Below, in pieces: positions 1 through 64,000 of a DNA stretch of 64,000 bases. Positions within the stretch are counted from its first letter, which is position 1. Each line of letters starts with the position of its first letter. Origin of the DNA: Methanosaeta sp. PtaU1.Bin060 (lineage in GTDB: Archaea > Halobacteriota > Methanosarcinia > Methanotrichales > Methanotrichaceae); NCBI GenBank assembly GCA_002067365.1, contig MVRK01000130.1, positions 1 through 64,000 on the forward strand, in the 5' to 3' direction. The translations under genes were made by a program, and so were the position numbers. The notes under the pieces were generated by a model that worked only from the letters and a program-made list of their open reading frames with translations, ran no database searches and was not told where the DNA came from.

Positions 1-31
1 CCTTTTACCGACAGTAGAATCCTGTTGTAAT

Positions 32-57
32 GCCCTGGCACTCTGCCAGGCCAGGGC
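32..57. other. Two mutually exclusive hairpins
   Basis: Bases 34-40 and 44-50 form a perfect 7-bp stem (CCTGGCA/TGCCAGG) with a 3-nt loop. Bases 32-39 and 50-57 form a competing 8-bp stem (GCCCTGGC/GCCAGGGC). It lies downstream of the restriction gene, which ends at 197 on the minus strand, and could act as a terminator or as part of an upstream gene outside the window. No gene is evident in 1-196. Confidence 0.25.
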
Positions 58-196
58 GCTCCTCTTCTGAAATCAGGTATTTATCCATCGCACTTATCCT
101 TCGATAAGCAAAGCGGGGTGGAGACCAGGGCGAACTTACGGGCTAAGTGTGCGATTGCAGAGAGGGCATTGGAGATTTGCCCCGCGCTGCATCAAA

Positions 197-931
197 TTAT
201 TCCCTTGTGCTGACAGAGAAGACTTTCGCGTGAGAGCGCAGCTGAGATAGAAATCGCACGGCAGAAAGATCATCGGCAGGTTCGCTGTAATTCCCAACAG
301 AATCCGACTGCTCTTTGCTGGCTGTGATGAAACAGGCGGCACTGTATTGTCTTTCCCTTACGAGCTTGCGGCAGAACAGCTCATATCTGACTGCGTAGGA
401 GGCACCTTTGAACTCGGGGAACACATTGAAATGTGGCTCGACAACGCTCACCGGTCTTCTCGACTGGGGGCAATCCTCTAGAAGCAGGAGATAGCCAAGC
501 CAGGGAGCAGGCGAGCTTCGAAAGGCGCCGTCCCGATAGGCTGTCCAGATATCCACCGCGGACCCCAATGCCTCTTCTGTTCGATTATTGAAGTTGTTAC
601 CGAATGATGGGCCGATCTGTGATTTCAGCTCGATGGCTGCGAGAAGAACTCCATCGACGACCACAACTATGTCCCATTCCTTGGTGGGCCTGTAGAATCC
701 CGGCAACTCTACAGTCTTCTTCTGAAAAATATTGGTTTCCCTAATCCCAGCATCAGACAGCAGCTCTGCGATCTTTCGCGAAAAGCCATCCATCTGCCTT
801 CCACCGGTAACTGCGCTGCGCGAACCCTGATCGGACTGACCACGCATGCGCTGAGCGTACGCCTGGCGCTCTCTGATTCTCCAGAAATCCCTCACCGCAT
901 CAGAAAATATGAACTGATTTATGGCACGCAA
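197..931 (-). CDS. PaeR7I/XhoI-family type II restriction endonuclease
   Basis: Type II restriction endonuclease, predicted to cut CTCGAG like the family prototypes. From the chosen start it is 244 aa, matching the roughly 245 aa of XhoI and PaeR7I. The PD-(D/E)xK site is visible as Asp87 (EWDIVV) and Glu101-Leu-Lys103 (IELKSQ), followed by the family signature GPSFGNNFNNRTEEA. I chose a TTG start at 931 because it is preceded by AGGAGTGAG about 6 nt upstream and gives the family's usual N-terminus. A longer frame from 1006 has no support. The start lies inside the end of the methyltransferase gene (13-nt overlap), so translation is probably coupled, and the weak TTG start may keep nuclease levels below methylase. 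The CTCGAG specificity is inferred from family only. Confidence 0.85.
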   Translation of the reverse strand: MRAINQFIFSDAVRDFWRIRERQAYAQRMRGQSDQGSRSAVTGGRQMDGFSRKIAELLSDAGIRETNIFQKKTVELPGFYRPTKEWDIVVVVDGVLLAAIELKSQIGPSFGNNFNNRTEEALGSAVDIWTAYRDGAFRSSPAPWLGYLLLLEDCPQSRRPVSVVEPHFNVFPEFKGASYAVRYELFCRKLVRERQYSAACFITASKEQSDSVGNYSEPADDLSAVRFLSQLRSHAKVFSVSTRE

Positions 932-1935
932 GGGGATCTCACTCCTTTTAGCCGGAGAGTATCCAGCGTAAGCTGAGCCTCTTGGAGGGACTTCACCCTC
1001 TTGCATGCCATCTCAAAATACTCGGGTTCGATCTCGAAGCCTATGCTGCATCGTCCCCACTTTCCTGCAGCCAAGTTAGTCGTGCCGGTCCCCATGAATG
1101 GGTCCAGCACTGTATCTCCCACGAACGAGAACATGCGGACTAGGCGTTCGGCCAGCGCAAGAGGGAATGGCGCAGGATGCTGCCGTGTGGAGGCTCCCCC
1201 CAGACACCAAATCTGCTGGAACCACTGCCTGTGGCAGTCCTCAGGGATCACCGAGAGAAGCCTGGCCTCTAAGGAGGGCTGCCGATAACCGCCTGGCTTT
1301 CTCTGGAAGAGTATGTACTCTATATCATTCTTTATGATGGCGTTGGGCTCGTAGGGCTTGCCCAGAAAGTTCGTGCACCTGCTGGACTCGAAGCTGGCGT
1401 TGGCAATTTTGTGCCAGATTATCGGGGCGAGATTGTCGAATCCCAATCTTCTGCAGTGTTCCTGGATGCTCGCATGAAGTGGATAGACCACGTGCCTTCC
1501 AAAGCTGCGCCTCGGAAGACACACGTCTCCTACTACTATCACTAGCCTGCCACCTGGCACAAGGACCCTGAAGACCTGTTCCCAGACGCGATCCAGCCCC
1601 ATTAGGAATGATTCGTAGTCCTCGACCCTTCCAAGCTGACCATCGCTCATGGGGTACTCCTTTAGGGTCCAGTAAGGCGGCGACGTCGCGACCAGATGGA
1701 CACTCTTATCGGGTATTTCTTCCATCGCTCTGCTGTCGCCCAAGACCAACCGATGACTGCTAGGGACATTCTTAATTGCAGCGTCTATGGACTGTACTGC
1801 CTCAGTGTCCTTGGCGATATTTGGAATCGCCTTCTGGCCATCCCTTTGGGCCAACTCAAACAACTTTTGAGGAACAAGTGAGCGAAGATCCTGCTCCTCC
1901 TCACGGGACGTGATGACCAGGGTTTTTGAAGCCAT
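919..1935 (-). CDS. Restriction-modification DNA amino-methyltransferase (beta class)
   Basis: S-adenosylmethionine-dependent DNA methyltransferase that should protect the CTCGAG sites cut by the overlapping endonuclease. The catalytic motif TSPPYW is at residues 84-89 and the AdoMet-binding motif DPFMGTGTT at 278-286. This order (IV before I) defines the beta class. TSPPY occurs in both N4-cytosine and N6-adenine enzymes, so the modified base cannot be decided here. An N-terminal extension of about 60 residues precedes the core. A TATA-like CTTTTATTC about 28 nt upstream of the ATG suggests its own promoter and a leaderless or very short leader. The gene is transcribed before the nuclease, the usual protective order. 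The methylase of PaeR7I itself is, as I recall, of a different class, so this pair may be a mixed one. Confidence 0.85.
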   Translation of the reverse strand: MASKTLVITSREEEQDLRSLVPQKLFELAQRDGQKAIPNIAKDTEAVQSIDAAIKNVPSSHRLVLGDSRAMEEIPDKSVHLVATSPPYWTLKEYPMSDGQLGRVEDYESFLMGLDRVWEQVFRVLVPGGRLVIVVGDVCLPRRSFGRHVVYPLHASIQEHCRRLGFDNLAPIIWHKIANASFESSRCTNFLGKPYEPNAIIKNDIEYILFQRKPGGYRQPSLEARLLSVIPEDCHRQWFQQIWCLGGASTRQHPAPFPLALAERLVRMFSFVGDTVLDPFMGTGTTNLAAGKWGRCSIGFEIEPEYFEMACKRVKSLQEAQLTLDTLRLKGVRSPCVP

Positions 1936-2029
1936 GTCGCTTAATCTTCAATCCTACAAGAATAAAAGATCTGCTGAGGATGAAGGCGAGATTGATTTTC
2001 AGAGATCGGGAGGCTGATTCGCTACACCT

Positions 2030-3004
2030 TTACGCCCACGTCACTGCCACGTCGTCCGTCCTGTAGTTGGGCCTGACCCCTGACTCCTCTATGGGCGTCT
2101 GCCTCCCGCTCTTGTGCATGAGAAGCCCCGTATAGGCGATCATTGAGCCGTTGTCCCCCATGAACTTGCGCGGAGGGAGGTAGAACCTAGCCCCGCGCTC
2201 CAGGCACATTGTATTCAGCATCTCGCCCAGGCGCTTGTTCGCTCCAACGCCTCCGACCAGCATCGTCTCCTTCTTCTCCGCATGTGCCATAGCCCTCTCA
2301 GTCACCTCGACAAGCATGGCGAAGGCCGTCTCCTGGAGGCTGTAGCAGACATCGGCCAGGTCATGCTTCTTTGCAGCCTCTGTCGCTGCCGTGGAGAGGC
2401 CCGAGAAGGAGAGGTCCATCCCCTTCACTGTGTAGGGCAGTGGTATGTACCTATTTGCTTTCAAGGCCAGCTCCTCCACCTTCGGGCCGCCTGGATGAGA
2501 CAGGCCGACGCTTCTGGCAAATTTATCAATGGCGTTTCCGATGCTGATGTCCAGGGTCTCCCCGAAGATCCTGTACCTGCCCTGGCGCAGCGCCAGAACC
2601 TGCGAGTTTGCCCCGCTGACGTATATGACCGCAGGATCGCGGGCCCCTGACTGCCACTTGCCCACCTCGATGTGGGCCACGCAGTGGTTGACGCCTAGGA
2701 GGGGCACACTGAAGCGCTGCGAGAGCACGCGCGCCGCCGTGGCCACAGTCCGAAGACAAGGCCCCAAGCCCGGCCCCTGGGAGAAGGCGATGGCATCCGG
2801 CCTCAGCCCCGATTCGCGAGAGTGGGCCAGCACATCCCCCACGACCTTCGCCATGTGCTCGGCATGATGCTGCGCAGCCTCGCGGGGGTGGATGCCGCCC
2901 TTGGCAGGAACATAGGTCGCGCTCTTCTCGTAGAGCACTCCTCTCTCATCCACCAGGGCAGCGCTCAGGTTCCAGGCTGTCCCCTCCAAGCCGAATACTA
3001 TCAT
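2030..3004 (-). CDS. kae1: Kae1, tRNA threonylcarbamoyladenosine (t6A) synthase subunit of KEOPS
   Basis: Catalytic subunit of the KEOPS complex, which transfers threonylcarbamoyl from TC-AMP to A37 of ANN-decoding tRNAs. At 324 aa it is a stand-alone Kae1. In some methanogens Kae1 is fused to the kinase Bud32, and no kinase domain follows here. The ASKHA-fold metal ligands His107 and His111 (NHCVAHIEVG) and the C-terminal FMGDNGSM motif are present, and the conserved VRPNYRTDDV tail shows the protein is complete. It starts 54 nt downstream of purD on the same strand, so the two may be co-transcribed. AGAGGCAATA precedes the ATG. Confidence 0.95.
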   Translation of the reverse strand: MIVFGLEGTAWNLSAALVDERGVLYEKSATYVPAKGGIHPREAAQHHAEHMAKVVGDVLAHSRESGLRPDAIAFSQGPGLGPCLRTVATAARVLSQRFSVPLLGVNHCVAHIEVGKWQSGARDPAVIYVSGANSQVLALRQGRYRIFGETLDISIGNAIDKFARSVGLSHPGGPKVEELALKANRYIPLPYTVKGMDLSFSGLSTAATEAAKKHDLADVCYSLQETAFAMLVEVTERAMAHAEKKETMLVGGVGANKRLGEMLNTMCLERGARFYLPPRKFMGDNGSMIAYTGLLMHKSGRQTPIEESGVRPNYRTDDVAVTWA

Positions 3005-3058
3005 CGCTATTATTGCCTCTGCTTCTGGATTCCTTGTGATCCCTGATGTCTATGCTCT

Positions 3059-4477
3059 CTAAACATAATCCTGGCCGATGTCCTTTCTGTAGCGCATTCC
3101 GTTGAACCTGATCCTCTTGATGTTCTCATAGGCCCTGGTTCTCGCCTCGCCAAGGCTTCTGCCGTGGGCCACCAGTGTCAGCACGCGCCCGCCAGTGGTG
3201 AAGAGCCTCCTTTTTTCCTGAGCATCATTGCCGAGGGCGGTGCCATTGTGATAGACGAGAACATCAGGGTCAACCTTCTCCAGGCCCGAGATCGGCATGT
3301 TTGTGTAGTGCTCTCCAGGGTATCCCGGCCTCTCGCCGCCGCCGGACGAGAGGGGCTTGATGGCCCTCCCCGAGACTGCACACACTCCGAGGCAGTGCTC
3401 TTTGGACCACTCAAGCTTCACCCTGTCCAGCCTTCCGTCAAGCACCGCCGAGGAGAGCTGATAGAAGTCGGTCTTCAGCCTTGGCAGGATCACCTCCGCC
3501 TCAGGATCACCGAGCCTCACGTTTATCTCCAGCACATAAGGCTCCCTCTCCTCAGATATCATCAGGCCGAAGTAGATGACCCCCACGTACTCGTGGCCCG
3601 TGGCATCCTTGAATCCCCTCACAGTGGGAACTGCAATCCTCTTCATTATCCTGTCCGTCAGCTCCTCGTCGAGCCACGGATGGGGCGAGAAGCCGCCCAT
3701 GCCACCTGTGTTGGGGTTGTTGTCGATGTTGGGATTGCCTGAGAGCTTATTGAATAGCCTGACGGCGACCTTCTCGTCCGGGGCGAAGGCGCGCTTGTAG
3801 TCGAGAGCCGACTCCAGCGGGAGGACAGTTCTGCCGTCGCTCAGGGCGAAGAACATCAGCTCTCGGCCCTGCAGTCGCTTTTCGATCTCGATTCTCTCTC
3901 CTGCACGACCAAAAAGCCTCGGGCTGACCATGATCCTCTCGATGGTCGAGAGGGCCTCTTCCTGGGAGAAGCATACGATAGAGCCCTTTCCAGCCGCGAG
4001 GCCATCCGCCTTGATCACCGCTCCATTCCTGGGGTCTTCTGCGAAGATCTCTCGCGCATACTCTTTTGCCTCGGATGGGTCCGAGAAGTTCCTGCAAGGC
4101 GGCACGGGGACCCTCAGGCTCTTCAGGAGATCCTTGGTGTAGCACTTGCTCCCCTCAAGAATTGCAGCCTCTTTTTTGGGCCCCACGATCCTCTGGCCAT
4201 CGGCCTCGAAGGCGTTCACTATGCCCTCTGAGAGGTAGCCCTCCGGGCCGACAAAGGTGAGATCGATGCTCTCCTTCTGTGCGAATTTTAGCAGATCGGG
4301 AATGGACTTCGGCACTTTGCCGTCCACCGTGGCGAGGCGGCACTTATCCATCATCTCGCTGCCTGCGTTGCCTGGAGCGACGTAGACTGTGCCGACGGCC
4401 TCGCTCCTGGCAAAGGCGTGAGCTATGGCGTTTCCCCTGCCACCAGCATCGACCACCAGAACCTTTGCACCGGACAT
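3059..4477 (-). CDS. purD: Phosphoribosylamine-glycine ligase (GAR synthetase)
   Basis: Second step of purine synthesis: ATP-dependent ligation of glycine to 5-phosphoribosylamine. The 472-aa protein has the PurD layout: an N-terminal Rossmann-like segment (VLVVDAGGRGNAIAHA), an ATP-grasp domain (VIKADGLAAGKG; NPNTGGMGGFSPHPW; EINVRLGDPEAE) and a C-terminal domain. Length is slightly above the bacterial norm (about 430 aa). No Shine-Dalgarno is visible before the ATG, and a TATA-like CTTATCTATC lies about 28 nt upstream, so the mRNA is probably leaderless. It is divergent from tRNA-Lys. Confidence 0.95.
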   Translation of the reverse strand: MSGAKVLVVDAGGRGNAIAHAFARSEAVGTVYVAPGNAGSEMMDKCRLATVDGKVPKSIPDLLKFAQKESIDLTFVGPEGYLSEGIVNAFEADGQRIVGPKKEAAILEGSKCYTKDLLKSLRVPVPPCRNFSDPSEAKEYAREIFAEDPRNGAVIKADGLAAGKGSIVCFSQEEALSTIERIMVSPRLFGRAGERIEIEKRLQGRELMFFALSDGRTVLPLESALDYKRAFAPDEKVAVRLFNKLSGNPNIDNNPNTGGMGGFSPHPWLDEELTDRIMKRIAVPTVRGFKDATGHEYVGVIYFGLMISEEREPYVLEINVRLGDPEAEVILPRLKTDFYQLSSAVLDGRLDRVKLEWSKEHCLGVCAVSGRAIKPLSSGGGERPGYPGEHYTNMPISGLEKVDPDVLVYHNGTALGNDAQEKRRLFTTGGRVLTLVAHGRSLGEARTRAYENIKRIRFNGMRYRKDIGQDYV

Positions 4478-4543
4478 GTGGGAGACGAAGGAAAAACAGA
4501 TAGATAAGCATATTGCGTCTCGGCCTTCTGAACGGGGGCGAAA

Positions 4544-4553
4544 CGTATATATC
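4544..4553 (+). promoter_or_regulatory. TATA box for tRNA-Lys
   Basis: CGTATATATC is centred about 28 nt before the first base of tRNA-Lys at 4577, which is the expected archaeal TATA-to-start spacing. Confidence 0.6.
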
Positions 4554-4576
4554 TAGCATCGACGTTGGTGGAGTCC

Positions 4577-4650
4577 GGGCCGGTAGCTTAGTCAGGTAGA
4601 GCGAAAGGCTCTTAACCTTTAGGTCGGGGGTTCAAATCCCTCTCGGCCCG
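4577..4650 (+). tRNA. tRNA-Lys (CTT)
   Basis: Cloverleaf with acceptor GGGCCGG pairing TCGGCCC (one G-U), D-arm GTAGCTTAGTCAGGTAGAGC, anticodon stem AAAGG/CCTTT with loop CTCTTAA (anticodon CTT), and T-arm with GTTCAAATC. Discriminator is G and CCA is not encoded. There is no intron. It is followed 7 nt later by tRNA-Trp. Confidence 0.95.
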
Positions 4651-4657
4651 CTTTAAC

Positions 4658-4865
4658 GGGGCTGTGGCCTAGCCAGGTAGGGCGACGGGCTCCAGCGGTA
4701 TATTTGATGATGAGCAACGGGTCTGCTGAGGCCTCTCGACGGGGAGGCCGTTGATGATCCGTTGGAGCACTGAAATGGGTTGTTATCAGCCACCGTTTCT
4801 CGGGCTGTTGACACTTCAGTATCGGAGAGACCCGTCGATCGTGAGTTCGAATCTCACCAGCCCCA
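4658..4865 (+). tRNA. tRNA-Trp (CCA) with a 134-nt intron
   Basis: Exons are 4658-4695 and 4830-4865. The acceptor GGGGCTG pairs with CAGCCCC, discriminator A. The anticodon stem ACGGG (4685-4689) pairs with CCCGT (4831-4835), and the anticodon CCA is at 4692-4694. The intron sits after position 37. The splice site is a textbook bulge-helix-bulge: central helix CTCC (4690-4693)/GGAG (4824-4827), 3-nt bulges AGC (4694-4696) and AGA (4828-4830), and inner helix GGTA/TATC. Cleavage after the second nucleotide of each bulge gives exactly these exon ends. The intron itself is a guide RNA (separate entry). Confidence 0.95.
4696..4829 (+). ncRNA. Box C/D guide RNA within the tRNA-Trp intron
   Basis: The intron contains box C ATGATGA (4707-4713), D' CTGA (4726-4729), C' TTGATGA (4751-4757) and D CTGA (4770-4773). 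The guide before D contains TTGGAGCA, which pairs with GCTCCA of the 5' exon. The fifth base upstream of D faces C34 (4692). The guide before D' contains ACGGGTCT, which pairs with AGACCCGT across the intron/3'-exon junction, and its fifth base faces residue 39 (C4831). This matches the known archaeal tRNA-Trp intron that directs 2'-O-methylation of positions 34 and 39. Here residue 39 is C, where as I recall it is U in Haloferax. Box and pairing positions are read directly; methylation is inferred. Confidence 0.9.
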
Positions 4866-4956
4866 CATCTTCTTGATGGCCCTCTTCGTCGGGACGTCCT
4901 CGCGGGCATCTCAGGGCCTGCCCCTCTGATAGATCCCGCAAAACCACCCCACAGCT

Positions 4957-4966
4957 TTTAAATATC
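4957..4966 (+). promoter_or_regulatory. TATA box of a leaderless gene
   Basis: TTTTAAATATCC is centred about 26 nt before the ATG at 4987, placing transcription start at or next to the start codon. Confidence 0.5.
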
Positions 4967-4986
4967 CTTCGCGAATAACCTTTGGC

Positions 4987-5307
4987 ATGATGTACAGGGA
5001 TATCCTCACCATGTGCTGGTCCATCAAGCAAGTCAACAAGAACCTCACCGATAGGAAGGCCACATCCGATTACTCGATAAGATACCTCAAGAATGCCTGC
5101 TCCGATCTCGCGCTGATGATTCGCGATGCGGACAAAGAGTGCCTGGAGGAGACCATCGAGGTCGTCGACAAAGCAGGCCAAAAGAAGAGCTTTGCCCTGA
5201 GGGATGTGGCAGAGATGCTATACGATGCCAAAAAGATCATGGAGCTGAACCTGATAGACGGCATAGGCCGCTGGGCGAGAGCAGGCATGGCAAAGGGACT
5301 AGAGTGA
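4987..5307 (+). CDS. Hypothetical small helical protein
   Basis: A 106-aa protein I do not recognise. It is soluble, predicted mostly alpha-helical and charged, with no signal peptide, membrane segment or metal-binding Cys cluster. A good TATA box sits at leaderless distance from the ATG at 4987 (a second ATG follows immediately), and codon use matches the neighbours, so I think it is real. It stands alone between tRNA-Trp and endonuclease IV, giving no functional context. The following 5308-5560 shows no further gene. Confidence 0.65.
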   Translation: MMYRDILTMCWSIKQVNKNLTDRKATSDYSIRYLKNACSDLALMIRDADKECLEETIEVVDKAGQKKSFALRDVAEMLYDAKKIMELNLIDGIGRWARAGMAKGLE

Positions 5308-5560
5308 TCTAGAAGCCCCGATGATGCCGTCGGGCGTTCTAATGCGAAATACATTATTTTAAAAATCCAAAAATCATTTCAATCTAATCCAAAATCGCGC
5401 GCCTCAGAACTCATAGGGCTCATCACAGATCAGATGGATTTTATCATCACTGGCGCAGCGTCGCCGGGCTTGCGGCTACTGCACTAGGCATCGAATCCGC
5501 ATCGATTTCAACTTTTCCTCATGGATCACATTGATCAGGCCAGAGGCCGGATAGGCTGTC

Positions 5561-6412
5561 ATGGTGCGCTTGGGGTTTCATGTCTCCATCTCAGGAGGCG
5601 TGGATAAGGCCGTGGATAGGGCAAGAGCGATGGGATGCGACGTCTTTCAGATCTTCTCGCGCAATCCGAGGGTATGGCGATCGAAGCCCCTCTTGCCCGA
5701 AGTGGCGGATGGGTTCAGGCTCAGGTTCCGAGAATCAGGCCTGAGCCTGGCGGTGGACCACATGCCCTACCTCCCAAACCTTGCCTCGCCAAAGGAGGAT
5801 GTTTACCTGAAATCGATCGATGTTCTGGCGGAGGAGCTGGTCAGATGCCATGCGCTCTCGATACCCTACCTCGTCACACATCTCGGAAGTCACCTAGGTG
5901 CGGGCCTGGAGCAGGGCTCGATGAGGATTGCAGGGGCGCTGGAGAATGCCTTCCTTGCGGCGGACGATGATGTTATGCTTCTCCTGGAGAACACAGCCGG
6001 CACCAGGAACAGCATGGGCGGACGCTTCGAGGATTTGGCGGCGATCATCGATGCTCTCGGCCAAAAGAGTCGGCGTGTGGGTGTATGTCTTGATACATGC
6101 CACCTCTTCGCTTCTGGCTACGAGCTGAGGGACTCACAAGGGCTGCAGGTCACCCTGGAATGCTTCGAGAGCACCATTGGTCTTGAGAGGCTCAAGCTCG
6201 TGCACCTCAACGATTGTCGCGGGGGTTTGGGCTCGCACCTCGACAGGCACGAGCATATCGGCCTTGGGCAGATAGGGGAAAAGGGGTTCAGGGCTCTCCT
6301 GTGTCATCCCTTGATCCGGGAGCTGCCCATGATCATGGAGACGCCTGTGGACGATCGCAGAGACGATTTGGGGAACCTCAGGGCTGCGAGGAAAATGGCT
6401 GAACTCTGCTAG
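5561..6412 (+). CDS. nfo: Endonuclease IV (deoxyribonuclease IV)
   Basis: Base-excision-repair AP endonuclease that cleaves 5' of abasic sites with a trinuclear zinc centre. The 283-aa TIM barrel begins GFHVSISGGVDKAVDRA as in Nfo. Zinc ligands can be read in order: His in DHMPYL, His in THLGSH, Glu in LLENTAG, Asp and His in CLDTCHLF, His in LVHLND, the Asp/His pair in LDRHEHIG, and the terminal Glu in METP. Length is normal (about 280 aa). It converges with the response regulator gene, the two stops overlapping by 4 nt. Confidence 0.95.
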   Translation: MVRLGFHVSISGGVDKAVDRARAMGCDVFQIFSRNPRVWRSKPLLPEVADGFRLRFRESGLSLAVDHMPYLPNLASPKEDVYLKSIDVLAEELVRCHALSIPYLVTHLGSHLGAGLEQGSMRIAGALENAFLAADDDVMLLLENTAGTRNSMGGRFEDLAAIIDALGQKSRRVGVCLDTCHLFASGYELRDSQGLQVTLECFESTIGLERLKLVHLNDCRGGLGSHLDRHEHIGLGQIGEKGFRALLCHPLIRELPMIMETPVDDRRDDLGNLRAARKMAELC

Positions 6413-6798
6413 AATATCCTATCGATGACCAGCATGAGGGCATCACTGAATATGGGCTTGACGAGATAGGTGCTTGCTCCCAGATCGTAGCTCCTCTGAA
6501 TATCGTCATCCTCGTTTGAGCCCGTCAGAATTACCACAGGAATGTGCCTGAAGCGGTCGTCCTGCTTTATCTGCGTGAGCAGGTCGATGCCGCTTATATC
6601 TGGCAGGTTTATATCGAGCAAAATCAGATTTGGGAGATCTCCCTCACCGGCTTTTTTCTCCAGCGCCTCCAGCGCCTGCAATCCATTGGAGGCCACGACT
6701 AAATCACCCTCTAGCTTGTTATGCTTAAGAAGCCTTCTCGTAAAGGCTGCGTCTTCAGGGTTGTCTTCCACAAGCAGGATTTTTATATCTCGCCCCAT
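6409..6798 (-). CDS. Stand-alone response regulator receiver domain
   Basis: A single CheY-like receiver domain (129 aa) without an output domain. The acidic pocket Glu11-Asp12, phospho-acceptor Asp62 (LLDINLPD), Thr92 (ILTGSN) and Lys114 (YLVKPI) are all present, so it should be phosphorylated by a sensor kinase. It resembles the Rcp1-type stand-alone receivers common in methanogens. A strong GAGGAGGACC precedes the ATG. No kinase gene lies nearby, so its partner is unknown. Confidence 0.9.
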   Translation of the reverse strand: MGRDIKILLVEDNPEDAAFTRRLLKHNKLEGDLVVASNGLQALEALEKKAGEGDLPNLILLDINLPDISGIDLLTQIKQDDRFRHIPVVILTGSNEDDDIQRSYDLGASTYLVKPIFSDALMLVIDRIF

Positions 6799-6898
6799 GG
6801 TCCTCCTCGATTGCTCTTGGGTCTCGACCTCAGAAAATCTCCTGATCTCCGATGAATTTCTCGATCTCAGATCGACCTCTTGGCATTTTATATGTCCT

Positions 6899-7237
6899 TT
6901 AAGGCCTTTTATCAGCCTTTATAAATCCCTTTGCCATCGTTTCCAACGCATCACATCGCAGGGCTCTCAGGCATTGCGACGACGCACTCGCAAGAGCCCG
7001 AATGAAACTACCCGCAAAAATAGTTTTCCCATTAATCGGCATGAATCTCCTTTTCACATGACCGTCAGCGGATGCTCTCAGAAGATATATAATAATATCA
7101 TAATTATCTTTAGGTGTGCCTCCGAACCCATCCGTAGCATAAGTCAGTACAACAAATGAGTATTTATCATCATATGATATGGATCGAATTCTAAATATAG
7201 GTTCCGGATCCAGTTTAAACAACCTTTGTTCATACAC
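6899..7237 (-). CDS. Hypothetical protein (doubtful C-terminus)
   Basis: A 112-aa reading frame starting at GTG (7237). The first 70 residues look protein-like (mixed beta pattern, KYSFVVLTYATDG). The last 40 are rich in Ala, Ser, Cys and Arg and may be out of frame relative to an original longer gene. An AT-rich TTAAAAAATAAAG lies about 30 nt upstream. The DNA is more AT-rich than its neighbours. I recognise no family; it could be a decayed gene. Confidence 0.35.
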   Translation of the reverse strand: MYEQRLFKLDPEPIFRIRSISYDDKYSFVVLTYATDGFGGTPKDNYDIIIYLLRASADGHVKRRFMPINGKTIFAGSFIRALASASSQCLRALRCDALETMAKGFIKADKRP

Positions 7238-7338
7238 TCATGCTTGATCTGATAATCATACTTTATTTTTTAAGAGTGTACCTCGCGAAAATCCTCTGGA
7301 GAGCATCTGAGGCGGTGGTCTTCAGATTTCATACTGCC

Positions 7339-8334
7339 TTATGTTATGCTTCTTCTTATACGGCCGCTGGAGAGGAGCACCACCCTGCTCAGAGGAACTT
7401 CGGCTGCCAGCTCGTAGCCCATGGCCTCGGCCAGTAGCTTCGCGAAGTCGAAGATCTCTGTATGCTGCGGCATGGCATCTCTATTCAGCCTCATCCTCGA
7501 CCTGCCCAGGTGCATGTATGCCTTGACCTCCACGAAGTCCGGCTCGGCCTTCGCGAGGATGCGGGCATAATCCTCCGGGCTCTGCAGGTTCAGGCCGCGC
7601 GCGAGGGTCATCCTGACGACGCTGCGGCAGGTATGCTCCCTCAGAAGGGCGAGGCTCTCCTGAACTTTCGGCCAGAGGTTGCCTGATGGCTGCGAGACGC
7701 GCCTGTAAAGCGCCTCATCAGAGGCGTTCAGGGATATATAGAGCTGCGTCGGCCTGAGGCGCTCCAGCATCTCTGGCCTTGTCCCGTTGCTGACCACGAA
7801 GGAGGTCATGCCCTTTTTCGAGATCAGCTCGATCAGCTCTCTCAGGTGAGGGTAGAGGGTGGGCTCGCCCATGAGGGAGACCGCCACATGTTTCGGGCTT
7901 CGAGCCTCCTTGAGCCTGCTCATGTCTGTGGTCTCGGCTCCCCCATAGCCCGAGAGGATTCTCTGCTGCTCATGAAGGATGCCGTTCAAGAGCTCATCGG
8001 GTTCTGTCCAGCCTGCTTGTCGCGAGACGGGATCGTCTATAGGCCTCCAGCAGTGCAGACAAAGGTGGTTGCACTCGAGAGTCGGCGTCATCTGCACACA
8101 TCTGTGGCTGGAGATGCCGTAGAAGTGGTGCTTGTAGCATTGCTCGCCGCCGCGCATGGCGCGGTTCAGCCAGAGACACGGCTTGACTGCACCCGAGCCT
8201 ACCAGGTGGTAGCCCTGCTTGGCCAGTGCCTTCTCGGCTGTCTCTCGCTTATCCATGGATTGTATGGGCTTGTGCCTTCTCTGCCTTGATGCAGCTCGGA
8301 TCGGATTTGTCAGTTCGGCCAAAGTCTCATCCAT
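7339..8334 (-). CDS. taw1: 4-demethylwyosine synthase Taw1/TYW1 (radical SAM)
   Basis: Radical-SAM enzyme that condenses N1-methylguanosine-37 of tRNA-Phe with pyruvate to make the tricyclic wyosine base. The radical-SAM cluster is Cys88-x3-Cys92-x2-Cys95 (CNHLCLHCW). A second cluster is formed by Cys53, Cys66 and Cys79, whose spacing of 13 and 13 is the same as in characterised archaeal Taw1. LMGEPTLYPHL and SLNASDE are family signatures. The ATG at 8334 gives 331 aa. A start at the ATG at 8256 would place the first cluster Cys at about residue 27, as in shorter homologues, so the N-terminal 26 residues are uncertain. Other wyosine genes are not in the window. Confidence 0.93.
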   Translation of the reverse strand: MDETLAELTNPIRAASRQRRHKPIQSMDKRETAEKALAKQGYHLVGSGAVKPCLWLNRAMRGGEQCYKHHFYGISSHRCVQMTPTLECNHLCLHCWRPIDDPVSRQAGWTEPDELLNGILHEQQRILSGYGGAETTDMSRLKEARSPKHVAVSLMGEPTLYPHLRELIELISKKGMTSFVVSNGTRPEMLERLRPTQLYISLNASDEALYRRVSQPSGNLWPKVQESLALLREHTCRSVVRMTLARGLNLQSPEDYARILAKAEPDFVEVKAYMHLGRSRMRLNRDAMPQHTEIFDFAKLLAEAMGYELAAEVPLSRVVLLSSGRIRRSIT

Positions 8335-8435
8335 TCGCCTTCGTAGAGAATCATCAAGGGGTAAATAGTTTCGCGAGGAATCCTTCTCCCAGAAAGGAAA
8401 AAGGGTTATATCGCTCTCGGGATACCCGAATCAGG

Positions 8436-8638
8436 AGATGCGCCTTCGAGGGGATCCAGTGCCCGAGGGCCACCTTCCGAAATGCGCTCTTCTTCAGCAC
8501 AATGATATTCCTCTCTCAGGGGCCATCGACTTCCTGCCTGTGGCCAGGCACAGGTATTATGTCATCCTTGAGGGAATCCTGGGGTGGCTGCTCCTCGCAT
8601 TATTCCACGTGACACTGGGCAGGGTCATGATACGGTAG
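8436..8638 (+). pseudogene. Frameshifted C-terminal remnant of a pentapeptide-repeat channel-like protein
   Basis: One reading frame from about 8445 (FEGIQCP...NALFFSTMIFLSQGP) and a second frame ending at 8638 (LEGILGWLLLALFHVTLGRVMIR) together parallel the C-terminus of the intact gene that begins at 8646 (FEIEGVEL...DAMYFSIAMFTTSQAP and LEGILGWFFLGLFVVVLSAVLIR). The alignment needs a frameshift near 8530-8550. No repeat domain precedes it. This looks like the tail of a lost tandem paralogue immediately upstream of the surviving copy. Confidence 0.75.
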
Positions 8639-8645
8639 ATCAAAA

Positions 8646-10169
8646 ATGATAAATCTTTGGCTGTCTTCTTGGGGATTAGTGGCTAAAACCCTCTGCTTGC
8701 TGGCGGCAATCGCAGTCCTCTTTATGGCGTGCCCGGTCTATGCGACCGCACAGGAGTCGGAGCTGTCGACGTCAGCGTCGCCTTCCCACCCTTCATCGAA
8801 GACAGTTGCAGCAGCCGACTTAGTGGAATGGATAGCTTCGGGAGCGCCCCTGGATTACGATAACGTCACAGTGAAGGGAATGCTCGATCTTGGCAGGATC
8901 TCTGGCAGCGTGAAGCAACCAGTGAAGATCACCAACTCCAGATTCCTGGACCCTGTGAGCTTCGAGGGCGTGACCTTTGAGGATTCCCTGGACCTGAGGG
9001 GCACGACCTTCCAGGATAACGTCAGCTTCGTCAAGGCGTATTTTGCTGGAGATGCGAAGTTCGCGGGCGCCAGCTTTCTAGGGCAGGCGGATTTCAGGAA
9101 CGCAGTCTTCAGCGGCCTTGCCTCCTTCTCATACACTCAATTTTTGAGCGATGCCAGCTTCGGGAGCGCCGAGTTCGACGGGGACGCAGCATTCCTGCAA
9201 TCCCGCTTCGCCAGCGATGTGGACTTCAATTTCGCCCAGTTCGCCAGATTGGCCTCCTTCTGGGAGGGTATTTTCAACAACGTCAGCTTCCTGGAGACTC
9301 AGTTCGAAGGGCACACGACCTTCCTCAATGCCAGGTTCAACGGCATAGCCAGCTTTGCTGCAACGCGTTTCGGCGGCGATGTGGTCTTCAGGTCGGCGAA
9401 GTTCCTGGCAGGCACCACCTTCGGCCTCTGCAGCTTCGGGGGACTGGCAGATTTTGCGGGCGCAGACTTCGAGAAGGCTGCCTTCTTCGGCGGCGTCAAG
9501 TTCTCTGACCTGGCCTACTTCATCGATGCCAGGTTCAACCAGGATCTGACTCTTGAGGACGCCAGGCTCTACAGCATGCAGCTCGATAACGCCACCTTTG
9601 GCGCTGGCGCAAGGATCAACCTCAATGGCTCGGATTTCACCAGGTTCATCGTGCGATGGGATGTGATCAAGGGCATGCTGGTTTACAATGGCGCTGCCTA
9701 TCTCGCGCTCGTGAAGAACTACAAGAGCCTGGAATGGTTCGACGATGCCGATGAGTGCTACTATCAGTACCGCAGGATCAGCCAGGAGATGGAGCCTTGG
9801 GGCTGGGCCAAGCTGTCCGATATTATATCGTGGCTCGCCTGCGGCTACGGGGTGCGCGTCAGCTACACAGTCTTCTGGTGCCTCTTCACCATCCTCTTCT
9901 TCGGCCTGGTCTTCTGGGCGGGAAAGGGCATGAACAAGTTCGAGATCGAGGGCGTGGAGCTTCCGGGAAATCCGAGCATGCATGAAGATCGGCGCATCTC
10001 GCTAACAGATGCCATGTATTTCAGCATCGCCATGTTCACCACCTCGCAGGCTCCTGTGAACACCTATCCAGTGAGCTACTACAGGCATCTGGCGATGCTG
10101 GAGGGAATCCTCGGCTGGTTCTTCCTGGGCCTCTTCGTGGTCGTCCTGAGCGCTGTGCTTATCCGCTAG
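8646..10169 (+). CDS. Pentapeptide-repeat membrane protein with a C-terminal two-helix channel-like domain
   Basis: A 507-aa envelope protein. Residues 10-35 form a signal or anchor helix. Residues about 80-340 are a long run of pentapeptide repeats (A-x-F pattern such as FAGASFLGQADFRNAVF), which fold as a right-handed beta helix. The C-terminal 120 residues contain a membrane helix (FWCLFTILFFGLVFW), a re-entrant-like segment (DAMYFSIAMFTTSQAP) and a second helix (LEGILGWFFLGLFVVVL), the layout of the Ion_trans_2/K-channel fold but without a TVGYG filter. Function is unknown; ion-channel activity is inference. A degraded copy of its C-terminus lies just upstream. Confidence 0.85.
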   Translation: MINLWLSSWGLVAKTLCLLAAIAVLFMACPVYATAQESELSTSASPSHPSSKTVAAADLVEWIASGAPLDYDNVTVKGMLDLGRISGSVKQPVKITNSRFLDPVSFEGVTFEDSLDLRGTTFQDNVSFVKAYFAGDAKFAGASFLGQADFRNAVFSGLASFSYTQFLSDASFGSAEFDGDAAFLQSRFASDVDFNFAQFARLASFWEGIFNNVSFLETQFEGHTTFLNARFNGIASFAATRFGGDVVFRSAKFLAGTTFGLCSFGGLADFAGADFEKAAFFGGVKFSDLAYFIDARFNQDLTLEDARLYSMQLDNATFGAGARINLNGSDFTRFIVRWDVIKGMLVYNGAAYLALVKNYKSLEWFDDADECYYQYRRISQEMEPWGWAKLSDIISWLACGYGVRVSYTVFWCLFTILFFGLVFWAGKGMNKFEIEGVELPGNPSMHEDRRISLTDAMYFSIAMFTTSQAPVNTYPVSYYRHLAMLEGILGWFFLGLFVVVLSAVLIR

Positions 10170-10248
10170 AGAATGATGAAAGTGCAGCCTGCCGGGCGCT
10201 GTTTGGACCCCGGGGCTCAAACCAGAGAGCCGTCCCTTCCGTATCGCC

Positions 10249-11601
10249 TCAATCCAGGTAATCGTAATGCCTGTAGCCCTGATGGTCTATGGAGAGAAGG
10301 GCGAACTCCTCGGAAGGCTGCAGAATGCTCTTCTCCATCTTGCCCTCGTGAAGCCTCTCGTACTCCTCAAGGCGGATCTGCTTCCTCTCATCAAGTCTTT
10401 TTTCGAGATCTCTCGAAGGCAGAGAAGATGCATCAGGCTGCACGATTCCCGAGAACACAAGAGATGAGCATCCGCTTCCGTAGGCGCAGAAGCATATGCG
10501 CTCTGCGGGATGCAGCTTTCTCAGCTCAATCAGGCTCGCGAGGCCGAGGTAGATCGAGCCGGTGTAGATGTTTCCGACCCTGCGCGAGATATCTGTCGTG
10601 TCCAAGACCTTGGCCTTGAACTCCTCCAAAAAAAGATTTGTCCTGGCGAACCTCTTTCCGAAATCTGCATCGGCCAGCGTGAACAGATCAAAAGAGGGAT
10701 AATCCGAAGGCTTAGGCTCGCTTCCTATCTCGGCCTCGACCTCTTCCCAGCGAGGAAGGCTCCTCCAGCAATGCCTGAAGATGGCGGCTGAGGCGTACTC
10801 GGCCATTCTGGGATAGGGGATGTGGAAGAGCAGGTGTGAGATATGATCAGCCAGGCACTCGCCCTCCTTCAATCTTATTGTTCCCTTTCTCAGGGCTCTT
10901 TTTGCGAAGGCATCGAAGGCTCCCGTCACGGCATTGATGTAGCAGAAGTTGCTGTGCTTTCCGTTTACCACTGCGGTGGATGCGCCAGGCGGCCTGAAGA
11001 AGTCGTTCTCATCTTTGGTGAATGATCCGAAATCCTTTTCCAGGGACAAGAGCCGCGGCCTTCTTTTAACGAGGAGGGAGACTGAGCCTGCCCCTTGAGT
11101 GTACTCGCCCGGTGATCTGAGGGGGTACTTGGCGATGTCGGATGCGATCACTATGCCAACCCTGCCGTCATCCTCCTGAGCAGCCCAGTAGCTCAAGCTC
11201 TCGAGAGCAAGCGTCGTGCCTATGCATGCGGACTTGAACTCGACTGTGGAGCAATCCTGAAATGACCCCTCCCCATAGATCTTTTCCAGCATTCCGATGA
11301 CATAGGTTCCCATGGCCTTGGCCTCGTCCACAGCGGACTCGGTTCCGATGTAGATCTTGCCTATCTCCTCAGGAGAGATGTCGTTTCTTTTCATCAGCTC
11401 CAAGAGCGACATGGCAGCCATGGTTGCTGCATCCTCATGGGCATCGGGTACGGCCATCTCTTCGATTCCGATCCCCCTCGTCAATTTGGCGGGATTGATA
11501 TCTCTGGCGGAGGAGAACTCTCCGGCAGCGGACAAAAAGAGCTTGGGTATATGGACCGAAAGGTCGTCGACACCCACTTGGTCGCCTGGTGGCTGGATCA
11601 T
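10249..11601 (-). CDS. mvaS: Hydroxymethylglutaryl-CoA synthase
   Basis: Condenses acetyl-CoA with acetoacetyl-CoA at the entry to the mevalonate pathway for archaeal lipids. The 450-aa form has Glu88 (TESAVDEA), nucleophile Cys126 (EFKSACIGTT) and His260 (LLFHIPYPRM). The C-terminus (GYRHYDYL) resembles bacterial and longer archaeal MvaS. I place the start at ATG 11601, preceded by GAGGAGACAG at good spacing. An in-frame ATG-type start at 11778 would add 59 residues of unlikely composition. Other pathway enzymes are at 37-42 kb. It is divergent from dodecin. Confidence 0.9.
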   Translation of the reverse strand: MIQPPGDQVGVDDLSVHIPKLFLSAAGEFSSARDINPAKLTRGIGIEEMAVPDAHEDAATMAAMSLLELMKRNDISPEEIGKIYIGTESAVDEAKAMGTYVIGMLEKIYGEGSFQDCSTVEFKSACIGTTLALESLSYWAAQEDDGRVGIVIASDIAKYPLRSPGEYTQGAGSVSLLVKRRPRLLSLEKDFGSFTKDENDFFRPPGASTAVVNGKHSNFCYINAVTGAFDAFAKRALRKGTIRLKEGECLADHISHLLFHIPYPRMAEYASAAIFRHCWRSLPRWEEVEAEIGSEPKPSDYPSFDLFTLADADFGKRFARTNLFLEEFKAKVLDTTDISRRVGNIYTGSIYLGLASLIELRKLHPAERICFCAYGSGCSSLVFSGIVQPDASSLPSRDLEKRLDERKQIRLEEYERLHEGKMEKSILQPSEEFALLSIDHQGYRHYDYLD

Positions 11602-11835
11602 AATCTGTCTCCTCGATCTTTTGGGCTCTGGATTTTGGATACGAGAGCAGCATGTTATTTCATGCTTTTGATATGCTTTGCGATTTTCGTGCTCCCTGGC
11701 TCTCTTTTCCCCTCTGTGAAGAGACGGGGGGGAGTATCTCTGAATTGAGATCTCTATTGCATTGGGCCGACTGAGCAAATTATATCAACAAGAAGTGCAC
11801 ATATTAATACTACTAACCTGAATGGGGTGAGGACT

Positions 11836-12051
11836 TTGGATGAAAGCATCTACAAAATAATAGAGCTGGTAGGGACATCTCCCAAGAGCTGGGAAGAGGC
11901 CGTTCAGAATGTCGTCAACACCACATCGAAGACCGTTCGAGATCTTAGGATCGCAGAGGTAAGAGAGCTGGATGTAAGGCTGGAGAACGGAAAGATAGTC
12001 GAGTATCGTGCCAAGGTCAGGCTCTCCTTCAAATACGAAAAAGAGGATTGA
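11836..12051 (+). CDS. Dodecin family flavin-binding protein
   Basis: A small (71-aa) beta-alpha-beta-beta protein matching dodecins, which assemble into hollow dodecamers that store or buffer riboflavin/FMN. The family signature YKIIELVGTSPKSWEEAVQN is at the N-terminus, and the Trp of SWEEA is the flavin-stacking residue. The start is probably TTG 11836 with GGGGTGAGG upstream, giving the usual short lead before IYKIIELVG. A GTG at 11827 is the alternative. Confidence 0.9.
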   Translation: MDESIYKIIELVGTSPKSWEEAVQNVVNTTSKTVRDLRIAEVRELDVRLENGKIVEYRAKVRLSFKYEKED

Positions 12052-12099
12052 ATCAGCAGCTTTATGACAAAGGCATCCAGCTTAGCCTTATCTGCTGCC

Positions 12100-12106
12100 T
12101 TTTTTT
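12100..12106 (+). terminator. Poly-T terminator after dodecin
   Basis: Seven T residues about 50 nt after the dodecin stop, in the short gap before the convergent secreted-protein gene. Poly-T runs are the main intrinsic termination signal in archaea. Confidence 0.4.
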
Positions 12107-12158
12107 ATGAGGTCCATCACCCGACAGCCGCCATGAGCCCATCTCGCGCAATGCTCTC

Positions 12159-12743
12159 TCACGTAGGCATCAATGCATATTCTGATACGATAGCACCACT
12201 CTCGTCCAGCAGCTCGACATACCGTGTCTCATTCCACCCGAAATTGCTCCCGAACAGATCAGTGGATGTGTTCGTTCCATCCTGCGGGTGGACTGTGACG
12301 AGCGCTCCAGGCTCAAGGGCGAAATTCGGGAAGGCATAGATGGCTGTTCCATTGTTGAGGGCGAGCCTCCAGCCTGTCATGTTCACCGCAGCGACTCCGC
12401 TGTTTATCACCATCGTCTGGAGTCCGTCTCCCTCCTTCACGAGATTGTAAATGCTTGCTGCTCCCTCTGCCAAGGGGGCCACGACTCCTGGCTGAGCCCC
12501 TGTTGCAGTCTGATTGCCTGTTTGATATGCCTGCTGAGATGGGGTCTCAGTTCCTGGGCTCCTCTGAGGCGTGCCGATCCGATATGCCTGCATGGAGGGT
12601 GTCTCTGTGCCAGGGAAAGTATGAGGAACTCCGACTTCGAAGGCTCCCTGGGATGGGGTCTGTGTGACGTCTATGTTCTGGGCAAGGGATACGCAAATCA
12701 GAGAAGCAGCCGCGATCAAGACGGCCAAACTTATTCTCTTCAA
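12159..12743 (-). CDS. Secreted lamin-tail-domain protein with PGTETPS repeats
   Basis: A 194-aa secreted protein with a TTG start and SD-like GTGAGAGA. Residues 1-21 are a signal peptide ending near VSLAQ. Residues 25-75 carry imperfect repeats of the type PGTETPSxQAYxxG. Residues about 95-190 form a lamin-tail (LTD) beta-sandwich: GDGLQTMVINSGVAAVNMTGWRLALNNGTAIYAFP is characteristic in pattern. Several N-x-S/T sequons fit archaeal S-layer glycosylation. It is one of three LTD proteins in this part of the window; binding partner unknown. Confidence 0.75.
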   Translation of the reverse strand: MKRISLAVLIAAASLICVSLAQNIDVTQTPSQGAFEVGVPHTFPGTETPSMQAYRIGTPQRSPGTETPSQQAYQTGNQTATGAQPGVVAPLAEGAASIYNLVKEGDGLQTMVINSGVAAVNMTGWRLALNNGTAIYAFPNFALEPGALVTVHPQDGTNTSTDLFGSNFGWNETRYVELLDESGAIVSEYALMPT

Positions 12744-12862
12744 TCTCTCACATCCAAATACTTTATACTGAAATTATAAGGCACTCAAGATATTTAAATT
12801 ATTTCGAGAAGAACAGGGCTGATGAGCTCGGCGGTCTCATTCTCTCGCTCTTTGGAGCCATT

Positions 12863-12982
12863 GTCTCAAGGGGTCCTAAGAGGATATAGCTGATCCTTGG
12901 ATCGAAGAGAAAGAGAAAACAAAGGCATGCCCGGGCCGGTCTCAAGGGGCCCCTCAGAGGATGAGCCGATCCTTGGAGGGTC
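12863..12982. repeat. Imperfect direct repeat, two copies of about 43 bp
   Basis: 12863-12904 and 12939-12982 share GTCTCAAGGGG, then AGAGGAT and GATCCTTGGA in the same order, with a period of about 75 bp. The repeats sit in the non-coding gap 12744-13016. No gene is seen there. Confidence 0.5.
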
Positions 12983-13016
12983 GAATACCGGCTTTAATGA
13001 CTTTTGGAATGCGAGG

Positions 13017-13235
13017 CTATTTTTGGCGCTTCATCTTTGCCCTGTACTTCGGCCAGCTCTGAAATCGCGAACTCTTATCCGAAAAGCTCTCTGCGACGCT
13101 CTCTGCGACCGCCCTCTCTATCCTATCGTCGCGCAGCCTTCTGTCCGCGGCCATCTTCTTGACTATGAAGTAGTTGGCTGCCAGGAAGAGGGGAATCATC
13201 AGGATACAGATTACTACTATCTGCCAGATTTCCAT
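13017..13235 (-). CDS. Small single-pass membrane protein
   Basis: A 72-aa protein with one N-terminal membrane helix (IWQIVVICILMIPLFLAANYFIV) followed by a strongly basic, charged cytoplasmic tail (about 48 residues) ending KMKRQK. I chose ATG 13235 because a TATA box lies 24 nt upstream, implying a leaderless mRNA. The upstream TTG at 13253 would fall before the predicted transcript start. Function unknown. Confidence 0.6.
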   Translation of the reverse strand: MEIWQIVVICILMIPLFLAANYFIVKKMAADRRLRDDRIERAVAESVAESFSDKSSRFQSWPKYRAKMKRQK

Positions 13236-13254
13236 AAAATTAGATCTGCGCAAG

Positions 13255-13264
13255 GATATAAAAG
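13255..13264 (-). promoter_or_regulatory. TATA box of the small membrane protein
   Basis: CTTTTATATC on the minus strand, centred about 24 nt before ATG 13235. Confidence 0.5.
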
Positions 13265-13345
13265 AATCTCCTTCGATGCGGCAGTCGACGGGATCTCAAT
13301 GGCTTCTGCGGTGGGGGGCCCAGAACAGCCCGATCTCTCGAATAG

Positions 13346-13369
13346 GAGGATCGGCTCTATCCGATCCTC
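13346..13369 (-). terminator. Hairpin at the end of the lamin-tail pair
   Basis: A perfect 9-bp inverted repeat GAGGATCGG/CCGATCCTC with a 6-nt loop. It overlaps the last codons and stop (13357) of the second lamin-tail gene. It may act as a 3' processing or termination structure; no T-run follows directly. Confidence 0.4.
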
Positions 13370-13824
13370 ATGTTGGGCCTGCCTTTGCTTGCAAACATGA
13401 AGGCAAAATCAGCCTTGCTGTCCGCATTCTCTTTTCCTTGCAGCCTTCCGTAGGTGAAATCCGTGTGCGAGCTGTCGCTTAACAGGGGTGTCCTGTCGAC
13501 TATGTCCCCCTTGCTGTCGTAGAGGGTGACTGTCCCATTGCCTATATCAGGCCAGGCTGTCTGCCCCTCGCCTACTCTGAACTCCCCTGGCCCGATGGTG
13601 CCGCTGAGGGGTATCAATCCCGCCCAGGGCTTATCCTCTATCTTTACAGTCCAGCCCGCCAGATCGACCGTCTCGTTTCCGGGATTGTAAAGCTCCACCC
13701 ACATCGAGGCGTTGTCCGGAGGGCTCAGCTCCACCTCGTTGATCAGCACATTGCCAAGGCACATCCCGCAGGCTGCCATAAATCCGCAGAGAGCCATGAG
13801 TCCTCTCGTCCTTATGTGATTCAT
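13357..13824 (-). CDS. Secreted lamin-tail-domain protein
   Basis: A 155-aa protein with a signal peptide (MNHIRTRG, then a hydrophobic run to about residue 24) and one lamin-tail domain: NVLINEVELSPPDNASMWVE, NETVDLAGWTVK, GEFRVGEGQTAW and FTYGRLQ are typical. I start it at ATG 13824, 17 nt after the stop of the upstream LTD gene. A longer frame would run into that gene. It is about 50% similar by eye to its neighbour, so the pair looks like a tandem duplication. Confidence 0.8.
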   Translation of the reverse strand: MNHIRTRGLMALCGFMAACGMCLGNVLINEVELSPPDNASMWVELYNPGNETVDLAGWTVKIEDKPWAGLIPLSGTIGPGEFRVGEGQTAWPDIGNGTVTLYDSKGDIVDRTPLLSDSSHTDFTYGRLQGKENADSKADFAFMFASKGRPNMRIG

Positions 13825-13841
13825 TTCATACACCCCGCGAT

Positions 13842-14306
13842 CTAGCGCACATTCGATCTTCCCTTGGTGGCATAGCCGAGGCCCCATGCGCCATCCATGT
13901 CCTTTCCAAAGCCATCGGGATGCCTGCCCCAGGTGAAGTCGTTTCCAAGAGTATCCTCCCTGTAGGGCGTCTCGTCCACTTTCTCTCCCGTCTCGGAGTA
14001 CAGGGTAGCAAAGCCCCCATTCTGGTGATTCCAGCTAGATTGGCCGTTGAAGACGTAAAAGCCCTTGGGGGCGATGATGGTTCCTGCCGGAACAGGCGGG
14101 AACTTCCCGATCCAGCCGCCATCTGTGATTGTGGCAGTCCAGCCACTGATGTCCACTGTCTCGTTTCCTGTGTTGTAGATCTCCACCCAGTTGATGCCCT
14201 CCTCAGGAGGGTTCAGCTCCATCTCGTTGATGACAACGCTTGCTGCGCCGAGGGCTTGTAAGGCCAGCGCAGCCAGAAGGCAGATCGCCCACGAATTTGA
14301 TTTCAC
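13842..14306 (-). CDS. Secreted lamin-tail-domain protein
   Basis: A 154-aa protein with signal peptide (VKSNSWAICLLAALALQALGAAS) and a lamin-tail domain (VVINEMELNPPEEGINWVE, NETVDISGWTATI, FTWGRHPDG). The start is GTG 14306, because GGTGGAGGAGCAGTC immediately precedes it. A more upstream start at 14324 would bury that Shine-Dalgarno inside the coding region. LTDs occur in extracellular nucleases and surface proteins, but no catalytic domain is attached here. First gene of a two-gene unit. Confidence 0.8.
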   Translation of the reverse strand: MKSNSWAICLLAALALQALGAASVVINEMELNPPEEGINWVEIYNTGNETVDISGWTATITDGGWIGKFPPVPAGTIIAPKGFYVFNGQSSWNHQNGGFATLYSETGEKVDETPYREDTLGNDFTWGRHPDGFGKDMDGAWGLGYATKGRSNVR

Positions 14307-14500
14307 GACTGCTCCTCCACCCATTTATCTTCGATTGATCATTGCTGAAGTATTGCAGCTATATTACTATGCCGACGGGGATGATGGAATGGAAAATTGC
14401 TTTATAGTTTGGGAATGATGCTGGTATGCAATCTGTGTTCGAATAATTGCTCGAATGAGTGCTCGGAACAGAAAGCTTGACAGAAATCGAGGTGGATCGG

Positions 14501-15355
14501 ATGACTGATGGGATGTTTTCCAGGAGATCTGCTCTCCTGATGCTGCTCTATGGATGCATTATGCTGATTTTCATGGTTTCACTGCAGGCTGCAGCCCAAG
14601 GCGAAACGACCTCCTGCATGGCTGCAGACCTGAAAGGCTACGCCGAACTGGACTTCTGCCTGCCCCCGGAAGTGGCTGTGAATCCAGAAGCCATTACCGT
14701 GGCGAACTACACTGAGGGAAGGGAGGTTAAGGCATCCATGCTCTTCAACGAGAGCAATGTATTTCTGCATCTTCTCTATCCCTGCCCAGCCCCCACGGCT
14801 CTGCTCGAACCGGCTGATCTGCGCTCTCGAATAGCGGTCTTTGCCCCTGTCCTTGAGACTGCAAACTACAGCTCGACGGAATTGAGCATCGCGGGCCGAC
14901 CTGCGTTGTGGGGCCAGCTGGAGAATACCATTTTCGCTGCCTACCAGCCCGCGAACCAGACGATAGCCCTCGTGCTCATGGATGGAAGGATGAACGAGAC
15001 TGTGATGGTGAGCTTCCTTGAGTCCCTTCAAATAATCATAAACGAGAGCGAATCGCCCCTCTGGCCGGGCTATTGCGCAGAGACCTCTCCCGCTCAGCCC
15101 CAGGCCCAAGAAAGCGTCAACCCCGGGACGAACAGCAGCCCCTTATCGAATAACCCATTGACCGAAGATAATGCACTGACTGAAAACAATGCGCTGATGA
15201 GCAACGACCTTCTGACTGATAACAGCCAGCAGGTGACCAATAACGCATCCACGGCCGGGACCAAACAGAGCGAGTACGAGGCCGGAAAAGCGCGCATGGC
15301 AGCAGATATAGAAGCAGCCAAACAAAAGCTGGAAGAGGCCCGAAGAAAGTGGTGA
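14501..15355 (+). CDS. Secreted protein with Asn-rich and coiled-coil tail
   Basis: A 284-aa protein I cannot assign. Residues about 10-33 are a signal peptide (LLMLLYGCIMLIFMVSLQAAAQG). A globular part of about 160 residues contains six Cys and several N-glycosylation sequons. Then come a low-complexity Asn/Leu/Thr stretch with short repeats (LTEDNALTENNALMSNDLL) and a C-terminal charged helix (ADIEAAKQKLEEARRKW). ATG 14501 is favoured by GAGGTGGAT directly upstream. The Asn-rich stretch may be a glycosylated spacer. Confidence 0.7.
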   Translation: MTDGMFSRRSALLMLLYGCIMLIFMVSLQAAAQGETTSCMAADLKGYAELDFCLPPEVAVNPEAITVANYTEGREVKASMLFNESNVFLHLLYPCPAPTALLEPADLRSRIAVFAPVLETANYSSTELSIAGRPALWGQLENTIFAAYQPANQTIALVLMDGRMNETVMVSFLESLQIIINESESPLWPGYCAETSPAQPQAQESVNPGTNSSPLSNNPLTEDNALTENNALMSNDLLTDNSQQVTNNASTAGTKQSEYEAGKARMAADIEAAKQKLEEARRKW

Positions 15356-15656
15356 GGTTGCCTAGCAGGCGTTCCTGATCGCGGCGCAATGGCGTTAGGG
15401 CCCGAATAGGCAAGAATCGGACCTGAAGGTCTCGATCAAGAGGCGGCACAATGCCCGCGCTCTCCTTTAGCTCTGCCGTCCCGAGTAGCACGCCTGCCGC
15501 CAGCTCCCGGGCTGAAGAAATGAGTCGCGATCATGTCCCATTTCATTTTCCTATTTCATAATCCAAAATAGATTGCACAGTCGATATTATTGAGATGACG
15601 TTAATAACATGCAGCTTGCGGCCGCAAAAATTCGCAGATCCTTTATTATGCTTCTC

Positions 15657-16121
15657 TCAGCGGCTCAAAATCCGTCCGTGTCTGTCTATCTTTCCCTCTG
15701 CGATCCTCGTTGAGCTGATCCTCATGCTATCCTGTGCCAGCTGATACTCGATCACAGAGATCTTCAGGGGCTTCAGGCCCCTCTTCTCTCGCAGACGGTT
15801 TATCTTCTGGGCCATTGGCTCCGTCTCCGGGGAGACGACTATGTAGTCGAAGTCCTCGTAGATAGATGAGCCGCACTGATCATCGATCTTGGTTATCCGC
15901 ACATCGTCAATGCCGAAGCACTCTATGATCTTTTCCCTCAGGTTTCTCCGCCTGATCTCGAAATCCTGAACGGGCCTGGTCCTTGTGGCCCTTGCCATCT
16001 CGTTGGAGGTCAGGCCGATGACCACATCTCCGCCCTGGCCCAGCTCAAAGGCGCGCCGCAGAAGGGCAACGTGTCCGTCATGAATCGGATCGAAGGTGCC
16101 ACCCACGGCGACTCTGGCCAT
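15657..16121 (-). CDS. coaD: Phosphopantetheine adenylyltransferase (archaeal type)
   Basis: Transfers AMP from ATP to 4'-phosphopantetheine, the penultimate step of CoA synthesis. The 154-aa protein has the nucleotidyltransferase motif GGTFDPIHDGH at residues 7-17 and the C-terminal SSTRI motif (SMRISSTRIAEG). I start it at ATG 16121 (MARVAVGGTFD). The longer frame to 16235 adds no conserved residues. It is last in a minus-strand operon with RibL, the JAMM protein, BirA and PycA, 40 nt after ribL. Confidence 0.93.
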   Translation of the reverse strand: MARVAVGGTFDPIHDGHVALLRRAFELGQGGDVVIGLTSNEMARATRTRPVQDFEIRRRNLREKIIECFGIDDVRITKIDDQCGSSIYEDFDYIVVSPETEPMAQKINRLREKRGLKPLKISVIEYQLAQDSMRISSTRIAEGKIDRHGRILSR

Positions 16122-16161
16122 AGAGGGCCGCAACGTGGGGAGCGTATAAGTACCTGGCGGC

Positions 16162-16593
16162 CTAGACTCGCCCCCCGCAGTAAAGCTCCAAGATCCTCGC
16201 CACAATCCTTCGGGAACTGCAGAGGTCACAAGCATCTTTGGCCTCGATTCTGACGATCTTTGGGTGAAGCCCCCTTCTTGAGAGCTCAGCCTCCAGATAA
16301 GCAGCGTCGAAATGCTGATCGAATCCGAGGGTGATGATGTCAGGCTGCAGCTGCTCGACTGTCCTGAAGATGTCCTCCTCCTGCCCCAGTAGAGCGAGAT
16401 CCACGATCTTGAGGGCCTGGATCATCCTCAGCCGCTGGTCCTCGGGCACCACCGGCTTTGCTTTGTGCCTGACGTTCACATCCCTCGCCACTATCACCGC
16501 CAGCTCATCTCCCAATGCGCGCGAGCGCTCGAGGTAGAGGATGTGGCCCGGATGAAGGAGGTCGAAGGTGCCTGTCGCCACGACCCTAGTCAG
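16162..16593 (-). CDS. ribL: Archaeal FAD synthetase RibL (probable CTG start)
   Basis: Nucleotidyltransferase that adenylates FMN to FAD. GTFDLLHPGH and the C-terminal CDLCSSRRIV match RibL, whose cysteines are functionally important in Methanocaldococcus. Glycerol-phosphate cytidylyltransferase is the main alternative. No ATG fits. The first canonical start, GTG 16581, would remove the first beta strand (TRVV). A CTG at 16593 restores seven residues before GTFD, exactly as in the neighbouring CoaD, and makes a CTGA overlap with the stop of the JAMM gene, with GGAGGAT just upstream. I therefore prefer CTG. The same arrangement is seen at hemC. Confidence 0.82.
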   Translation of the reverse strand: MTRVVATGTFDLLHPGHILYLERSRALGDELAVIVARDVNVRHKAKPVVPEDQRLRMIQALKIVDLALLGQEEDIFRTVEQLQPDIITLGFDQHFDAAYLEAELSRRGLHPKIVRIEAKDACDLCSSRRIVARILELYCGGRV

Positions 16594-17030
16594 AGATCCT
16601 CCTCCATGTCCATGTTGTCGAGGCCGCCTTTGAAATCTTCATCCTCGAACTCCATATCTACAACCCGAAGCTCCCTCCTCTCGCCTGAAGGGTCATAGCA
16701 GGCCCAGCTCCTCTCGTCGAATGGCGGGCCGACGATGATGTGGTAATCTCCTGTCCGCGAAAAGAAGAGGATGTCCTGCTCAGAGGGGCGGATGCTTCCC
16801 GAGGGATGGCTGTGGGCCGAGCCTGCGATCTTCATATTGGGAAGCATGTAGAGCCTGATCAAAGCGCTCATCCTCGAAGACTCTGTGCCTGGAAGCATCA
16901 GGACCTCTGTGATGACATCGTCCTCTGCCTGAAGAAGTCCCGCGAACTCCTCTGGCATGGACGACCTGGAAGCTTCAAGTATGAAATGAAGGGTGTCCCT
17001 GGCAATCCCTCGAACCTTTCTCTTTTTCAT
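16590..17030 (-). CDS. JAMM/MPN+ metalloprotease
   Basis: A 146-aa single-domain Mov34/MPN/PAD-1 family protein with an intact zinc-protease signature: Glu28 (PEEFAGLL) and H-x-H-x7-S-x2-D (HSHPSGSIRPSEQD). Archaeal members include desampylases that remove ubiquitin-like SAMPs or release sulfur from them. The tail after residue 125 is acidic (EFEDEDFKGG, MEEDL). GAGGAGGACC precedes the ATG. It lies between birA and ribL in the cofactor operon, which may hint at a role tied to sulfur or cofactor metabolism (inference). Confidence 0.88.
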   Translation of the reverse strand: MKKRKVRGIARDTLHFILEASRSSMPEEFAGLLQAEDDVITEVLMLPGTESSRMSALIRLYMLPNMKIAGSAHSHPSGSIRPSEQDILFFSRTGDYHIIVGPPFDERSWACYDPSGERRELRVVDMEFEDEDFKGGLDNMDMEEDL

Positions 17031-17048
17031 GGTCCTCCTCGCAACTTC

Positions 17049-18011
17049 TCATCCTCCCTCGGCGCAAGCACGCAGGTGGACACAATCCCCTGCCAGAACG
17101 CGCTTGATGCCCTTCTCTGTCCTGAGAAGGAGTGCGCCGTCCTCGGCAAGGTCCACCGCCTCGCCGACAGCACTGCCCTTGGCCGTGACCACGCGAACGC
17201 GTCTTCCGAGAGTGCTAGAGAGGCTGCGCCACTCATCATAGACCTCTCTGCACTTCATTCTATCGCAGGTCTCCTCTATCTCCTGAAGAATTCTCTGGAT
17301 CAGCTCGGGCCGCGAGACCCTTCTGCCAATCTCCTTCGAGATGGAGGTGGCCCGCCACTCTTCAGGAAAGCTGGAGACGTCCGCGTTGGCGTTGATGCCG
17401 ATGCCGACGAGGGCGTAGTTCAGCCGATCCACCTCGGCATTGACCTCCATCAGTATGCCGCAGATCTTGCGATCCCCGATCAGGAGATCATTCGGCCATT
17501 TGATGCTCGCCTCAAGGCCGTAGAGCTTTCGGATCGCCTTTGCCAGCGCCACGCTCACGGCCATATTTATCCGATGAGCTTCAGCCATGGGAATCTCGGG
17601 CTTGAGGATCAGGGTCATCCAGACACCGCCTGGCGGAGATGCCCATGACCTGGAGATCCTTCCGCGACCTCTGGTCTGGGTCTCTGCCAGGATGACTGTT
17701 CCGTTTTGGGCTTCGGGGGCGATGGAGAGTGCGCTCTCATTAGTGGAATCGACCTCACCATAGCAGCGCAGGTCTTTTCCAAGCCAGCATGTAGCAAGGC
17801 CCGAGCGAATCAGCCCGGCATCCAGCAGATCCAGCTTTTTGGAGAGCCTGTAGCCCCTCCTCGTACAGGCATCGATCTCATAGCCTTTATTCCGCAGGCC
17901 CTCAATCCTCTTCCAGACTGCGGCGCGGGAGATGCCCAGTTTGGAGGCGATCTCCTCGCCTGATACCCATTCGCCTGGACCTAAAAAGCTCAGAACCTCT
18001 TCAGGGCTCAA
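17049..18011 (-). CDS. birA: Biotin-protein ligase / transcriptional repressor
   Basis: Makes biotinyl-5'-AMP and attaches biotin to the carrier subunit of pyruvate carboxylase. The N-terminal 60 residues form a winged helix (SGEEIASKLGISRAAVWKRI), so this is the bifunctional BirA type that can bind DNA. The catalytic domain has TRGRGRISRSW and SIKWPNDLL, followed by the small C-terminal domain. The start is TTG 18011 with GGGGAGAA upstream, 2 nt after the pycA stop. Adjacency to pycA fits its job of activating that enzyme. Confidence 0.95.
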   Translation of the reverse strand: MSPEEVLSFLGPGEWVSGEEIASKLGISRAAVWKRIEGLRNKGYEIDACTRRGYRLSKKLDLLDAGLIRSGLATCWLGKDLRCYGEVDSTNESALSIAPEAQNGTVILAETQTRGRGRISRSWASPPGGVWMTLILKPEIPMAEAHRINMAVSVALAKAIRKLYGLEASIKWPNDLLIGDRKICGILMEVNAEVDRLNYALVGIGINANADVSSFPEEWRATSISKEIGRRVSRPELIQRILQEIEETCDRMKCREVYDEWRSLSSTLGRRVRVVTAKGSAVGEAVDLAEDGALLLRTEKGIKRVLAGDCVHLRACAEGG

Positions 18012-18013
18012 GC

Positions 18014-19498
18014 TCAGGTCTTCTCCCCTGCCTTCTGCTGGCTAAGATAGGACCCGACGGCCGCAGAGATGGCGGCGATCTTGCGCGAATCAGCGCCAAG
18101 GGCAGATGCGAGTGACTTGCCCTTCTCATCATCCTCCACAGCAACATCCTTGACAGCCTCGATGATGTTCTCTTCCTTTATGAATTGAGTGTTGATGTCG
18201 CCTCTGCGGAAGCGCGCGTTTCTCAGGACCGCCTTGTGGAAGATCACATTCGTCTTCACTCCGACTATTATGTACTCGTAAAGGGCGCGCTCCATTCTCG
18301 CGATGGCCTCTCTCCTGTCCTTTCCGTGTGCCACCAGCTTCGAGATCAGTGAATCGTAATAGGGCGGTATGACATAACCCGTATAAACGCCGCTGTCGAC
18401 CCTGATGCCCGGGCCGCCGGGGCTCCTGTATCTTTTTATCTTTCCGGGCGACGGGGCAAAATCGTTCAGGGGGTCCTCGGCATTGATCCTGCATTCGATG
18501 GCCCAACCTCGGATCTCCATCTCTTCCTGGGAGTAGCCCAGGTCCTCCCCGGAGGCTATGAGGATCTGCTCCTTCGCAAGGTCGACGCCCGTCACCATCT
18601 CTGTGATGGGATGCTCCACCTGCAGGCGGGTGTTCATCTCCAGGAAGTAGAAATCGCCCCTCGAGTACATGAACTCCACTGTGCCGGCGCTCACGTAGCC
18701 TATAGCCCTCGCGGCTTTGACTGCGATTGAGCCCATCCTCTCTCGCAGATCAGGCGTCATAACCGGCGAGGGGGACTCCTCGATGAGCTTCTGGTGGCGG
18801 CGCTGGATGGAGCACTCCCTGTCCGAGACGTAGATCGTCTTGCCCCTGTTATCGGCAAGTATCTGGAACTCGATGTGCCTTGGCTCTGTCAGATACTTCT
18901 CGATGTAGATGGTATCATCCCCGAAGGCGCTGCGGGCCACTGATTGCGACGATGTGAGTGCCGGCAGAAGCTCTTCCTGGCTCATTACTATCTTCATGCC
19001 AATCCCTCCGCCGCCTGCGGCCGGCTTGAGGATGATGGGATAGCCGATGCTCTCTGCCATCTTCTCAGCATCGCCTGGGTCGGAGACGCCCTCCTCGATC
19101 CCCGGCACTATCGGAACGCCAGCAGCCTTCATCGTCTGGCGGGCGGTGATCTTCGATCCCATGGCATCGATGGCATTAGGGGGCGGGCCGATGAATACTA
19201 TTCCGCTCTCCCTGCAGGCCGAGGCGAAATGGGTGTTCTCTGACAGAAAACCATAGCCTGGATGAATTGCCTCGGCTCCAGTCTCCTCTGCAGCTTTGAT
19301 GATGTTTTCTATTCTGAGGTAGCTCTGCGAGGAGGGAGATGGTCCGATGAAGACTGCCTCGTCTGCATACTTGGCGAAAAGGGCGTTTTTGTCGGCCTCG
19401 GAGTAGACGGCCACTGTGGAGATGCCCAGCTCCCGACAGGCTCTCATGATGCGGATAGCTATCTCGCCTCGATTGGCGATCAGGATCTTGTTGAACAT
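18014..19498 (-). CDS. pycA: Pyruvate carboxylase subunit A (biotin carboxylase)
   Basis: ATP-dependent carboxylation of biotin for oxaloacetate synthesis, the anaplerotic entry of methanogens. The 494-aa protein has the biotin carboxylase domain order: [23 protein letters not shown], the Gly-rich ATP loop [12 protein letters not shown], and [14 protein letters not shown] with the catalytic Glu and Arg. Because methanogens use it with PycB rather than for fatty acids, I call it PycA and not AccC. pycB is not in the window. It is the first gene of the cofactor operon. Confidence 0.93.
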
Positions 19499-19663
19499 CC
19501 CTAAGGGAGAAGCGCTACGAAGGTAAAAACCTTTGGAGATCGATAGCTCATCTTCAGCTGGCGATTCGAGATCAAAAATACTACCAAGCCCATATCAATG
19601 CACATGAGCCGTTTGCTTCTATGAACCGCCATGATATATTCCCTGTGATATACGACTTATAGA

Positions 19664-20227
19664 CTACCTCGGCACGGGCTCGAAGTTCCTCGGGTCCAAT
19701 CGGATCTTGTTCTGGCAGTAGCTGCAAACAGTCTCCAGCGATGATCCCTTCTCCAGGGCGGCATCCACCTCCTCCTGGGGCGAAAGGTACTGGGTCATCT
19801 CCTCTGCACAGTTGGGGCATGTCACCTTCAGCCACTCCAGGCGGGAGAGGTCGCGGATGGTCTTGATAAGAAGTCCGATTGCATCGATGTATCTCTCTCT
19901 GGAAAAGCTCAGGGGACGCAGGTGCTCGATAAGGAAGGGAGCCTCTGCTCCATCCTCAAGGAGGGGGATCAGCAGAAGGTCTAGGCCGCGAGCCAGGCCG
20001 ATCTCCTGGCAGACGGTCGGTGAGCGGCAGCCCTCCCTGGTGAGCAGCGCCACCAGACATTCGGAATTGCGCACGCCGAATGATACGCGCTCTCCCAGGG
20101 ATACCGCAGGTGCGAGGCGGCATAGCGAGACGTAGCTCTCCAGGCCGACCCGCCACAGGGCACGGGAGAGCTGCAGTGCAAGATCTTCGTCCTCCCTGCT
20201 GTGGGAAATATATACGCGAGAGATCAT
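19664..20227 (-). CDS. TIR-domain protein with C-terminal zinc ribbon
   Basis: A 187-aa protein. Residues 1-125 are a TIR domain: VYISHSREDEDLALQLSRAL, a GxRVSFGVRNSECLVALLT strand and SPTVCQEIGLARGL, in which Glu75 is at the position of the catalytic Glu of NAD-cleaving TIRs. Residues 137-171 hold two Cys pairs (CPNC and CSYC) that should bind zinc. TIR proteins in prokaryotes often act in antiviral NAD depletion or as signalling adaptors. No effector, sensor or phage-defence partner is adjacent, so its role is open. The promoter side faces a toxin-antitoxin locus. Confidence 0.8.
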   Translation of the reverse strand: MISRVYISHSREDEDLALQLSRALWRVGLESYVSLCRLAPAVSLGERVSFGVRNSECLVALLTREGCRSPTVCQEIGLARGLDLLLIPLLEDGAEAPFLIEHLRPLSFSRERYIDAIGLLIKTIRDLSRLEWLKVTCPNCAEEMTQYLSPQEEVDAALEKGSSLETVCSYCQNKIRLDPRNFEPVPR

Positions 20228-20577
20228 CCATTCATTTTAGGCTGGCCGCGCAAAAATAGCTAACCCTTCGGTGCAGGACGGCGATGGAAAACACTCGCTG
20301 TATTTCGAGGCAGCAAGAATCCCAGCAGATCCAGGCAGATCCCAGTTCATCCTGGGTGCATTTCATCCTCTCCAAATGCGGAATAATCATCTTTGATATC
20401 TTGAAGAGCCATCTTGGTCGCCGATCCCTCGCGGCTTCTGGCGGTGCCCTGATCATCCTATGGCGAAATCATTGGCGCAGTTTTGGCGCATTCAGGACTG
20501 ATTCGGATCTCGAAAGCAAAATTACAGTGCTGTTTAAATAATAAGCATCATTTATACCAAGAGATGGGGACTCCTGG
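20228..20577. other. 350-bp gap between the TIR gene and the MNT/HepT locus
   Basis: No coding region is evident. It contains the left copy of a 21-bp direct repeat (20413-20433) that recurs at 21324, and a promoter-like TTTAAATAATAAG just before the MNT gene. Confidence 0.5.
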
Positions 20578-20871
20578 ATGAGTGACCTTCAAGAAATCGA
20601 GGCCCGGCTCAAGGAAAATAAGAATGTGCTTGACGAAAAGTACAATGTCAAAGAAATTGGCATCTTCGGATCTTTCGTGCGAGGTGAGCAGAAGGAGACC
20701 AGCGATCTAGATATCCTGGTGGAGTTCAAGGGGAGGGTGAGCCTTTTCGAAGTCATTCGACTGGAGCGGTATCTGAGTGAGCTTCTCGGTGAAAAGGTGG
20801 ATCTGGTCATGAAAAAATCACTCAAGCCGAGGATTGGCAAGCACATTCTAAAAGAGGTCGTCTACGTATGA
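20578..20871 (+). CDS. mntA: MNT-family nucleotidyltransferase antitoxin (MntA type)
   Basis: Minimal nucleotidyltransferase of 97 aa with the signature GSFVRGEQ...SDLDILVEF. In HEPN-MNT systems this enzyme transfers AMP to a tyrosine of the HEPN toxin HepT and so silences it. Its stop overlaps the toxin start as ATGA (20868-20871), the usual arrangement. The partner toxin here is frameshifted, so the antitoxin appears to have outlived it. A better preserved second system lies at 55.6 kb. Confidence 0.9.
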   Translation: MSDLQEIEARLKENKNVLDEKYNVKEIGIFGSFVRGEQKETSDLDILVEFKGRVSLFEVIRLERYLSELLGEKVDLVMKKSLKPRIGKHILKEVVYV

Positions 20872-21224
20872 GTATCCGGGAGTATGGCGACTTCCTTCAA
20901 GATATCCTGGATTCAATAGATTACATCGAACTTTTTTGACGGATTACGATGCTGATGATTTCATAAACGATAAGAGGACTGTCTTCGCCGTGCTCTGGTG
21001 TCTGCATGTTTTGGGGTGAGGCTGCAAAGCATGTTCCCAAGCAAGCAAGAGATCAATATCCAGAGATTCCATGGGAGGATATGACTAAGATGAGGGACAA
21101 GGTCGTGCATGGCTATTTCGGAATTGATCTTGAGATCGTATGGGACACGGCTACCCGCGATCTCCCTCAAATAAAGCCTCTCATTGATGATGCTTTAGAC
21201 GAGATTGATGGCAAGAAAACGTGA
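20868..21224 (+). pseudogene. hepT: HepT-like HEPN toxin (DUF86), disrupted by two frameshifts
   Basis: Three frames together spell a complete HepT: SIREYGDFLQDILDSIDYIE, then FLTDYDADDFINDKRTVFAVLWCLHVLG, then GEAAKHVPKQ with the RNase motif RDKVVHGY (R-x4-H-x-Y) near the end. The breaks fall at the T-run around 20932-20938 (one base missing) and at GGGG around 21013-21016 (one base extra). Both are at homopolymers, so sequencing error is possible. If real, this is an inactivated toxin next to an intact antitoxin. Confidence 0.85.
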
Positions 21225-21410
21225 ATTGAATTTCCTTGTAGAATGATGCGGAGGTGTGAACCGCCCAGAGCTATGGATTATCACGTTTGACAATGACAAT
21301 ATGATCAAAGTGAATCCCTGTCCCTTGATCGCCGATCCCTCGCGTGCGCTCCCACGGGGCAGCGCAGCGAAGTCGAAGAGCCTTCTGGATGGCTATAGCA
21401 TGAATAGACC

Positions 21411-22598
21411 CTATGTACGGGTGATATCGCATTTTGATGAGCCGTTCTCGCTCTCGATTATGCAGGTCGGGTCCTCGCCCATGAGATCTTTGCAGTAGTA
21501 GTACGCCTTCTGACGGCATCCTCCGCACAGATCGAGGTAATCGCACTTCCCGCATTTTCCCTTCAGGCAGGACCTCATTTTCCTCAGGGCCAGGAGCTCC
21601 TCGGAAGGGTGGTCTATCCAGATGTCCCTGAAGGACCTCTCGCGAACATTTCCGACGACAACCTGCGGCATGAAGTGACAGGGGTGAACATCACCCCTAT
21701 GATTGATGTTTGCCACCTTCACGCCTGTGGAGCATCCGCCAGCATTGGTCAGGAGCCTTCTGACCTCTTCTCGTCTTGGGTCGTCCTTCAATAGCTCCAG
21801 CAGGTAGGCACCGTCCATAGGCGAGTCGGTGGTGAGGATCTCGATCTTCCTGTTCTTCAGCTCGACAGCTGCCTCGGCCAGGAATCTGATCACGCTGCGA
21901 CGCTGCTCGGGAGTGACGTCCCTCTCGGCGATGGCAGCCCCGCGGCCAGTCGGAACAAGATGGTAGAGGCAGAACCTGGGAATCTCCTCCGCCAGAGCCA
22001 GTTCGAGAAGATCAGGGATATCCTGCCAGTTGTCCCTCGTCAGTGTCACCCTCAGGCCGGTCTTCAGGCCCGCGTCGCGCGCGTTCCTCAATCCCTGAAG
22101 GGCGCGATCATGTGCCCCGGCAGCGCCCCGGAAGAGATCGTGCTTCTTTGGTGCAGCGGAGTCTAGGCTCACTCCCACGTATCTGATCCTGGCCTCGGCC
22201 AGGAGCCTTGCCACCTCGGGGGTGATCAGGGTACCGTTGGTGGAGATGACTGTTGCAAGGCCGACATCGCGCGCATGGAAGGCCAGGGGATAGAAGTTCC
22301 TGCTCATGAGGGGCTCGCCGCCGGTGAGGATTAGGATGGGTATCTTGAGGTCCGCCAGCTCATCCACGAGGCGCACTCCCTCCTCAAGGCCGAGCTCGCC
22401 ATCTGCTTCGCCTCGGGCATCCATGTAGCAGTGCTGGCACGCTAAATTACATCTCCTCGTCAGGTTCCACATCACCACAGGCTTCGCCTGAGCTGAGAAC
22501 CTGAGCATATCAGGCGCTGGGCTTTGCCCCTTTTCCGAGGCCCGCAATGCCTCCCAGACTGTGGCCTGATCCGCCAGAGCCTTTGAAAATATTATCAT
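21411..22598 (-). CDS. ahbC: 12,18-didecarboxysirohaem deacetylase AhbC (radical SAM)
   Basis: Radical-SAM enzyme of the alternative (sirohaem-dependent) haem pathway, removing acetate side chains of didecarboxysirohaem to give Fe-coproporphyrin. The cluster is Cys50-x3-Cys54-x2-Cys57 in PVVMWNLTRRCNLACQHC, and the start MIIFSKALA follows the AhbC/NirJ1 pattern. The C-terminal SPASM-like region has Cys in GGCSTGVK, VHPCHF and the KCGKCDYLDLCGGC group, consistent with a second iron-sulfur cluster. AhbD is the alternative assignment. It overlaps cobA/hemD by 4 nt in the tetrapyrrole operon, which supports the role. Confidence 0.85.
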   Translation of the reverse strand: MIIFSKALADQATVWEALRASEKGQSPAPDMLRFSAQAKPVVMWNLTRRCNLACQHCYMDARGEADGELGLEEGVRLVDELADLKIPILILTGGEPLMSRNFYPLAFHARDVGLATVISTNGTLITPEVARLLAEARIRYVGVSLDSAAPKKHDLFRGAAGAHDRALQGLRNARDAGLKTGLRVTLTRDNWQDIPDLLELALAEEIPRFCLYHLVPTGRGAAIAERDVTPEQRRSVIRFLAEAAVELKNRKIEILTTDSPMDGAYLLELLKDDPRREEVRRLLTNAGGCSTGVKVANINHRGDVHPCHFMPQVVVGNVRERSFRDIWIDHPSEELLALRKMRSCLKGKCGKCDYLDLCGGCRQKAYYYCKDLMGEDPTCIIESENGSSKCDITRT

Positions 22599-24052
22599 GA
22601 TACTCTCCTCAGCGCCCTGAGCATCGCCTCGAAGGTGAATGTCTCGGGCATGATGTCCACACGCACCCCCAGGCGCTCAAGCTCCGCCGCCGTTGGCCTG
22701 CCGATCACTGCCACAGTGGCTCCTGCCAGGGCGTTTCTCAGCGAGTCCTCAAGGCCCAGCTCCCGCGCACGCTCCAGAAGCGATCTGGCTGTGGAGGAGC
22801 TTGTGAAGGCGAAGATGTCAACCGCCTCTGGATGCCTGATCAGATCATCCAGCAGCGCATTCCTTGATAAAACGACCTCGTATAGTGGGATATCGTCCAC
22901 CTCTATTCCCCCATGCCTCAGGCCCTCTGAGAGGTACTGGCTTCCCTGGGCGCTGCGCAGAAACAGGATGCGTTTGCATTTGCCATTCAGCATGCTCTCC
23001 AGGCCCTCGGAGCTGTACTCCTCAGGCTTCTCTGATCTGAGGCCGCAGCCTGCCAGAGCCGCCTCGGTCTTCGGGCCGATGGCCACGATCATCTTTTTCT
23101 CAAGGCCCAATCGAACTCCCTCGGCCTTCATGGCCATCTTTACGCCATTGGCGCTCGTGAAGGCCACGCACTCTGCAGCCATGATCCTGTGCATCAGATC
23201 AGACGGCAGGGGCCTCTCTACAAGGGCGATGGCCGGAGACTGAACTGGCAGAAAACCGTAAGCCTCTGCGAGCGCTGCGGACTCCTCCTGCTGGGCCTCT
23301 GGCCGAAGGATCGCAATCCTTTTTCTAGCGAGCTGCTCTGAGAGCCTCACCACGTCCCCCACAACTAAGATTGCAGGCGACTCGATCTTCGCCCTGCTGG
23401 CCTTCTCTGCGATATCCCCCAGCGTTCCAGTCACGAGCCTCTGGTCGGCCCAGCCGCCCTTCTCGACGATCGCCGCCGGTGTCTCTGGCGACCTGCCTCC
23501 AGCGATGAGCTGTCCGACGTTCTTCTCGAGCCTCGAGACCCCCATCAGGACGACGAGGGTGCCGCCCAGTCTGGCAACAGCCCCCCAGTCAAGAGGTGAA
23601 TCCTTCCCAGGTTCCTCATGGCCCGTGACGACTGTGAAGGCTGAGGCTATGCCCCTGTGTGTCACAGGAATTCCCGCCAGCTCGGGCGCTGCCACAGCAG
23701 AGGTGACTCCGGGCACAACCTCGACTGCGATCCCCCTCTCTCGAAGCGCCAGCGCCTCCTCGCCACCTCTGCCGAAGAGATAGGGGTCGCCCCCCTTCAG
23801 GCGCACCACCATATTGCCCTTGAGAGCCTTCTCTATGAGGAGCCGGTTGATCCCCTCCTGGCTGAGCTTGTGAGATCCTGCCGACTTGCCCACGTCTATT
23901 CGCTCGCCCTTCACCCCTTCAAGCATCCTCGGATCGAGCAGCCGATCGAACAAAACCACATCTGCCTCGGAGAGCAGACGCTTTGCCTTGAGAGTCATGA
24001 GCTCGGGGTCGCCCGGACCCGCGCCGACGAGATAAACCTTACCGCACGCCAA
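22595..24052 (-). CDS. cobA-hemD: Uroporphyrinogen-III C-methyltransferase / uroporphyrinogen-III synthase fusion
   Basis: Two enzymes in one 485-aa chain. Residues 1-240 are the SAM-dependent methyltransferase making precorrin-2 ([57 protein letters not shown]). Residues about 245-485 are HemD, which closes hydroxymethylbilane with inversion of ring D ([43 protein letters not shown]). The fusion supplies sirohaem, haem, cobalamin and F430. TTG start; overlaps hemC by 14 nt and ahbC by 4 nt, so translation is coupled. Confidence 0.93.
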
Positions 24053-24956
24053 GAGCCTTCACCGCCTCATTCACCAGATCCTCTCCGCCCATCTCGATCA
24101 GCCTTCTTCCGAGGTCGGCGGATTCCTGCAGGCAATCACCGTTGATGGCGATCTCCTCGTCAAGCCGAATGAACCTTCTTCCATCCAGGGATAAAACCTC
24201 AGCCAGCACACGTGCCCTCTCGCCCTTCGCACTCGCGTGAACCGCCATGGGAACGATGCAGCCCCCTCCAACGGTCTCAAGTATCCTTCTCTCGATCATG
24301 GTCTCCACTCTCGTAGGGCCGTCATCCAGGCTTTGGGAGAGAGCTTCTCCAGGGGTTCCTCTCTTTGCCACCACCACAATCGTTCCCTGGTTGGCAGAGG
24401 GAACGAACCTCTCGATCTCCAGCCTGCTGTACTCCAGTTCCATTTTCATCCTCTCTGGCCCAGCCTGTGCCAGGACTATGGCATCATACTCTCCCTGGTT
24501 CAATTTTCGCAATCTCGTCTGGAGGTTTCCCCGAAGGCTCCGGATGACGAGGTCCGGCCGCGCACGGCGCAGCTGAGCAGTCCGCCGCATGCTGGATGTT
24601 CCTACCACTGCTCCCATCCTCAGATCCTCCAGGCCCCCTCCTCCTTTTGAGACCAGGATATCGTGCGCAGAGTCGCGCTTCAGGATCGCGGAGATGACAA
24701 GCTCTTCTGGCCTCTTCGTGGGAAGGTCCTTCATGCTGTGCACAGCCAGGTCTATCTCGCCAGAGATCATGCGGCTATCGATCTCTGCCACGAAGACCCC
24801 GACCCCCTTCAGCTCGTGCAGGGGCTTGTCGAGGAAGACGTCCCCGCTCGTCCTGATCAACCGAAGCTCCGAATCCACTCCCCTCTCTTTCAGAAGCTCT
24901 TGGACGATCTCTGTCTGGCGCAGCGCCAGGGGGCTGCCTCGGCTGCCGACTATCAG
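24039..24956 (-). CDS. hemC: Porphobilinogen deaminase (hydroxymethylbilane synthase), probable CTG start
   Basis: Polymerises four porphobilinogens into hydroxymethylbilane. The catalytic DLAVHSMKD motif, the Arg-rich [13 protein letters not shown] and the dipyrromethane-carrying Cys (GGGCIVPMA) are present. The conserved N-terminus [18 protein letters not shown] lies upstream of the first canonical start (GTG 24878), and no ATG, GTG or TTG precedes it. The only sensible initiator is CTG at 24956, which overlaps the hemL stop as CTGA. This gives 305 aa, the normal length. A GTG start would delete 26 essential residues. Confidence 0.9.
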
Positions 24957-26221
24957 CTTTTCAGGCAGGACCTAAACGCCTCCAGGGTGGCTTCCAGGAC
25001 TTCTCGGCTGTGGGCTGTGGAGATGAAGTCTGTCTCGAACTGGCTCGGTGTGATGAAGACTCCTTTTCTGAGCATCCTATGGAAGAACTCCAGATACCCG
25101 GCCTTATCGCACTTCAGGGCCTCAGAATAGTTATGCGGCTCTGGCCCGAAGAAGACCTTGAAGAGGCTTGCGATGCCTACTACGCTGTATCCGAGATCGA
25201 GGTCTTCCACCATCTCCTTCAGGGACTCTCGCATCTCATCGCTCGCTCTGTTCAGCTTCTCCAGAGTCGAGTCTCCCTCGAGGATATCGAGGGTTGCCAT
25301 GCCTGCTGCCAGGGAGACCGGGCTTCCGTTGAATGTGCCTGCCTGGTATATGCCGCCGCTCGGGGCCACCTGTTCCATCAGGTCCCTGCGGCCCCCGAAG
25401 ACTCCGATGGGAAAGCCTCCGCCGATGATTTTTCCGAGGGTTGTCAGATCGGGGGTCACGCCATATAGCTCCTGCGCGCCTCCGAGGCCAAGCCGGAAGC
25501 CGGTTATTACCTCATCGAAGATGAGCAGGACGTCATTCTCTTTGGTGAGATCCCTGACGCTCTTTAGATATCCCTCCTGGGGCAGGACGGGCCCGATGTT
25601 TCCGAGCACCGGCTCGATGATCAGGCAGGCGATCTCCTCTGGAAAGCTCGACAGGGTCTTCTCCAGAGCCTCGGGATCGTTGAAGGGCACCTGAAGGGTG
25701 TTCTTCGCCGTGTCCACGGGAACGCCCCTGGAGTCTGGGATGCCCAATGTTGTGGCACCAGAGCCAGCCTTCACCAGGACGCTGTCATGGGCCCCGTGAA
25801 AGCCGCCCTCGATCTTGATGATCTTGTTCCTGCCAGTCGCCCCGCGGGCGACCCGCAGCGCAGCCATCGTGGCCTCTGCGCCCGTGCTGACGAAGCGCAT
25901 CATCTGCATGCTGGGATAGTGCCCTGCTATCCGCTCCGCCATCTGGATCTCAATCTCAGAAGGAGTACCATAGAGCCATCCCTTTTCAAGCTGCTTTTCC
26001 ACTGCAGCCTCCACGGCGGGGTGGCGGTGCCCCAGGATCATGGGACCGTAGGCGAGGCAGTGATCGATGAACCTGTTGCCGTCAGCGTCCCATAGGTAGG
26101 GACCTTTGGCCCTGGCGGTGTAAAAAGGGCAGGGAGATATGGCCCTAACAGGGCTGCTCACGCCCCCCGGCAGGAGCCTCCTGGCCTTGCCAAAGAGCCC
26201 AATCGATGAATTAAAACGCAT
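24953..26221 (-). CDS. hemL: Glutamate-1-semialdehyde 2,1-aminomutase
   Basis: PLP enzyme converting glutamate-1-semialdehyde to 5-aminolevulinate in the C5 pathway. The 422-aa protein has [12 protein letters not shown] at the N-terminus, the STGAEATM phosphate-binding turn, FDEVITGFR, and the PLP lysine in [12 protein letters not shown]. First gene of a four-gene operon (hemL, hemC, cobA/hemD, ahbC); hemA and hemB are not in the window. The stop codon overlaps the proposed hemC start. Confidence 0.96.
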
Positions 26222-26394
26222 TCAAGGGACTTTTAATGAAGCTTTGGATTAATCAAACTTGCGATTCCTAACACCACAGTTTCTGGGATTCTGCAATTTC
26301 ACAGGATGAACAACCATCTTCATTGCAGGCGAATTCCATGAGCATGAAAATCACCGAAGGCGATTTCATCGAAGGCGATTCTTTTCTAAGGAAC

Positions 26395-26404
26395 ATTTAT
26401 ATTC
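26395..26404 (+). promoter_or_regulatory. TATA box for the GlcD/GlcF pair
   Basis: ATTTATATTC is centred about 43 nt before the ATG at 26442, predicting a leader of roughly 18 nt. Confidence 0.45.
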
Positions 26405-26441
26405 ACACTTCAGCAGTACCGCTTTATCTCAATTCGATTTG

Positions 26442-27824
26442 ATGGCCATGAAAGAAGTGCTTGAGGATCTCAGGAAAATCGTTGGAGACGGCAGGGTCTC
26501 GACCTCTATGCTCGAGAGGTACTGCTACAGCCAGGATGCCTCTTGTGTCAGGGGAATGCCAGACTTCGTGGTGCGACCTGAGAACGCAGAGCAGATCTCA
26601 GAGATTCTCAGGCTCTGCAACAAGAAGGGCATCCCGGCCACGCCCAGGGGCGCAGGCTCGGGGCTCGCTGGCGGAGCAGTGCCTGTGAAGGGTGGCATAG
26701 TGCTCGATATGTCCGGGATGAACCATATAATCGAGATCGATATCGGAAACCTCCAGGTGATCGTCGAGCCGGGGGTCGTTCAGGAGAGGCTGAACCAGGC
26801 GCTTAAGCCTCTGGGCTTCTTCTTCCCGCCGGACCCTGGCAGCAGCGCCTTTTGCACCCTGGGCGGAATGATCTCCTGCAACAGCAGCGGCATGCGCTCT
26901 GTGAAGTACGGGACGACCCGCGCCTATGTCCTCGATCTGGAGGTCGTTCTCGCTGACGGAAGCGTGATTCACACAGGCTCGAAGGTGCTGAAATCCTCGG
27001 CTGGATACGACATCACCAGGCTCTTCACAGGTGCCGAGGGGACCCTTGGAATCATCACTGCGGCAGGGCTCAAGGTGGTGCCCCTTCCTCAGGCCCGAAG
27101 GCTTGTGGCTGCCTCCTTCGAGGATGCAGAGGCCGCGGGCCGGGCTGTGGTGGATGTCTTCTCCCGAGGCATAACGCCCTCAGCCTGCGAGATCATGGAC
27201 AAGACGACGCTTGAGGTCCTGAGGCGCTGCAATCCTGCCGTAGCCCTGCCAGAAAGCGGGGACCTGGTTCTCTTCGAGGTGGACGGAACGAATCTATCAG
27301 TCGATGAGGCCGCGAGAGAGGTCGGAGAGGCATGCGCGCCCGTCGCATCGTCTGTCCGGATCGCCCAGAGCCAGGAGGAGATGGACTCCATCTGGGCCGG
27401 ACGCAGGCTTGTGGGGGCGGCAGTCTCCCGCCTGGACCCCACGAAGACCCGCGTCTATGCGGGCGAGGATGTGGGGGTGCCCATCAGAGAGATCCCCTCC
27501 CTGATCAATAAGGTCCAGAAGATCTCAGAGGATTTGGGAATCGCTGCCATGAAGTACGGCCACATCGGGGATGGAAATCTGCACGTCGCGCTTTTCATCG
27601 ATCTCATGAACCGCGAAGAATGGGAGCGCCTCGATCTGGCGGCGGACAGGATCCACAGGGCCGCCCTGGAGCTGGGCGGGACTGTGAGTTCCGAGCACGG
27701 CATAGGCCTCGCGAGGGCTGGCTACATGCCTGCGCAGGCTGGGGCGGCGCTTGAGGTGATGAGAAGCATCAAGAGCTCCCTTGACCCGAAGGGCATCCTG
27801 AACCCAGGAAAGCTGGGGCTTTAG
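26442..27824 (+). CDS. FAD-linked oxidase, GlcD/D-lactate dehydrogenase type
   Basis: Flavoprotein subunit of a 2-hydroxyacid oxidoreductase (glycolate or D-lactate). The 460-aa protein has a PCMH FAD domain (PATPRGAGSGLAGGAVPV; GTLGGMISCNSSGMRSVKYG; FTGAEGTLGIIT) and the FAD-oxidase C-terminal domain with YGHIGDGNLHV and SSEHGIGLARAGYM. Substrate cannot be told from sequence. The iron-sulfur partner follows 113 nt downstream, and the two together resemble archaeal D-lactate dehydrogenases that pass electrons towards a quinone or methanophenazine-type carrier (inference). Confidence 0.9.
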   Translation: MAMKEVLEDLRKIVGDGRVSTSMLERYCYSQDASCVRGMPDFVVRPENAEQISEILRLCNKKGIPATPRGAGSGLAGGAVPVKGGIVLDMSGMNHIIEIDIGNLQVIVEPGVVQERLNQALKPLGFFFPPDPGSSAFCTLGGMISCNSSGMRSVKYGTTRAYVLDLEVVLADGSVIHTGSKVLKSSAGYDITRLFTGAEGTLGIITAAGLKVVPLPQARRLVAASFEDAEAAGRAVVDVFSRGITPSACEIMDKTTLEVLRRCNPAVALPESGDLVLFEVDGTNLSVDEAAREVGEACAPVASSVRIAQSQEEMDSIWAGRRLVGAAVSRLDPTKTRVYAGEDVGVPIREIPSLINKVQKISEDLGIAAMKYGHIGDGNLHVALFIDLMNREEWERLDLAADRIHRAALELGGTVSSEHGIGLARAGYMPAQAGAALEVMRSIKSSLDPKGILNPGKLGL

Positions 27825-27937
27825 ATCTGAAACAGCGCCTCACCGGGATCCGATGGCGATGTGGATGTCAACGATGATGATGGTGATCCTGGCGACGACT
27901 CCCCGATGAGTCTGATGCGGCTATATGAAAGGAGAAT

Positions 27938-29023
27938 ATGAACCTCGATCTTGAGTCGATCAACAGGTGTGTGCGCTGCGGCACATGCAGGTCTGTATGT
28001 CCCGTCTTTGAGGAGGTCGGCTGGGAATCTGCCAACACAAGGGGGCGGATTCTGGCTATGAAGGGCCTTTACGACGGCCTTGTGGCAGGGCCTGATGTTC
28101 TGGACAGCCTGAACACCTGCACCACATGTGGGATCTGCACAGCGAGCTGTCCCGCTGGCGTGAAGCCGCCAGATATGGTCGAGGGCGTCAGAAGAGAGCT
28201 CGTCTCCTCTGGGATAATGAGCAGGGAGCAGGCTCTGCTCAAGGAGCGCTTATTCTCCAGCGGCAACGTCTTCGGCGACCCTGGTGATCGTCTGGCATGG
28301 CTCAAGAGGAGGGGGCAGGAAGGCGACTGGCTGAAGGGCGACAAGGCGAAGGCTATCTATTTTGTGGGGTGCCTGAACTCCTACCGCTATCAAGACACTG
28401 CCTCAAGGACCTTCGATCTTCTGAGGCGCTTCGGAGCCACGATACTGGCAGACGAGCAGTGTTGCGGCTCGCCGCTCGTGCGGACCGGCTTCGATGCTGG
28501 CCGACTCAGGGAGGCCAATGTGAGGCAGATCAGGGAGATTGGCGCTGATACTATCATCACCGGCTGCGCTGGCTGCTACAGCACCCTGAAAAGGGATTAT
28601 CCGCCCGACCTGAGGGTGATGAGCGTGCCAGAGTTTCTTGCAGACCGCCTCCCTGAATTGGACTTGAAGCCGCTGGAGATGACTGTCACATACCATGATC
28701 CCTGTCACCTCGGCAGGCAGAGTGGGATATACGATCAGCCGCGCCGGGTGATAGAATCTATCTGCAGGCTGAAGGAGATGAGGGCGAGCCGCGAGAGCGC
28801 CAGATGCTGCGGTGGCGGCGGGGGTGTTCGTGTAGGCTACAGGGATCTCTCCTTGAGGATGGCGAAAAGAAGGCTGGCTGATGTGCCTGAGGGCGTGGAC
28901 TTCATAGTGACATCCTGTCCCCTGTGCATCAGGAATCTTCGAGATGCCGGAGCCGGCAGAAAGGTTATCGATATCGTGGATCTGGTAGCAGCATCCATCG
29001 GTGATAGTGCTTCTGCCGATTGA
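27938..29023 (+). CDS. Iron-sulfur protein with two CCG domains (GlcF/HdrD-like)
   Basis: Electron-transfer partner of the flavoprotein upstream. Residues about 11-70 carry two 4Fe-4S motifs (CVRCGTCRSVCP and CTTCGICTASCP). Residues 140-355 hold two CCG (cysteine-rich) domains, CCGSPLVRTG...CAGCY and CCGGGGGVR...CPLC, which in HdrD/HdrB bind a special 4Fe-4S cluster. At 361 aa it is close to GlcF. AAGGAGAAT precedes the ATG. HdrD itself is ruled out by the GlcD neighbour, although disulfide chemistry cannot be excluded. Confidence 0.9.
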   Translation: MNLDLESINRCVRCGTCRSVCPVFEEVGWESANTRGRILAMKGLYDGLVAGPDVLDSLNTCTTCGICTASCPAGVKPPDMVEGVRRELVSSGIMSREQALLKERLFSSGNVFGDPGDRLAWLKRRGQEGDWLKGDKAKAIYFVGCLNSYRYQDTASRTFDLLRRFGATILADEQCCGSPLVRTGFDAGRLREANVRQIREIGADTIITGCAGCYSTLKRDYPPDLRVMSVPEFLADRLPELDLKPLEMTVTYHDPCHLGRQSGIYDQPRRVIESICRLKEMRASRESARCCGGGGGVRVGYRDLSLRMAKRRLADVPEGVDFIVTSCPLCIRNLRDAGAGRKVIDIVDLVAASIGDSASAD

Positions 29024-29086
29024 AAGAGATCAAAAAAGCTTAAGCCGCAGGGGCGGGCTGCGATCCGCCCGCTCGAATCCTGCGAT

Positions 29087-29512
29087 CTAGTATGGACTTG
29101 CCCGGAACAAAACTGGCCTGTCGTTTATCTGGGCAAGAGCATATGGATCCAGGTAGATGTTTGGATCGCGGAGCGTGGATTGGTTAGTCGAGTTCAGCCC
29201 TGTGCCCGGTGTTGTTGCGTTCACTACGAGAGTGGTTGCTCCGGTGGCAGGGAATGCGGGGTATACCAGCATGCCTGGCCCTGTCTGCGTCAATTTGCCG
29301 TTCTGCACTTCCTTTCCCTTGGGTGACGAACCCCAATCCCACATTCCGTTTGCTGCGGGAAACTGATATGTACTTCCGGTGTTAGCAAGCCACTGCTTCC
29401 CGTAGCCTCCACTGATTTGGAGAGGCTGAGAATAAGACGGGATGATCAGGAGCGCTATTAAGAGCACAATCATCATTTGGTATCTGATCTTGATTCCTCC
29501 TTGATAGGTCAT
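29087..29512 (-). CDS. Small secreted protein of unknown function
   Basis: A secreted protein of about 141 aa with a signal peptide (charged IKIRYQ, then MMIVLLIALLIIPSYSQ). The mature part is rich in Gly, Thr, Asn and Pro, with N-glycosylation sequons, and ends NDRPVLFRASPY. The start is unsure: ATG 29512 is in frame, but AAGGAGG lies inside that reading and a TATA-like TTTTATCC ends only 17 nt before it. A shorter form from 29476 or an unusual codon after AAGGAGG is possible. No family recognised. Confidence 0.45.
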   Translation of the reverse strand: MTYQGGIKIRYQMMIVLLIALLIIPSYSQPLQISGGYGKQWLANTGSTYQFPAANGMWDWGSSPKGKEVQNGKLTQTGPGMLVYPAFPATGATTLVVNATTPGTGLNSTNQSTLRDPNIYLDPYALAQINDRPVLFRASPY

Positions 29513-29823
29513 GCGTAGAACTGTCTTAGGATAAAAGGTTATTCTCGAGCGCACAGCTGAAATAGGATGAAGGAAAGAGGGGAGAAACATATCTCGGGGG
29601 CTTCCCGACTATTTTTCTGCATATCTGGGCCGTGGCTGTTATTTGCCGAAAATCGATAGCATAAGAAATCCTCAGACGAATTTCAGGAATTTATGCCCTG
29701 TTGAGCCGATGCCAGCGATCTATTTTCACGATCTGCCCACGGCTGTCTCTCTTATTGAGCTTGATCTACTTTGGCTTTTCGACCAATTATTATTAAAAAA
29801 TTGTGCAGCAAATATAATATTCG

Positions 29824-30102
29824 CTACCACTTGCCCGACTCGATGATGTTCAGCTTATCGATCACCTGGGTGACTGCCTCCGGGCTCAGATTATATTTTC
29901 TGGCGATGGTGAGCACGCGCATGAGCTCTGTGTTCTGATCGGATCCAGTGAGCTGAGCAGCATAGAGCTCTGCTGCATCCATGCCCTTCTCCTTCACGAT
30001 CTTCTTCGTCTCCTGGAGCACAGGTCCGGTTATGCAGGTATTGGCAGCGCCGATCTCTTCGATCGCCTTACCCATATTCTCCAATTCCTTTGAACTGAGC
30101 AA
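29824..30102 (-). CDS. Hypothetical small soluble protein
   Basis: A 92-aa all-helical protein, no signal or membrane segment, single Cys. TTG 30102 is favoured over GTG 30108 because GAGGTGAG then sits at a proper distance. The segment AAELYAAQLTGSDQNTELMRVLTIARKY is helical and charged. I recognise no family. It is divergent from the SelB-like gene, across a 550-bp gap with an AT-rich repeat array. Confidence 0.6.
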   Translation of the reverse strand: MLSSKELENMGKAIEEIGAANTCITGPVLQETKKIVKEKGMDAAELYAAQLTGSDQNTELMRVLTIARKYNLSPEAVTQVIDKLNIIESGKW

Positions 30103-30274
30103 ACTCACTCACCTCACAAGCTTCAAAAACATTTATTGAAGATAATGTGCTCAGATGCGATAAATATCTTTTGAGTCGCAGCACTCCCAGCCTTCGAGGG
30201 CGTGTCGTCAAACAAGCCGCACATTACTGATATTAAAGTGACCGTATTATCAGCACTGTCAGCATAATATCACG

Positions 30275-30405
30275 CAAAATAAAAATATTATGCGAAATGA
30301 TAATATTTTATAAAGTAAAACTTTGCACAAAATAATAATATTATGTGAAAAATAGTAATACTATGTAAAATAAAAATATTATGTAGAATAATAATAATAT
30401 ATGTA
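30275..30405. repeat. Tandem 18-20 bp AT-rich repeats with internal palindrome
   Basis: Units at 30275-30294, 30295-30314 (degenerate), 30328-30347, 30348-30367, 30368-30385 and 30386-30405 fit the consensus AAAATAATAATATTATGTR. Most contain the dyad ATAATATTAT or AATATT. The period is close to two helical turns, so bound proteins or bends would fall on one face of the DNA. The array lies between divergent genes at 30102 and 30659. Confidence 0.75.
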
Positions 30406-30609
30406 ACATAATACTGCATAAGCCATATCATATATAATATTACGAACTTATGATATTAATATGACAAAAGCTTGCTCGTCTATGGGGATCTTTCATCCGA
30501 GGAGCCTTTGCGCGTCTTCTTCGCTGGAGGCTCTTCTCTTTCGTCCGGTTCTTCTTCGGTTATGCCTGCAAGATCTGCGCCGCACACACTCCCTTGCTTT
30601 GGCCTCTCA

Positions 30610-30619
30610 TTTATAAATA
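30610..30619 (+). promoter_or_regulatory. TATA box for the SelB-like gene
   Basis: TTTATAAATA is centred about 45 nt before ATG 30659, predicting transcription start near 30640 and a leader of about 20 nt. Confidence 0.5.
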
Positions 30620-30658
30620 ATGTGGGCCGCGCCGTCACACCGGAAGCTCTAATATCCG

Positions 30659-31639
30659 ATGAATGAATCCACATATCACATGGCAAATCTCAATATAGCG
30701 ATCCTCGGTGCCACCGACTACGCCAAAGACCTGGGGAAAAAAGGCACCGCCAGCGATCTAACCTTTTACAACCTGAAGAAGGGAGAGGACACAGTCACCT
30801 TCATAGAGCCCACCCGCTACCCTGAGAGGCTCGCGCCACTCTTCTATGCCATCTCCCTGGCACGAATGGCCATTGTGGTGGTGGACCAGATAAATCCAGT
30901 CTTCGGCGAGTCCGTCATCATGCTGGACTGCGCGGGGCTTAAAGACGGCATTGTGATCCTCAGGAACTACCTCACGCGCGATCAGATCGCCCCCCTCATC
31001 AAGGGCACAGTCGTTGACGGCTATGAGTTCCTTGAGGATGACAAGAACGCCCTTCGAGAGCGCCTTCTTGAGGAGGCGGCCAAGTTGGAGTCGTCCTGCG
31101 ATTCCGAGACGGGAACCATGCCCGTGGACCATTTCTTCAACGTCCGGGGAATTGGAACAGTCGTCCTCGGGTCGGTCGTCGAGGGGGCCATCAGAAAGCA
31201 TGATGAATTGGCGGTCCTGCCGGGGAACAAGACCGTCCAGGTGCGATCGATCCAGAAGCATGACGCAGACTTCGAGTGCGCTGGCGCTGGCGACAGGACA
31301 GGCATCGCCCTCAAGGGCATCGATGTGGAGGAGCTGGACAGGGGAACTATATTAACAAGCGATAAGTCGCTTCGACAGACCTCTTCCCTCGCGTCCAAAG
31401 CCACGATCGTAAAGTACTGGCCGTCCCCGATAAAGGAGGGAATGGTCCTTCACCTGGGCTACTGGATGCAGTTCATCCCGGCGAGGGTGGAGAATGTGGC
31501 ATCCGGGAGCGACTGGCATAGTCCCGAGCTCGGCCTGAAGCTCGACAAGATGCTGGTCTACCGGCCAGGCTCAAGGGCAGTCTTGACATATCCGGAGGGC
31601 GGCAAGCTTCGCGTCGTTGGGACCATAGAGCTGCAGTGA
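30659..31639 (+). CDS. SelB-like elongation-factor-related protein without GTPase motifs
   Basis: A 326-aa protein with an EF-Tu/SelB layout. Residues 1-130 occupy the place of the G domain but show no GKT/S P-loop (instead AILGATDYAKDLGKKGTASD) and no NKxD. Residues about 155-235 are a clear EF-Tu domain 2 (VDHFFNVRGIGTVVLGSVVEG; VQVRSIQKHDADFECAGAGDRTGIALKG). A further beta-barrel follows. It matches what I know as the archaeal SelB-like (aSelBL) family, some of whose members have lost GTP binding. It may start at ATG 30680 instead. Role unknown; tRNA binding is a reasonable guess. Confidence 0.8.
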   Translation: MNESTYHMANLNIAILGATDYAKDLGKKGTASDLTFYNLKKGEDTVTFIEPTRYPERLAPLFYAISLARMAIVVVDQINPVFGESVIMLDCAGLKDGIVILRNYLTRDQIAPLIKGTVVDGYEFLEDDKNALRERLLEEAAKLESSCDSETGTMPVDHFFNVRGIGTVVLGSVVEGAIRKHDELAVLPGNKTVQVRSIQKHDADFECAGAGDRTGIALKGIDVEELDRGTILTSDKSLRQTSSLASKATIVKYWPSPIKEGMVLHLGYWMQFIPARVENVASGSDWHSPELGLKLDKMLVYRPGSRAVLTYPEGGKLRVVGTIELQ

Positions 31640-31717
31640 TCCTGCGAGATGCAATGTGGGGCCACAATCTCCCCGAAGTAGAATGTTGATAAAAAGAAGA
31701 GGCGATTCTGAGAATCC

Positions 31718-33332
<1,615 letters not shown>

Positions 33333-33697
33333 GATGTTACCACCATGTGATGTGAAAAATGCTTAATTGATAAGCATGTTTAAGAAAGCATATGCGAATT
33401 TCACACAAGTTATGAGAATATCATATCGGCACGGGAGCATTGTATATATAAATTATCTTATTTAATCTATTATTCCTGCTCTCATCAAACAGGTCATTCC
33501 TCATCCAGGGCTCACAGGCAAATGCAGAGGATTTTAGCGATCTCTATCGGTCCTTCTCCAGACCCAAATGGCTCTCCAGCCAATCAGATTCTTGCGCATA
33601 AAGATCCTTGCGCATAAGATATATCACCTATCACCTCGGCTCAGATCTGGATCTTGATCGCAGCGTCTCGGCAGAGTGCCCAGTGCTCTAGAAAACC
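33333..33697. other. Intergenic region between amt and the ribosomal-protein operon
   Basis: About 365 bp, AT-rich near amt (33340-33480) and G+C-richer towards rpl18e. It should hold the amt promoter, on the minus strand. No gene or RNA seen before the TATA box at 33698. Confidence 0.5.
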
Positions 33698-33706
33698 CTT
33701 AAATAC
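33698..33706 (+). promoter_or_regulatory. TATA box of the rpl18e operon
   Basis: CCTTAAATAC centred near 33702. At the usual spacing of 26-27 nt, transcription would start near 33728, that is, at the first base of the structured leader. Confidence 0.6.
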
Positions 33707-33729
33707 TGGGCGAATACTCGATTAGGTAT

Positions 33730-33822
33730 TCCGCACAGGGCCCGAAAGCCCTGGGCGCATGGACCGGCAGGTCCGAACGCGCGCATAGCGCGTGAGTCGG
33801 TCTATATCGAGACCATGCGGAG
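33730..33822 (+). promoter_or_regulatory. Five-helix leader RNA sequestering the rpl18e Shine-Dalgarno
   Basis: Closing stem P1 pairs 33730-33735 (TCCGCA) with 33816-33821 (TGCGGA), extendable by one U-G. Inside are four perfect hairpins: P2 36-41/48-53 (CAGGGC/GCCCTG), P3 61-65/70-74 (GGACC, loop GGCA, GGTCC), P4 77-82/88-93 (ACGCGC/GCGCGT) and P5 33799-33803/33810-33814 (GGTCT/AGACC); P2 to P4 numbers are 337xx. The Shine-Dalgarno GGAGG (33819-33823) is largely inside P1, 6 nt before the ATG. A TATA box places the transcript start at P1. This looks like a cis-regulatory RNA, perhaps for autoregulation by a ribosomal protein. Ligand unknown. Confidence 0.75.
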
Positions 33823-33829
33823 GATTGAG

Positions 33830-34192
33830 ATGACACGTTCAGAAAAGACTAACCCAAGATTAGTCCGACTTATCGGCGATCTTAAGGCGGCCTCTCGCGT
33901 GAATGGATCTCCCATCTGGCGCGATGTGGCCAAGAGACTGGAGAAGCCCAGGCGCAACTATGCTGCTGTGAACTTGAGCAAGATCAACAGGCACACGGAG
34001 TCCAACGACACAGTTCTTGTTGCCGGAAAAGTGCTGGCCTCGGGCGAGATCGAGCACAGCGTCACTGTGGCAGCCCTCAGCTTCAGCAACAACGCCATGT
34101 CCAAGATCCAAAGCGCTGGCGGGAAATGTCTGGCGATAGAGAAGCTGGTAGAGCAGCATCCCAAGGGATCTGGCATAAAGATTTTGAGGTGA
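33830..34192 (+). CDS. rpl18e: Ribosomal protein L18e
   Basis: A 120-aa large-subunit protein (uL15-related archaeal/eukaryal eL18). Recognisable by TNPRLVRLIGDL, IWRDVAKRLEKPRRNYAAVNLSKI and KGSGIKILR. ATG 33830 follows GGAGGATTGAG; an in-frame ATG at 33815 lies within the leader's stem P1 and is not used in my reading. First gene of the classic rpl18e-rpl13-rps9-rpoN-rpoK-rps2 operon. Confidence 0.95.
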   Translation: MTRSEKTNPRLVRLIGDLKAASRVNGSPIWRDVAKRLEKPRRNYAAVNLSKINRHTESNDTVLVAGKVLASGEIEHSVTVAALSFSNNAMSKIQSAGGKCLAIEKLVEQHPKGSGIKILR

Positions 34193-34197
34193 GACTG

Positions 34198-34617
34198 ATG
34201 ATAGTAGTAGATGCAACTGGGTTGGTCATGGGACGCCTGGCGAGCGTGGCGGCGAAGAGCCTTCTGGCAGGCGACGAGGTGAGGATCGTCAACGCTGAGA
34301 AGGCGGTCATAACAGGCAAAAAAGAGAGCATCTTCGGCGACTATGGCACCTCCAGGCTACGTGGCACTCGGGAGCGCGGACCCTACTTCCCCCGACGCCC
34401 GGAGATGATCCTCAAGAGGACTGTGCGTGGCATGCTTCCCTACAAGATGAGGCGCGGAAGAGACGCTTTATCCCGACTGAGAATCTATGTGGGAGTTCCA
34501 AGGGAGCTGAAGGGTGCGGCGCTAGAGCAGCCGGACGGGGCAAGGATGAGAGATGCGAGCAATGACAAGTATGTCGAGCTTGGAACCCTGAGCAAGAGGC
34601 TCGGCGCAAACTTCTGA
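34198..34617 (+). CDS. rpl13: Ribosomal protein L13 (uL13)
   Basis: A 139-aa large-subunit protein. VVDATGLVMGRLASVAAKSLL is the archaeal uL13 N-terminus, and IFGDYGTSRLRGTRERGPYFPRRPE and RTVRGMLPYK follow. Start at ATG 34198, 5 nt after rpl18e; the longer in-frame extension back to 34126 overlaps that gene and lacks conservation. Confidence 0.95.
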   Translation: MIVVDATGLVMGRLASVAAKSLLAGDEVRIVNAEKAVITGKKESIFGDYGTSRLRGTRERGPYFPRRPEMILKRTVRGMLPYKMRRGRDALSRLRIYVGVPRELKGAALEQPDGARMRDASNDKYVELGTLSKRLGANF

Positions 34618-34626
34618 GGGTTCGAA

Positions 34627-35025
34627 ATGAAGATAATCAATTCATCTGGAAAGAAGAAGACCGCTATCGCAAGAGCCACTTTGAAGGATGGAAAGGGCAC
34701 TGTTCGGATCAACAAGGTCCCAGTCGAGATATACGAGCCGCGGCTTGCCAGGCTCAAGGTCCAGGAGCCCCTCCAGATTGCCGGGGATCTTATCAAGGGA
34801 ATAGACATCGATGTCTTTGTCCGGGGCGGCGGCACCATGGGCCAGACTGATGCAGTGCGCACAGCCATCGCCAAGGGCATTGTGGAGTGGACAGGCGACA
34901 CGGCGCTTAAAGAGGCCTTCTCCGAGTACGACAGAAATCTCCTCGTCAGCGATCATAGGCAGAAGGAGAAGAAGAAGTTCGGAGGACTCGGTGCAAGGGC
35001 AAAATACCAGAAGTCCTACAGGTGA
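34627..35025 (+). CDS. rps9: Ribosomal protein S9 (uS9)
   Basis: A 132-aa small-subunit protein with the family's [19 protein letters not shown] start, [22 protein letters not shown], and the basic C-terminus [11 protein letters not shown] that reaches the P-site tRNA. Confidence 0.96.
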
Positions 35026-35031
35026 AACAGC

Positions 35032-35217
35032 TTGATTCCAGTCAGGTGTTTTTCCTGCGGCAGAGTGGTCTCTCATGTCTGGGAGGAGTACCGGGAGCGC
35101 ATCAAGACTGAGCCTCCCGGCAAGGTCCTGGATGACCTGGGAATAGACAAATACTGCTGTCGGCGTATGCTTCTTTCTCATGTGGAGTTAGTGGATACGC
35201 TCAGGCGGTACCAGTAA
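35032..35217 (+). CDS. rpoN: RNA polymerase subunit N
   Basis: A 61-aa subunit (Rpb10 homologue). Zinc ligands are in RCFSCGRVV and YCCRRM. TTG start with AGGTGAAACAG upstream, 6 nt after rps9. It helps assemble the Rpo3/Rpo11 platform. Confidence 0.95.
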   Translation: MIPVRCFSCGRVVSHVWEEYRERIKTEPPGKVLDDLGIDKYCCRRMLLSHVELVDTLRRYQ

Positions 35218-35226
35218 AAGGGAAAG

Positions 35227-35301
35227 GGGGTTGTAGGGTAGCCTGGTCCATCCTACAGCGTTCGGGACGCTGTGACCTGAGTTCGAATCTCAGCAACCCC
35301 A
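35227..35301 (+). tRNA. tRNA-Pro (CGG)
   Basis: Acceptor GGGGTTG/CAACCCC, discriminator A, anticodon stem CAGCG/CGCTG around loop TTCGGGA (anticodon CGG), T-arm CTGAGTTCGAATCTCAG. It lies between rpoN and rpoK, a position where several archaea carry a tRNA, and is probably cut out of the operon transcript. No intron. Confidence 0.95.
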
Positions 35302-35328
35302 TCATGCTCTTCCTTTTGAGGTGGCTAT

Positions 35329-35511
35329 TTGAAGGGTGAGAAATATACGAGATATGAGCGTGCTCGGATAGTGGGAGCACGCGCTTTGCAGATTTTCATG
35401 GGCGCTCCGGTTCTGATAGATAGTAAGAATTCCGACCCTCTCGAAATAGCGCTTGAAGAGATGAAGCTGGGCGTGATACCCATCACCGTAAAACGCGACG
35501 GTAAACGATAG
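35329..35511 (+). CDS. rpoK: RNA polymerase subunit K
   Basis: A 60-aa subunit (Rpb6/omega homologue) with the signature [21 protein letters not shown] and [24 protein letters not shown] start preceded by GAGGTGG. Confidence 0.95.
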
Positions 35512-35560
35512 GGTGCATAGTAGAATAAGGTAGGCGATATCAAAAAGGCAGGTGAATTAG

Positions 35561-36181
35561 TTGGAAGATGATGATGTGATTCAGGTAGAGGGAGAATACG
35601 AGACTCTCATACCGATTGACGAGTATCTTGCTGCGGGCGTGCACATAGGCACTCAGCAGAAGACGAACGACATGATGCCCTATATCTACAGGGTGAGAAC
35701 AGACGGATTATATGTTCTGGATGTTCAGTCCACGGACAAGCGCATCCGCCTCGCGGCCAGGTTCCTGTCCAAGTACGATCCTTCGAAGATATTGGTCGTC
35801 TCCGCCAGGCAGTACGGCCAGAGGCCTGCGACCATGTTCTCCAAGGCCATCGGCGCTTTGGCCAATGTGGGGCGCTTTGTGCCAAATACTCTCACAAATC
35901 CGGCCTTCAAGGGCTACATCGAGCCGGATGTGCTCATAGCCACAGACCCGAGCGGTGATGCCCAGGCGGTCAACGAGGCCGTGGACGTGGGGATTCCAGT
36001 CATCGCCCTCTGCGACACAAACAACATGACATCGAATGTGGACCTTGTGATACCCACCAACAACAAAGGGCGCAAGGCACTGACCCTCATATACTGGCTC
36101 ATGGCACGCCAGGTGCTGAGAGAGCGGGGCGAAGAGGACAGGTTCAAATACACAGTCTCCGACTTCGAGATGGAGTTTTAA
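35561..36181 (+). CDS. rps2: Ribosomal protein S2 (uS2)
   Basis: A 206-aa small-subunit protein; [33 protein letters not shown] and [10 protein letters not shown] are typical of archaeal uS2. TTG start after AGGTGAATTAG. No enolase gene stands between rpoK and rps2, unlike in some archaea. Confidence 0.96.
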
Positions 36182-36185
36182 TGGC

Positions 36186-36995
36186 ATGAGGAATCCGGCT
36201 GTTGCAGGTCAGTTCTATCCCGCATCTGCAGCGGAGCTGAGGCACCAGCTGGATGAGATGTTGCAGGCCGCCAAGGGCGAGGAGGTCCAGGCGCTCGGAG
36301 CAGTCGTTCCGCACGCAGGGTACGTCTACTCTGGCGCTGTGGCAGCCGAGGTCTATTCCCGTCTTCCCGAGAGGGAGACATACGTAATCCTCGGACCAAA
36401 CCACCATGGCCTTGGAGCTGCGGTCGCGCTCTCTCGCGATTCCTGGCGAACGCCGCTGGGAATTGTCGAGACCGACATCGAGCTGGCGGATCTCCTGGCT
36501 GGCAGCATCATCGACTGTGACGAGCTGGCCCACAGGCAAGAGCACTCCATCGAGGTGCAGATACCCTTTCTCCAGGCCCGCTTCAGGGGCTTCAGGATCC
36601 TTCCCATCGCCATGGGGCTTCAGGATGAGGAGACTGCTGTCGAGGTTGGGGAGGAGGTCGCCAAGGCTGCCCTGAGGCTGAAGCGGAGCTGCACAGTCAT
36701 TGCCAGCAGCGATCTCACTCACTACGAACGCCTGGAGATCGCCCGCAAAGTGGACGCCCAGCTCATAGAGGCTATCCTTAACATGGATGTTCCTGAGCTG
36801 TATGCCAGGGTTTATAATTACAATGCCACAGCCTGCGGCTACGGGCCCATAGCAGCAGCCATGACCGCCTCGGCTTCTCTGGCGGCTGCTGCAGGCAAGG
36901 CCGCCAGCGGAAAGCTGCTTCGTTATGCTACCAGCGGAGACGTGACAGGTTCCTACGACCAGGTAGTGGGATACGGGGCGATCGTCTTCGCCTGA
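36186..36995 (+). CDS. MEMO1 family protein
   Basis: A 269-aa protein of the MEMO family, a dioxygenase-like fold with a metal site. Conserved segments: NPAVAGQFYPAS, PHAGYVYSGAVAA, LGPNHHGLG, EHSIEVQIPFLQ and ASSDLTHY, whose histidines match the copper/iron ligands described for human MEMO. The archaeal function is unknown. It sits between rps2 and mevalonate kinase, an association found in many archaea. Confidence 0.92.
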   Translation: MRNPAVAGQFYPASAAELRHQLDEMLQAAKGEEVQALGAVVPHAGYVYSGAVAAEVYSRLPERETYVILGPNHHGLGAAVALSRDSWRTPLGIVETDIELADLLAGSIIDCDELAHRQEHSIEVQIPFLQARFRGFRILPIAMGLQDEETAVEVGEEVAKAALRLKRSCTVIASSDLTHYERLEIARKVDAQLIEAILNMDVPELYARVYNYNATACGYGPIAAAMTASASLAAAAGKAASGKLLRYATSGDVTGSYDQVVGYGAIVFA

Positions 36996-37006
36996 CGGAG
37001 GCTCTC

Positions 37007-37963
37007 TTGACAGCAGCATCGGCTCCGGGCAAGGTGATCCTCTTCGGAGAGCATGCTGTCGTCTCAGGCGCGGCCGCCATTGGTGGGGCTATTGATCTGC
37101 GGGCCAGGGTGAGCGTGGAGGACATGCCGGGACGAACCCAGATCGATGCCTTTAACCTGACGCTTCAGGGGTTCTCCTTTGATCTGATCTCGGGCCAGCT
37201 TAATTCCGCCGAGGCCGAGAACGCCATAAGGTACATCTCTGCTGTTCTTAAGGAGTTTCGGGCAGATGATCTCAGAGTCAGCGTCGAGTCCAGCATCCCG
37301 ACAGCCTCGGGCCTGGGTTCTTCGGCTGCCATTGTGGTAGCAGCCATCGCAGCCCTCAACAGCCACATGGATCTCGGGCTCTCCCAAAAGGAGATCGCAT
37401 CCAAGGCACACGAGATTGAGAGGGCGGTGCAGCATGGCCTTGGAAGCCCCACGGACACTGCCCTGGCTACATATGGCGGCCATTGTCTCGTCGCCGGAGG
37501 GGTTAAGCCCATCGATCTGCCCTGCCTTGATCTTGTCGTGGGTTGTACGGGGCTGCCTCACGATACCAGAACCGAGGTGGAACGTGTCCAGAGCCTGCGC
37601 CGACGCCGGCCTGAGATAGTGGGCCCAGTCTTCCAGGCCATAGGGGCCGTCTCCTCTGAGGCGGTCTCAGTGATGAGGGAGCATAGACTGGATGAATTGG
37701 GAGAGCTGATGAACATCAACCACGGGCTTCTGGAGGCTCTGGGCGTCGGCACAAGAGAGCTGTGCGAGTTGGTTTATGCAGCCCGCGGCGCGGGCAGAGC
37801 TCTTGGCGCAAAGATCACTGGTGCCGGGGGCGGGGGCTGTATGATAGCTCTGCCCCGCCCCGATGGGAAAGCCGCCCTGATGGTCGCCCTGGAGCAGGCG
37901 AGGGGCAGGGCCTTCATCGTCAGGACAGGCTGTGAGGGCGTGAGGGTGGAGACGAGCACATGA
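37007..37963 (+). CDS. mvk: Mevalonate kinase
   Basis: Phosphorylates mevalonate in the archaeal isoprenoid route. The 318-aa GHMP kinase has APGKVILFGEHAVV, the ATP loop PTASGLGSSAAI and the C-terminal KITGAGGGGCMIAL. TTG start with GGAGG 5 nt upstream. Its stop overlaps the next gene by ATGA. The operon then continues through isopentenyl phosphate kinase and isomerase. The decarboxylase steps are not in the window. Confidence 0.95.
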   Translation: MTAASAPGKVILFGEHAVVSGAAAIGGAIDLRARVSVEDMPGRTQIDAFNLTLQGFSFDLISGQLNSAEAENAIRYISAVLKEFRADDLRVSVESSIPTASGLGSSAAIVVAAIAALNSHMDLGLSQKEIASKAHEIERAVQHGLGSPTDTALATYGGHCLVAGGVKPIDLPCLDLVVGCTGLPHDTRTEVERVQSLRRRRPEIVGPVFQAIGAVSSEAVSVMREHRLDELGELMNINHGLLEALGVGTRELCELVYAARGAGRALGAKITGAGGGGCMIALPRPDGKAALMVALEQARGRAFIVRTGCEGVRVETST

Positions 37964-38709
37964 CGAGGGTCCTGAAGATCGGCGGTTCCATCCTGACTGA
38001 CAAGAGACGCGATGCTGCGGCGCGGCCCGAGGAGATCAGGCGCGTGGCAGAGGAGATAGCATCATCGCCAGAGGATCTTGTGCTCGTGCACGGTGCAGGC
38101 TCCTTTGGACATATTCCTGCCAGGAGATATGGTCTGCCTGAGAGCTTCAGCCCCGAAGGTCTGTTGCAGACGCACAAATCTGTGGCCAGGCTGAATGATC
38201 TCGTGGTCGAAGCCCTGAGCAGGGCGGGAGCCTCTCCCATGCCTGTTCATCCACTATCCTGCACCCTTCTCAAGGATGGGCGGATAGAGGCGTTGGCCGT
38301 AAAGCCTCTGAGGGAGATGGTCAGGGATGGGCTCCTGCCGGTTCTGCACGGGGATGTGGCCATGGATGCATCACGAAAGGCCGGAATCGTCTCAGGGGAT
38401 CAGCTCGTGCCCTACATTGCCAGGGCTCTGGGGGCAGATGTGGTGGCTGTCGGCACTGATGTTGATGGCGTGCTGGTCTCAGGCAGCCCCATTGCCGAGA
38501 TGACTCGGGCGGATCTGGCGTCCTTAGAGGGCGCTCTCGGAGGAAGCACGGGCGTGGATGTGACAGGTGGCATGAAGGGGAAGCTCCTCGAGCTGCTCGA
38601 TCTGGCAGACGACGGAATAGGCTCTGTGATCTTCAACGCCTCAAGAGAGGGCAACATATCGAGGGCTCTCATGGGCGAGCACCTGGGCACAAGGGTGAGG
38701 GCAATTTGA
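37960..38709 (+). CDS. ipk: Isopentenyl phosphate kinase
   Basis: Converts isopentenyl phosphate to isopentenyl diphosphate, the hallmark of the modified archaeal mevalonate pathway. The 249-aa amino-acid-kinase-fold protein has VLKIGGSILTDK, HGAGSFGHIPA with the catalytic His, VAVGTDVDGVL and TGGMKGKL. 4-nt overlaps on both sides imply translational coupling. Confidence 0.95.
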   Translation: MTRVLKIGGSILTDKRRDAAARPEEIRRVAEEIASSPEDLVLVHGAGSFGHIPARRYGLPESFSPEGLLQTHKSVARLNDLVVEALSRAGASPMPVHPLSCTLLKDGRIEALAVKPLREMVRDGLLPVLHGDVAMDASRKAGIVSGDQLVPYIARALGADVVAVGTDVDGVLVSGSPIAEMTRADLASLEGALGGSTGVDVTGGMKGKLLELLDLADDGIGSVIFNASREGNISRALMGEHLGTRVRAI

Positions 38710-39803
38710 TGACCTCCGCCACATCCAGCCGCAAGCTGGACCACATCAGGATCTGCCTGGAGAAGCCTGTGGAGGCAGAGGCCAGGCCCTTCGATGATCT
38801 GGTTATGATCCACAGGGCTCTTCCTGAGATCGACGAGAAGGAGATCGATACCGAGTGCAGTTTCCTCGGGAGACATCTGAAGGCCCCATTGATCATCAGC
38901 GCCATGACTGGCGGTCATCCCGAGGTCAAGAAGATAAACGTCCGCCTGGCGCAGGCAGCCGAGGAGACGGGTGTGGCCCTGGGAGTAGGCTCACAGAGGG
39001 CGGCTCTCGAGGACAAAAGCCTGGAGGATACCTTCTGCGCTGTCAGGGATGCGGCCCCCGATGTTCCCATAGTGGGCAATATCGGAGCCGTCCAGCTCAA
39101 AAGGTCGGGGCCCGAGGTCCTGGGGCGGCTCGCCGAGATGATAGATGCAGATGCTGTGGCGGTCCACCTCAACTTCCTGCAGGAGAGCATCCAGCCTGAG
39201 GGCGATAAGGATGCGTCGGGCGTCCTGGAGGCGATAAGATCGGCTCTTTCGGGTTCTGTTCCCCTCATAGTCAAGGAGACTGGCGCGGGCATATCAAGAG
39301 AGGTGGCGTCGGAGCTTGTTGAAGCAGGTGTCAAGGTCATCGACGTCTCTGGAGCGGGCGGCATGAGCTGGTCAGGGGTTGAGGCTTATCGGGCAGCAGA
39401 GAAGGGCGATCTTGAGCTTGAGCAGATGGGAAGGCTCTTCTGGAACTGGGGGGTTCCAACGCCTGCCAGCATAGTGGAGTGCAGGGCAGCAGGCGCTGAT
39501 GTAATCTCATCCGGTGGTGTCAGAAGCGGCCTGGATGTCGCCAAGAGCCTGGCGCTGGGCGCATTCCTGGCAGGAGCTGCCCTCCCCATGCTCGCCCCGG
39601 CAACAAAGAGCAAGGATGCCGTGGTGAAGGCAATAAAAGCTTATCAGCGGGGTCTTCGGATCTCCATGTTCCTGTGCGGCTGTGAGAACCTATCGCAGCT
39701 GAACGGCTCGCCCCTCGTGATCATGGGAAGGACGAGGGAGTGGCTGGAGAGCCGGGGTTTCGAAACAAGAAAATTTTCTATTTACAGAGAGTTGTCAAGA
39801 TGA
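38706..39803 (+). CDS. fni: Isopentenyl-diphosphate delta-isomerase type 2
   Basis: FMN- and NADPH-dependent isomerase interconverting IPP and DMAPP. The 365-aa TIM barrel shows LDHIRICLEKPV, ISAMTGGHPEVKKIN, GVGSQRAALED, HLNFLQESIQPEG, DVSGAGGMSW and SGGVRSGLDVAKSLALGA. Overlaps its neighbours by 4 nt on each side. Confidence 0.96.
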   Translation: MMTSATSSRKLDHIRICLEKPVEAEARPFDDLVMIHRALPEIDEKEIDTECSFLGRHLKAPLIISAMTGGHPEVKKINVRLAQAAEETGVALGVGSQRAALEDKSLEDTFCAVRDAAPDVPIVGNIGAVQLKRSGPEVLGRLAEMIDADAVAVHLNFLQESIQPEGDKDASGVLEAIRSALSGSVPLIVKETGAGISREVASELVEAGVKVIDVSGAGGMSWSGVEAYRAAEKGDLELEQMGRLFWNWGVPTPASIVECRAAGADVISSGGVRSGLDVAKSLALGAFLAGAALPMLAPATKSKDAVVKAIKAYQRGLRISMFLCGCENLSQLNGSPLVIMGRTREWLESRGFETRKFSIYRELSR

Positions 39804-41137
39804 AGGATATTGCAATCGTCGCCGTCGGAGGCTACAACGAGATTGGCCGAAATATGACGGCAATCAGGATAGGAAAGGACATTGTGATCATGGACATGGG
39901 CATTCGCCTGGATCGCGTGCAGATTCATGAGGACACCGATGTGGAATCGCTGCATGCCTCAGATCTGATAGCCATGGGTGCCATCCCTGATGACAGCATC
40001 ATGGAGGGCATCGATGGAAAGGTGAGGGCGATCGCATGCACCCACGGTCATCTGGATCACATCGGGGCCATCTCTAAGTTGGCCCATAAGTATCGTGCGC
40101 CGATCATCGCCACGCCTTTCACAGCAGATCTCATTCAGCAGGAGATCAAGTCCGAGAGGATCTTCGGCGTGAACAATCCCATAAGGGCCATGAACGCCGG
40201 AGAGCGCTTTCAGGTCACTGACGAGATCGAACTCGAGTTCATTCGCGTGCAGCACAGCATCGTGGATTGCGTCTTTGCCGCCATTCACACGCCCAAGGGC
40301 ACTATAATCTACGCCAATGACTACAAGATCGACCGCTCTCCGACATTGGGCGAGCCGCCTGACTTCTCAAGGCTGAGGGCCCTGGGAAAAGAGGGAGTTC
40401 TGGCGCTGATCACAGAGACCACGAATGCGGCTGTCTCGGGAAAGACGCCGTCAGAGCAGATCGCGAAGGACCTCGTATGGGATGTGATCATTGGGACTGA
40501 GGAGACGAGGTCGGGCCTCATGGTCACGACATTCTCCTCGCACATCGCCCGAATAAGGGCGATCATCGAGGCTGCGAAGAAGATCGGCAGGAAGCCTGTC
40601 CTCCTGGGCAGGTCGATGGAGAAGTACTGGGGCACGGCTGTGCGCACAGGGTATGCCGAGCATGGGGATGTAACAGTTTACGGAAGAAGGAAGTCCGTGG
40701 ATAAGGCCTTAAAGAGGATAATGAACGAGGGCAAAGACAAGTACCTGCCCATCATGACGGGACACCAGGGTGAGCCCGGAGCCATCCTGAGCCGCGTGGC
40801 CAACGGGGAGACTGACTATCTCGTCGAGTCGGGGGACAAGGTCATATTCTCCGCGGGCATCATACCCCAGCCATTGAACGAGTCCAACCGCCACACAGTT
40901 GTGACGAAGCTGAAGATGCGCGGCGGCAGAATATACGACAATGTTCACGTATCTGGCCATGCCTGCAGGGAGGATCACTGGGAGCTTCTGCGGATGATAA
41001 ACCCGGAGCATGTGATACCAAGCCACGGTAACCTGGTCAGCCATGGAAACTACCTGATGATGGCTGAGGAGACGGGCTACTCTCTAGGCTCGAATATTCA
41101 TCTGGTGAGGAATGGCCAGGAGCTTCTGATCGATTAG
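39800..41137 (+). CDS. rnj: Ribonuclease J
   Basis: Beta-CASP metallo-beta-lactamase exonuclease that degrades or trims RNA 5'-3'. The 445-aa protein (ATG 39800) has the zinc motif THGHLDH, then ANDYKID, VTTFSSHIARI (beta-CASP), and SGHACREDH and PSHGN near the end. Embedding in the isoprenoid operon is a known archaeal arrangement with no explained link. Longer upstream frames overlap fni and are not used. Confidence 0.94.
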   Translation: MKDIAIVAVGGYNEIGRNMTAIRIGKDIVIMDMGIRLDRVQIHEDTDVESLHASDLIAMGAIPDDSIMEGIDGKVRAIACTHGHLDHIGAISKLAHKYRAPIIATPFTADLIQQEIKSERIFGVNNPIRAMNAGERFQVTDEIELEFIRVQHSIVDCVFAAIHTPKGTIIYANDYKIDRSPTLGEPPDFSRLRALGKEGVLALITETTNAAVSGKTPSEQIAKDLVWDVIIGTEETRSGLMVTTFSSHIARIRAIIEAAKKIGRKPVLLGRSMEKYWGTAVRTGYAEHGDVTVYGRRKSVDKALKRIMNEGKDKYLPIMTGHQGEPGAILSRVANGETDYLVESGDKVIFSAGIIPQPLNESNRHTVVTKLKMRGGRIYDNVHVSGHACREDHWELLRMINPEHVIPSHGNLVSHGNYLMMAEETGYSLGSNIHLVRNGQELLID

Positions 41138-41165
41138 GCGGTTTCAGGATGGAGGTGATGATGAG

Positions 41166-42128
41166 ATGATGGACAAAGAGCTGGAAATGCGCGCTGCAAT
41201 GATATCGGCGGCCGTGGAGAAGCTGCTGCCGGTGGTGCATCCAGAGGAGCTTTACAAGGCAGGCAGACATTTGGTGGACTCGGGCGGAAAGAGGCTGCGG
41301 CCTTCAATGCTCCTCCTCGCGGGCGAGGCCCTGGGCGTGGATGCTGCAGCCCTGGCTCCGGCGGCCGTCTCCATCGAGCTGATCCACAACTTCACATTGA
41401 TTCATGACGACATCATGGACAATGCCGATGTCAGACGCGGGCGCGCCGCGGTGCACAAGCTTTGGGGAGTCTCGGGGGCCATTCTGGCTGGGGATACTCT
41501 CTACTCCAAAGCCTTTCAGGTTCTGGGCTCATCTCCAGCAGAGCCAAAGCTCGTCCTCGATGCCATGAATGTGCTCTCCAGGACATGCACAGCCATTTGC
41601 GAAGGCCAGTGGCTGGACCTGGAGTTCGAGAACCGCGAGGAGGTCTCGGAGGAGGAGTACATGGAGATGATCGAGAAGAAGACGGGAGTGCTCTATGGTG
41701 CTTCTGCATGCATGGGGGCGATCCTCGCAGGGGCCAGGCTCAAGACCACTCAGAGGCTGGAGGAGTTCGGAAGGCTGACTGGCATGGGCTTCCAGATTCA
41801 GGATGATGTTCTCGATCTGACTGCACCCGAGAAGGTCCTGGGAAAGAGGCGCGGCGGAGACCTTGTCGAGGGAAAGAAGACTCTGATCATGATTCATGCC
41901 CTGGATCACGGAGTCAGGCCGGATGTCTTCGGCAAGAAGGGTGCCTCTATAGAGGAGATAGAGAAGTCCATTGCTGTTCTTGAGAGGAGCGGATCGATAG
42001 AATATGCCTCCACCAGGGCGATCGAGCTGGTGGCGCGGGGAAAGGGGGCGCTCGATGTGCTGCCCGACTCGCCAGCAAAGGCGCTTCTGCTTGATCTGGC
42101 TGACTTCATGATCCGGCGAAGGTACTGA
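41166..42128 (+). CDS. idsA: Geranylgeranyl diphosphate synthase (short-chain prenyltransferase)
   Basis: Builds the C15/C20 isoprenoid chains for archaeal ether lipids. The 320-aa protein has GGKRLRPSMLLL, first Asp-rich motif DDIMDNADVRRG and second motif QIQDDVLDL. Bulky residues before the first motif, which set chain length, read NFTLIHDD. GGAGGTGATGATGAG precedes the ATG. Last gene of the isoprenoid operon. Confidence 0.94.
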   Translation: MMDKELEMRAAMISAAVEKLLPVVHPEELYKAGRHLVDSGGKRLRPSMLLLAGEALGVDAAALAPAAVSIELIHNFTLIHDDIMDNADVRRGRAAVHKLWGVSGAILAGDTLYSKAFQVLGSSPAEPKLVLDAMNVLSRTCTAICEGQWLDLEFENREEVSEEEYMEMIEKKTGVLYGASACMGAILAGARLKTTQRLEEFGRLTGMGFQIQDDVLDLTAPEKVLGKRRGGDLVEGKKTLIMIHALDHGVRPDVFGKKGASIEEIEKSIAVLERSGSIEYASTRAIELVARGKGALDVLPDSPAKALLLDLADFMIRRRY

Positions 42129-42183
42129 GAATGTGAACAACAAAGGTGTAAAACGCCTCTCTATCATGTGATCTTGTCCATGT

Positions 42184-42201
42184 GAGGTTGCAGCCAACCT
42201 C
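42184..42201 (+). terminator. Hairpin after the isoprenoid operon
   Basis: A perfect 7-bp stem GAGGTTG/CAACCTC with loop CAGC, 56 nt after the GGPP synthase stop. No T-run follows, so 3' processing rather than classical termination is possible. Confidence 0.35.
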
Positions 42202-42289
42202 CGGGGCAACATCAAAAAACTCGGGCGAACAGGAATCGCCTTAAATATCAAGCGGATCAGTTACAATTAATCTTGAGGGGAGATGACTG

Positions 42290-43012
42290 ATGCACAAATG
42301 GCTGATCCTTCTGTTGATGCTGTCGATGCTTATTGGCGGCAATGCGCTGTGTGAAGTGAGATCTGTTCCTGCGACACAGGACGTCTATGTCAGCCTCGGC
42401 ACGGGCGATGAGCAGGCCTTCAACAAGACGGATATCCTCCGCTGTGAGATCAATGTCACAGACTTCAATGGGACAAAAGTGAAGGCGTATCCTGGCGCGC
42501 CGATGATACAGTTCGATATCACCGATCTCAACATGACCGAGGATGATGTGGGAATTCTTGTTCTAAAGGCTGCATCCATCGCGAAGAACGGCAGTGACTC
42601 GGCTATGGTGACGCTTCTGACAATCGGCTCTGACTGGACGGAAGATTCGGATCTTCCTGAGCTTCTCCTCAACGTCCTGCCCGTCTGGAATATCATCAAC
42701 AGGAATGATCTCACTCTGATGAGCACCGACACAGACGGCGATAATATCTTCGCCTTTGACGTCTCCAATAAGCTTCTTGCGGCAAAGGCAAAAGGGGATC
42801 AAATCTCATTCCTCCTCGAGGCCATAAGCAACAGCAGCTACAGAGTGGACTTCTTCTCCACAAAGAGCGGTCAAGGGCCCTATCTGATGGTGATGCCCTA
42901 TCCCGGCAGGCTGATCGCCAATCAGACGGCAGCGTTTGGTCAATCCTCTTCGACCAATCTGAGCAATGGATCTTCGAAGACGAATCCGATCGTTCTGACA
43001 AAGAAGCCCTAA
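42290..43012 (+). CDS. Secreted protein with DNRLRE-like beta domain
   Basis: A 240-aa secreted protein. Residues 1-21 are a signal peptide. The body has many N-x-S/T sequons and the pattern of DNRLRE-type carbohydrate-binding modules (AFNKTDILRCEIN, IQFDITDLNMTEDDVGILVLKA, FAFDVSNKLLAAKAKGDQISFLLEA, VDFFSTKSG). The C-terminal 35 residues are Ser/Asn/Thr-rich. Probably a surface or matrix protein. Family call by eye only. Confidence 0.65.
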   Translation: MHKWLILLLMLSMLIGGNALCEVRSVPATQDVYVSLGTGDEQAFNKTDILRCEINVTDFNGTKVKAYPGAPMIQFDITDLNMTEDDVGILVLKAASIAKNGSDSAMVTLLTIGSDWTEDSDLPELLLNVLPVWNIINRNDLTLMSTDTDGDNIFAFDVSNKLLAAKAKGDQISFLLEAISNSSYRVDFFSTKSGQGPYLMVMPYPGRLIANQTAAFGQSSSTNLSNGSSKTNPIVLTKKP

Positions 43013-43256
43013 ATGGCCAGCCAGATATCGGGGACCGACAAGACCTCGACGTCGAAGAGGGCTGAACTGGCATCGAAGGCCAGGCGCGACTTCGACAGGG
43101 CTTCTTCAATGAGTGCCCGAATAGCCCTCTTGATGAAGAGTCGCAGTTCGAGAATGCCCTTCAGGATATTGCAGAAGATGACCCTGGAACCAATGCAGTA
43201 TCTTTATATCTTCAGAGGGTATACAGATGCTAGAAATTATTAGGAGGAATCTAGAA

Positions 43257-43529
43257 ATGGTCTCCAGGAATTTGGCCCTGGCAATTCTCGCTTTCGGGCT
43301 GCTGTCGATATCCCTCGCTGCAGCGACTGATTGCCATCGATGTTCGTATCCGTGGATGACGTCTTATGAGTGTTGTTGGCCGCAATACTATACTTATCCC
43401 TGCACATATCTGAGCTACGACTATTGCTGTCCATCGTGCTGCTGTTACTATCCATACTCCTATGAGAATTGCGGGCGGCTGTACGGCTATAATTATCCGT
43501 GCCAGTATTATCTGCCTTACAGATATTAA
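43257..43529 (+). CDS. Secreted Cys/Tyr-rich small protein
   Basis: A 90-aa precursor. Residues 1-22 form a signal peptide (LALAILAFGLLSISLAAA). The predicted 67-residue mature part contains 12 Cys and 19 Tyr, including CCC and several CC pairs (DYCCPSCCCYYPYSY). ATG 43257 is favoured by TAGGAGGAATC upstream. The composition suggests a disulfide-bonded or metal-binding surface peptide, or a dityrosine-type matrix component. No known family recognised. Poly-T follows the stop. Confidence 0.7.
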   Translation: MVSRNLALAILAFGLLSISLAAATDCHRCSYPWMTSYECCWPQYYTYPCTYLSYDYCCPSCCCYYPYSYENCGRLYGYNYPCQYYLPYRY

Positions 43530-43531
43530 CA

Positions 43532-43538
43532 TTTTTTT
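43532..43538 (+). terminator. Poly-T terminator
   Basis: Seven T residues 3 nt after the stop codon of the Cys/Tyr-rich gene, in AT-rich DNA. Confidence 0.5.
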
Positions 43539-43695
43539 AATTTGTTATGATATCATTAAGTGATCGGCAATTAATGATTAATAAATTATAATTAATAATT
43601 ACTGATATTATCCGATTCCATCAGTGATTATTAGACTATCAACAAGACCGCACCATCCTGGAAAACCAAAAGAAGGTCGCAGCCCTCTTCGGGAG

Positions 43696-44391
43696 ATGAG
43701 TCTCATTGAGCCGCAGAGATTGAAGGCGCTGAGAAAGCGGGTTATAATCCGGTTTGGATTAGCTGCGGTCCTGATTCCGGCGATCCTCTTTGCCATGGCA
43801 GGCACACTGAATTACTGGCAAGGCTGGCTCTACTGGATGGTTCTCATCATTCCCATGCTCTTTGCGGTGAGCTATCTTCTGAGGGCTGATCCAGAGCTTC
43901 TGGAGCGGCGGATGAAGTCTCATGAGAGGGAGCATGAACAGCAGATAATCGTTCGTCTTGGGTCCGCGGTTTGGGTCGCAGGATTCATGGTCATCGCCCT
44001 CGATCTGAGGTTGCAGGGTTTGAATCAAGTGCCAGCCTTCATCGCCCTCGCAGCGGATGCGGGTGTGTTCCTAGGATACTGCCTAGTCCTCTGGGTCTTC
44101 AGGGAGAATACCTACGCATCCCGCACTGTCGAGGTGGTGGAGGGACAAAAGGTGATCACGACAGGGGCGTACTCCATCGTCCGCCATCCCATGTACCTGG
44201 GTTCCATCATCATGATCCTCTTCACGCCTATAGCTCTTGGCTCATGGTGGGCGGTTCCTGTCTTCTCCCTTTACATCCCTGTCTTGATATGGCGAATCTT
44301 CAATGAAGAGAGGGTGCTGCTGAGGGATTTGCCGGGCTATCGGGAGTATTGCATGAAGAGGCCGTATCGCCTGGTGCCATACGTCTGGTGA
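43696..44391 (+). CDS. Isoprenylcysteine carboxyl methyltransferase-like membrane protein
   Basis: A 231-aa integral membrane methyltransferase of the ICMT/PEMT fold. About five membrane helices precede the SAM-binding C-terminal motif YSIVRHPMYLGSII, with NEERVLLRDLPGYREYCMKRPYRLVPYVW closing the protein. ATG 43696 gives the usual N-terminus; a longer frame from 43624 is less likely. The archaeal substrate is unknown, since protein prenylation of the eukaryotic kind is not established here. Confidence 0.85.
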   Translation: MSLIEPQRLKALRKRVIIRFGLAAVLIPAILFAMAGTLNYWQGWLYWMVLIIPMLFAVSYLLRADPELLERRMKSHEREHEQQIIVRLGSAVWVAGFMVIALDLRLQGLNQVPAFIALAADAGVFLGYCLVLWVFRENTYASRTVEVVEGQKVITTGAYSIVRHPMYLGSIIMILFTPIALGSWWAVPVFSLYIPVLIWRIFNEERVLLRDLPGYREYCMKRPYRLVPYVW

Positions 44392-44763
44392 ATCTTTTGG
44401 CTATAGGGCCACATAATGGGGGTCGGACCGTCGCGATCCAAGGGACTCGGCCTCGGGGTGTCAGATATCCATCGGACTGATTAGTATGGTCGGAAGCGTT
44501 TGTCTCAATCGTCTATATATTTCGCGACTCTCTATAAGCTAAATATTGGCTCAGGGGTAGGAAATTATTCTCCCTCCTACTTTTACCTGCCTTCTGAGCC
44601 ACTCTCTTCTCCGTGTATCACCGAGATGCAGGCCCCATTTCTTCTCCAAGGCTTGCCGCATAATCTCTTCAGGCATGAATTGGAATCTCGATTCGATTGA
44701 AGAACATCCGTTCAAACGTCATCTTGAAGATCTCGGAGATCCAATTAATTCAGGGAGATGTTC
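44392..44763. other. 372-bp gap between the ICMT-like gene and tspO
   Basis: Mostly without features. On the minus strand a short 41-codon frame (44551-44676) is listed separately. TATA-like TCTATATATT occurs at 44511-44520. Confidence 0.4.
44551..44676 (-). CDS. Possible 41-aa basic small protein
   Basis: ATG 44676 to TGA 44551 encodes a helical, Arg/Lys-rich peptide (MPEEIMRQALEKKWGLHLG, then TRRREWLRRQVKVGGRIISYP). Its composition looks protein-like and it is too short for usual gene calling. No Shine-Dalgarno or clear TATA is seen, so it may be a remnant. Confidence 0.25.
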   Translation of the reverse strand: MPEEIMRQALEKKWGLHLGDTRRREWLRRQVKVGGRIISYP

Positions 44764-45243
44764 ATGGAGAAGAGCGATCTTTTTCGTCTGATTCTGAGCA
44801 TTATTATATGCCAAATGGCAGGCGTCATAGGATCAATATTCACGGCAAGTTCGGTGGCAAGCTGGTATCCGACCCTTGTTAAGCCTTCTATAACGCCACC
44901 AGGATTCTATATCGGATCGATCTGGATTGCCCTTTTCACGCTAATGGGCATCTCCCTTTTTCTCATCTGGAGGCATCATTCCGATGGTTCGGATGCCAGG
45001 GGTGCCCTCTATTTCTTCGCGGCTCAGCTGGTCGTAAATACTCTGTGGAGTGCGGCGTTCTTCGGCATGCAATCACCTATTAGCGGCTTGGTGGTCATCG
45101 CCCTCTTATGGATCCTGATTCTCATCACCATCGTCAAGTTCCTGCCCTTGAATCGCGCTGCGGCATTCTTGCTGGTTCCCTATATCCTCTGGGTGAGCTT
45201 CGCAGCGTACTTGAACTACTTGATTTGGAGATTGAATCCATGA
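44764..45243 (+). CDS. tspO: TspO/MBR family membrane protein
   Basis: A 159-aa tryptophan-rich sensory protein with five membrane helices, which in bacteria binds and degrades porphyrins. Signatures: SWYPTLVKPSITPPGFYIG and NTLWSAAFFGMQSP. ATG 44764 follows GGGAGATGTTC; ATG 44758 is possible. Given the tetrapyrrole operon elsewhere in the window, a porphyrin-related role is plausible but not shown. Confidence 0.9.
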   Translation: MEKSDLFRLILSIIICQMAGVIGSIFTASSVASWYPTLVKPSITPPGFYIGSIWIALFTLMGISLFLIWRHHSDGSDARGALYFFAAQLVVNTLWSAAFFGMQSPISGLVVIALLWILILITIVKFLPLNRAAAFLLVPYILWVSFAAYLNYLIWRLNP

Positions 45244-45402
45244 ACAACATACGTCCGTGGGATAATCTCCTTAGATCGATTTTCGGCTCTCAGAAGTCGG
45301 ATTATGACCTGCACACTCTGAGATGACCTCTGCGGCATCCCGGGTAATCGATCTGTACTATCCGATTCTTGGCATTAGAGGAGCACGTCTCCCGATGACG
45401 CA

Positions 45403-45882
45403 CTATCTGCCCATCTTCGGCAGGTTCTTCGTCATCACCACCTTTAGGACGCCCACCTCTTTGTCCATCTCCTCGCGGAGGGGCTCCCAGCCCTTTGCAC
45501 GGTAGAATCCCATGGCTTGGTGATTCTCGCTGAAACATTCCAGCCTTGCAGTCTCGTACCCTGACATCATCAAATCCGTCTCGACGATATCCAGCAGATT
45601 GCTTCCAATGCCCCTTCGATGGTGGGCCGGGTGAACCCAAAGAAGGGCTACCAGATCTTCGATCCTCGCAGCAGCTGCCACAATCTCGCCAGCCTTTTCG
45701 GCCACAACCATGTACGGCCATAGCTTATCGACATCCGCACTGAGCCTTTCGCCCTCGATCCAGGGCTTCAACATGTCAATTGGCAAGATCTGACCGTAGA
45801 CATCCATGAGCGTCTCCTTAAACAGCTTGAGCAGGCCAGGGACGTCCTCTTCTGCAGCCTTTCTGAATTTCAATTGGATCAT
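45403..45882 (-). CDS. GNAT-family N-acetyltransferase
   Basis: A 159-aa acetyltransferase. The acetyl-CoA pyrophosphate loop is HRRGIGSNLL, preceded by LLWVHPAHH and followed by ENHQAMGFYRAKGWEPL. ATG 45882 gives a standard GNAT N-terminus (IQLKFRKAAEEDVPGLLKL). The frame is open to 45969, but those 29 residues look unrelated. Substrate unknown. An isolated gene. Confidence 0.85.
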   Translation of the reverse strand: MIQLKFRKAAEEDVPGLLKLFKETLMDVYGQILPIDMLKPWIEGERLSADVDKLWPYMVVAEKAGEIVAAAARIEDLVALLWVHPAHHRRGIGSNLLDIVETDLMMSGYETARLECFSENHQAMGFYRAKGWEPLREEMDKEVGVLKVVMTKNLPKMGR

Positions 45883-46093
45883 AGAGCAATCTTCCATCAG
45901 CTTGACGGTTATGAAATCCATCATATATTTGGTCTGCGCATCGAAATAGTCGCCATGGGGCGCCTTCATGCTGTCATAAATTCCGCACTACATGCATATC
46001 CTGACGAAATAGCAGAGCCTTCAAAGCCCGCCCCGGAAAGCTATCCCCAGAAAGCTATAATACCTTTCAAATGCAATTGATTCTGCGATCTTA

Positions 46094-46303
46094 ATGGAGG
46101 AAATCACAGTCAAGATCCCCAAGGGTCTTCCAGGTGCATACCTCAAGAAGAAAATCGACGAACTTGTAAAGGAAGAAGAACTTAAGTGGGCATTGTTTGA
46201 GAGGTGCAAAGAAGAGCTGTCTCTAACTGAGGATGACCTCGAAGATCTCGAAAAAGCAAGGGAGAAGGCATGGGGCAAGACGAGGAAGAAATACGACTTG
46301 TAG
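46094..46303 (+). CDS. Putative antitoxin (VapB-like)
   Basis: A 69-aa acidic/basic helical protein starting EEITVKIPKGLPGAYLKKKIDEL, a pattern seen in archaeal PIN-toxin partners: a short beta strand for DNA binding, then a helix. The C-terminus overlaps the PIN gene by 34 nt, so the two are translated together. No DNA-binding assay or relative is implied; the call rests on context and size. Confidence 0.65.
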   Translation: MEEITVKIPKGLPGAYLKKKIDELVKEEELKWALFERCKEELSLTEDDLEDLEKAREKAWGKTRKKYDL

Positions 46304-46728
46304 TCGATACGAATATCCTCATCTCGGCACTCCTGAAAGACGATTCTATAACGGCCAGGCTTCTGAGATCCAACGCCTGCTCCTGCTACTATCCGCGGGA
46401 CGGCTTAATGGAGATCGATTGTTATCGGGAATACATACTCTCCAAACGATCCAAATACATTCAGAGAAGCAGCTTTGAGCATGCCCTGAAGTTTGTGCTG
46501 GGTGCTGTGAGGATTGTGCCTTCTGAAATGTACTCCTGTGCGATGAATGAGGCTTTTAGCATCATGAAGGAGAGGGACCCAAAGGATACTCCCTTTCTCG
46601 CCCTGGCGTTGCAACTCGGGTCGCCCCTTTGGTCTAACGATAGGCATTTCAAAGGCTTGGAAGCTGTTCCAGTGTTTTCTACTGGATCTTTGATTGAACA
46701 CTTAAGAGAGAAGGGCGTTTGGTGGTAG
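46270..46728 (+). CDS. PIN-domain toxin (VapC-like)
   Basis: A 152-aa PIN-domain ribonuclease. The acidic site can be read as Asp13 (VVDTNIL), Glu48 (GLMEIDC), Asp106 (KDTPFLALAL) and Asp124 (WSNDRHF). Together with the overlapping upstream gene it forms a type II toxin-antitoxin pair. Both are bracketed by 18-bp direct repeats, suggesting recent arrival as a unit. The target RNA is unknown. Confidence 0.85.
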   Translation: MGQDEEEIRLVVDTNILISALLKDDSITARLLRSNACSCYYPRDGLMEIDCYREYILSKRSKYIQRSSFEHALKFVLGAVRIVPSEMYSCAMNEAFSIMKERDPKDTPFLALALQLGSPLWSNDRHFKGLEAVPVFSTGSLIEHLREKGVWW

Positions 46729-46824
46729 TCATCTCCTCAAAGCCCGCCCCGGAATGCACACGGTTAGCGCCCTTTAGATGCGAATCTGCTGAATAATGAT
46801 TATAATAAAAAAGATGGATATGAG

Positions 46825-47742
46825 CTAAAGCGTAAACTGCCCCGTCTCAATCCATTCTGCTTTGATCAGGGTCCACCAATCTATCGCCAGCCCCTTCAGG
46901 ATATAATCGTATGGCAACCATCCGTAGCCCTCATCTCCCCACTTATCTCCCCAGGAGTTCCTTATCAATAATGCACCCGTGGTCGACTGGTTGCAGTTGG
47001 TGTTCGTGATCTTCATTTTGTCGTCGTAGCCCACGGCATCTATGGCATGTCCTCCCACCTCTTTGTCTCCGCGGCACGGGAAGGGTATCTTGCCGGTATT
47101 TGCTGCCTGTCTGATGGAGTCGTAGACTGAAAATCCGAACTCCGCAGGAATGCCTGCTGCCATGTTCGTCTTGATTCTGGTCAGCAGGGCATCGGGCGTT
47201 ATTCCATTCGGGTCGAGCCTGTAGTACTGGACCGCCTTGTAGTTTTCGGCAAAGGCATAGAGGAAGGCCGAAGGCTCCTCATCAAACTTCGCAATATCAT
47301 AGGGCCAGAATTTCTCCGGCGGAACGCCGAAGAGCACCATCGCTCCTAGAGTGCTTCTGATATAAGCGCCCGTATCCCCAGTCACCTGCATCAGGTCTCT
47401 TGTGGCCTTGTAGAGGAAAAGCCTTGATGCGTCGATATGGTTCCCGAAAGCCTTTCGCTCAAAGAACTCGAAGAGTCCGACTCCTGCGTTTGCAGTGCAG
47501 GATCCAATCTCACCTTGGTCCTCTATCGGGGGGCACCATTTCCTGAGATCCACTGATGCTGGCAGCGTGGAAGGAGCAGCTTTCAGCACTTTTGTGGCAG
47601 CCAGGATTTTTGCTATCCCTTCGCTTTGAATATCCAGATCTCTGATGTCGGGGAGCTCGGGCAGATAGCCCAATCCCTTCATCTCGAACTCATCCATTGA
47701 GCTCATGCCCAAGGCCCTTAATGATATTCCCATGCGTCTCAC
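46825..47742 (-). CDS. Papain-like (C1 family) cysteine peptidase
   Basis: A 305-aa protease. The catalytic triad is visible: Cys in DQGEIGSCTANAG, His in GGHAIDAVGYDD and Asn in IRNSWGDKWGDEGYG. The oxyanion Gln precedes the Cys (EDQGEIGS). The N-terminal 80 residues look like a short propeptide ending before PASVDLRKWCPP. No signal peptide is visible, so it may be intracellular or exported by an unusual route. Archaeal C1 peptidases are uncommon outside methanogens. Confidence 0.88.
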   Translation of the reverse strand: MRRMGISLRALGMSSMDEFEMKGLGYLPELPDIRDLDIQSEGIAKILAATKVLKAAPSTLPASVDLRKWCPPIEDQGEIGSCTANAGVGLFEFFERKAFGNHIDASRLFLYKATRDLMQVTGDTGAYIRSTLGAMVLFGVPPEKFWPYDIAKFDEEPSAFLYAFAENYKAVQYYRLDPNGITPDALLTRIKTNMAAGIPAEFGFSVYDSIRQAANTGKIPFPCRGDKEVGGHAIDAVGYDDKMKITNTNCNQSTTGALLIRNSWGDKWGDEGYGWLPYDYILKGLAIDWWTLIKAEWIETGQFTL

Positions 47743-48081
47743 CCATCCGTCGATGATATGCTTCTTTGATTTGTATCTCCAACATATTCAAATAAACAAT
47801 CTTTCAGACTCTTGCCAACAACCATATATAGAATTTGAATGATTCTAGGTGCATTATCCTCCAGATGATGCCGTTAAAGTGGCCACAACTCCAGACATTT
47901 ATGTGCGCAGTATATCACTATACTATTTAAATTTTTCCAAAATAAAACATATTTTAATTATCTTTTGCGAGTGAGAGGCGCGCTCGGATATAATATCTAA
48001 TATATTCAAAGAAAGATATCTAAATGATCTATCCTTTGTTAGGGGAAATAGGTTATTAACTCGCCAGGGCATCTAGTTCCT
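47743..48081. other. 339-bp AT-rich gap between divergent genes
   Basis: Contains promoter-like AT stretches (ATATTCAAATAAAC near 47783 for the protease; TACTATTTAAATTTTT near 47920 of unclear use). No gene or RNA seen. Confidence 0.4.
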
Positions 48082-48825
48082 ATGGGCATTAAGATCACGC
48101 TGCTTGGGACGGGCGTTGGCATTCCGCAGCCGGGCCGCTCGCAGGCGGCGATCCTGATCGAGAATGATTTTCCGCTGCTCCTGGACTGTGGCGCGGGCAC
48201 GCTGCTGAGGCTGGAGCAGGCCGGAGCAGTCCTGGGGCCTCTGGACACAGTCGTCCTGACACACCTTCACCTGGATCATGTCTCTGATCTGCTGGCACTG
48301 GCGAATGCCCGCTACCTCTCAGAGCTGTCTGGCTTGGATGTCTGGGGGCCCGAGGGCACTGATGCCTACTTCAAGATCGCGCAGAGCGTTTACCCGAACC
48401 TGAAGAAGATGGAGGTCGCAGTTCATGAGGTGCGGCCGATGGACTCCTTTTCCGTCAAAGGATTCGATATCTTCGCGGAGGAGGCGCGCCATAGTGTCAC
48501 CGCCCTCGCCTATCGCATCGAGGCGGAGGATAAGGTTCTGGTATACTCGGGCGACAGCGAGCCATCGCACCGCGTGGCTGCTCTGGCGGCGGGCGCTGAC
48601 CTGCTGGTGCACGAGTGCTCCTTTCCGGAGCCCTTCGAGGTGACGAACCACACGACTCCCCGCAGGCTCGGGAATCTGCTTAAGAATGTCAACCTAAAGC
48701 GCGTCGTGCTCACTCACCTGTACCCGCAGGCACAGGGGCAGGAGGAGGAGATGGCGCGCGAGGTGGCTGCTCAGGCGGGGGTGCCGACTGAGACTGGGTG
48801 GGATATGATGACAATGGTGCTCTGA
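48082..48825 (+). CDS. Metallo-beta-lactamase fold hydrolase, RNase Z-like
   Basis: A 247-aa protein with the MBL zinc motif THLHLDHVSD, N-terminal LGTGVGIPQPGRSQAA, SGDSEPSHRV and VLTHLYPQ. The layout is like RNase Z/arylsulfatase-type MBLs, but the exosite arm of true tRNase Z is missing and it is shorter than the usual 300 aa. I therefore call it an RNase Z-like hydrolase of unknown substrate. Confidence 0.85.
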   Translation: MGIKITLLGTGVGIPQPGRSQAAILIENDFPLLLDCGAGTLLRLEQAGAVLGPLDTVVLTHLHLDHVSDLLALANARYLSELSGLDVWGPEGTDAYFKIAQSVYPNLKKMEVAVHEVRPMDSFSVKGFDIFAEEARHSVTALAYRIEAEDKVLVYSGDSEPSHRVAALAAGADLLVHECSFPEPFEVTNHTTPRRLGNLLKNVNLKRVVLTHLYPQAQGQEEEMAREVAAQAGVPTETGWDMMTMVL

Positions 48826-49020
48826 CGAAATGCGGTCTCCGTGGGAGGAGATCCGGATAAGAGTGGATAGACCTGAAGATGCAGTAGAATGGGCTGAAAT
48901 GCTGGAAGTAAGAATGCATGGATCGCCTAGAGTATTATTAATATTACTACATAATCTTTAAATAAATTGAAGATGATGATCATTGTCAATCTCATGATCC
49001 CATGAGTCGGTGGTGACCGT

Positions 49021-50505
49021 ATGGCCTATTTAGATCAGATATACAACTCCTTAGGATCTTTTAGCCCCCATCTCTTCGGAGCCCTGGTGATTCTGATTGT
49101 CGGATGGATCTTGGCATTGATACTCTCATCGGCAATTGGAAAGGGGCTGCAACGCACAGGGATGGACGATAAGATTGCCAGAATGATCGTAGGAGAGGAA
49201 AAAGCTAAGAGTATCGAATCATATAGATGGATCTCCAGGATAGTATATTACGTATTGCTATTCTTTGTGCTTGTGGCCTTCTTCCAGACCTTGGGATTGA
49301 CCCTGGTCGCCGAGCCCTTGAATCAGCTTTTGACTATAGTGTTCTCCTATCTCCCCAAGATCTTGGCGGCCCTTGTAATAGCACTGATTGCCTGGATTGT
49401 GGCGATAGTCCTCAAGAAGATAGTTCTCCAAGTTCTCAAAGCCGCTAAGGTGGATGAGGGCGTGAGCAGTAAGGCTGGTCTTGAAGAAAAAGGAATACCT
49501 TTGAGCCAGAATATTGGTGAAACCGTATATTATCTGGTGCTATTGCTCTTCCTGCCCATGGTGCTGAGCGCTTTGGGCTTGAGCGGCCTTCTGGAGCCGC
49601 TTCAGAGCATGATCGGCAAGATGCTGCTATTTCTTCCCAATCTGTTTGCAGCTGCGCTCATCATCATCATTGGCTGGTTCTTGGCTCGCATCATACAGAA
49701 GATTGTAACCAATCTCCTCATAGCTGCAGGTACTGAAAAGTTGAGCGAGAAGATTGGCCTATCCAAGGTCTTGGGCGAACAGGGTTTATCAGGCCTGATA
49801 GGCATCGTGGTCTATATCTTGATACTGATCCCCGTTCTGATTGCTGCTCTTCAGGCCCTGGCCCTCGATGCTATAACTCAGCCTGTTTCGAATGTGCTGA
49901 ATCAAATACTCGGGATTCTTCCTGCTCTCTTCGGCGCTGCGCTTGTCTTGGCCATTGCATACCTATTGGGAAAGGTCGTTGCCGAGATCGTCACAAATTT
50001 GCTGAAAGCCATCGGGTTTAACTCCATTTTGGTCCGGATAGGCCTGGGCAAGGAGCCTGCTGAGGGTGAACGTACGCCCTCGCAGATAGTGGGCTATGTA
50101 GCATTGGTCGCCATAATGCTTTTTGCCCTCATTGAGGCGTCTCAGATCCTCGGCTTTACGCTATTGGCCGATCTGATTTATGAGTTTACAATCTTTGCAG
50201 GACATGTATTGATGGGACTGATAATTTTCGCTATCGGCATATATCTTGCAAATCTGGCATACAGCGTAGTAATGTCGAGCGGCATGTCTCAGGCAAAGGT
50301 TCTGGCCCAAGCAGCAAGAATCGCAATACTGATATTCTCGGGCGCAATGGCGTTGCGGCAGATGGGTCTTGCAAACGATATAATCAATATGGCATTCGGC
50401 CTATTGCTGGGATCTATAGCGGTTGCACTGGCTTTAGCCTTTGGGCTGGGCGGAAGAGAGATAGCTGCCCGCGAGATCGAAAAATGGCTGAAGTCCTCGA
50501 AATGA
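49021..50505 (+). CDS. CmpX-like multi-spanning protein with conserved TM-helix repeats
   Basis: A 494-aa membrane protein with five tandem modules, each a helix like PHLFGALVILIVGWILALIL followed by an amphipathic stretch and the recurring LPKILAALVIALIAWIVA or LPNLFAAALIIIIGWFLARI helix. This is the 'conserved TM helix' (CmpX) family, related to mechanosensitive MscS-type proteins but lacking their beta domain. It ends with a charged KWLKSSK. Osmotic or signalling roles are inferred from bacterial members. ATG follows GGTGGTGACC. Confidence 0.88.
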   Translation: MAYLDQIYNSLGSFSPHLFGALVILIVGWILALILSSAIGKGLQRTGMDDKIARMIVGEEKAKSIESYRWISRIVYYVLLFFVLVAFFQTLGLTLVAEPLNQLLTIVFSYLPKILAALVIALIAWIVAIVLKKIVLQVLKAAKVDEGVSSKAGLEEKGIPLSQNIGETVYYLVLLLFLPMVLSALGLSGLLEPLQSMIGKMLLFLPNLFAAALIIIIGWFLARIIQKIVTNLLIAAGTEKLSEKIGLSKVLGEQGLSGLIGIVVYILILIPVLIAALQALALDAITQPVSNVLNQILGILPALFGAALVLAIAYLLGKVVAEIVTNLLKAIGFNSILVRIGLGKEPAEGERTPSQIVGYVALVAIMLFALIEASQILGFTLLADLIYEFTIFAGHVLMGLIIFAIGIYLANLAYSVVMSSGMSQAKVLAQAARIAILIFSGAMALRQMGLANDIINMAFGLLLGSIAVALALAFGLGGREIAAREIEKWLKSSK

Positions 50506-50843
50506 GAAGCCGTTTAATTTACTCCTTTTTTCATTTTTAGAATTTTTTGGTCATTCTCAGGCTAAGACCTCTCCAGAATCCATATCTGGCGATGGCAGGT
50601 GCGGCCTGTCCGAGCGCTGCACAATTCAGAAGTAGTGCTCAGAGTCGCTAGTTCACTCAGAGGCGAGATGCTAGGGGGTCAAGGGATTCGCATGAAGCGT
50701 GGTGAAATGCGGTGGTAGTGGATCTGCTTTATCCTATACCCAATATCTGATACCCGCACGCTTAATCTCATAGATAAATTTAAATATTGACGCTGCTTAT
50801 TATTATGATTAATAGTTATAATTAGTTTCAAACGGGTGGAAAG
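50506..50843. other. 338-bp gap with poly-T terminator and TATA box
   Basis: 50523-50550 carries three T-runs that should terminate the CmpX-like gene. AAATTTAAATATTG near 50775-50788 looks like a TATA region for the next gene but is about 60 nt from its ATG. No gene seen in between. Confidence 0.45.
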
Positions 50844-51572
50844 ATGAAGACCATTGTAGTCGATTCTCATAATGAGATCTTTCCGCATTGGTTCGAGGAG
50901 TACCTGAGAATGCGATTACCTTTGGTTGTGGTCAGGATCGATCAGCATCATGACATGAACCAGGATTGTCCAAGCCTTCCTGCCCGCGAGGGGAGACAAA
51001 TTTTCGATTATTTTGCTAAAATAATGCCCTATTTATATGATTATGCAAAAGGAAAACTCAATGAGGGAAATTTCACATGTCCGGCCTTTTACTATGGCGC
51101 AATCGGGGCTTTGTACCACTTTGACCCCAGAGGAACCAAGATCGACGCCTATGGTAGGGTTTTGGGTGGAGATTTTGCGGATTCGCCGAAGACAAAGATG
51201 AGATCTGAGGCGATTGGCGGAAAAAGAATCAGTCGAATCCTTTGGGATGATGCACAAACAAAATTGAGGCGGGATGGGGGAAAGATGGTTCCGGTTCCGC
51301 GAAACATCTCCATTGCATCCTTTGAGGGGGATCTGAAGGAGTCTCGTTTTCCCGTGGTGATCGGATTCGACCTCGATGGGCTGTACGGAATCGATGAGAG
51401 GTGCCCGGCCAAGGAGGTTGTGGGCAAGAGGCTTGAAAGGGTCAAGAATGTCCTGGATTGCATCTCGTCACCCGTATTCGCATGTTTGGCGAGGTCCCAA
51501 ACACCCAGAGCTTATGTGCCTCCAGAGTTGGTGGACCATCTGCAGCAGGCTGTTCTTCATCTCATGGAATGA
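50844..51572 (+). CDS. UPF0489 family protein
   Basis: A 242-aa protein with the UPF0489 hallmark: DSHNEIFPHWFEEYL followed by VVRIDQHHDM, and FDLDGLYG later. The Asp/His clusters are arranged like the metal site of the arginase/deacetylase fold to which this family is thought to be related. The reaction is unknown. The AT-rich DNA and lone position next to toxin-antitoxin remnants suggest an accessory gene. GGTGGAAAG precedes the ATG. Confidence 0.75.
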   Translation: MKTIVVDSHNEIFPHWFEEYLRMRLPLVVVRIDQHHDMNQDCPSLPAREGRQIFDYFAKIMPYLYDYAKGKLNEGNFTCPAFYYGAIGALYHFDPRGTKIDAYGRVLGGDFADSPKTKMRSEAIGGKRISRILWDDAQTKLRRDGGKMVPVPRNISIASFEGDLKESRFPVVIGFDLDGLYGIDERCPAKEVVGKRLERVKNVLDCISSPVFACLARSQTPRAYVPPELVDHLQQAVLHLME

Positions 51573-51637
51573 AGGGGCCGTAGTCTCTATGCCCATGTAT
51601 TTCCGAATAAAACTGGATATGGCAAGATGATCTAGAG

Positions 51638-51713
51638 GATCGTCTGGTGGCCAGAGATGATGCAGTTTTGAAGGGCATCCGGTACAAAGTGCTTGTCGAG
51701 GCTATGCCCCTCA
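51638..51713 (+). pseudogene. Gene fragment similar to the right half of the 107-bp repeats
   Basis: Frame reads DRLVARDDAVLKGIRYKVLVEAMPL. It matches the 52487-52530 and 55319-55385 segments (CTGGTGGCCAGA, CAGTT, GG.CATCC, CTTG.CGAGGCTA) and, at its end, resembles the C-terminus of the MNT protein at 55.6 kb ([12 protein letters not shown]). No start. Third copy of a decayed MNT-like 3' end. Confidence 0.5.
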
Positions 51714-51725
51714 AAATGTTCGATT

Positions 51726-52031
51726 TCAACCTCGTTTCAGTATCCGCAAACCACTAGCCAGCTTATCCTTCTTCGCTGCCAGGAATTTCTCGGTGCTCAA
51801 AGGGCACTTCACGAGATCAACAAACTCACTTGTAGTTATGCCAAGCTCTTTGGCCATAGCATTGAGCAAGGGTGCACCGATATCCTGGTTTTTCCCGTGG
51901 CTCAGAAAGGTGGCAGCCTCTTTCTTGCCATTGATAATGAGAATGAAATATCTGTGGTCAGTGTGGCTTCGGCAAAAGCCCTTTCTCGCAAGACCCGACT
52001 CGATATCATCCTGGTTCAGCGATGAGACCAT
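51726..52031 (-). CDS. Putative HicA-like toxin
   Basis: A 101-aa protein whose N-terminal half resembles the HicA/YcfA dsRBD-like fold: IESGLARKGF, a HRYFILIINGKKEAATFLSHGKN hairpin with the conserved His, and a helical MAKELGITTSEFVDLVKCPLS segment. ATG 52031 shares its A with the stop of the upstream gene (TGATG), so the two are coupled. At 101 aa it is longer than typical HicA. The family call is by eye and moderate. Confidence 0.5.
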   Translation of the reverse strand: MVSSLNQDDIESGLARKGFCRSHTDHRYFILIINGKKEAATFLSHGKNQDIGAPLLNAMAKELGITTSEFVDLVKCPLSTEKFLAAKKDKLASGLRILKRG

Positions 52032-52342
52032 CAGCTCACCGCAAACATTTCCAGGAGCACGTCTCTGAGCATCTTCCCCGTCTCGCCCAGTTTCTCCTCC
52101 GGGCACAGGACATACTCATTCCACAGGAAATCTATGTATTCAAACAGCAATCTCTTTGCTTCCTGAAAATCCTGAGAGCTTCCCACAGCATCCAACGGGG
52201 ACAAGCTGACAATCCAGAGGCCGTCATCATAATCCACCTGAAGATTAGTGATCCTGAGAGGAACGAACTTCCTGGCGCCAACGGCGAATTCCTGCAGAGG
52301 ACGCCTTTCATAGAATTCTATGGTTGACGGTTGAGCAGCCAT
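52031..52342 (-). CDS. Putative antitoxin partner of the HicA-like gene
   Basis: A 103-aa protein (ERRPLQEFAVGARKFVPLRITNLQVDYDDGLWIV in the N-terminal half, then helical EAKRLLFEYIDFLWNEYVL). It does not show a plain HicB signature. I infer the antitoxin role from coupling to the downstream gene and small size. It could equally be an unrelated regulator. Confidence 0.5.
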   Translation of the reverse strand: MAAQPSTIEFYERRPLQEFAVGARKFVPLRITNLQVDYDDGLWIVSLSPLDAVGSSQDFQEAKRLLFEYIDFLWNEYVLCPEEKLGETGKMLRDVLLEMFAVS

Positions 52343-52423
52343 TGGTTCCTAATTCGTTTGCAGCATATTTTAATTTTCCGCTGAACCCGGGATGTGAGGC
52401 AAAAAGATCCAGACGGCTCATCA

Positions 52424-52530
52424 TCTCCCTATTATCTCCACCTCTTCATTCCTCGCCAGATACAGCACGTCCAGGTTATCGAACATCTGGTGGCCAGAGG
52501 AGAAGTCAGTTAGAAGGACATCCAGGACCG
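52424..52530. repeat. Direct repeat R1 (107 bp), left border of the SBP/methyltransferase cassette
   Basis: 103 of 107 bases match R2 (55256-55362). The left 55 bp also match the 3' end of rpiA at 56274-56325; on the minus strand it reads [18 protein letters not shown], near the RpiA C-terminus ([18 protein letters not shown]). The right half resembles MNT-gene sequence. No start codon, so non-functional. Confidence 0.85.
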
Positions 52531-52734
52531 ACTTAAGCGAAGCTGAGACTTTTCCTCCCAAGGACTTCAAGCCTACACAGAATTGTTCAAATTATTGGTT
52601 AGAAACACACATTATATATAAAAAATCACCGATTTTTTTGAGTATAATATAATACTAATACCAAAAGTTTTATTAATAAGACACAACTTTTTGTCTAATA
52701 TTGTGAAAAGATATCGCAAAAGGATGGATTGGTA

Positions 52735-53997
52735 ATGAAAAAGCTGATCTGGGCATTTTCAGCGGTTGTATTAGCATATATCCTGCTTATTCCGGTGAAT
52801 TGCGCTACTCTTGAAATTTTCGGAAATGCAAATATGGACAATTTGATAAATGAAAGTGATGCAGCTTATGTACAAGGAATAATCGATGGAGCAAATGAGG
52901 AAACTGAGCTTGCTGATGCTAACCATGACGGTAAGATCGATAAAACCGATATCGATCAAATCGAGCAGATCATTAAAGGCACTCAAAAGGAACTCGTTGT
53001 ACTCAATGACAAAGGAGTGCCTATAACATTTAGTGGCCCTATAAACCGCATAGTTCTAGTTCCACATAATCATTACTTGTATGAGACGATGCGTGCAATC
53101 GGTGCCGGTGATAATGTTGTCGGTATAACTGATGCTTTTGTTAATTCGAGCGATAAATGGGATAGCACTTCTCGTTATTACCCAGAACTTGCAGAAATCG
53201 AAAGCATAGGTACTATCGATGAGCCAAATACCGAGACGATCCTATCGTTGAAACCGGATGCAATCTTCACAGATCGCCATTCTCCAAGTTTAGATGATAG
53301 CACGGATCTATTCGGAATTCCAATCATCGATTTGGATGTAAATCTGACTAATTTTGAGGAGAGCACTAGATTCTATGGATACGTATTGAATAAGCGCGAA
53401 AAAGCTGAGGAGTATATAGCCTGGTGGAAAGGCTGGGAACATAAGATTGATGAGCGATTAAACCAGATCTCTGACGATGAGAAACCGCTCGTTCTAGCAA
53501 CATTCTATAATTCTCCTGGAATCACTAGCTTCTATCTGGTAGGCAAAACGAGTATGAGAGCTGACGTTATCCGAAAAGGTGGTGCGAGAAACCTGGGTGA
53601 TTACACAGGATTCAATACTAGTGGTGGATATGTCGATCCTGAATGGATCTTGGAACATAATCCGCCAGTTATATTGCTCATTACAGGAAACCACTATATG
53701 GGATATGATATAACCAATTCATCAATTGTATCTGGGTTAAGAGATGAATTTATGAATCGGTCTGAAATTTCCGGCCTCGACGCCGTGAAAAATGGGAAGG
53801 TCTTCATGGGATGCGGGCTTATCTCGATAGGAGGTGCAAACGGACTTCTTGGTGCTGTCTATCATGCAAAGCAGTTCCATCCGGAATTATTCAGGGATTT
53901 GGACCCCAAAGATATGCATCAGGAATATATAGACAGATTCCAAGGAATCGACTTTGATGTCAGTAAAGAGGGTTTATTCGTCTATCCTCCACTGTGA
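52735..53997 (+). CDS. Dockerin-domain ABC transporter substrate-binding protein
   Basis: A 420-aa exported protein. Residues 1-24 are a signal peptide. Residues 30-72 contain two dockerin/EF-hand-like Ca loops (NANMDNLINESD and DANHDGKIDKTD). Residues about 100-400 are a class III periplasmic-binding protein (BtuF/FepB type): INRIVLVPHNHYLYE, SIGTIDEPNTETILSLKPDAIF, GVPIT-like lobes. This class takes up cobalamin, haem or Fe-chelates. No permease or ATPase gene is adjacent, so it is an orphan. The gene is visibly more AT-rich than the genome around it. ATG 52735 follows GGATGGATTGGTA. Confidence 0.82.
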   Translation: MKKLIWAFSAVVLAYILLIPVNCATLEIFGNANMDNLINESDAAYVQGIIDGANEETELADANHDGKIDKTDIDQIEQIIKGTQKELVVLNDKGVPITFSGPINRIVLVPHNHYLYETMRAIGAGDNVVGITDAFVNSSDKWDSTSRYYPELAEIESIGTIDEPNTETILSLKPDAIFTDRHSPSLDDSTDLFGIPIIDLDVNLTNFEESTRFYGYVLNKREKAEEYIAWWKGWEHKIDERLNQISDDEKPLVLATFYNSPGITSFYLVGKTSMRADVIRKGGARNLGDYTGFNTSGGYVDPEWILEHNPPVILLITGNHYMGYDITNSSIVSGLRDEFMNRSEISGLDAVKNGKVFMGCGLISIGGANGLLGAVYHAKQFHPELFRDLDPKDMHQEYIDRFQGIDFDVSKEGLFVYPPL

Positions 53998-54031
53998 ATG
54001 GGATTGATTACTATCTAGCGAGCGAGCTGTG

Positions 54032-54056
54032 ACAGGCCCTGCAATTCTGGGCCTGT
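54032..54056 (+). other. Hairpin between the SBP and methyltransferase genes
   Basis: Perfect 8-bp inverted repeat ACAGGCCC/GGGCCTGT with a 9-nt loop and TTCTTC after it. It may reduce read-through or stabilise the SBP mRNA, so that the two genes are expressed at different levels. Confidence 0.5.
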
Positions 54057-54081
54057 TCTTCAACTATTTGTAAGAGGATCC

Positions 54082-54822
54082 ATGAAAGAAGCTATTGAGA
54101 AGCATTGGAGTGCAGATGCAGGTAGTTACAATAAGTCTATACAAAAGATGTTGCATTCCGAAGAGACAAAAAGACCATGGAAAAGTATATTTACTCAAGT
54201 TCTCGGAACGGACAATCTCCATCTATTGGACGTTGGTACAGGACCTGGAACTGTTGCGTTTATGCTTGCAGAATTGGGGTATCGTGTTACTGGTGTTGAC
54301 TTTTCTGAAAAGATGCTCTCCAATGCCATAAGAAATAATGAAATTCTCGGTCTTGATGTAAATTTTAAAAAAGGTGACGCAGAGAATTTGCCTTTTGCAG
54401 ACGAGGCATTTGATGCCGTTGTCAGTAGATACGTCCTCTGGACGGTTACAGACCCCAGGAAAGCAATCATGGAATGGAAAAGAGTCTTGAAGCCAGGAGG
54501 AAAGGTGATAATAATTGATGGAAACTGGAACGGCAATAAGACTACATTAAAAAAGCAAATCTGGCATGAACTATCTCTGCTAATGACACTGATCACAGAG
54601 CGCAGGAATCCTTATACTCATGAGTATGGGCCTGAATTAAAAAAAGGGCTCTGGTGCATTGGAACTAAACGCCCTGATGCTGATAAGATCTTTCTTGAGG
54701 AGGAAGGCTTCGTTGATATTTATATTATTAAGGAAGTTGATACAAGAAGACAGACTTTTCTGGAGTATCTGAAGAATGGTTACCTGGATAAATCATTCTT
54801 GATTTCTGGAACTAAAGCATAA
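54082..54822 (+). CDS. Class I SAM-dependent methyltransferase
   Basis: A 246-aa UbiE/COQ5-type methyltransferase. The SAM motif LLDVGTGPGTVAFMLAE is at about residues 50-66, then VTGVDFSEKML, GDAENLPFADEAFDAVVSRYVLWTV and VLKPGGKVIIIDG. Substrate unknown. It is 85 nt downstream of the substrate-binding protein, with the same AT-rich composition. In methanogens such methyltransferases often adjoin metal-uptake ABC genes, so a shared role in handling a metal chelate is plausible. Confidence 0.88.
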   Translation: MKEAIEKHWSADAGSYNKSIQKMLHSEETKRPWKSIFTQVLGTDNLHLLDVGTGPGTVAFMLAELGYRVTGVDFSEKMLSNAIRNNEILGLDVNFKKGDAENLPFADEAFDAVVSRYVLWTVTDPRKAIMEWKRVLKPGGKVIIIDGNWNGNKTTLKKQIWHELSLLMTLITERRNPYTHEYGPELKKGLWCIGTKRPDADKIFLEEEGFVDIYIIKEVDTRRQTFLEYLKNGYLDKSFLISGTKA

Positions 54823-54862
54823 ACTTTTGCTGAATTGAAGGCCCTGATCAGAAGCATCCAGT

Positions 54863-55036
54863 CATGGTGTCCACAATGTTCGAGTCTTCGGCTCAGTGGC
54901 CAGATGAGAGGTCCGGCCTGAAAGCGAGATTGATATCCTTGTAGAAATGGAGCCTAGGCACAGCTTGATGGATCACGTGCTCCTCATGCAGGATCTCATA
55001 GACCTTCTGCCGCGGAAGGTGGATGTGGGTCAGCTT
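54863..55036 (+). pseudogene. Decayed MNT antitoxin gene
   Basis: From CATGGTG at 54863 to GGTCAGC at 55036 the DNA follows the intact MNT gene at 55651-55824 with scattered changes, including stop codons in frame: [14 protein letters not shown] and DHVLLMQDLIDLLPRKVDVG can be traced. The rest of 54823-55587 has no gene. It contains R2 and unassigned sequence. Confidence 0.8.
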
Positions 55037-55255
55037 CCGCGATGCCATGGGGGAAGCGGCACAAGAGCAATCTGCAAAATTCGGGCCTGAGCGCTTTGGA
55101 TGCACTTCATGTTGCTGCAGCGATTTCCGCAGGCTCTAGACGGGTCGCTTCACAGAGCCATGGGCATCAGAGTTAGATGTATCTTGAGGTGAATGAGGTC
55201 GTAGATGAATCAGACAGCATTGATCTGCCATCCGGCGCATCCAGGCTCAATCTCG

Positions 55256-55362
55256 TCTCCCTATTATCTCCACCTCTCCATTCCTCGCCAGATACAGCTC
55301 GTCCAGGTTATCGAACATCTGGTGGCCAGATGAGAAGTCAGTTAGAAGGACATCCTGGACCG
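55256..55362. repeat. Direct repeat R2 (107 bp), right border of the cassette
   Basis: Near-identical to R1 (4 mismatches: in CTTC/CTCC, CAGCA/CAGCT, AGAG/AGAT and CCAGG/CCTGG). After it, the sequence continues as a clear MNT-like 3' end: ATCCTGGACCGGATGCTTGC encodes ILDRMLA, followed by EATLL and a stop, compared with [12 protein letters not shown] of the intact gene. So R2 is an rpiA 3' end joined to a decayed MNT tail. Confidence 0.85.
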
Positions 55363-55587
55363 GATGCTTGCCGAGGCTACGCTTTTATGAAGAGTATGTA
55401 ATTCATTAGATAGAACCCTTTCATAATTTACCAATGGCTCTGTCGAAAGTTTGAAGAAAGTGGAGTCTCATACATAACCGTGGTACTGGGATGATTTCAT
55501 GAGCGCCGCAAATCGCCAGGAAATCTCCCTTAAGGCGATAAATTCCTCATACCTCCTGATTGGTGACATAAATTTCACACCGAGGAC

Positions 55588-55884
55588 ATGCCCATGATAC
55601 TCAATGAATTGCTGAAATCCAAGCGCCAGGAGATCCTAGCCATAGCTGCCAGGCATGGTGCCCATAATGTTCGTATTTTCGGCTCAGTGGCCAGAGGAGA
55701 AGCCGGTTCGGAAAGCGACTTGGATATCCTTGTAGAGATGGAGCCCGGGCGCAGCCTGATGGACCACGTGGCCCTCATGCAGGATCTCGAAGACCTTCTG
55801 CAGCGAAAGGTGGATGTGGTCAGCGAAAGGGCGCTGCACTGGTACATCAGGGACAGGGTGCTTGCAGAGGCAACCCCACTATGA
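55588..55884 (+). CDS. mntA: MNT-family nucleotidyltransferase antitoxin (MntA type)
   Basis: A 98-aa minimal nucleotidyltransferase with [23 protein letters not shown], the G[ST]x9-13[DE]xD active site. It should AMPylate the downstream HepT at a tyrosine. Stop and toxin start overlap as ATGA. ATG 55594 (after GAGGACATGCCC) is an alternative start. Intact, unlike its remnants at 51.6, 54.9 and 55.3 kb. Confidence 0.9.
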
Positions 55885-56225
55885 AAGACGACCGACTTTA
55901 CCTGATCCACCTCTGGGAATGCATTCAACGCATTGAGTCTTATTCAGCTGAAGGCAAAGAAGCATTTCTGTCATCTTCCATGACGCAAGATGCGATCATC
56001 CGGAATTTCGAGATCATCGGCGAAGCCACAAAGCACCTCTCGCCAAATCTCAAACAATCGCATCCCGAAATCCAATGGCGAGAAATGGCGGGATTTCGAG
56101 ATGTGCTAATTCACAATTACATGGGAATCGATTTGATAGAGGTTTGGAATATCATCGAGAATGAGCTTCCACAAATCAAGAGCGGTCTAAAGCTCATCCT
56201 GATTGAGCTTCAATTGTCGCCTTGA
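55881..56225 (+). CDS. hepT: HEPN-domain toxin HepT
   Basis: A 114-aa all-helical HEPN ribonuclease. R73-x4-H78-x-Y80 (RDVLIHNY) is the catalytic R-x4-6-H motif followed by the tyrosine targeted by the cognate AMPylase. IGEATKHLS is a family signature. Overlaps mntA by 4 nt and converges with rpiA. The frameshifted homologue at 20.9 kb shows what decay of the same toxin looks like. Confidence 0.9.
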
Positions 56226-56257
56226 TATTTATCCTGCCCAAGTACAAAAAAGTACTA

Positions 56258-56953
56258 TCATCTCTCCTTGCTGATAATCTCCACCTCTCCCTTCCTCGCC
56301 AGATACAGCTCGTCCAGGTTCTCGAATATCCCGTGCTCCACCAGCCCCGGAATCCCGCACAGCCTCCTCGCGAGAGCAGCAGGGTCTGAGATCGTTCCGA
56401 AGCCCACGTCCATCACGAAGTTCCCATTATCAGTGATCACCGGCCCGTCCTTCATCTTGCCCAGCCTCAGCACAGGCACCCCGCCCAGCTCCTTCGCCCG
56501 CTGCTCCACCAGCCGTGCGGCGAAGGGCAGCACCTCCACCGGCACAGGGTGCCTCAGCTTCTCTACATACTTGCTCTCGTCTGCCACTATCACGAACCGC
56601 TTCGCAGAACAGGCGACCACCTTCTCGCGCGTGTGCGCCGCTCCGCCACCCTTGATGACGAAGAGATCTGCGTCCACCTGGTCGGCCCCATCGATGGCCA
56701 GGTCCAGGATCGGATGCTGGTTCAGCGTGGTGAGCACAATCCCTGATGCGATGGCCAGCTCCTCTGCCTGGTAGGACGTGGGAACCCCGTGGATCTCCAG
56801 GCCCTCTTCCCTGACCCTCTCTCCCAGCCGCTTGATCGTCCAGGCCACAGTCGAGCCCGTTCCGAGGCCCACGGCCATGCCGTCCTTCACCAGATCAGCA
56901 GCCCTCTCGCCCGCCGCCCTCTTGGCATCTGCATTGGCTGAAGCGTCCTTCAT
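56258..56953 (-). CDS. rpiA: Ribose-5-phosphate isomerase A
   Basis: Interconverts ribose-5-phosphate and ribulose-5-phosphate. The 231-aa protein has [38 protein letters not shown] (phosphate and catalytic Glu region) and [12 protein letters not shown]. Its last 20 codons are the source or relative of the left half of repeats R1 and R2. Downstream of sepS in the same direction (44-nt gap). Confidence 0.96.
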
Positions 56954-56997
56954 GAAATCCCAATCCTTGAAACTTAAACCCGAAACCTAAAAACCCA

Positions 56998-58611
56998 TCA
57001 GCCCACGATCTGGCTCCTCACAGTGGTGAACACAGGCCCTCGCAGGTCCATCTTGTGCTTGTAGCTCGTGATGTACCTCTCAAGAGCTGGATGTATCCTG
57101 ATGTTGATGTCACCGGGGCTTCGCACTATTCGCGCGCGGGTCTCCGAGTCCTTCCCTGCCATAGCCTCTGCCTCAGCCTCGTAGGCTGCCAGGGCTGCAA
57201 AGGAGTCGATGTACCTGATGCCCGTGGTCACCCCCTCAGAGAAGGCCTCCTCCCAGCGGGAGATGCGCGGGATGCCCATGACGTTCTGCTTGTACACAAC
57301 GATCTCATTCATTGCCGCAGGCCCCACGAGCTTCGTGTTCTCCTCCGGCTCGACGACAGAGACCAACACCCTTCTCCCGAACATCTCTCCCTCCCAGGCG
57401 GTGAACTCGCAGGGCGAAGGCGTATCGCCGTGCTCGATGCAGGTCGCAACCACGGCCTCTGCCGCCGCCTGGCCAGCGGACGTTGCGGGGCTTTTGTCCA
57501 CCAGGATCATCTGCGCCATCTCCCGCGCCGTCAGCTCCCAGTCCGTCCGAAACTGCGGGTAGGAGAGGGCCCGCATATCCTGGGAGTTATGCAGTATCAT
57601 GGCGATGCGCTCGACGCCGAGGCCCAGGTTCATGACGGGATAGGGAATCTCATACTGCGAAAGCGCCGTGGGAGAGTAGATGCCAAATGTTGCCACCTCC
57701 ACCCAGCCCGACTTGTACTTGGTCGCAGAGCCAACCAGGCCTGGATGATAGGCATAGACCTCGATCTGCGTTCCTGGAGTGTAGTACTTGCTGCGCTTCT
57801 CGTCGGGGCGGAACTGGAACTTCTCGAAGCCGAACTGGCTCAACAGGCCGTCTGCCACAGCCTTTCCATCCTCGACGCTGACCTCCTCATCCATGATCAC
57901 GCAGCTTGCGGAGTAGTAGCTCATCAGGCGCGCTGCATCCTCTGCCTGCTCTCTGCGAAAGCAGCGATCCACTGAGAAGAGCCTGATCGGCAGCATCTTT
58001 CTGTAGTGCAGGTTTGAGAGGGTGAGGAACCAGCCGGAGGTCATATGGCTTCGAAGCGTCCTCGTAGTTGCCTCGGCCGAAAGATTGCGAAACTCGGGAA
58101 AGACCTTTTCGAGCACTGTGGATATCAGGGCATCGCTGGCTTTCAGCGCCGCTGATATCTCCTGCACCAGGTCGTCGCCCTCCACCTTCCCCTTCTTGTA
58201 GCCGTGCAGGATCTGACGAACTGCTTCCACCTCCTCGGCGTCGAGTTCGCGGCCCAGCAGGGAGTTGATCTGCGCTATCCTCTCATCGGAGATGCCAATG
58301 TCTGGCCGGGGGAGGCCAGCCAGGTAAAAGCACCTGTCGAGAACGGCCAGCGCCTCGGACCCGAACTGCCTGTAAACATCCTGTGCATCGACCATCACCG
58401 GGTTCATGGCCTCGGTGAAGCCCAGGCGGATGTAGGCCTCGCGGAGCCTCTGAATTGTATCGAAGATGGGATGAGGCTGGCCGTAAGAATATGTGTTCCT
58501 GGGATATCTCTCGTTTAAGGCCGGTCGGCCGAGATACTCCCTTCCCTGCTGCCAAGTTTTGTTGAAATCCTCCTTGGCAGCCTCTCTTATCAGGCTAGGA
58601 TCAAATTTCAT
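56998..58611 (-). CDS. sepS: O-phosphoseryl-tRNA(Cys) ligase SepRS
   Basis: Charges tRNA-Cys with phosphoserine; SepCysS then makes Cys-tRNA. Found almost only in methanogens and Archaeoglobus. The 537-aa class II synthetase has motif 2 region (LFSVDRCFRREQ), the phosphoserine-binding segment with LRSHMTSGWF and SYYSASCVIMDEE, and motif 3 NLGLGVERIAMILH. Full length for the family. SepCysS is not in the window. Confidence 0.96.
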   Translation of the reverse strand: MKFDPSLIREAAKEDFNKTWQQGREYLGRPALNERYPRNTYSYGQPHPIFDTIQRLREAYIRLGFTEAMNPVMVDAQDVYRQFGSEALAVLDRCFYLAGLPRPDIGISDERIAQINSLLGRELDAEEVEAVRQILHGYKKGKVEGDDLVQEISAALKASDALISTVLEKVFPEFRNLSAEATTRTLRSHMTSGWFLTLSNLHYRKMLPIRLFSVDRCFRREQAEDAARLMSYYSASCVIMDEEVSVEDGKAVADGLLSQFGFEKFQFRPDEKRSKYYTPGTQIEVYAYHPGLVGSATKYKSGWVEVATFGIYSPTALSQYEIPYPVMNLGLGVERIAMILHNSQDMRALSYPQFRTDWELTAREMAQMILVDKSPATSAGQAAAEAVVATCIEHGDTPSPCEFTAWEGEMFGRRVLVSVVEPEENTKLVGPAAMNEIVVYKQNVMGIPRISRWEEAFSEGVTTGIRYIDSFAALAAYEAEAEAMAGKDSETRARIVRSPGDINIRIHPALERYITSYKHKMDLRGPVFTTVRSQIVG

Positions 58612-58645
58612 GCTTTAGGACTCCAGGAATCTCAGTTCAGGATCA

Positions 58646-59299
58646 TTATTGCTCTCGCAAAACTTCAGGATTGTCTTCCAATCTGCCTATCGACGCTTCA
58701 ACCTTTGCCAGCTCCAGGGCATTCGTCAGATCTCCGCGCGTCCTCTCGAGCATGGCCCTCGCCAGGTCTCCCTTGCGGCGAAGGCCCCTCGTCACAGCAT
58801 CCGGGTAATCGAAGAGCATCAGCAGGTGGAAGATCTCCTCCATGACATCCAGGAAGTACTCGCCCTCGGCAGCTCTCCCTTTTCGTATCAGGTCGAGGAT
58901 ATGCCTCCTCAGCTCGCCTGTGACGTCTCCGAGGCCTGCCAGGTAGTTCACGAGTTCCACGCCGATCTCTTCAGGCGTCAGGATCTCGCGCCTGACGGTG
59001 ATGGCATAGACAGACCGCGCTTCTGCGTACTCCTGCTCGGCTCCGTCCACGAACCCTGCGTAGCGCACATCCTGATGATCTGCCAGAAGAGACCGAATCC
59101 TCTCTAGCCCTGCGGCAGCCTCGTTCATGAGCCGCTGCGCCTCCTCAAGCTCACCGCGGTGCACAGACCTTATGGATGAGGAGCAGAGGCGAATGACGTC
59201 CCTGGAGAGGCGCAGGGCCTCCTCCCGGGCTCTGTCCTTGGCATCAAAGTTTTCCAGCATTCCCTGCGTCATGCTCTTGAAGATTGACGCTATAGTCAT
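58646..59299 (-). CDS. Translin family protein
   Basis: A 217-aa all-helical protein of the translin superfamily: REEALRLSRDVIRLCSSSIRSVHRGELEEA, AGFVDGAEQEYAEARSVYAI, GDVTGELRRHILDLIRKG, DYPDAVTRGLRRKGDLARAMLERTRGDL. Eukaryotic translin/TRAX complexes are RNases; archaeal proteins can form octamers. TRAX catalytic Glu/Asp residues cannot be judged confidently. GAGGTGACTG precedes the ATG. Confidence 0.88.
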   Translation of the reverse strand: MTIASIFKSMTQGMLENFDAKDRAREEALRLSRDVIRLCSSSIRSVHRGELEEAQRLMNEAAAGLERIRSLLADHQDVRYAGFVDGAEQEYAEARSVYAITVRREILTPEEIGVELVNYLAGLGDVTGELRRHILDLIRKGRAAEGEYFLDVMEEIFHLLMLFDYPDAVTRGLRRKGDLARAMLERTRGDLTNALELAKVEASIGRLEDNPEVLREQ

Positions 59300-59487
59300 A
59301 ATCAGTCACCTCGAAGGCGTCCTCAAGCGAGAGCGCTGTCCCTGCACATGAGGTCCGCCGTTCTTCCTTAATCTATTTCTTCGATCCTAGATATCAATCC
59401 GATTCATCAATGATCCAAGTGATCCTGGCTCATTGATATCTATTCATCTATCTTAATTCATCATACCAATTCATTAATCTCGATCCA

Positions 59488-60267
59488 CTAATCGCGATTC
59501 ATTAATTTTTTGAGGCGATTGAGGGATCTCTTGCCCTCTTCCAGGGACCTGGACTCTGTGACTAGACGGCCGCTGTAATCATGCAGAGCCCTAGCGACCT
59601 TTTCCCAGGGTACTGTGCCGTTGCCCACAGGCAGGTGCTCGTCCCTCTCCCCGTGATTGTCGTGTACATGCACGTGGATGACCTTCTCCTTCAGCTCCAG
59701 GAACTTTTCCAGGTTGCCGTTGGTGTTGGCGTGGCCGACATCCAGGATGAAGCCCAGGTTTTTCCTGTCAACAGTCTCTATGATGCCCTCGATCTCCTCG
59801 GGCCTTCTCCCAAGAAGTGCAGGCATATTCACCATGTTCTCGACGGCGATCCTCATGTCCAGCTCAGCTGCGTGGTCGCATATCTGCTGCAGCCCCAGGA
59901 TGTTCTGGGTCCATGCTTTATCAGGCATCTGCATCCCCAGTGGCGAGAGGTGGCCGGGATGCACGACTGCCAGGCGCGCAAATTCGCTGGAGAGGGAAAG
60001 AGTGCTCTTCATCTGGTGTACAGTCTCCTCCCAGATCGGCTGGTTCAGACTGGCCAGGTTCAGGTCTGAGTAGGGCATGTGAACTGTGATTGTGAGCTCT
60101 GTGGCCTCTGCGATCTTCCTGGCATCAGCCAGGTTCTCAGGCGTGATCCTCTGGCGTCCCTCGTTCACGATCTCCCAGCCTGTGTATCCTAGGTCCTCAA
60201 GCTGGTATGCCCAGTCAAACGGCCTGTCCACCAGCTTGCTGGAGGAGAAGCTGAAAAGCCCTTTCAA
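59488..60267 (-). CDS. Xylose isomerase-like TIM-barrel protein
   Basis: A 259-aa AP-endonuclease-2/sugar-isomerase-like TIM barrel. Probable metal ligands: His in TITVHMPY, His in VVHPGH, Glu in AVENMV, Asp-x2-His in LDVGHANT, His in VHVHDNHGERDEHLP and the final Glu in VTESRS. The substrate is unknown and it is distinct from endonuclease IV at 5.6 kb. TTG 60267 (after GAGGGGATCG) is preferred to GTG 60291, because the protein then starts at LKGLFSFSSSKL as homologues should. Confidence 0.82.
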   Translation of the reverse strand: MKGLFSFSSSKLVDRPFDWAYQLEDLGYTGWEIVNEGRQRITPENLADARKIAEATELTITVHMPYSDLNLASLNQPIWEETVHQMKSTLSLSSEFARLAVVHPGHLSPLGMQMPDKAWTQNILGLQQICDHAAELDMRIAVENMVNMPALLGRRPEEIEGIIETVDRKNLGFILDVGHANTNGNLEKFLELKEKVIHVHVHDNHGERDEHLPVGNGTVPWEKVARALHDYSGRLVTESRSLEEGKRSLNRLKKLMNRD

Positions 60268-60300
60268 GCGATCCCCTCTCGCCCCATCCACCGAATCCCA

Positions 60301-60741
60301 TCAAAATGCTTCCTCAATCCTGCCAACCTCCTGGCCTTCGAGATCGATTTCCACCAATGGCACGCCATCTCTCGTCTCAGGAGCAAGCCAATCCACCAGC
60401 CTCTCTGCGCCTGTGATCTGCACGTGCAGAGAGCCGAGAGGCTCCTCATCCGGCGGGAAGCTGATGATGCCCATGAGGGCTGCCTGCTTGCTCAGGCGGA
60501 ACTGTACAGTATTCCCAATGCTGCCATTCAGCATGACCGACCTGGCTGTATCAAGAATCCTCTGCTTGCGCAAAAGCTCATGAAAGTTCTTCAGGGATTC
60601 ATGCCCATCATAAGCATCAATCCTGTCGCCCCTTATGTCCATGATAAGTCCGGGAAATATGTTCTCTATGGCAGAGACGACCTTCTCCACGCGTTCTGTC
60701 GGCCTGACACTGACGTATAAAGAAACCTCGACCGTTCTCAT
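60301..60741 (-). CDS. UPF0201 family protein (DUF54)
   Basis: A 146-aa archaeal conserved protein. The start VEVSLYVSVRPTERVEKVVSAIENIFP and the SLKNFHELLRKQRILDTAR segment are characteristic, and the fold is ferredoxin-like (predicted RNA-binding). ATG 60741 lies 6 nt after the aRF1 stop, so the two form an operon. Function unknown; a link to translation or RNA exosome is often proposed by context. Confidence 0.9.
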   Translation of the reverse strand: MRTVEVSLYVSVRPTERVEKVVSAIENIFPGLIMDIRGDRIDAYDGHESLKNFHELLRKQRILDTARSVMLNGSIGNTVQFRLSKQAALMGIISFPPDEEPLGSLHVQITGAERLVDWLAPETRDGVPLVEIDLEGQEVGRIEEAF

Positions 60742-60746
60742 CGCTC

Positions 60747-61988
60747 CTAGATGTGGCTGGTCTTGTATCTCAGGATGGCGGCGATGCCGCCGAATGCCTT
60801 GTACAGCTGCGCTCCCTCCTCGAACTCTGAGGAGATGATCTTGACTGTGGCCCCACACTGGTCTGCCAGCTTTGACAGATCTGAGACTATATCCTCCTCG
60901 CTGGCGATGCAGAGCTGGCTTCCGCACTTGGGGCAGTTCCCCAGCGGGGCTGAAGCCCCGGAGCGTGTCTGGCTCTCAGAAAAGTCGCAGCTCCTGTTGG
61001 TGCAGGCGATCTGGGCTCTTGTCTTGCGCAGATCCTCGGAGAGAAGCAGGACCTCTACAGCACCCAATTCCAGGTTGTGGCGCACCTCCATCTCGCCATA
61101 GGCCGCCAGCCCTTTGTCGCTCACCAGCTCCTTCATGAACCTGCGCATGACGAGCTTGTCCTGGGTCAGCTCCAGGTCCAGAAGTCTGTCCTGTGCGGCA
61201 TCCACCAGCTCGTATAATCCCGACTCATCTGTATATGAGATATCCACGGCGTCGAGCACCTTGCGCTGTAGCTCATGGTGCAGGAAGCCGCCATCGATGA
61301 ACTCCTCCTTTGTCGGGGACGGCCCGCCTATGAGGATGCCCTGCAGATCCTTTGGATCAATGGCGAGAAAGGCATCGTTGGCGGACTCGCCTATGCGACC
61401 GTAGAAGTCATGAATGGCGATCAGCCGGAGCTGCTGGAACCTGTGACTGGATTGCCCGCCCTTGCGCTGCTTTCCTGGGACTGTGGAAGTCAAATGCTTC
61501 AGGGGCTCTATGTACTTGCCCTTCAGGACTCCGATGGTTGCCTCGCGTCTGTCCAGGACTATGAGCCCAAAGGTCTTCTTATCTGCCAGCATCTCCTCTA
61601 GGGGTTCGAGAAGGAAGGAGGAGTCGCAGTGATACCTGTATGTGATGATGGGGTCGGGCGGCTCCAGGGCCACGCTGTACATCTCAGTCTTGTTGGCCCC
61701 GACGTCAACGCTTCCGATGAAAAGGACAACACCGTTTGGCGGCGGCTTGGGGATGAGCTTTAACCTCGACATGGCAGACTCGAGGGAGCCCTGCACGCTG
61801 AGCCTCGTAACCCTGGACTTGATGTTGGCGGCCTGACCATACTCCTCACGAAGCTGAGCAGTGACATCGGAGATCTGCTTGTCGGGAGGAATGTAGAGCG
61901 AGATGAGCTCAGTGCCCCTGCCCGTCTTGGACCGAAGATTGTCGAGAAGACGTTTGAACTCGTATTTTTCCTGTGCAGTGAACTCCAT
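60747..61988 (-). CDS. prf1: Peptide chain release factor aRF1
   Basis: Recognises all three stop codons and triggers hydrolysis. The 413-aa protein has the NIKS stop-reading motif (AANIKSRVTRL), YxCxxxF element (YRYHCDSSFLL) and the catalytic GGQ (RKGGQSSHRF). Two zinc-like Cys pairs lie in the C-terminal domain (CTNRSCDF, CPKCGSQLC). ATG 61988 follows GGAGATTCG; the frame runs on to 62021 without conservation. Confidence 0.96.
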   Translation of the reverse strand: MEFTAQEKYEFKRLLDNLRSKTGRGTELISLYIPPDKQISDVTAQLREEYGQAANIKSRVTRLSVQGSLESAMSRLKLIPKPPPNGVVLFIGSVDVGANKTEMYSVALEPPDPIITYRYHCDSSFLLEPLEEMLADKKTFGLIVLDRREATIGVLKGKYIEPLKHLTSTVPGKQRKGGQSSHRFQQLRLIAIHDFYGRIGESANDAFLAIDPKDLQGILIGGPSPTKEEFIDGGFLHHELQRKVLDAVDISYTDESGLYELVDAAQDRLLDLELTQDKLVMRRFMKELVSDKGLAAYGEMEVRHNLELGAVEVLLLSEDLRKTRAQIACTNRSCDFSESQTRSGASAPLGNCPKCGSQLCIASEEDIVSDLSKLADQCGATVKIISSEFEEGAQLYKAFGGIAAILRYKTSHI

Positions 61989-62203
61989 TTCTGCGAATCT
62001 CCAAAAAATGCTCACGGCCAAGATATAAAAGGCTTCTTCAGGTGGACATCGACCCTTTTGAGGAGCCGGCCTGTTATTATCTATATCTAAATTATTCTTA
62101 TAAAATTTAGTTATTATGCATCAAATGTTTTTACGGTATCATGATCCTAGCGTTATCTGTAGATCGGATGATAGAAATGAAAGAATTTATGATATTCAAA
62201 AAC

Positions 62204-62209
62204 TATATA
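62204..62209 (+). promoter_or_regulatory. TATA box of the leaderless TPR gene
   Basis: CTATATAAAG centred about 27 nt before ATG 62234, so transcription should start at the start codon. No Shine-Dalgarno is present. Confidence 0.6.
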
Positions 62210-62233
62210 AAGATATAAGTTATCTTATCTCCC

Positions 62234-64000
62234 ATGGACCAATTGGTTGTTCTTCAGGAGATTTATCTGTCACACTTCAAGGGGGCGAAGGACCTTGAAA
62301 GCATCGATCCAGGAGCCATCGAGGGCAGCTGTCCGGAACTCATAGCCCAGCTTCTCGAGGGCTCCAAGAAAGGACATATTGAGGAGGCAGTCTGCCTCAA
62401 GCTGGCGGATCGCCTTGAGGACGTCTTCGAGATCAAGCGGCTGGGAGACATCTGCCGCGAGGCGGGGCTCTTCGGCATCTCAATCACGTCCTACAACAAG
62501 GCCCTCTCCCTATGCAACGACGAGAGCATTCGCTCAGTCCTTTTCAACAACCTGGGCCAGGCCTACGCCCGCCAGGGAGACACTGCCCGCGCTGTCGTAT
62601 ACTATCAGAAAGCAGTCGATGGCTTCGAGCGCACAGGAGACGCAACTGGGCTTGGGCACGTATTGGGCAATCTGGGCGCTGCCCAGAGGCTTGCAGGAGA
62701 CTGGGACCGGGCCATAGAGAGCTCCTACAGAGGCCTGAAGATCTTCGAGGAGGCGAAGGACGAGCTGGGCGTCGCCAGGCTGACTGGAAGCCTCGCAAGG
62801 GTCTACTTCGAGATGGGAGAGAGCGATCTGGCTGCCAGATACTTCGAGAGGGCGCTGAAGGACTTTCAGAGGCTCGGAGACAAGAAGAGCGCTGCCCGAG
62901 TTCTGGACTGGCTGGGAAGGATCGCCCAGGAAAAAAAGGACTGGGAGAAGTCGCTATCTTGCTTCCACGAGAGCCTCTCTCTCCTGGAGGAGATGGGCCA
63001 AAGTCAGAGCGCAGGAGTGGTTCTCTGCTCTCTTGGAAGGACGCAGCTGGAGATGGGGGAGGCAAAATCGGCTCGTGAGTCCCTGGAAAGGGCTGCACAG
63101 CTGGTGCCTAAATCCATGCAGCCCGCTCATCAGAACGTCCTCTCTGCCCTCGCTGCGACCTACAGCGCCCTCGCAAAGGATAGCATCGAGAAGGCGGAGA
63201 GCACAGCTGAGGGGGAAGGCCAGAAAGAGGCTTCCCGGGCATCGGAGTTCTATGCTCTGGCCTCGGATCGATATTTGGAACTCGCTCAAGCCCTTAAGGT
63301 CGATAATCCTGATGTCAGAGTGGCAGCTGAGATAACTAAAAGCCGATCATATCTTTCGGGACTTGATGGCAGTCCCACAGACGCTGAGGCTCTGGCCCTT
63401 GTGGAGAAGGCGGCAGCCGCCCTAAAGAGCGCTGAGCGAAGCGCCACAGGCACCAAGAAGGGCGAGATCGAAGGGCTACAGAGGACGCTTGCCGGGATGA
63501 GGGAGGCATGGTCAGTCGGACTGATGGAGAGGGAGCCATGGAAGCTCATGAAGTCAGTCTCAAATGCCGCTGAGTTCCTCCAGGGAGGATGCACCGAATC
63601 CTGCGAGGCCGAGGGATCTCTCTGCATGGCGCTGAAGAGCCTGAGCGCAAGCATGGAGGCGGAGAGGGCCAGAAAGGATCCGCTTGAGAAGCTTGAGGAG
63701 GCGGCAGGCCATCTGCGCCATGCAGAGGAGAGCTTCATGGCGGAGGGTACAGAGGACGTACGACGCAGAGGTCAGAGGATCGGCGAGGCGGCAGGGATCA
63801 TCGAGGGGCTGGCAGGCAGAGAAAAACAGCAGGGCGGCCAGGAGGCTTCTTCGAGCACAGCCGACATTATGAGGTATAAGCCGCAGAAAGATGCCATCCT
63901 TCTCATTGCGAAGGTCCTTATGAACAGAGCCCTCTTTGAGATCGATGATACCTCCACAAGCCTCAGATGGGATGAGGCGCTCAATCTGACGGGAAGTCTC
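62234..64000 (+). CDS. TPR-repeat protein (partial, runs off the window end)
   Basis: An open frame of 589 codons from ATG 62234 to the last base of the window. Residues about 85-290 form six or so tetratricopeptide repeats (SVLFNNLGQAYARQGDTARAVVYYQKAVDGFER, then GHVLGNLGAAQRLAGDWDRAIESSYRGL and more) like those of AfsR/NPHP3-type or LGN proteins. The rest is helical and Ala/Glu/Arg-rich with several Cys. No signal peptide, membrane helix or catalytic domain is seen so far. A scaffold or signalling adaptor is likely. The C-terminus is outside the window. Confidence 0.85.
   Translation, partial: MDQLVVLQEIYLSHFKGAKDLESIDPGAIEGSCPELIAQLLEGSKKGHIEEAVCLKLADRLEDVFEIKRLGDICREAGLFGISITSYNKALSLCNDESIRSVLFNNLGQAYARQGDTARAVVYYQKAVDGFERTGDATGLGHVLGNLGAAQRLAGDWDRAIESSYRGLKIFEEAKDELGVARLTGSLARVYFEMGESDLAARYFERALKDFQRLGDKKSAARVLDWLGRIAQEKKDWEKSLSCFHESLSLLEEMGQSQSAGVVLCSLGRTQLEMGEAKSARESLERAAQLVPKSMQPAHQNVLSALAATYSALAKDSIEKAESTAEGEGQKEASRASEFYALASDRYLELAQALKVDNPDVRVAAEITKSRSYLSGLDGSPTDAEALALVEKAAAALKSAERSATGTKKGEIEGLQRTLAGMREAWSVGLMEREPWKLMKSVSNAAEFLQGGCTESCEAEGSLCMALKSLSASMEAERARKDPLEKLEEAAGHLRHAEESFMAEGTEDVRRRGQRIGEAAGIIEGLAGREKQQGGQEASSSTADIMRYKPQKDAILLIAKVLMNRALFEIDDTSTSLRWDEALNLTGSL

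Follow-up and report, generated by a model that had tools for sequence, protein, structure and literature searches.

What does a compact RNA domain do when it lies between the promoter and the first gene of a ribosomal protein operon, and which of its parts does the work? The question is raised by 92 bases (33730-33821) located just before the rpl18e operon in the window, the whole 64,000-nucleotide stretch of Methanosaeta DNA that was analyzed. These bases form a five-helix RNA domain. We propose, with a probability of roughly 0.7, that it is a cis-acting ribosomal leader of the rpl18e-rpl13-rps9-rpoN-rpoK-rps2 operon, in which a protein, likeliest a ribosomal protein (r-protein) of the operon itself, would bind a three-way junction and block initiation of translation. 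Few cis-regulatory RNAs are known from archaea. A survey by Eckert and Weinberg (2020) added four archaeal r-leader candidates, two for S15 (Halobacteria and Methanomicrobia) and one each for eL15 and L4, and its main text leaves L18e unmentioned (PMC7247131). These candidates are likewise r-protein leaders predicted by covariation, but they belong to other operons. The preliminary description knew of no equivalent for the archaeal L18e-L13-S9-RpoN-RpoK-S2 operon, and the main texts of the open literature yielded no published description of one. Rfam (4227 models) returned no match to the leader, either at the gathering threshold or up to an E value of 5.

The promoter, leader and operon all lie on the forward strand. 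The first gene of the operon, rpl18e (33830-34192, ATG at 33830; Pfam Ribosomal_L18 / L27A), is followed by rpl13, rps9, rpoN, tRNA-Pro(CGG), rpoK and rps2 (34198-36181; Pfam and ARAGORN). By their Pfam assignments the genes of the operon mostly encode r-proteins, and an L13 gene was found downstream of rpl18e in 60 of 60 loci tested. Upstream, a TATA-box-like promoter element, CTTAAATA, is present where it had first been noted, although by direct reading it spans 33698-33705 and not 33698-33706. In almost every Methanothrix leader in which it was measurable, this promoter motif is separated from the first helix, P1, by 29-31 nt, and this near-constant spacing makes a transcript start at or just before P1 plausible.

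Leaders were compared by family: f1 (genus Methanothrix), f3 to f7, and f15, a family outside the class Methanosarcinia. The f7 set comprises 54 leaders and probably represents the Methanosarcinaceae. Two alignments were used. Alignment A1, made plainly with MAFFT, covers 45 leaders drawn from families f1, f4 and f6; alignment A2 holds 52 distinct cores placed in a permuted register, as explained below.

The domain is opened by the P1 strand TCCGCA (33730-33735; minimum free energy (MFE) fold, with compensatory CG to UA changes in other families) and closed by TGCGGA (33816-33821; sequence, MFE fold and covariation), which overlaps the Shine-Dalgarno (SD) sequence GGAGG (33819-33823). In a relative, GGATCACCTCC is present at the 3' end of the 16S rRNA. 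Inside P1 follows the 6-bp hairpin P2 (33736-33753; CAGGGC 33736-33741, GCCCTG 33748-33753; MFE fold). Next, the strand GGC (33754-33756) pairs with GTC (33796-33798; A2, covariation) as G-C, G.U and C-G, and this short duplex is termed helix Y. The junction linker GCAT (33757-33760) conforms in A2 to a consensus RNAN with an invariant third A. It leads into P3, also termed helix X (33761-33774; GGACC 33761-33765, GGTCC 33770-33774; 5 bp, strong covariation). A GA dinucleotide that is invariant in A1 and A2 (33775-33776) separates X from P4 (33777-33793; ACGCGC/GCGCGT; 6 bp including A33777-T33793; covariation), whose closing A-U and C-G pairs are invariant in A2. A second GA, near-invariant in both alignments (33794-33795), separates P4 from Y, and the two dinucleotides could form tandem sheared G.A pairs. 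The 5-bp hairpin P5 (33799-33814; GGTCT 33799-33803, AGACC 33810-33814; MFE fold, covariation) then precedes the 3' strand of P1. An in-frame ATG (33815-33817) lies within the P1 3' strand, five codons upstream of the rpl18e start; it overlaps the SD region and is missing from some relatives.

Sequence reading and the MFE fold both place P1 to P5 at the positions given in the preliminary description. The unconstrained MFE of 33720-33840, a fold that contains all five helices, is -49.5 kcal/mol, compared with -39.3 +/- 3.6 for shuffles of the same segment (z -2.8), of which 2 of 200 were equally good. The proposal that P1 covers the SD holds for GGA, or three of its five bases, whereas the final GG is free. 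Occlusion of the SD was similarly upheld in part: the closing helix P1 is conserved and contains SD bases, but thermodynamically the effect is not clearly above shuffled controls. The folding model gave GGAGG in f1 a pairing value of 0.76, not clearly stronger than the 0.68 of upstream-shuffled controls, and SD pairing in f6 was lower than in shuffled controls. Thermodynamic occlusion, being little above the shuffled controls, was dropped as evidence, and the case for occlusion is drawn instead from the evolutionary conservation of P1.

Compensatory changes among relatives, whose absence had been named in advance as grounds for refutation, were found in P1 to P5, including P1 opposite the SD. 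RNAalifold, run unguided on A1, recovered P1-P5, with double-sided changes in 11 of 22 pairs. In counts that ignore relatedness, 95.3% of A1 cells were paired, compared with 20-52% when the partner strands were slid. The covariation score of A1, likewise ignoring relatedness, was 0.260 versus 0.183 +/- 0.008 in shuffled alignments.

The domain lies directly upstream of rpl18e in 45 of 45 f1 leaders and in most other Methanosarcinia. Outside f1, the leader is found before rpl18e in f4, f5, f6, f7 and one f3 genome. A covariance model built from A1 matched 92 of 238 genomes of the class, with one match each except for G098 (contamination 6%), which has two matches and two copies of rpl18e. Matches adjoin rpl18e wherever coordinates are comparable. 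Among 393 genomes sampled across the phylum, the model matched f1, f4, f6 and f15 only, with no stray match. Family f15, which was absent from the training set of the model, was found blind in all four genomes searched, each time just upstream of rpl18e. The f15 leaders have the full architecture by eye; plain MFE folding reproduces it completely in G254 and recovers only parts of it in the other three. When 40 regions upstream of rpl18e in other families were scanned, the junction turned up in f15 only. A dispersed element was considered and rejected, as the second pattern match in genome G145 falls within coding sequence and seems fortuitous; pattern matches in haloarchaea look like GC-rich background. 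The leader RNA is kept in at least two archaeal lineages, at the rpl18e operon alone.

The preliminary description had placed P1 at the centre of the element. The comparison reverses that view, since P1 is the least constant part of the domain, rebuilt across families and replaced in f7. It reads CCGCA/TGCGG in f1, CCGTA/TACGG in f4, f6 and f15, TCCAA/TTGGA in most f5 leaders, with one mismatch-bearing leader (L188), and GCCCTT/GAGGGC in the f3 genome G033. P1 contains SD bases with compensatory change in f1, f3 (G033), f4, f5 and f6, with the exception of one f4 leader (L056) that lacks a clear P1. The f5 leaders lack both P2 and P5, which reduces the minimal element to P1 and the three-way junction. 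The inner junction is retained in nearly every lineage of the class. Because P1 varies while the junction is retained, the putative binding site is probably the junction, and P1 is probably one of two devices by which the junction is coupled to the SD. Some lineages depart from the common layout in other respects. The f3 genus g13 (L073, L074, L164-L166) has lost the core, and a different pairing, GTGCC/GGCAC, appears from the sequence still to enclose the SD. In f4 (L057-L060, L206) and f6 (L197-L202, L207) an extra A/T-rich hairpin precedes P1, an f6 example being GAATCAT/ATGATTC.

The functional core, as judged from these comparisons, is a three-way junction of the order X-GA-P4-GA-Y-RNAN, of which two circularly permuted forms exist. 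Helix Y (GGC/GTC) closes the junction in f1, f3 (G033), f4, f5 and f6, where X takes the form of the hairpin P3 and most linkers read GCAT, ACAT or GTAT; in leaders of the Methanothrix type the junction thus arranged sits behind the SD-covering helix P1. In f7, X closes the junction as ATGTTC/GAACAT, using the bases right after the SD, and Y is the hairpin P5. Of the 53 f7 leaders that have the junction, 52 use the SD's own GGAG as the linker and one uses AGAG. All 6 bp of helix X are intact in nearly all of the 54 f7 leaders, and its variants include the compensated ATTTTC/GAAAAT as well as G-U versions. Both permutations have in common the terminal pairs of X (GAAC/GTTC-like), the terminal G-C and U.G of Y, the closing A-U and C-G of P4, the two GA dinucleotides (one G nearly invariant) and the third A of the linker. 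Across the 52 distinct cores, the terminal G-C and U.G of Y are invariant, and its third pair is CG, AU or GU across the permutations.

When the cores were aligned in the permuted register (A2), 97.5% of cells were paired, compared with 11-55% when slid, and double-changed cells numbered 98 versus 21 in shuffles, both counts ignoring relatedness. The covariation score was 0.423 versus 0.196 +/- 0.013 in shuffled alignments, again with relatedness ignored. The anchor rule of A2 was written after inspection of both permutations. Five rows were mis-cut by the anchor script; three of these (L060, L069 and L201) were corrected by hand, and two (L068 and L236) collapse into existing rows. A strict junction rule, formulated post hoc and with some of the first-listed f1 matches being alternative linkers, describes 43 of 45 leaders in f1, 5 of 6 in f4, 6 of 7 in f5, 8 of 9 in f6 and 53 of 54 in f7, and 0.6% of shuffled leaders.

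We lean somewhat towards the view that a single protein-binding junction was circularly permuted by evolution, with the SD built into the site as a junction strand in one family and, in the sister families, kept outside it and locked by a clamp helix that can be reinvented. If true, nature would directly exemplify the permutation of an RNA aptamer whose regulatory target stays the same. A further pairing is predicted in f7, where an outer helix TCTTAC/GTGAGA (g35) competes with P5/Y. The conserved upstream TCTTAC (L062, L072, L076, L238-L247) could base-pair with the GTGAGA in helix Y, in a manner mutually exclusive with P5, and this pairing is possibly a second conformation.

Under the proposed regulation, the protein would bind the junction when free r-protein exceeds rRNA. 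Once bound, it would stabilize the closed form and keep the 30S subunit off the rpl18e SD; when the protein is absent, the junction would be loose and initiation would proceed. The coupling to the SD is provided in most families by the closing helix P1, whose 3' strand includes SD bases, and in f7 by the SD GGAG itself serving as the junction linker. The most economical candidate ligand is an r-protein encoded in the operon, because the operon consists mostly of r-protein genes, because the element is unique to it, and because leaders have been proposed for L13 operons in bacteria. We would rank uL13 first by precedent, followed by eL18, uS9 and uS2. The bacterial leaders precede L13-S9(-S2) operons (PMC7247131), namely E. 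coli rplM-rpsI and the rplM-rpsI(-rpsB) motif of Bacteroidia. These belong to the same class of element and precede an equivalent gene set. Feedback regulation of an L13-S9(-S2) operon is what they would have in common with the archaeal leader. The latter occurs in a different domain of life before an operon with eL18 as its first gene, and it has no Rfam match and no established homology to the bacterial leaders.

Mimicry of an rRNA site was tried and rejected. Local alignment of the leader to 16S and 23S rRNA of its own group did not exceed shuffles, and the shared 8-10-mers (GGCGCATG near the 23S 5' end, and CGTGAGTCGG in one genus) are not conserved in rRNA across the range of the leader. 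A covariance-model search of rRNA was empty, and a scan of rRNA with the junction rule gave isolated matches within the range of shuffles and without a conserved site. Such mimicry is common among r-leaders, but it is not required.

The alternative that survives best, although we regard it as doubtful, is that the ligand is L7Ae or another kink-turn (k-turn) protein, the GA/GA beside a G-C being a k-turn-like site through which L7Ae would link this operon with the general r-protein/sRNP pool. By way of k-turns in mRNA leaders, L7Ae represses its own synthesis and that of other archaeal proteins, and this autoregulation is conserved, including in a Methanosarcina leader (PMC5539422). In A2, one GA stands in tandem opposite the other; the C-G pair on the C-helix side and the A-U pair that follows the G.A are both invariant. 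Such a core resembles a k-turn that needs protein to fold, as k-turns with a Watson-Crick 3b.3n pair, in the account of PMC4382518, do not fold in metal ions alone. The G.A geometry is itself putative, however, and the third helix would lie on the bulged strand, unlike in described k-junctions (PMC10573300). The three-nucleotide bulge expected directly before the G.A is absent, the linker RNAN and helix X intervening, and in f7 there is no bulge of any kind between X and GA. A simple k-junction was therefore rejected on topology, as the third helix would not be on the non-bulged strand. The k-junctions of the TPP riboswitch and DUF-3268 (PMC4005666, PMC10573300) are also three-way junctions with tandem G.A candidates, but the third helix of the rpl18e leader would be on the opposite strand and f7 has no 3-nt loop before GA. 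With the autoregulatory leaders of L7Ae in archaea (PMC5539422, PMC6298567) the rpl18e leader would share repression of translation by a motif containing tandem G.A pairs; those leaders are simple k-turns on l7ae and a few other mRNAs, whereas a three-way junction on another operon is seen here.

It is unlikely that the domain is a ligand-free structured 5' UTR, such as an RNA thermometer, an mRNA stabilizer or a translation brake of fixed rate. P1 does extend into the SD, and long 5' UTRs, with a mean of 165 nt, are found on mRNAs for r-proteins in a related methanogen (PMC5378194). Yet the junction sequence is conserved, across both permutations, beyond what a stability element would need, and it stays in place while the helices around it are rebuilt. 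That conservation, with compact, nearly fixed junction nucleotides and variable stems, is aptamer-like and would also suit a riboswitch sensing a metabolite or ion through the junction, which we consider very unlikely. Riboswitches usually precede several genes of one metabolic theme, whereas the element occurs as a single copy per genome, beside rpl18e only, in the genomes that carry it. Finally, operator palindromes acting at the DNA level, or inverted repeats arising by chance where a spacer is rich in GC, would explain why several short repeats of this kind lie close to a promoter but are strongly disfavored, given covariation that includes G-U intermediates, a strand-specific position from promoter to SD, the loss of pairing on sliding by one position and the rarity of the junction in shuffled leaders (0.6%).

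The rpl18e element is present at one operon only, both in the majority of the methanogen class as sampled and in a single family beyond that class. It provides an initial clue to the way in which archaea may balance the L18e, L13, S9 and S2 proteins, and RNA polymerase subunits, with rRNA. Its two permuted forms are a strong natural test of the binding-site nucleotides. If f7 represents the Methanosarcinaceae, as appears probable, it includes genetically tractable species, in which the model would be directly testable.

Several tRNA-related features were also observed. The tRNA-Pro(CGG) gene (35227-35301 in the window) lies inside the operon between rpoN and rpoK, and a tRNA-Pro gene occurs near the same site of the operon in 20 of 22 relatives scanned. 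Elsewhere in the window, at 4658-4865, a split tRNA match without an ARAGORN call encloses a match to the C/D-box RNA sR3, an arrangement that fits an intron-borne guide RNA. In many further lineages of this phylum, a gene resembling a tRNA (by eye, tRNA-Leu) ends a few dozen bases before rpl18e (L250, L257, L258, L263, L279, L282, L283, L286 and L287, all from families outside the class) and occupies the place that the promoter and leader have in the Methanosarcinia.
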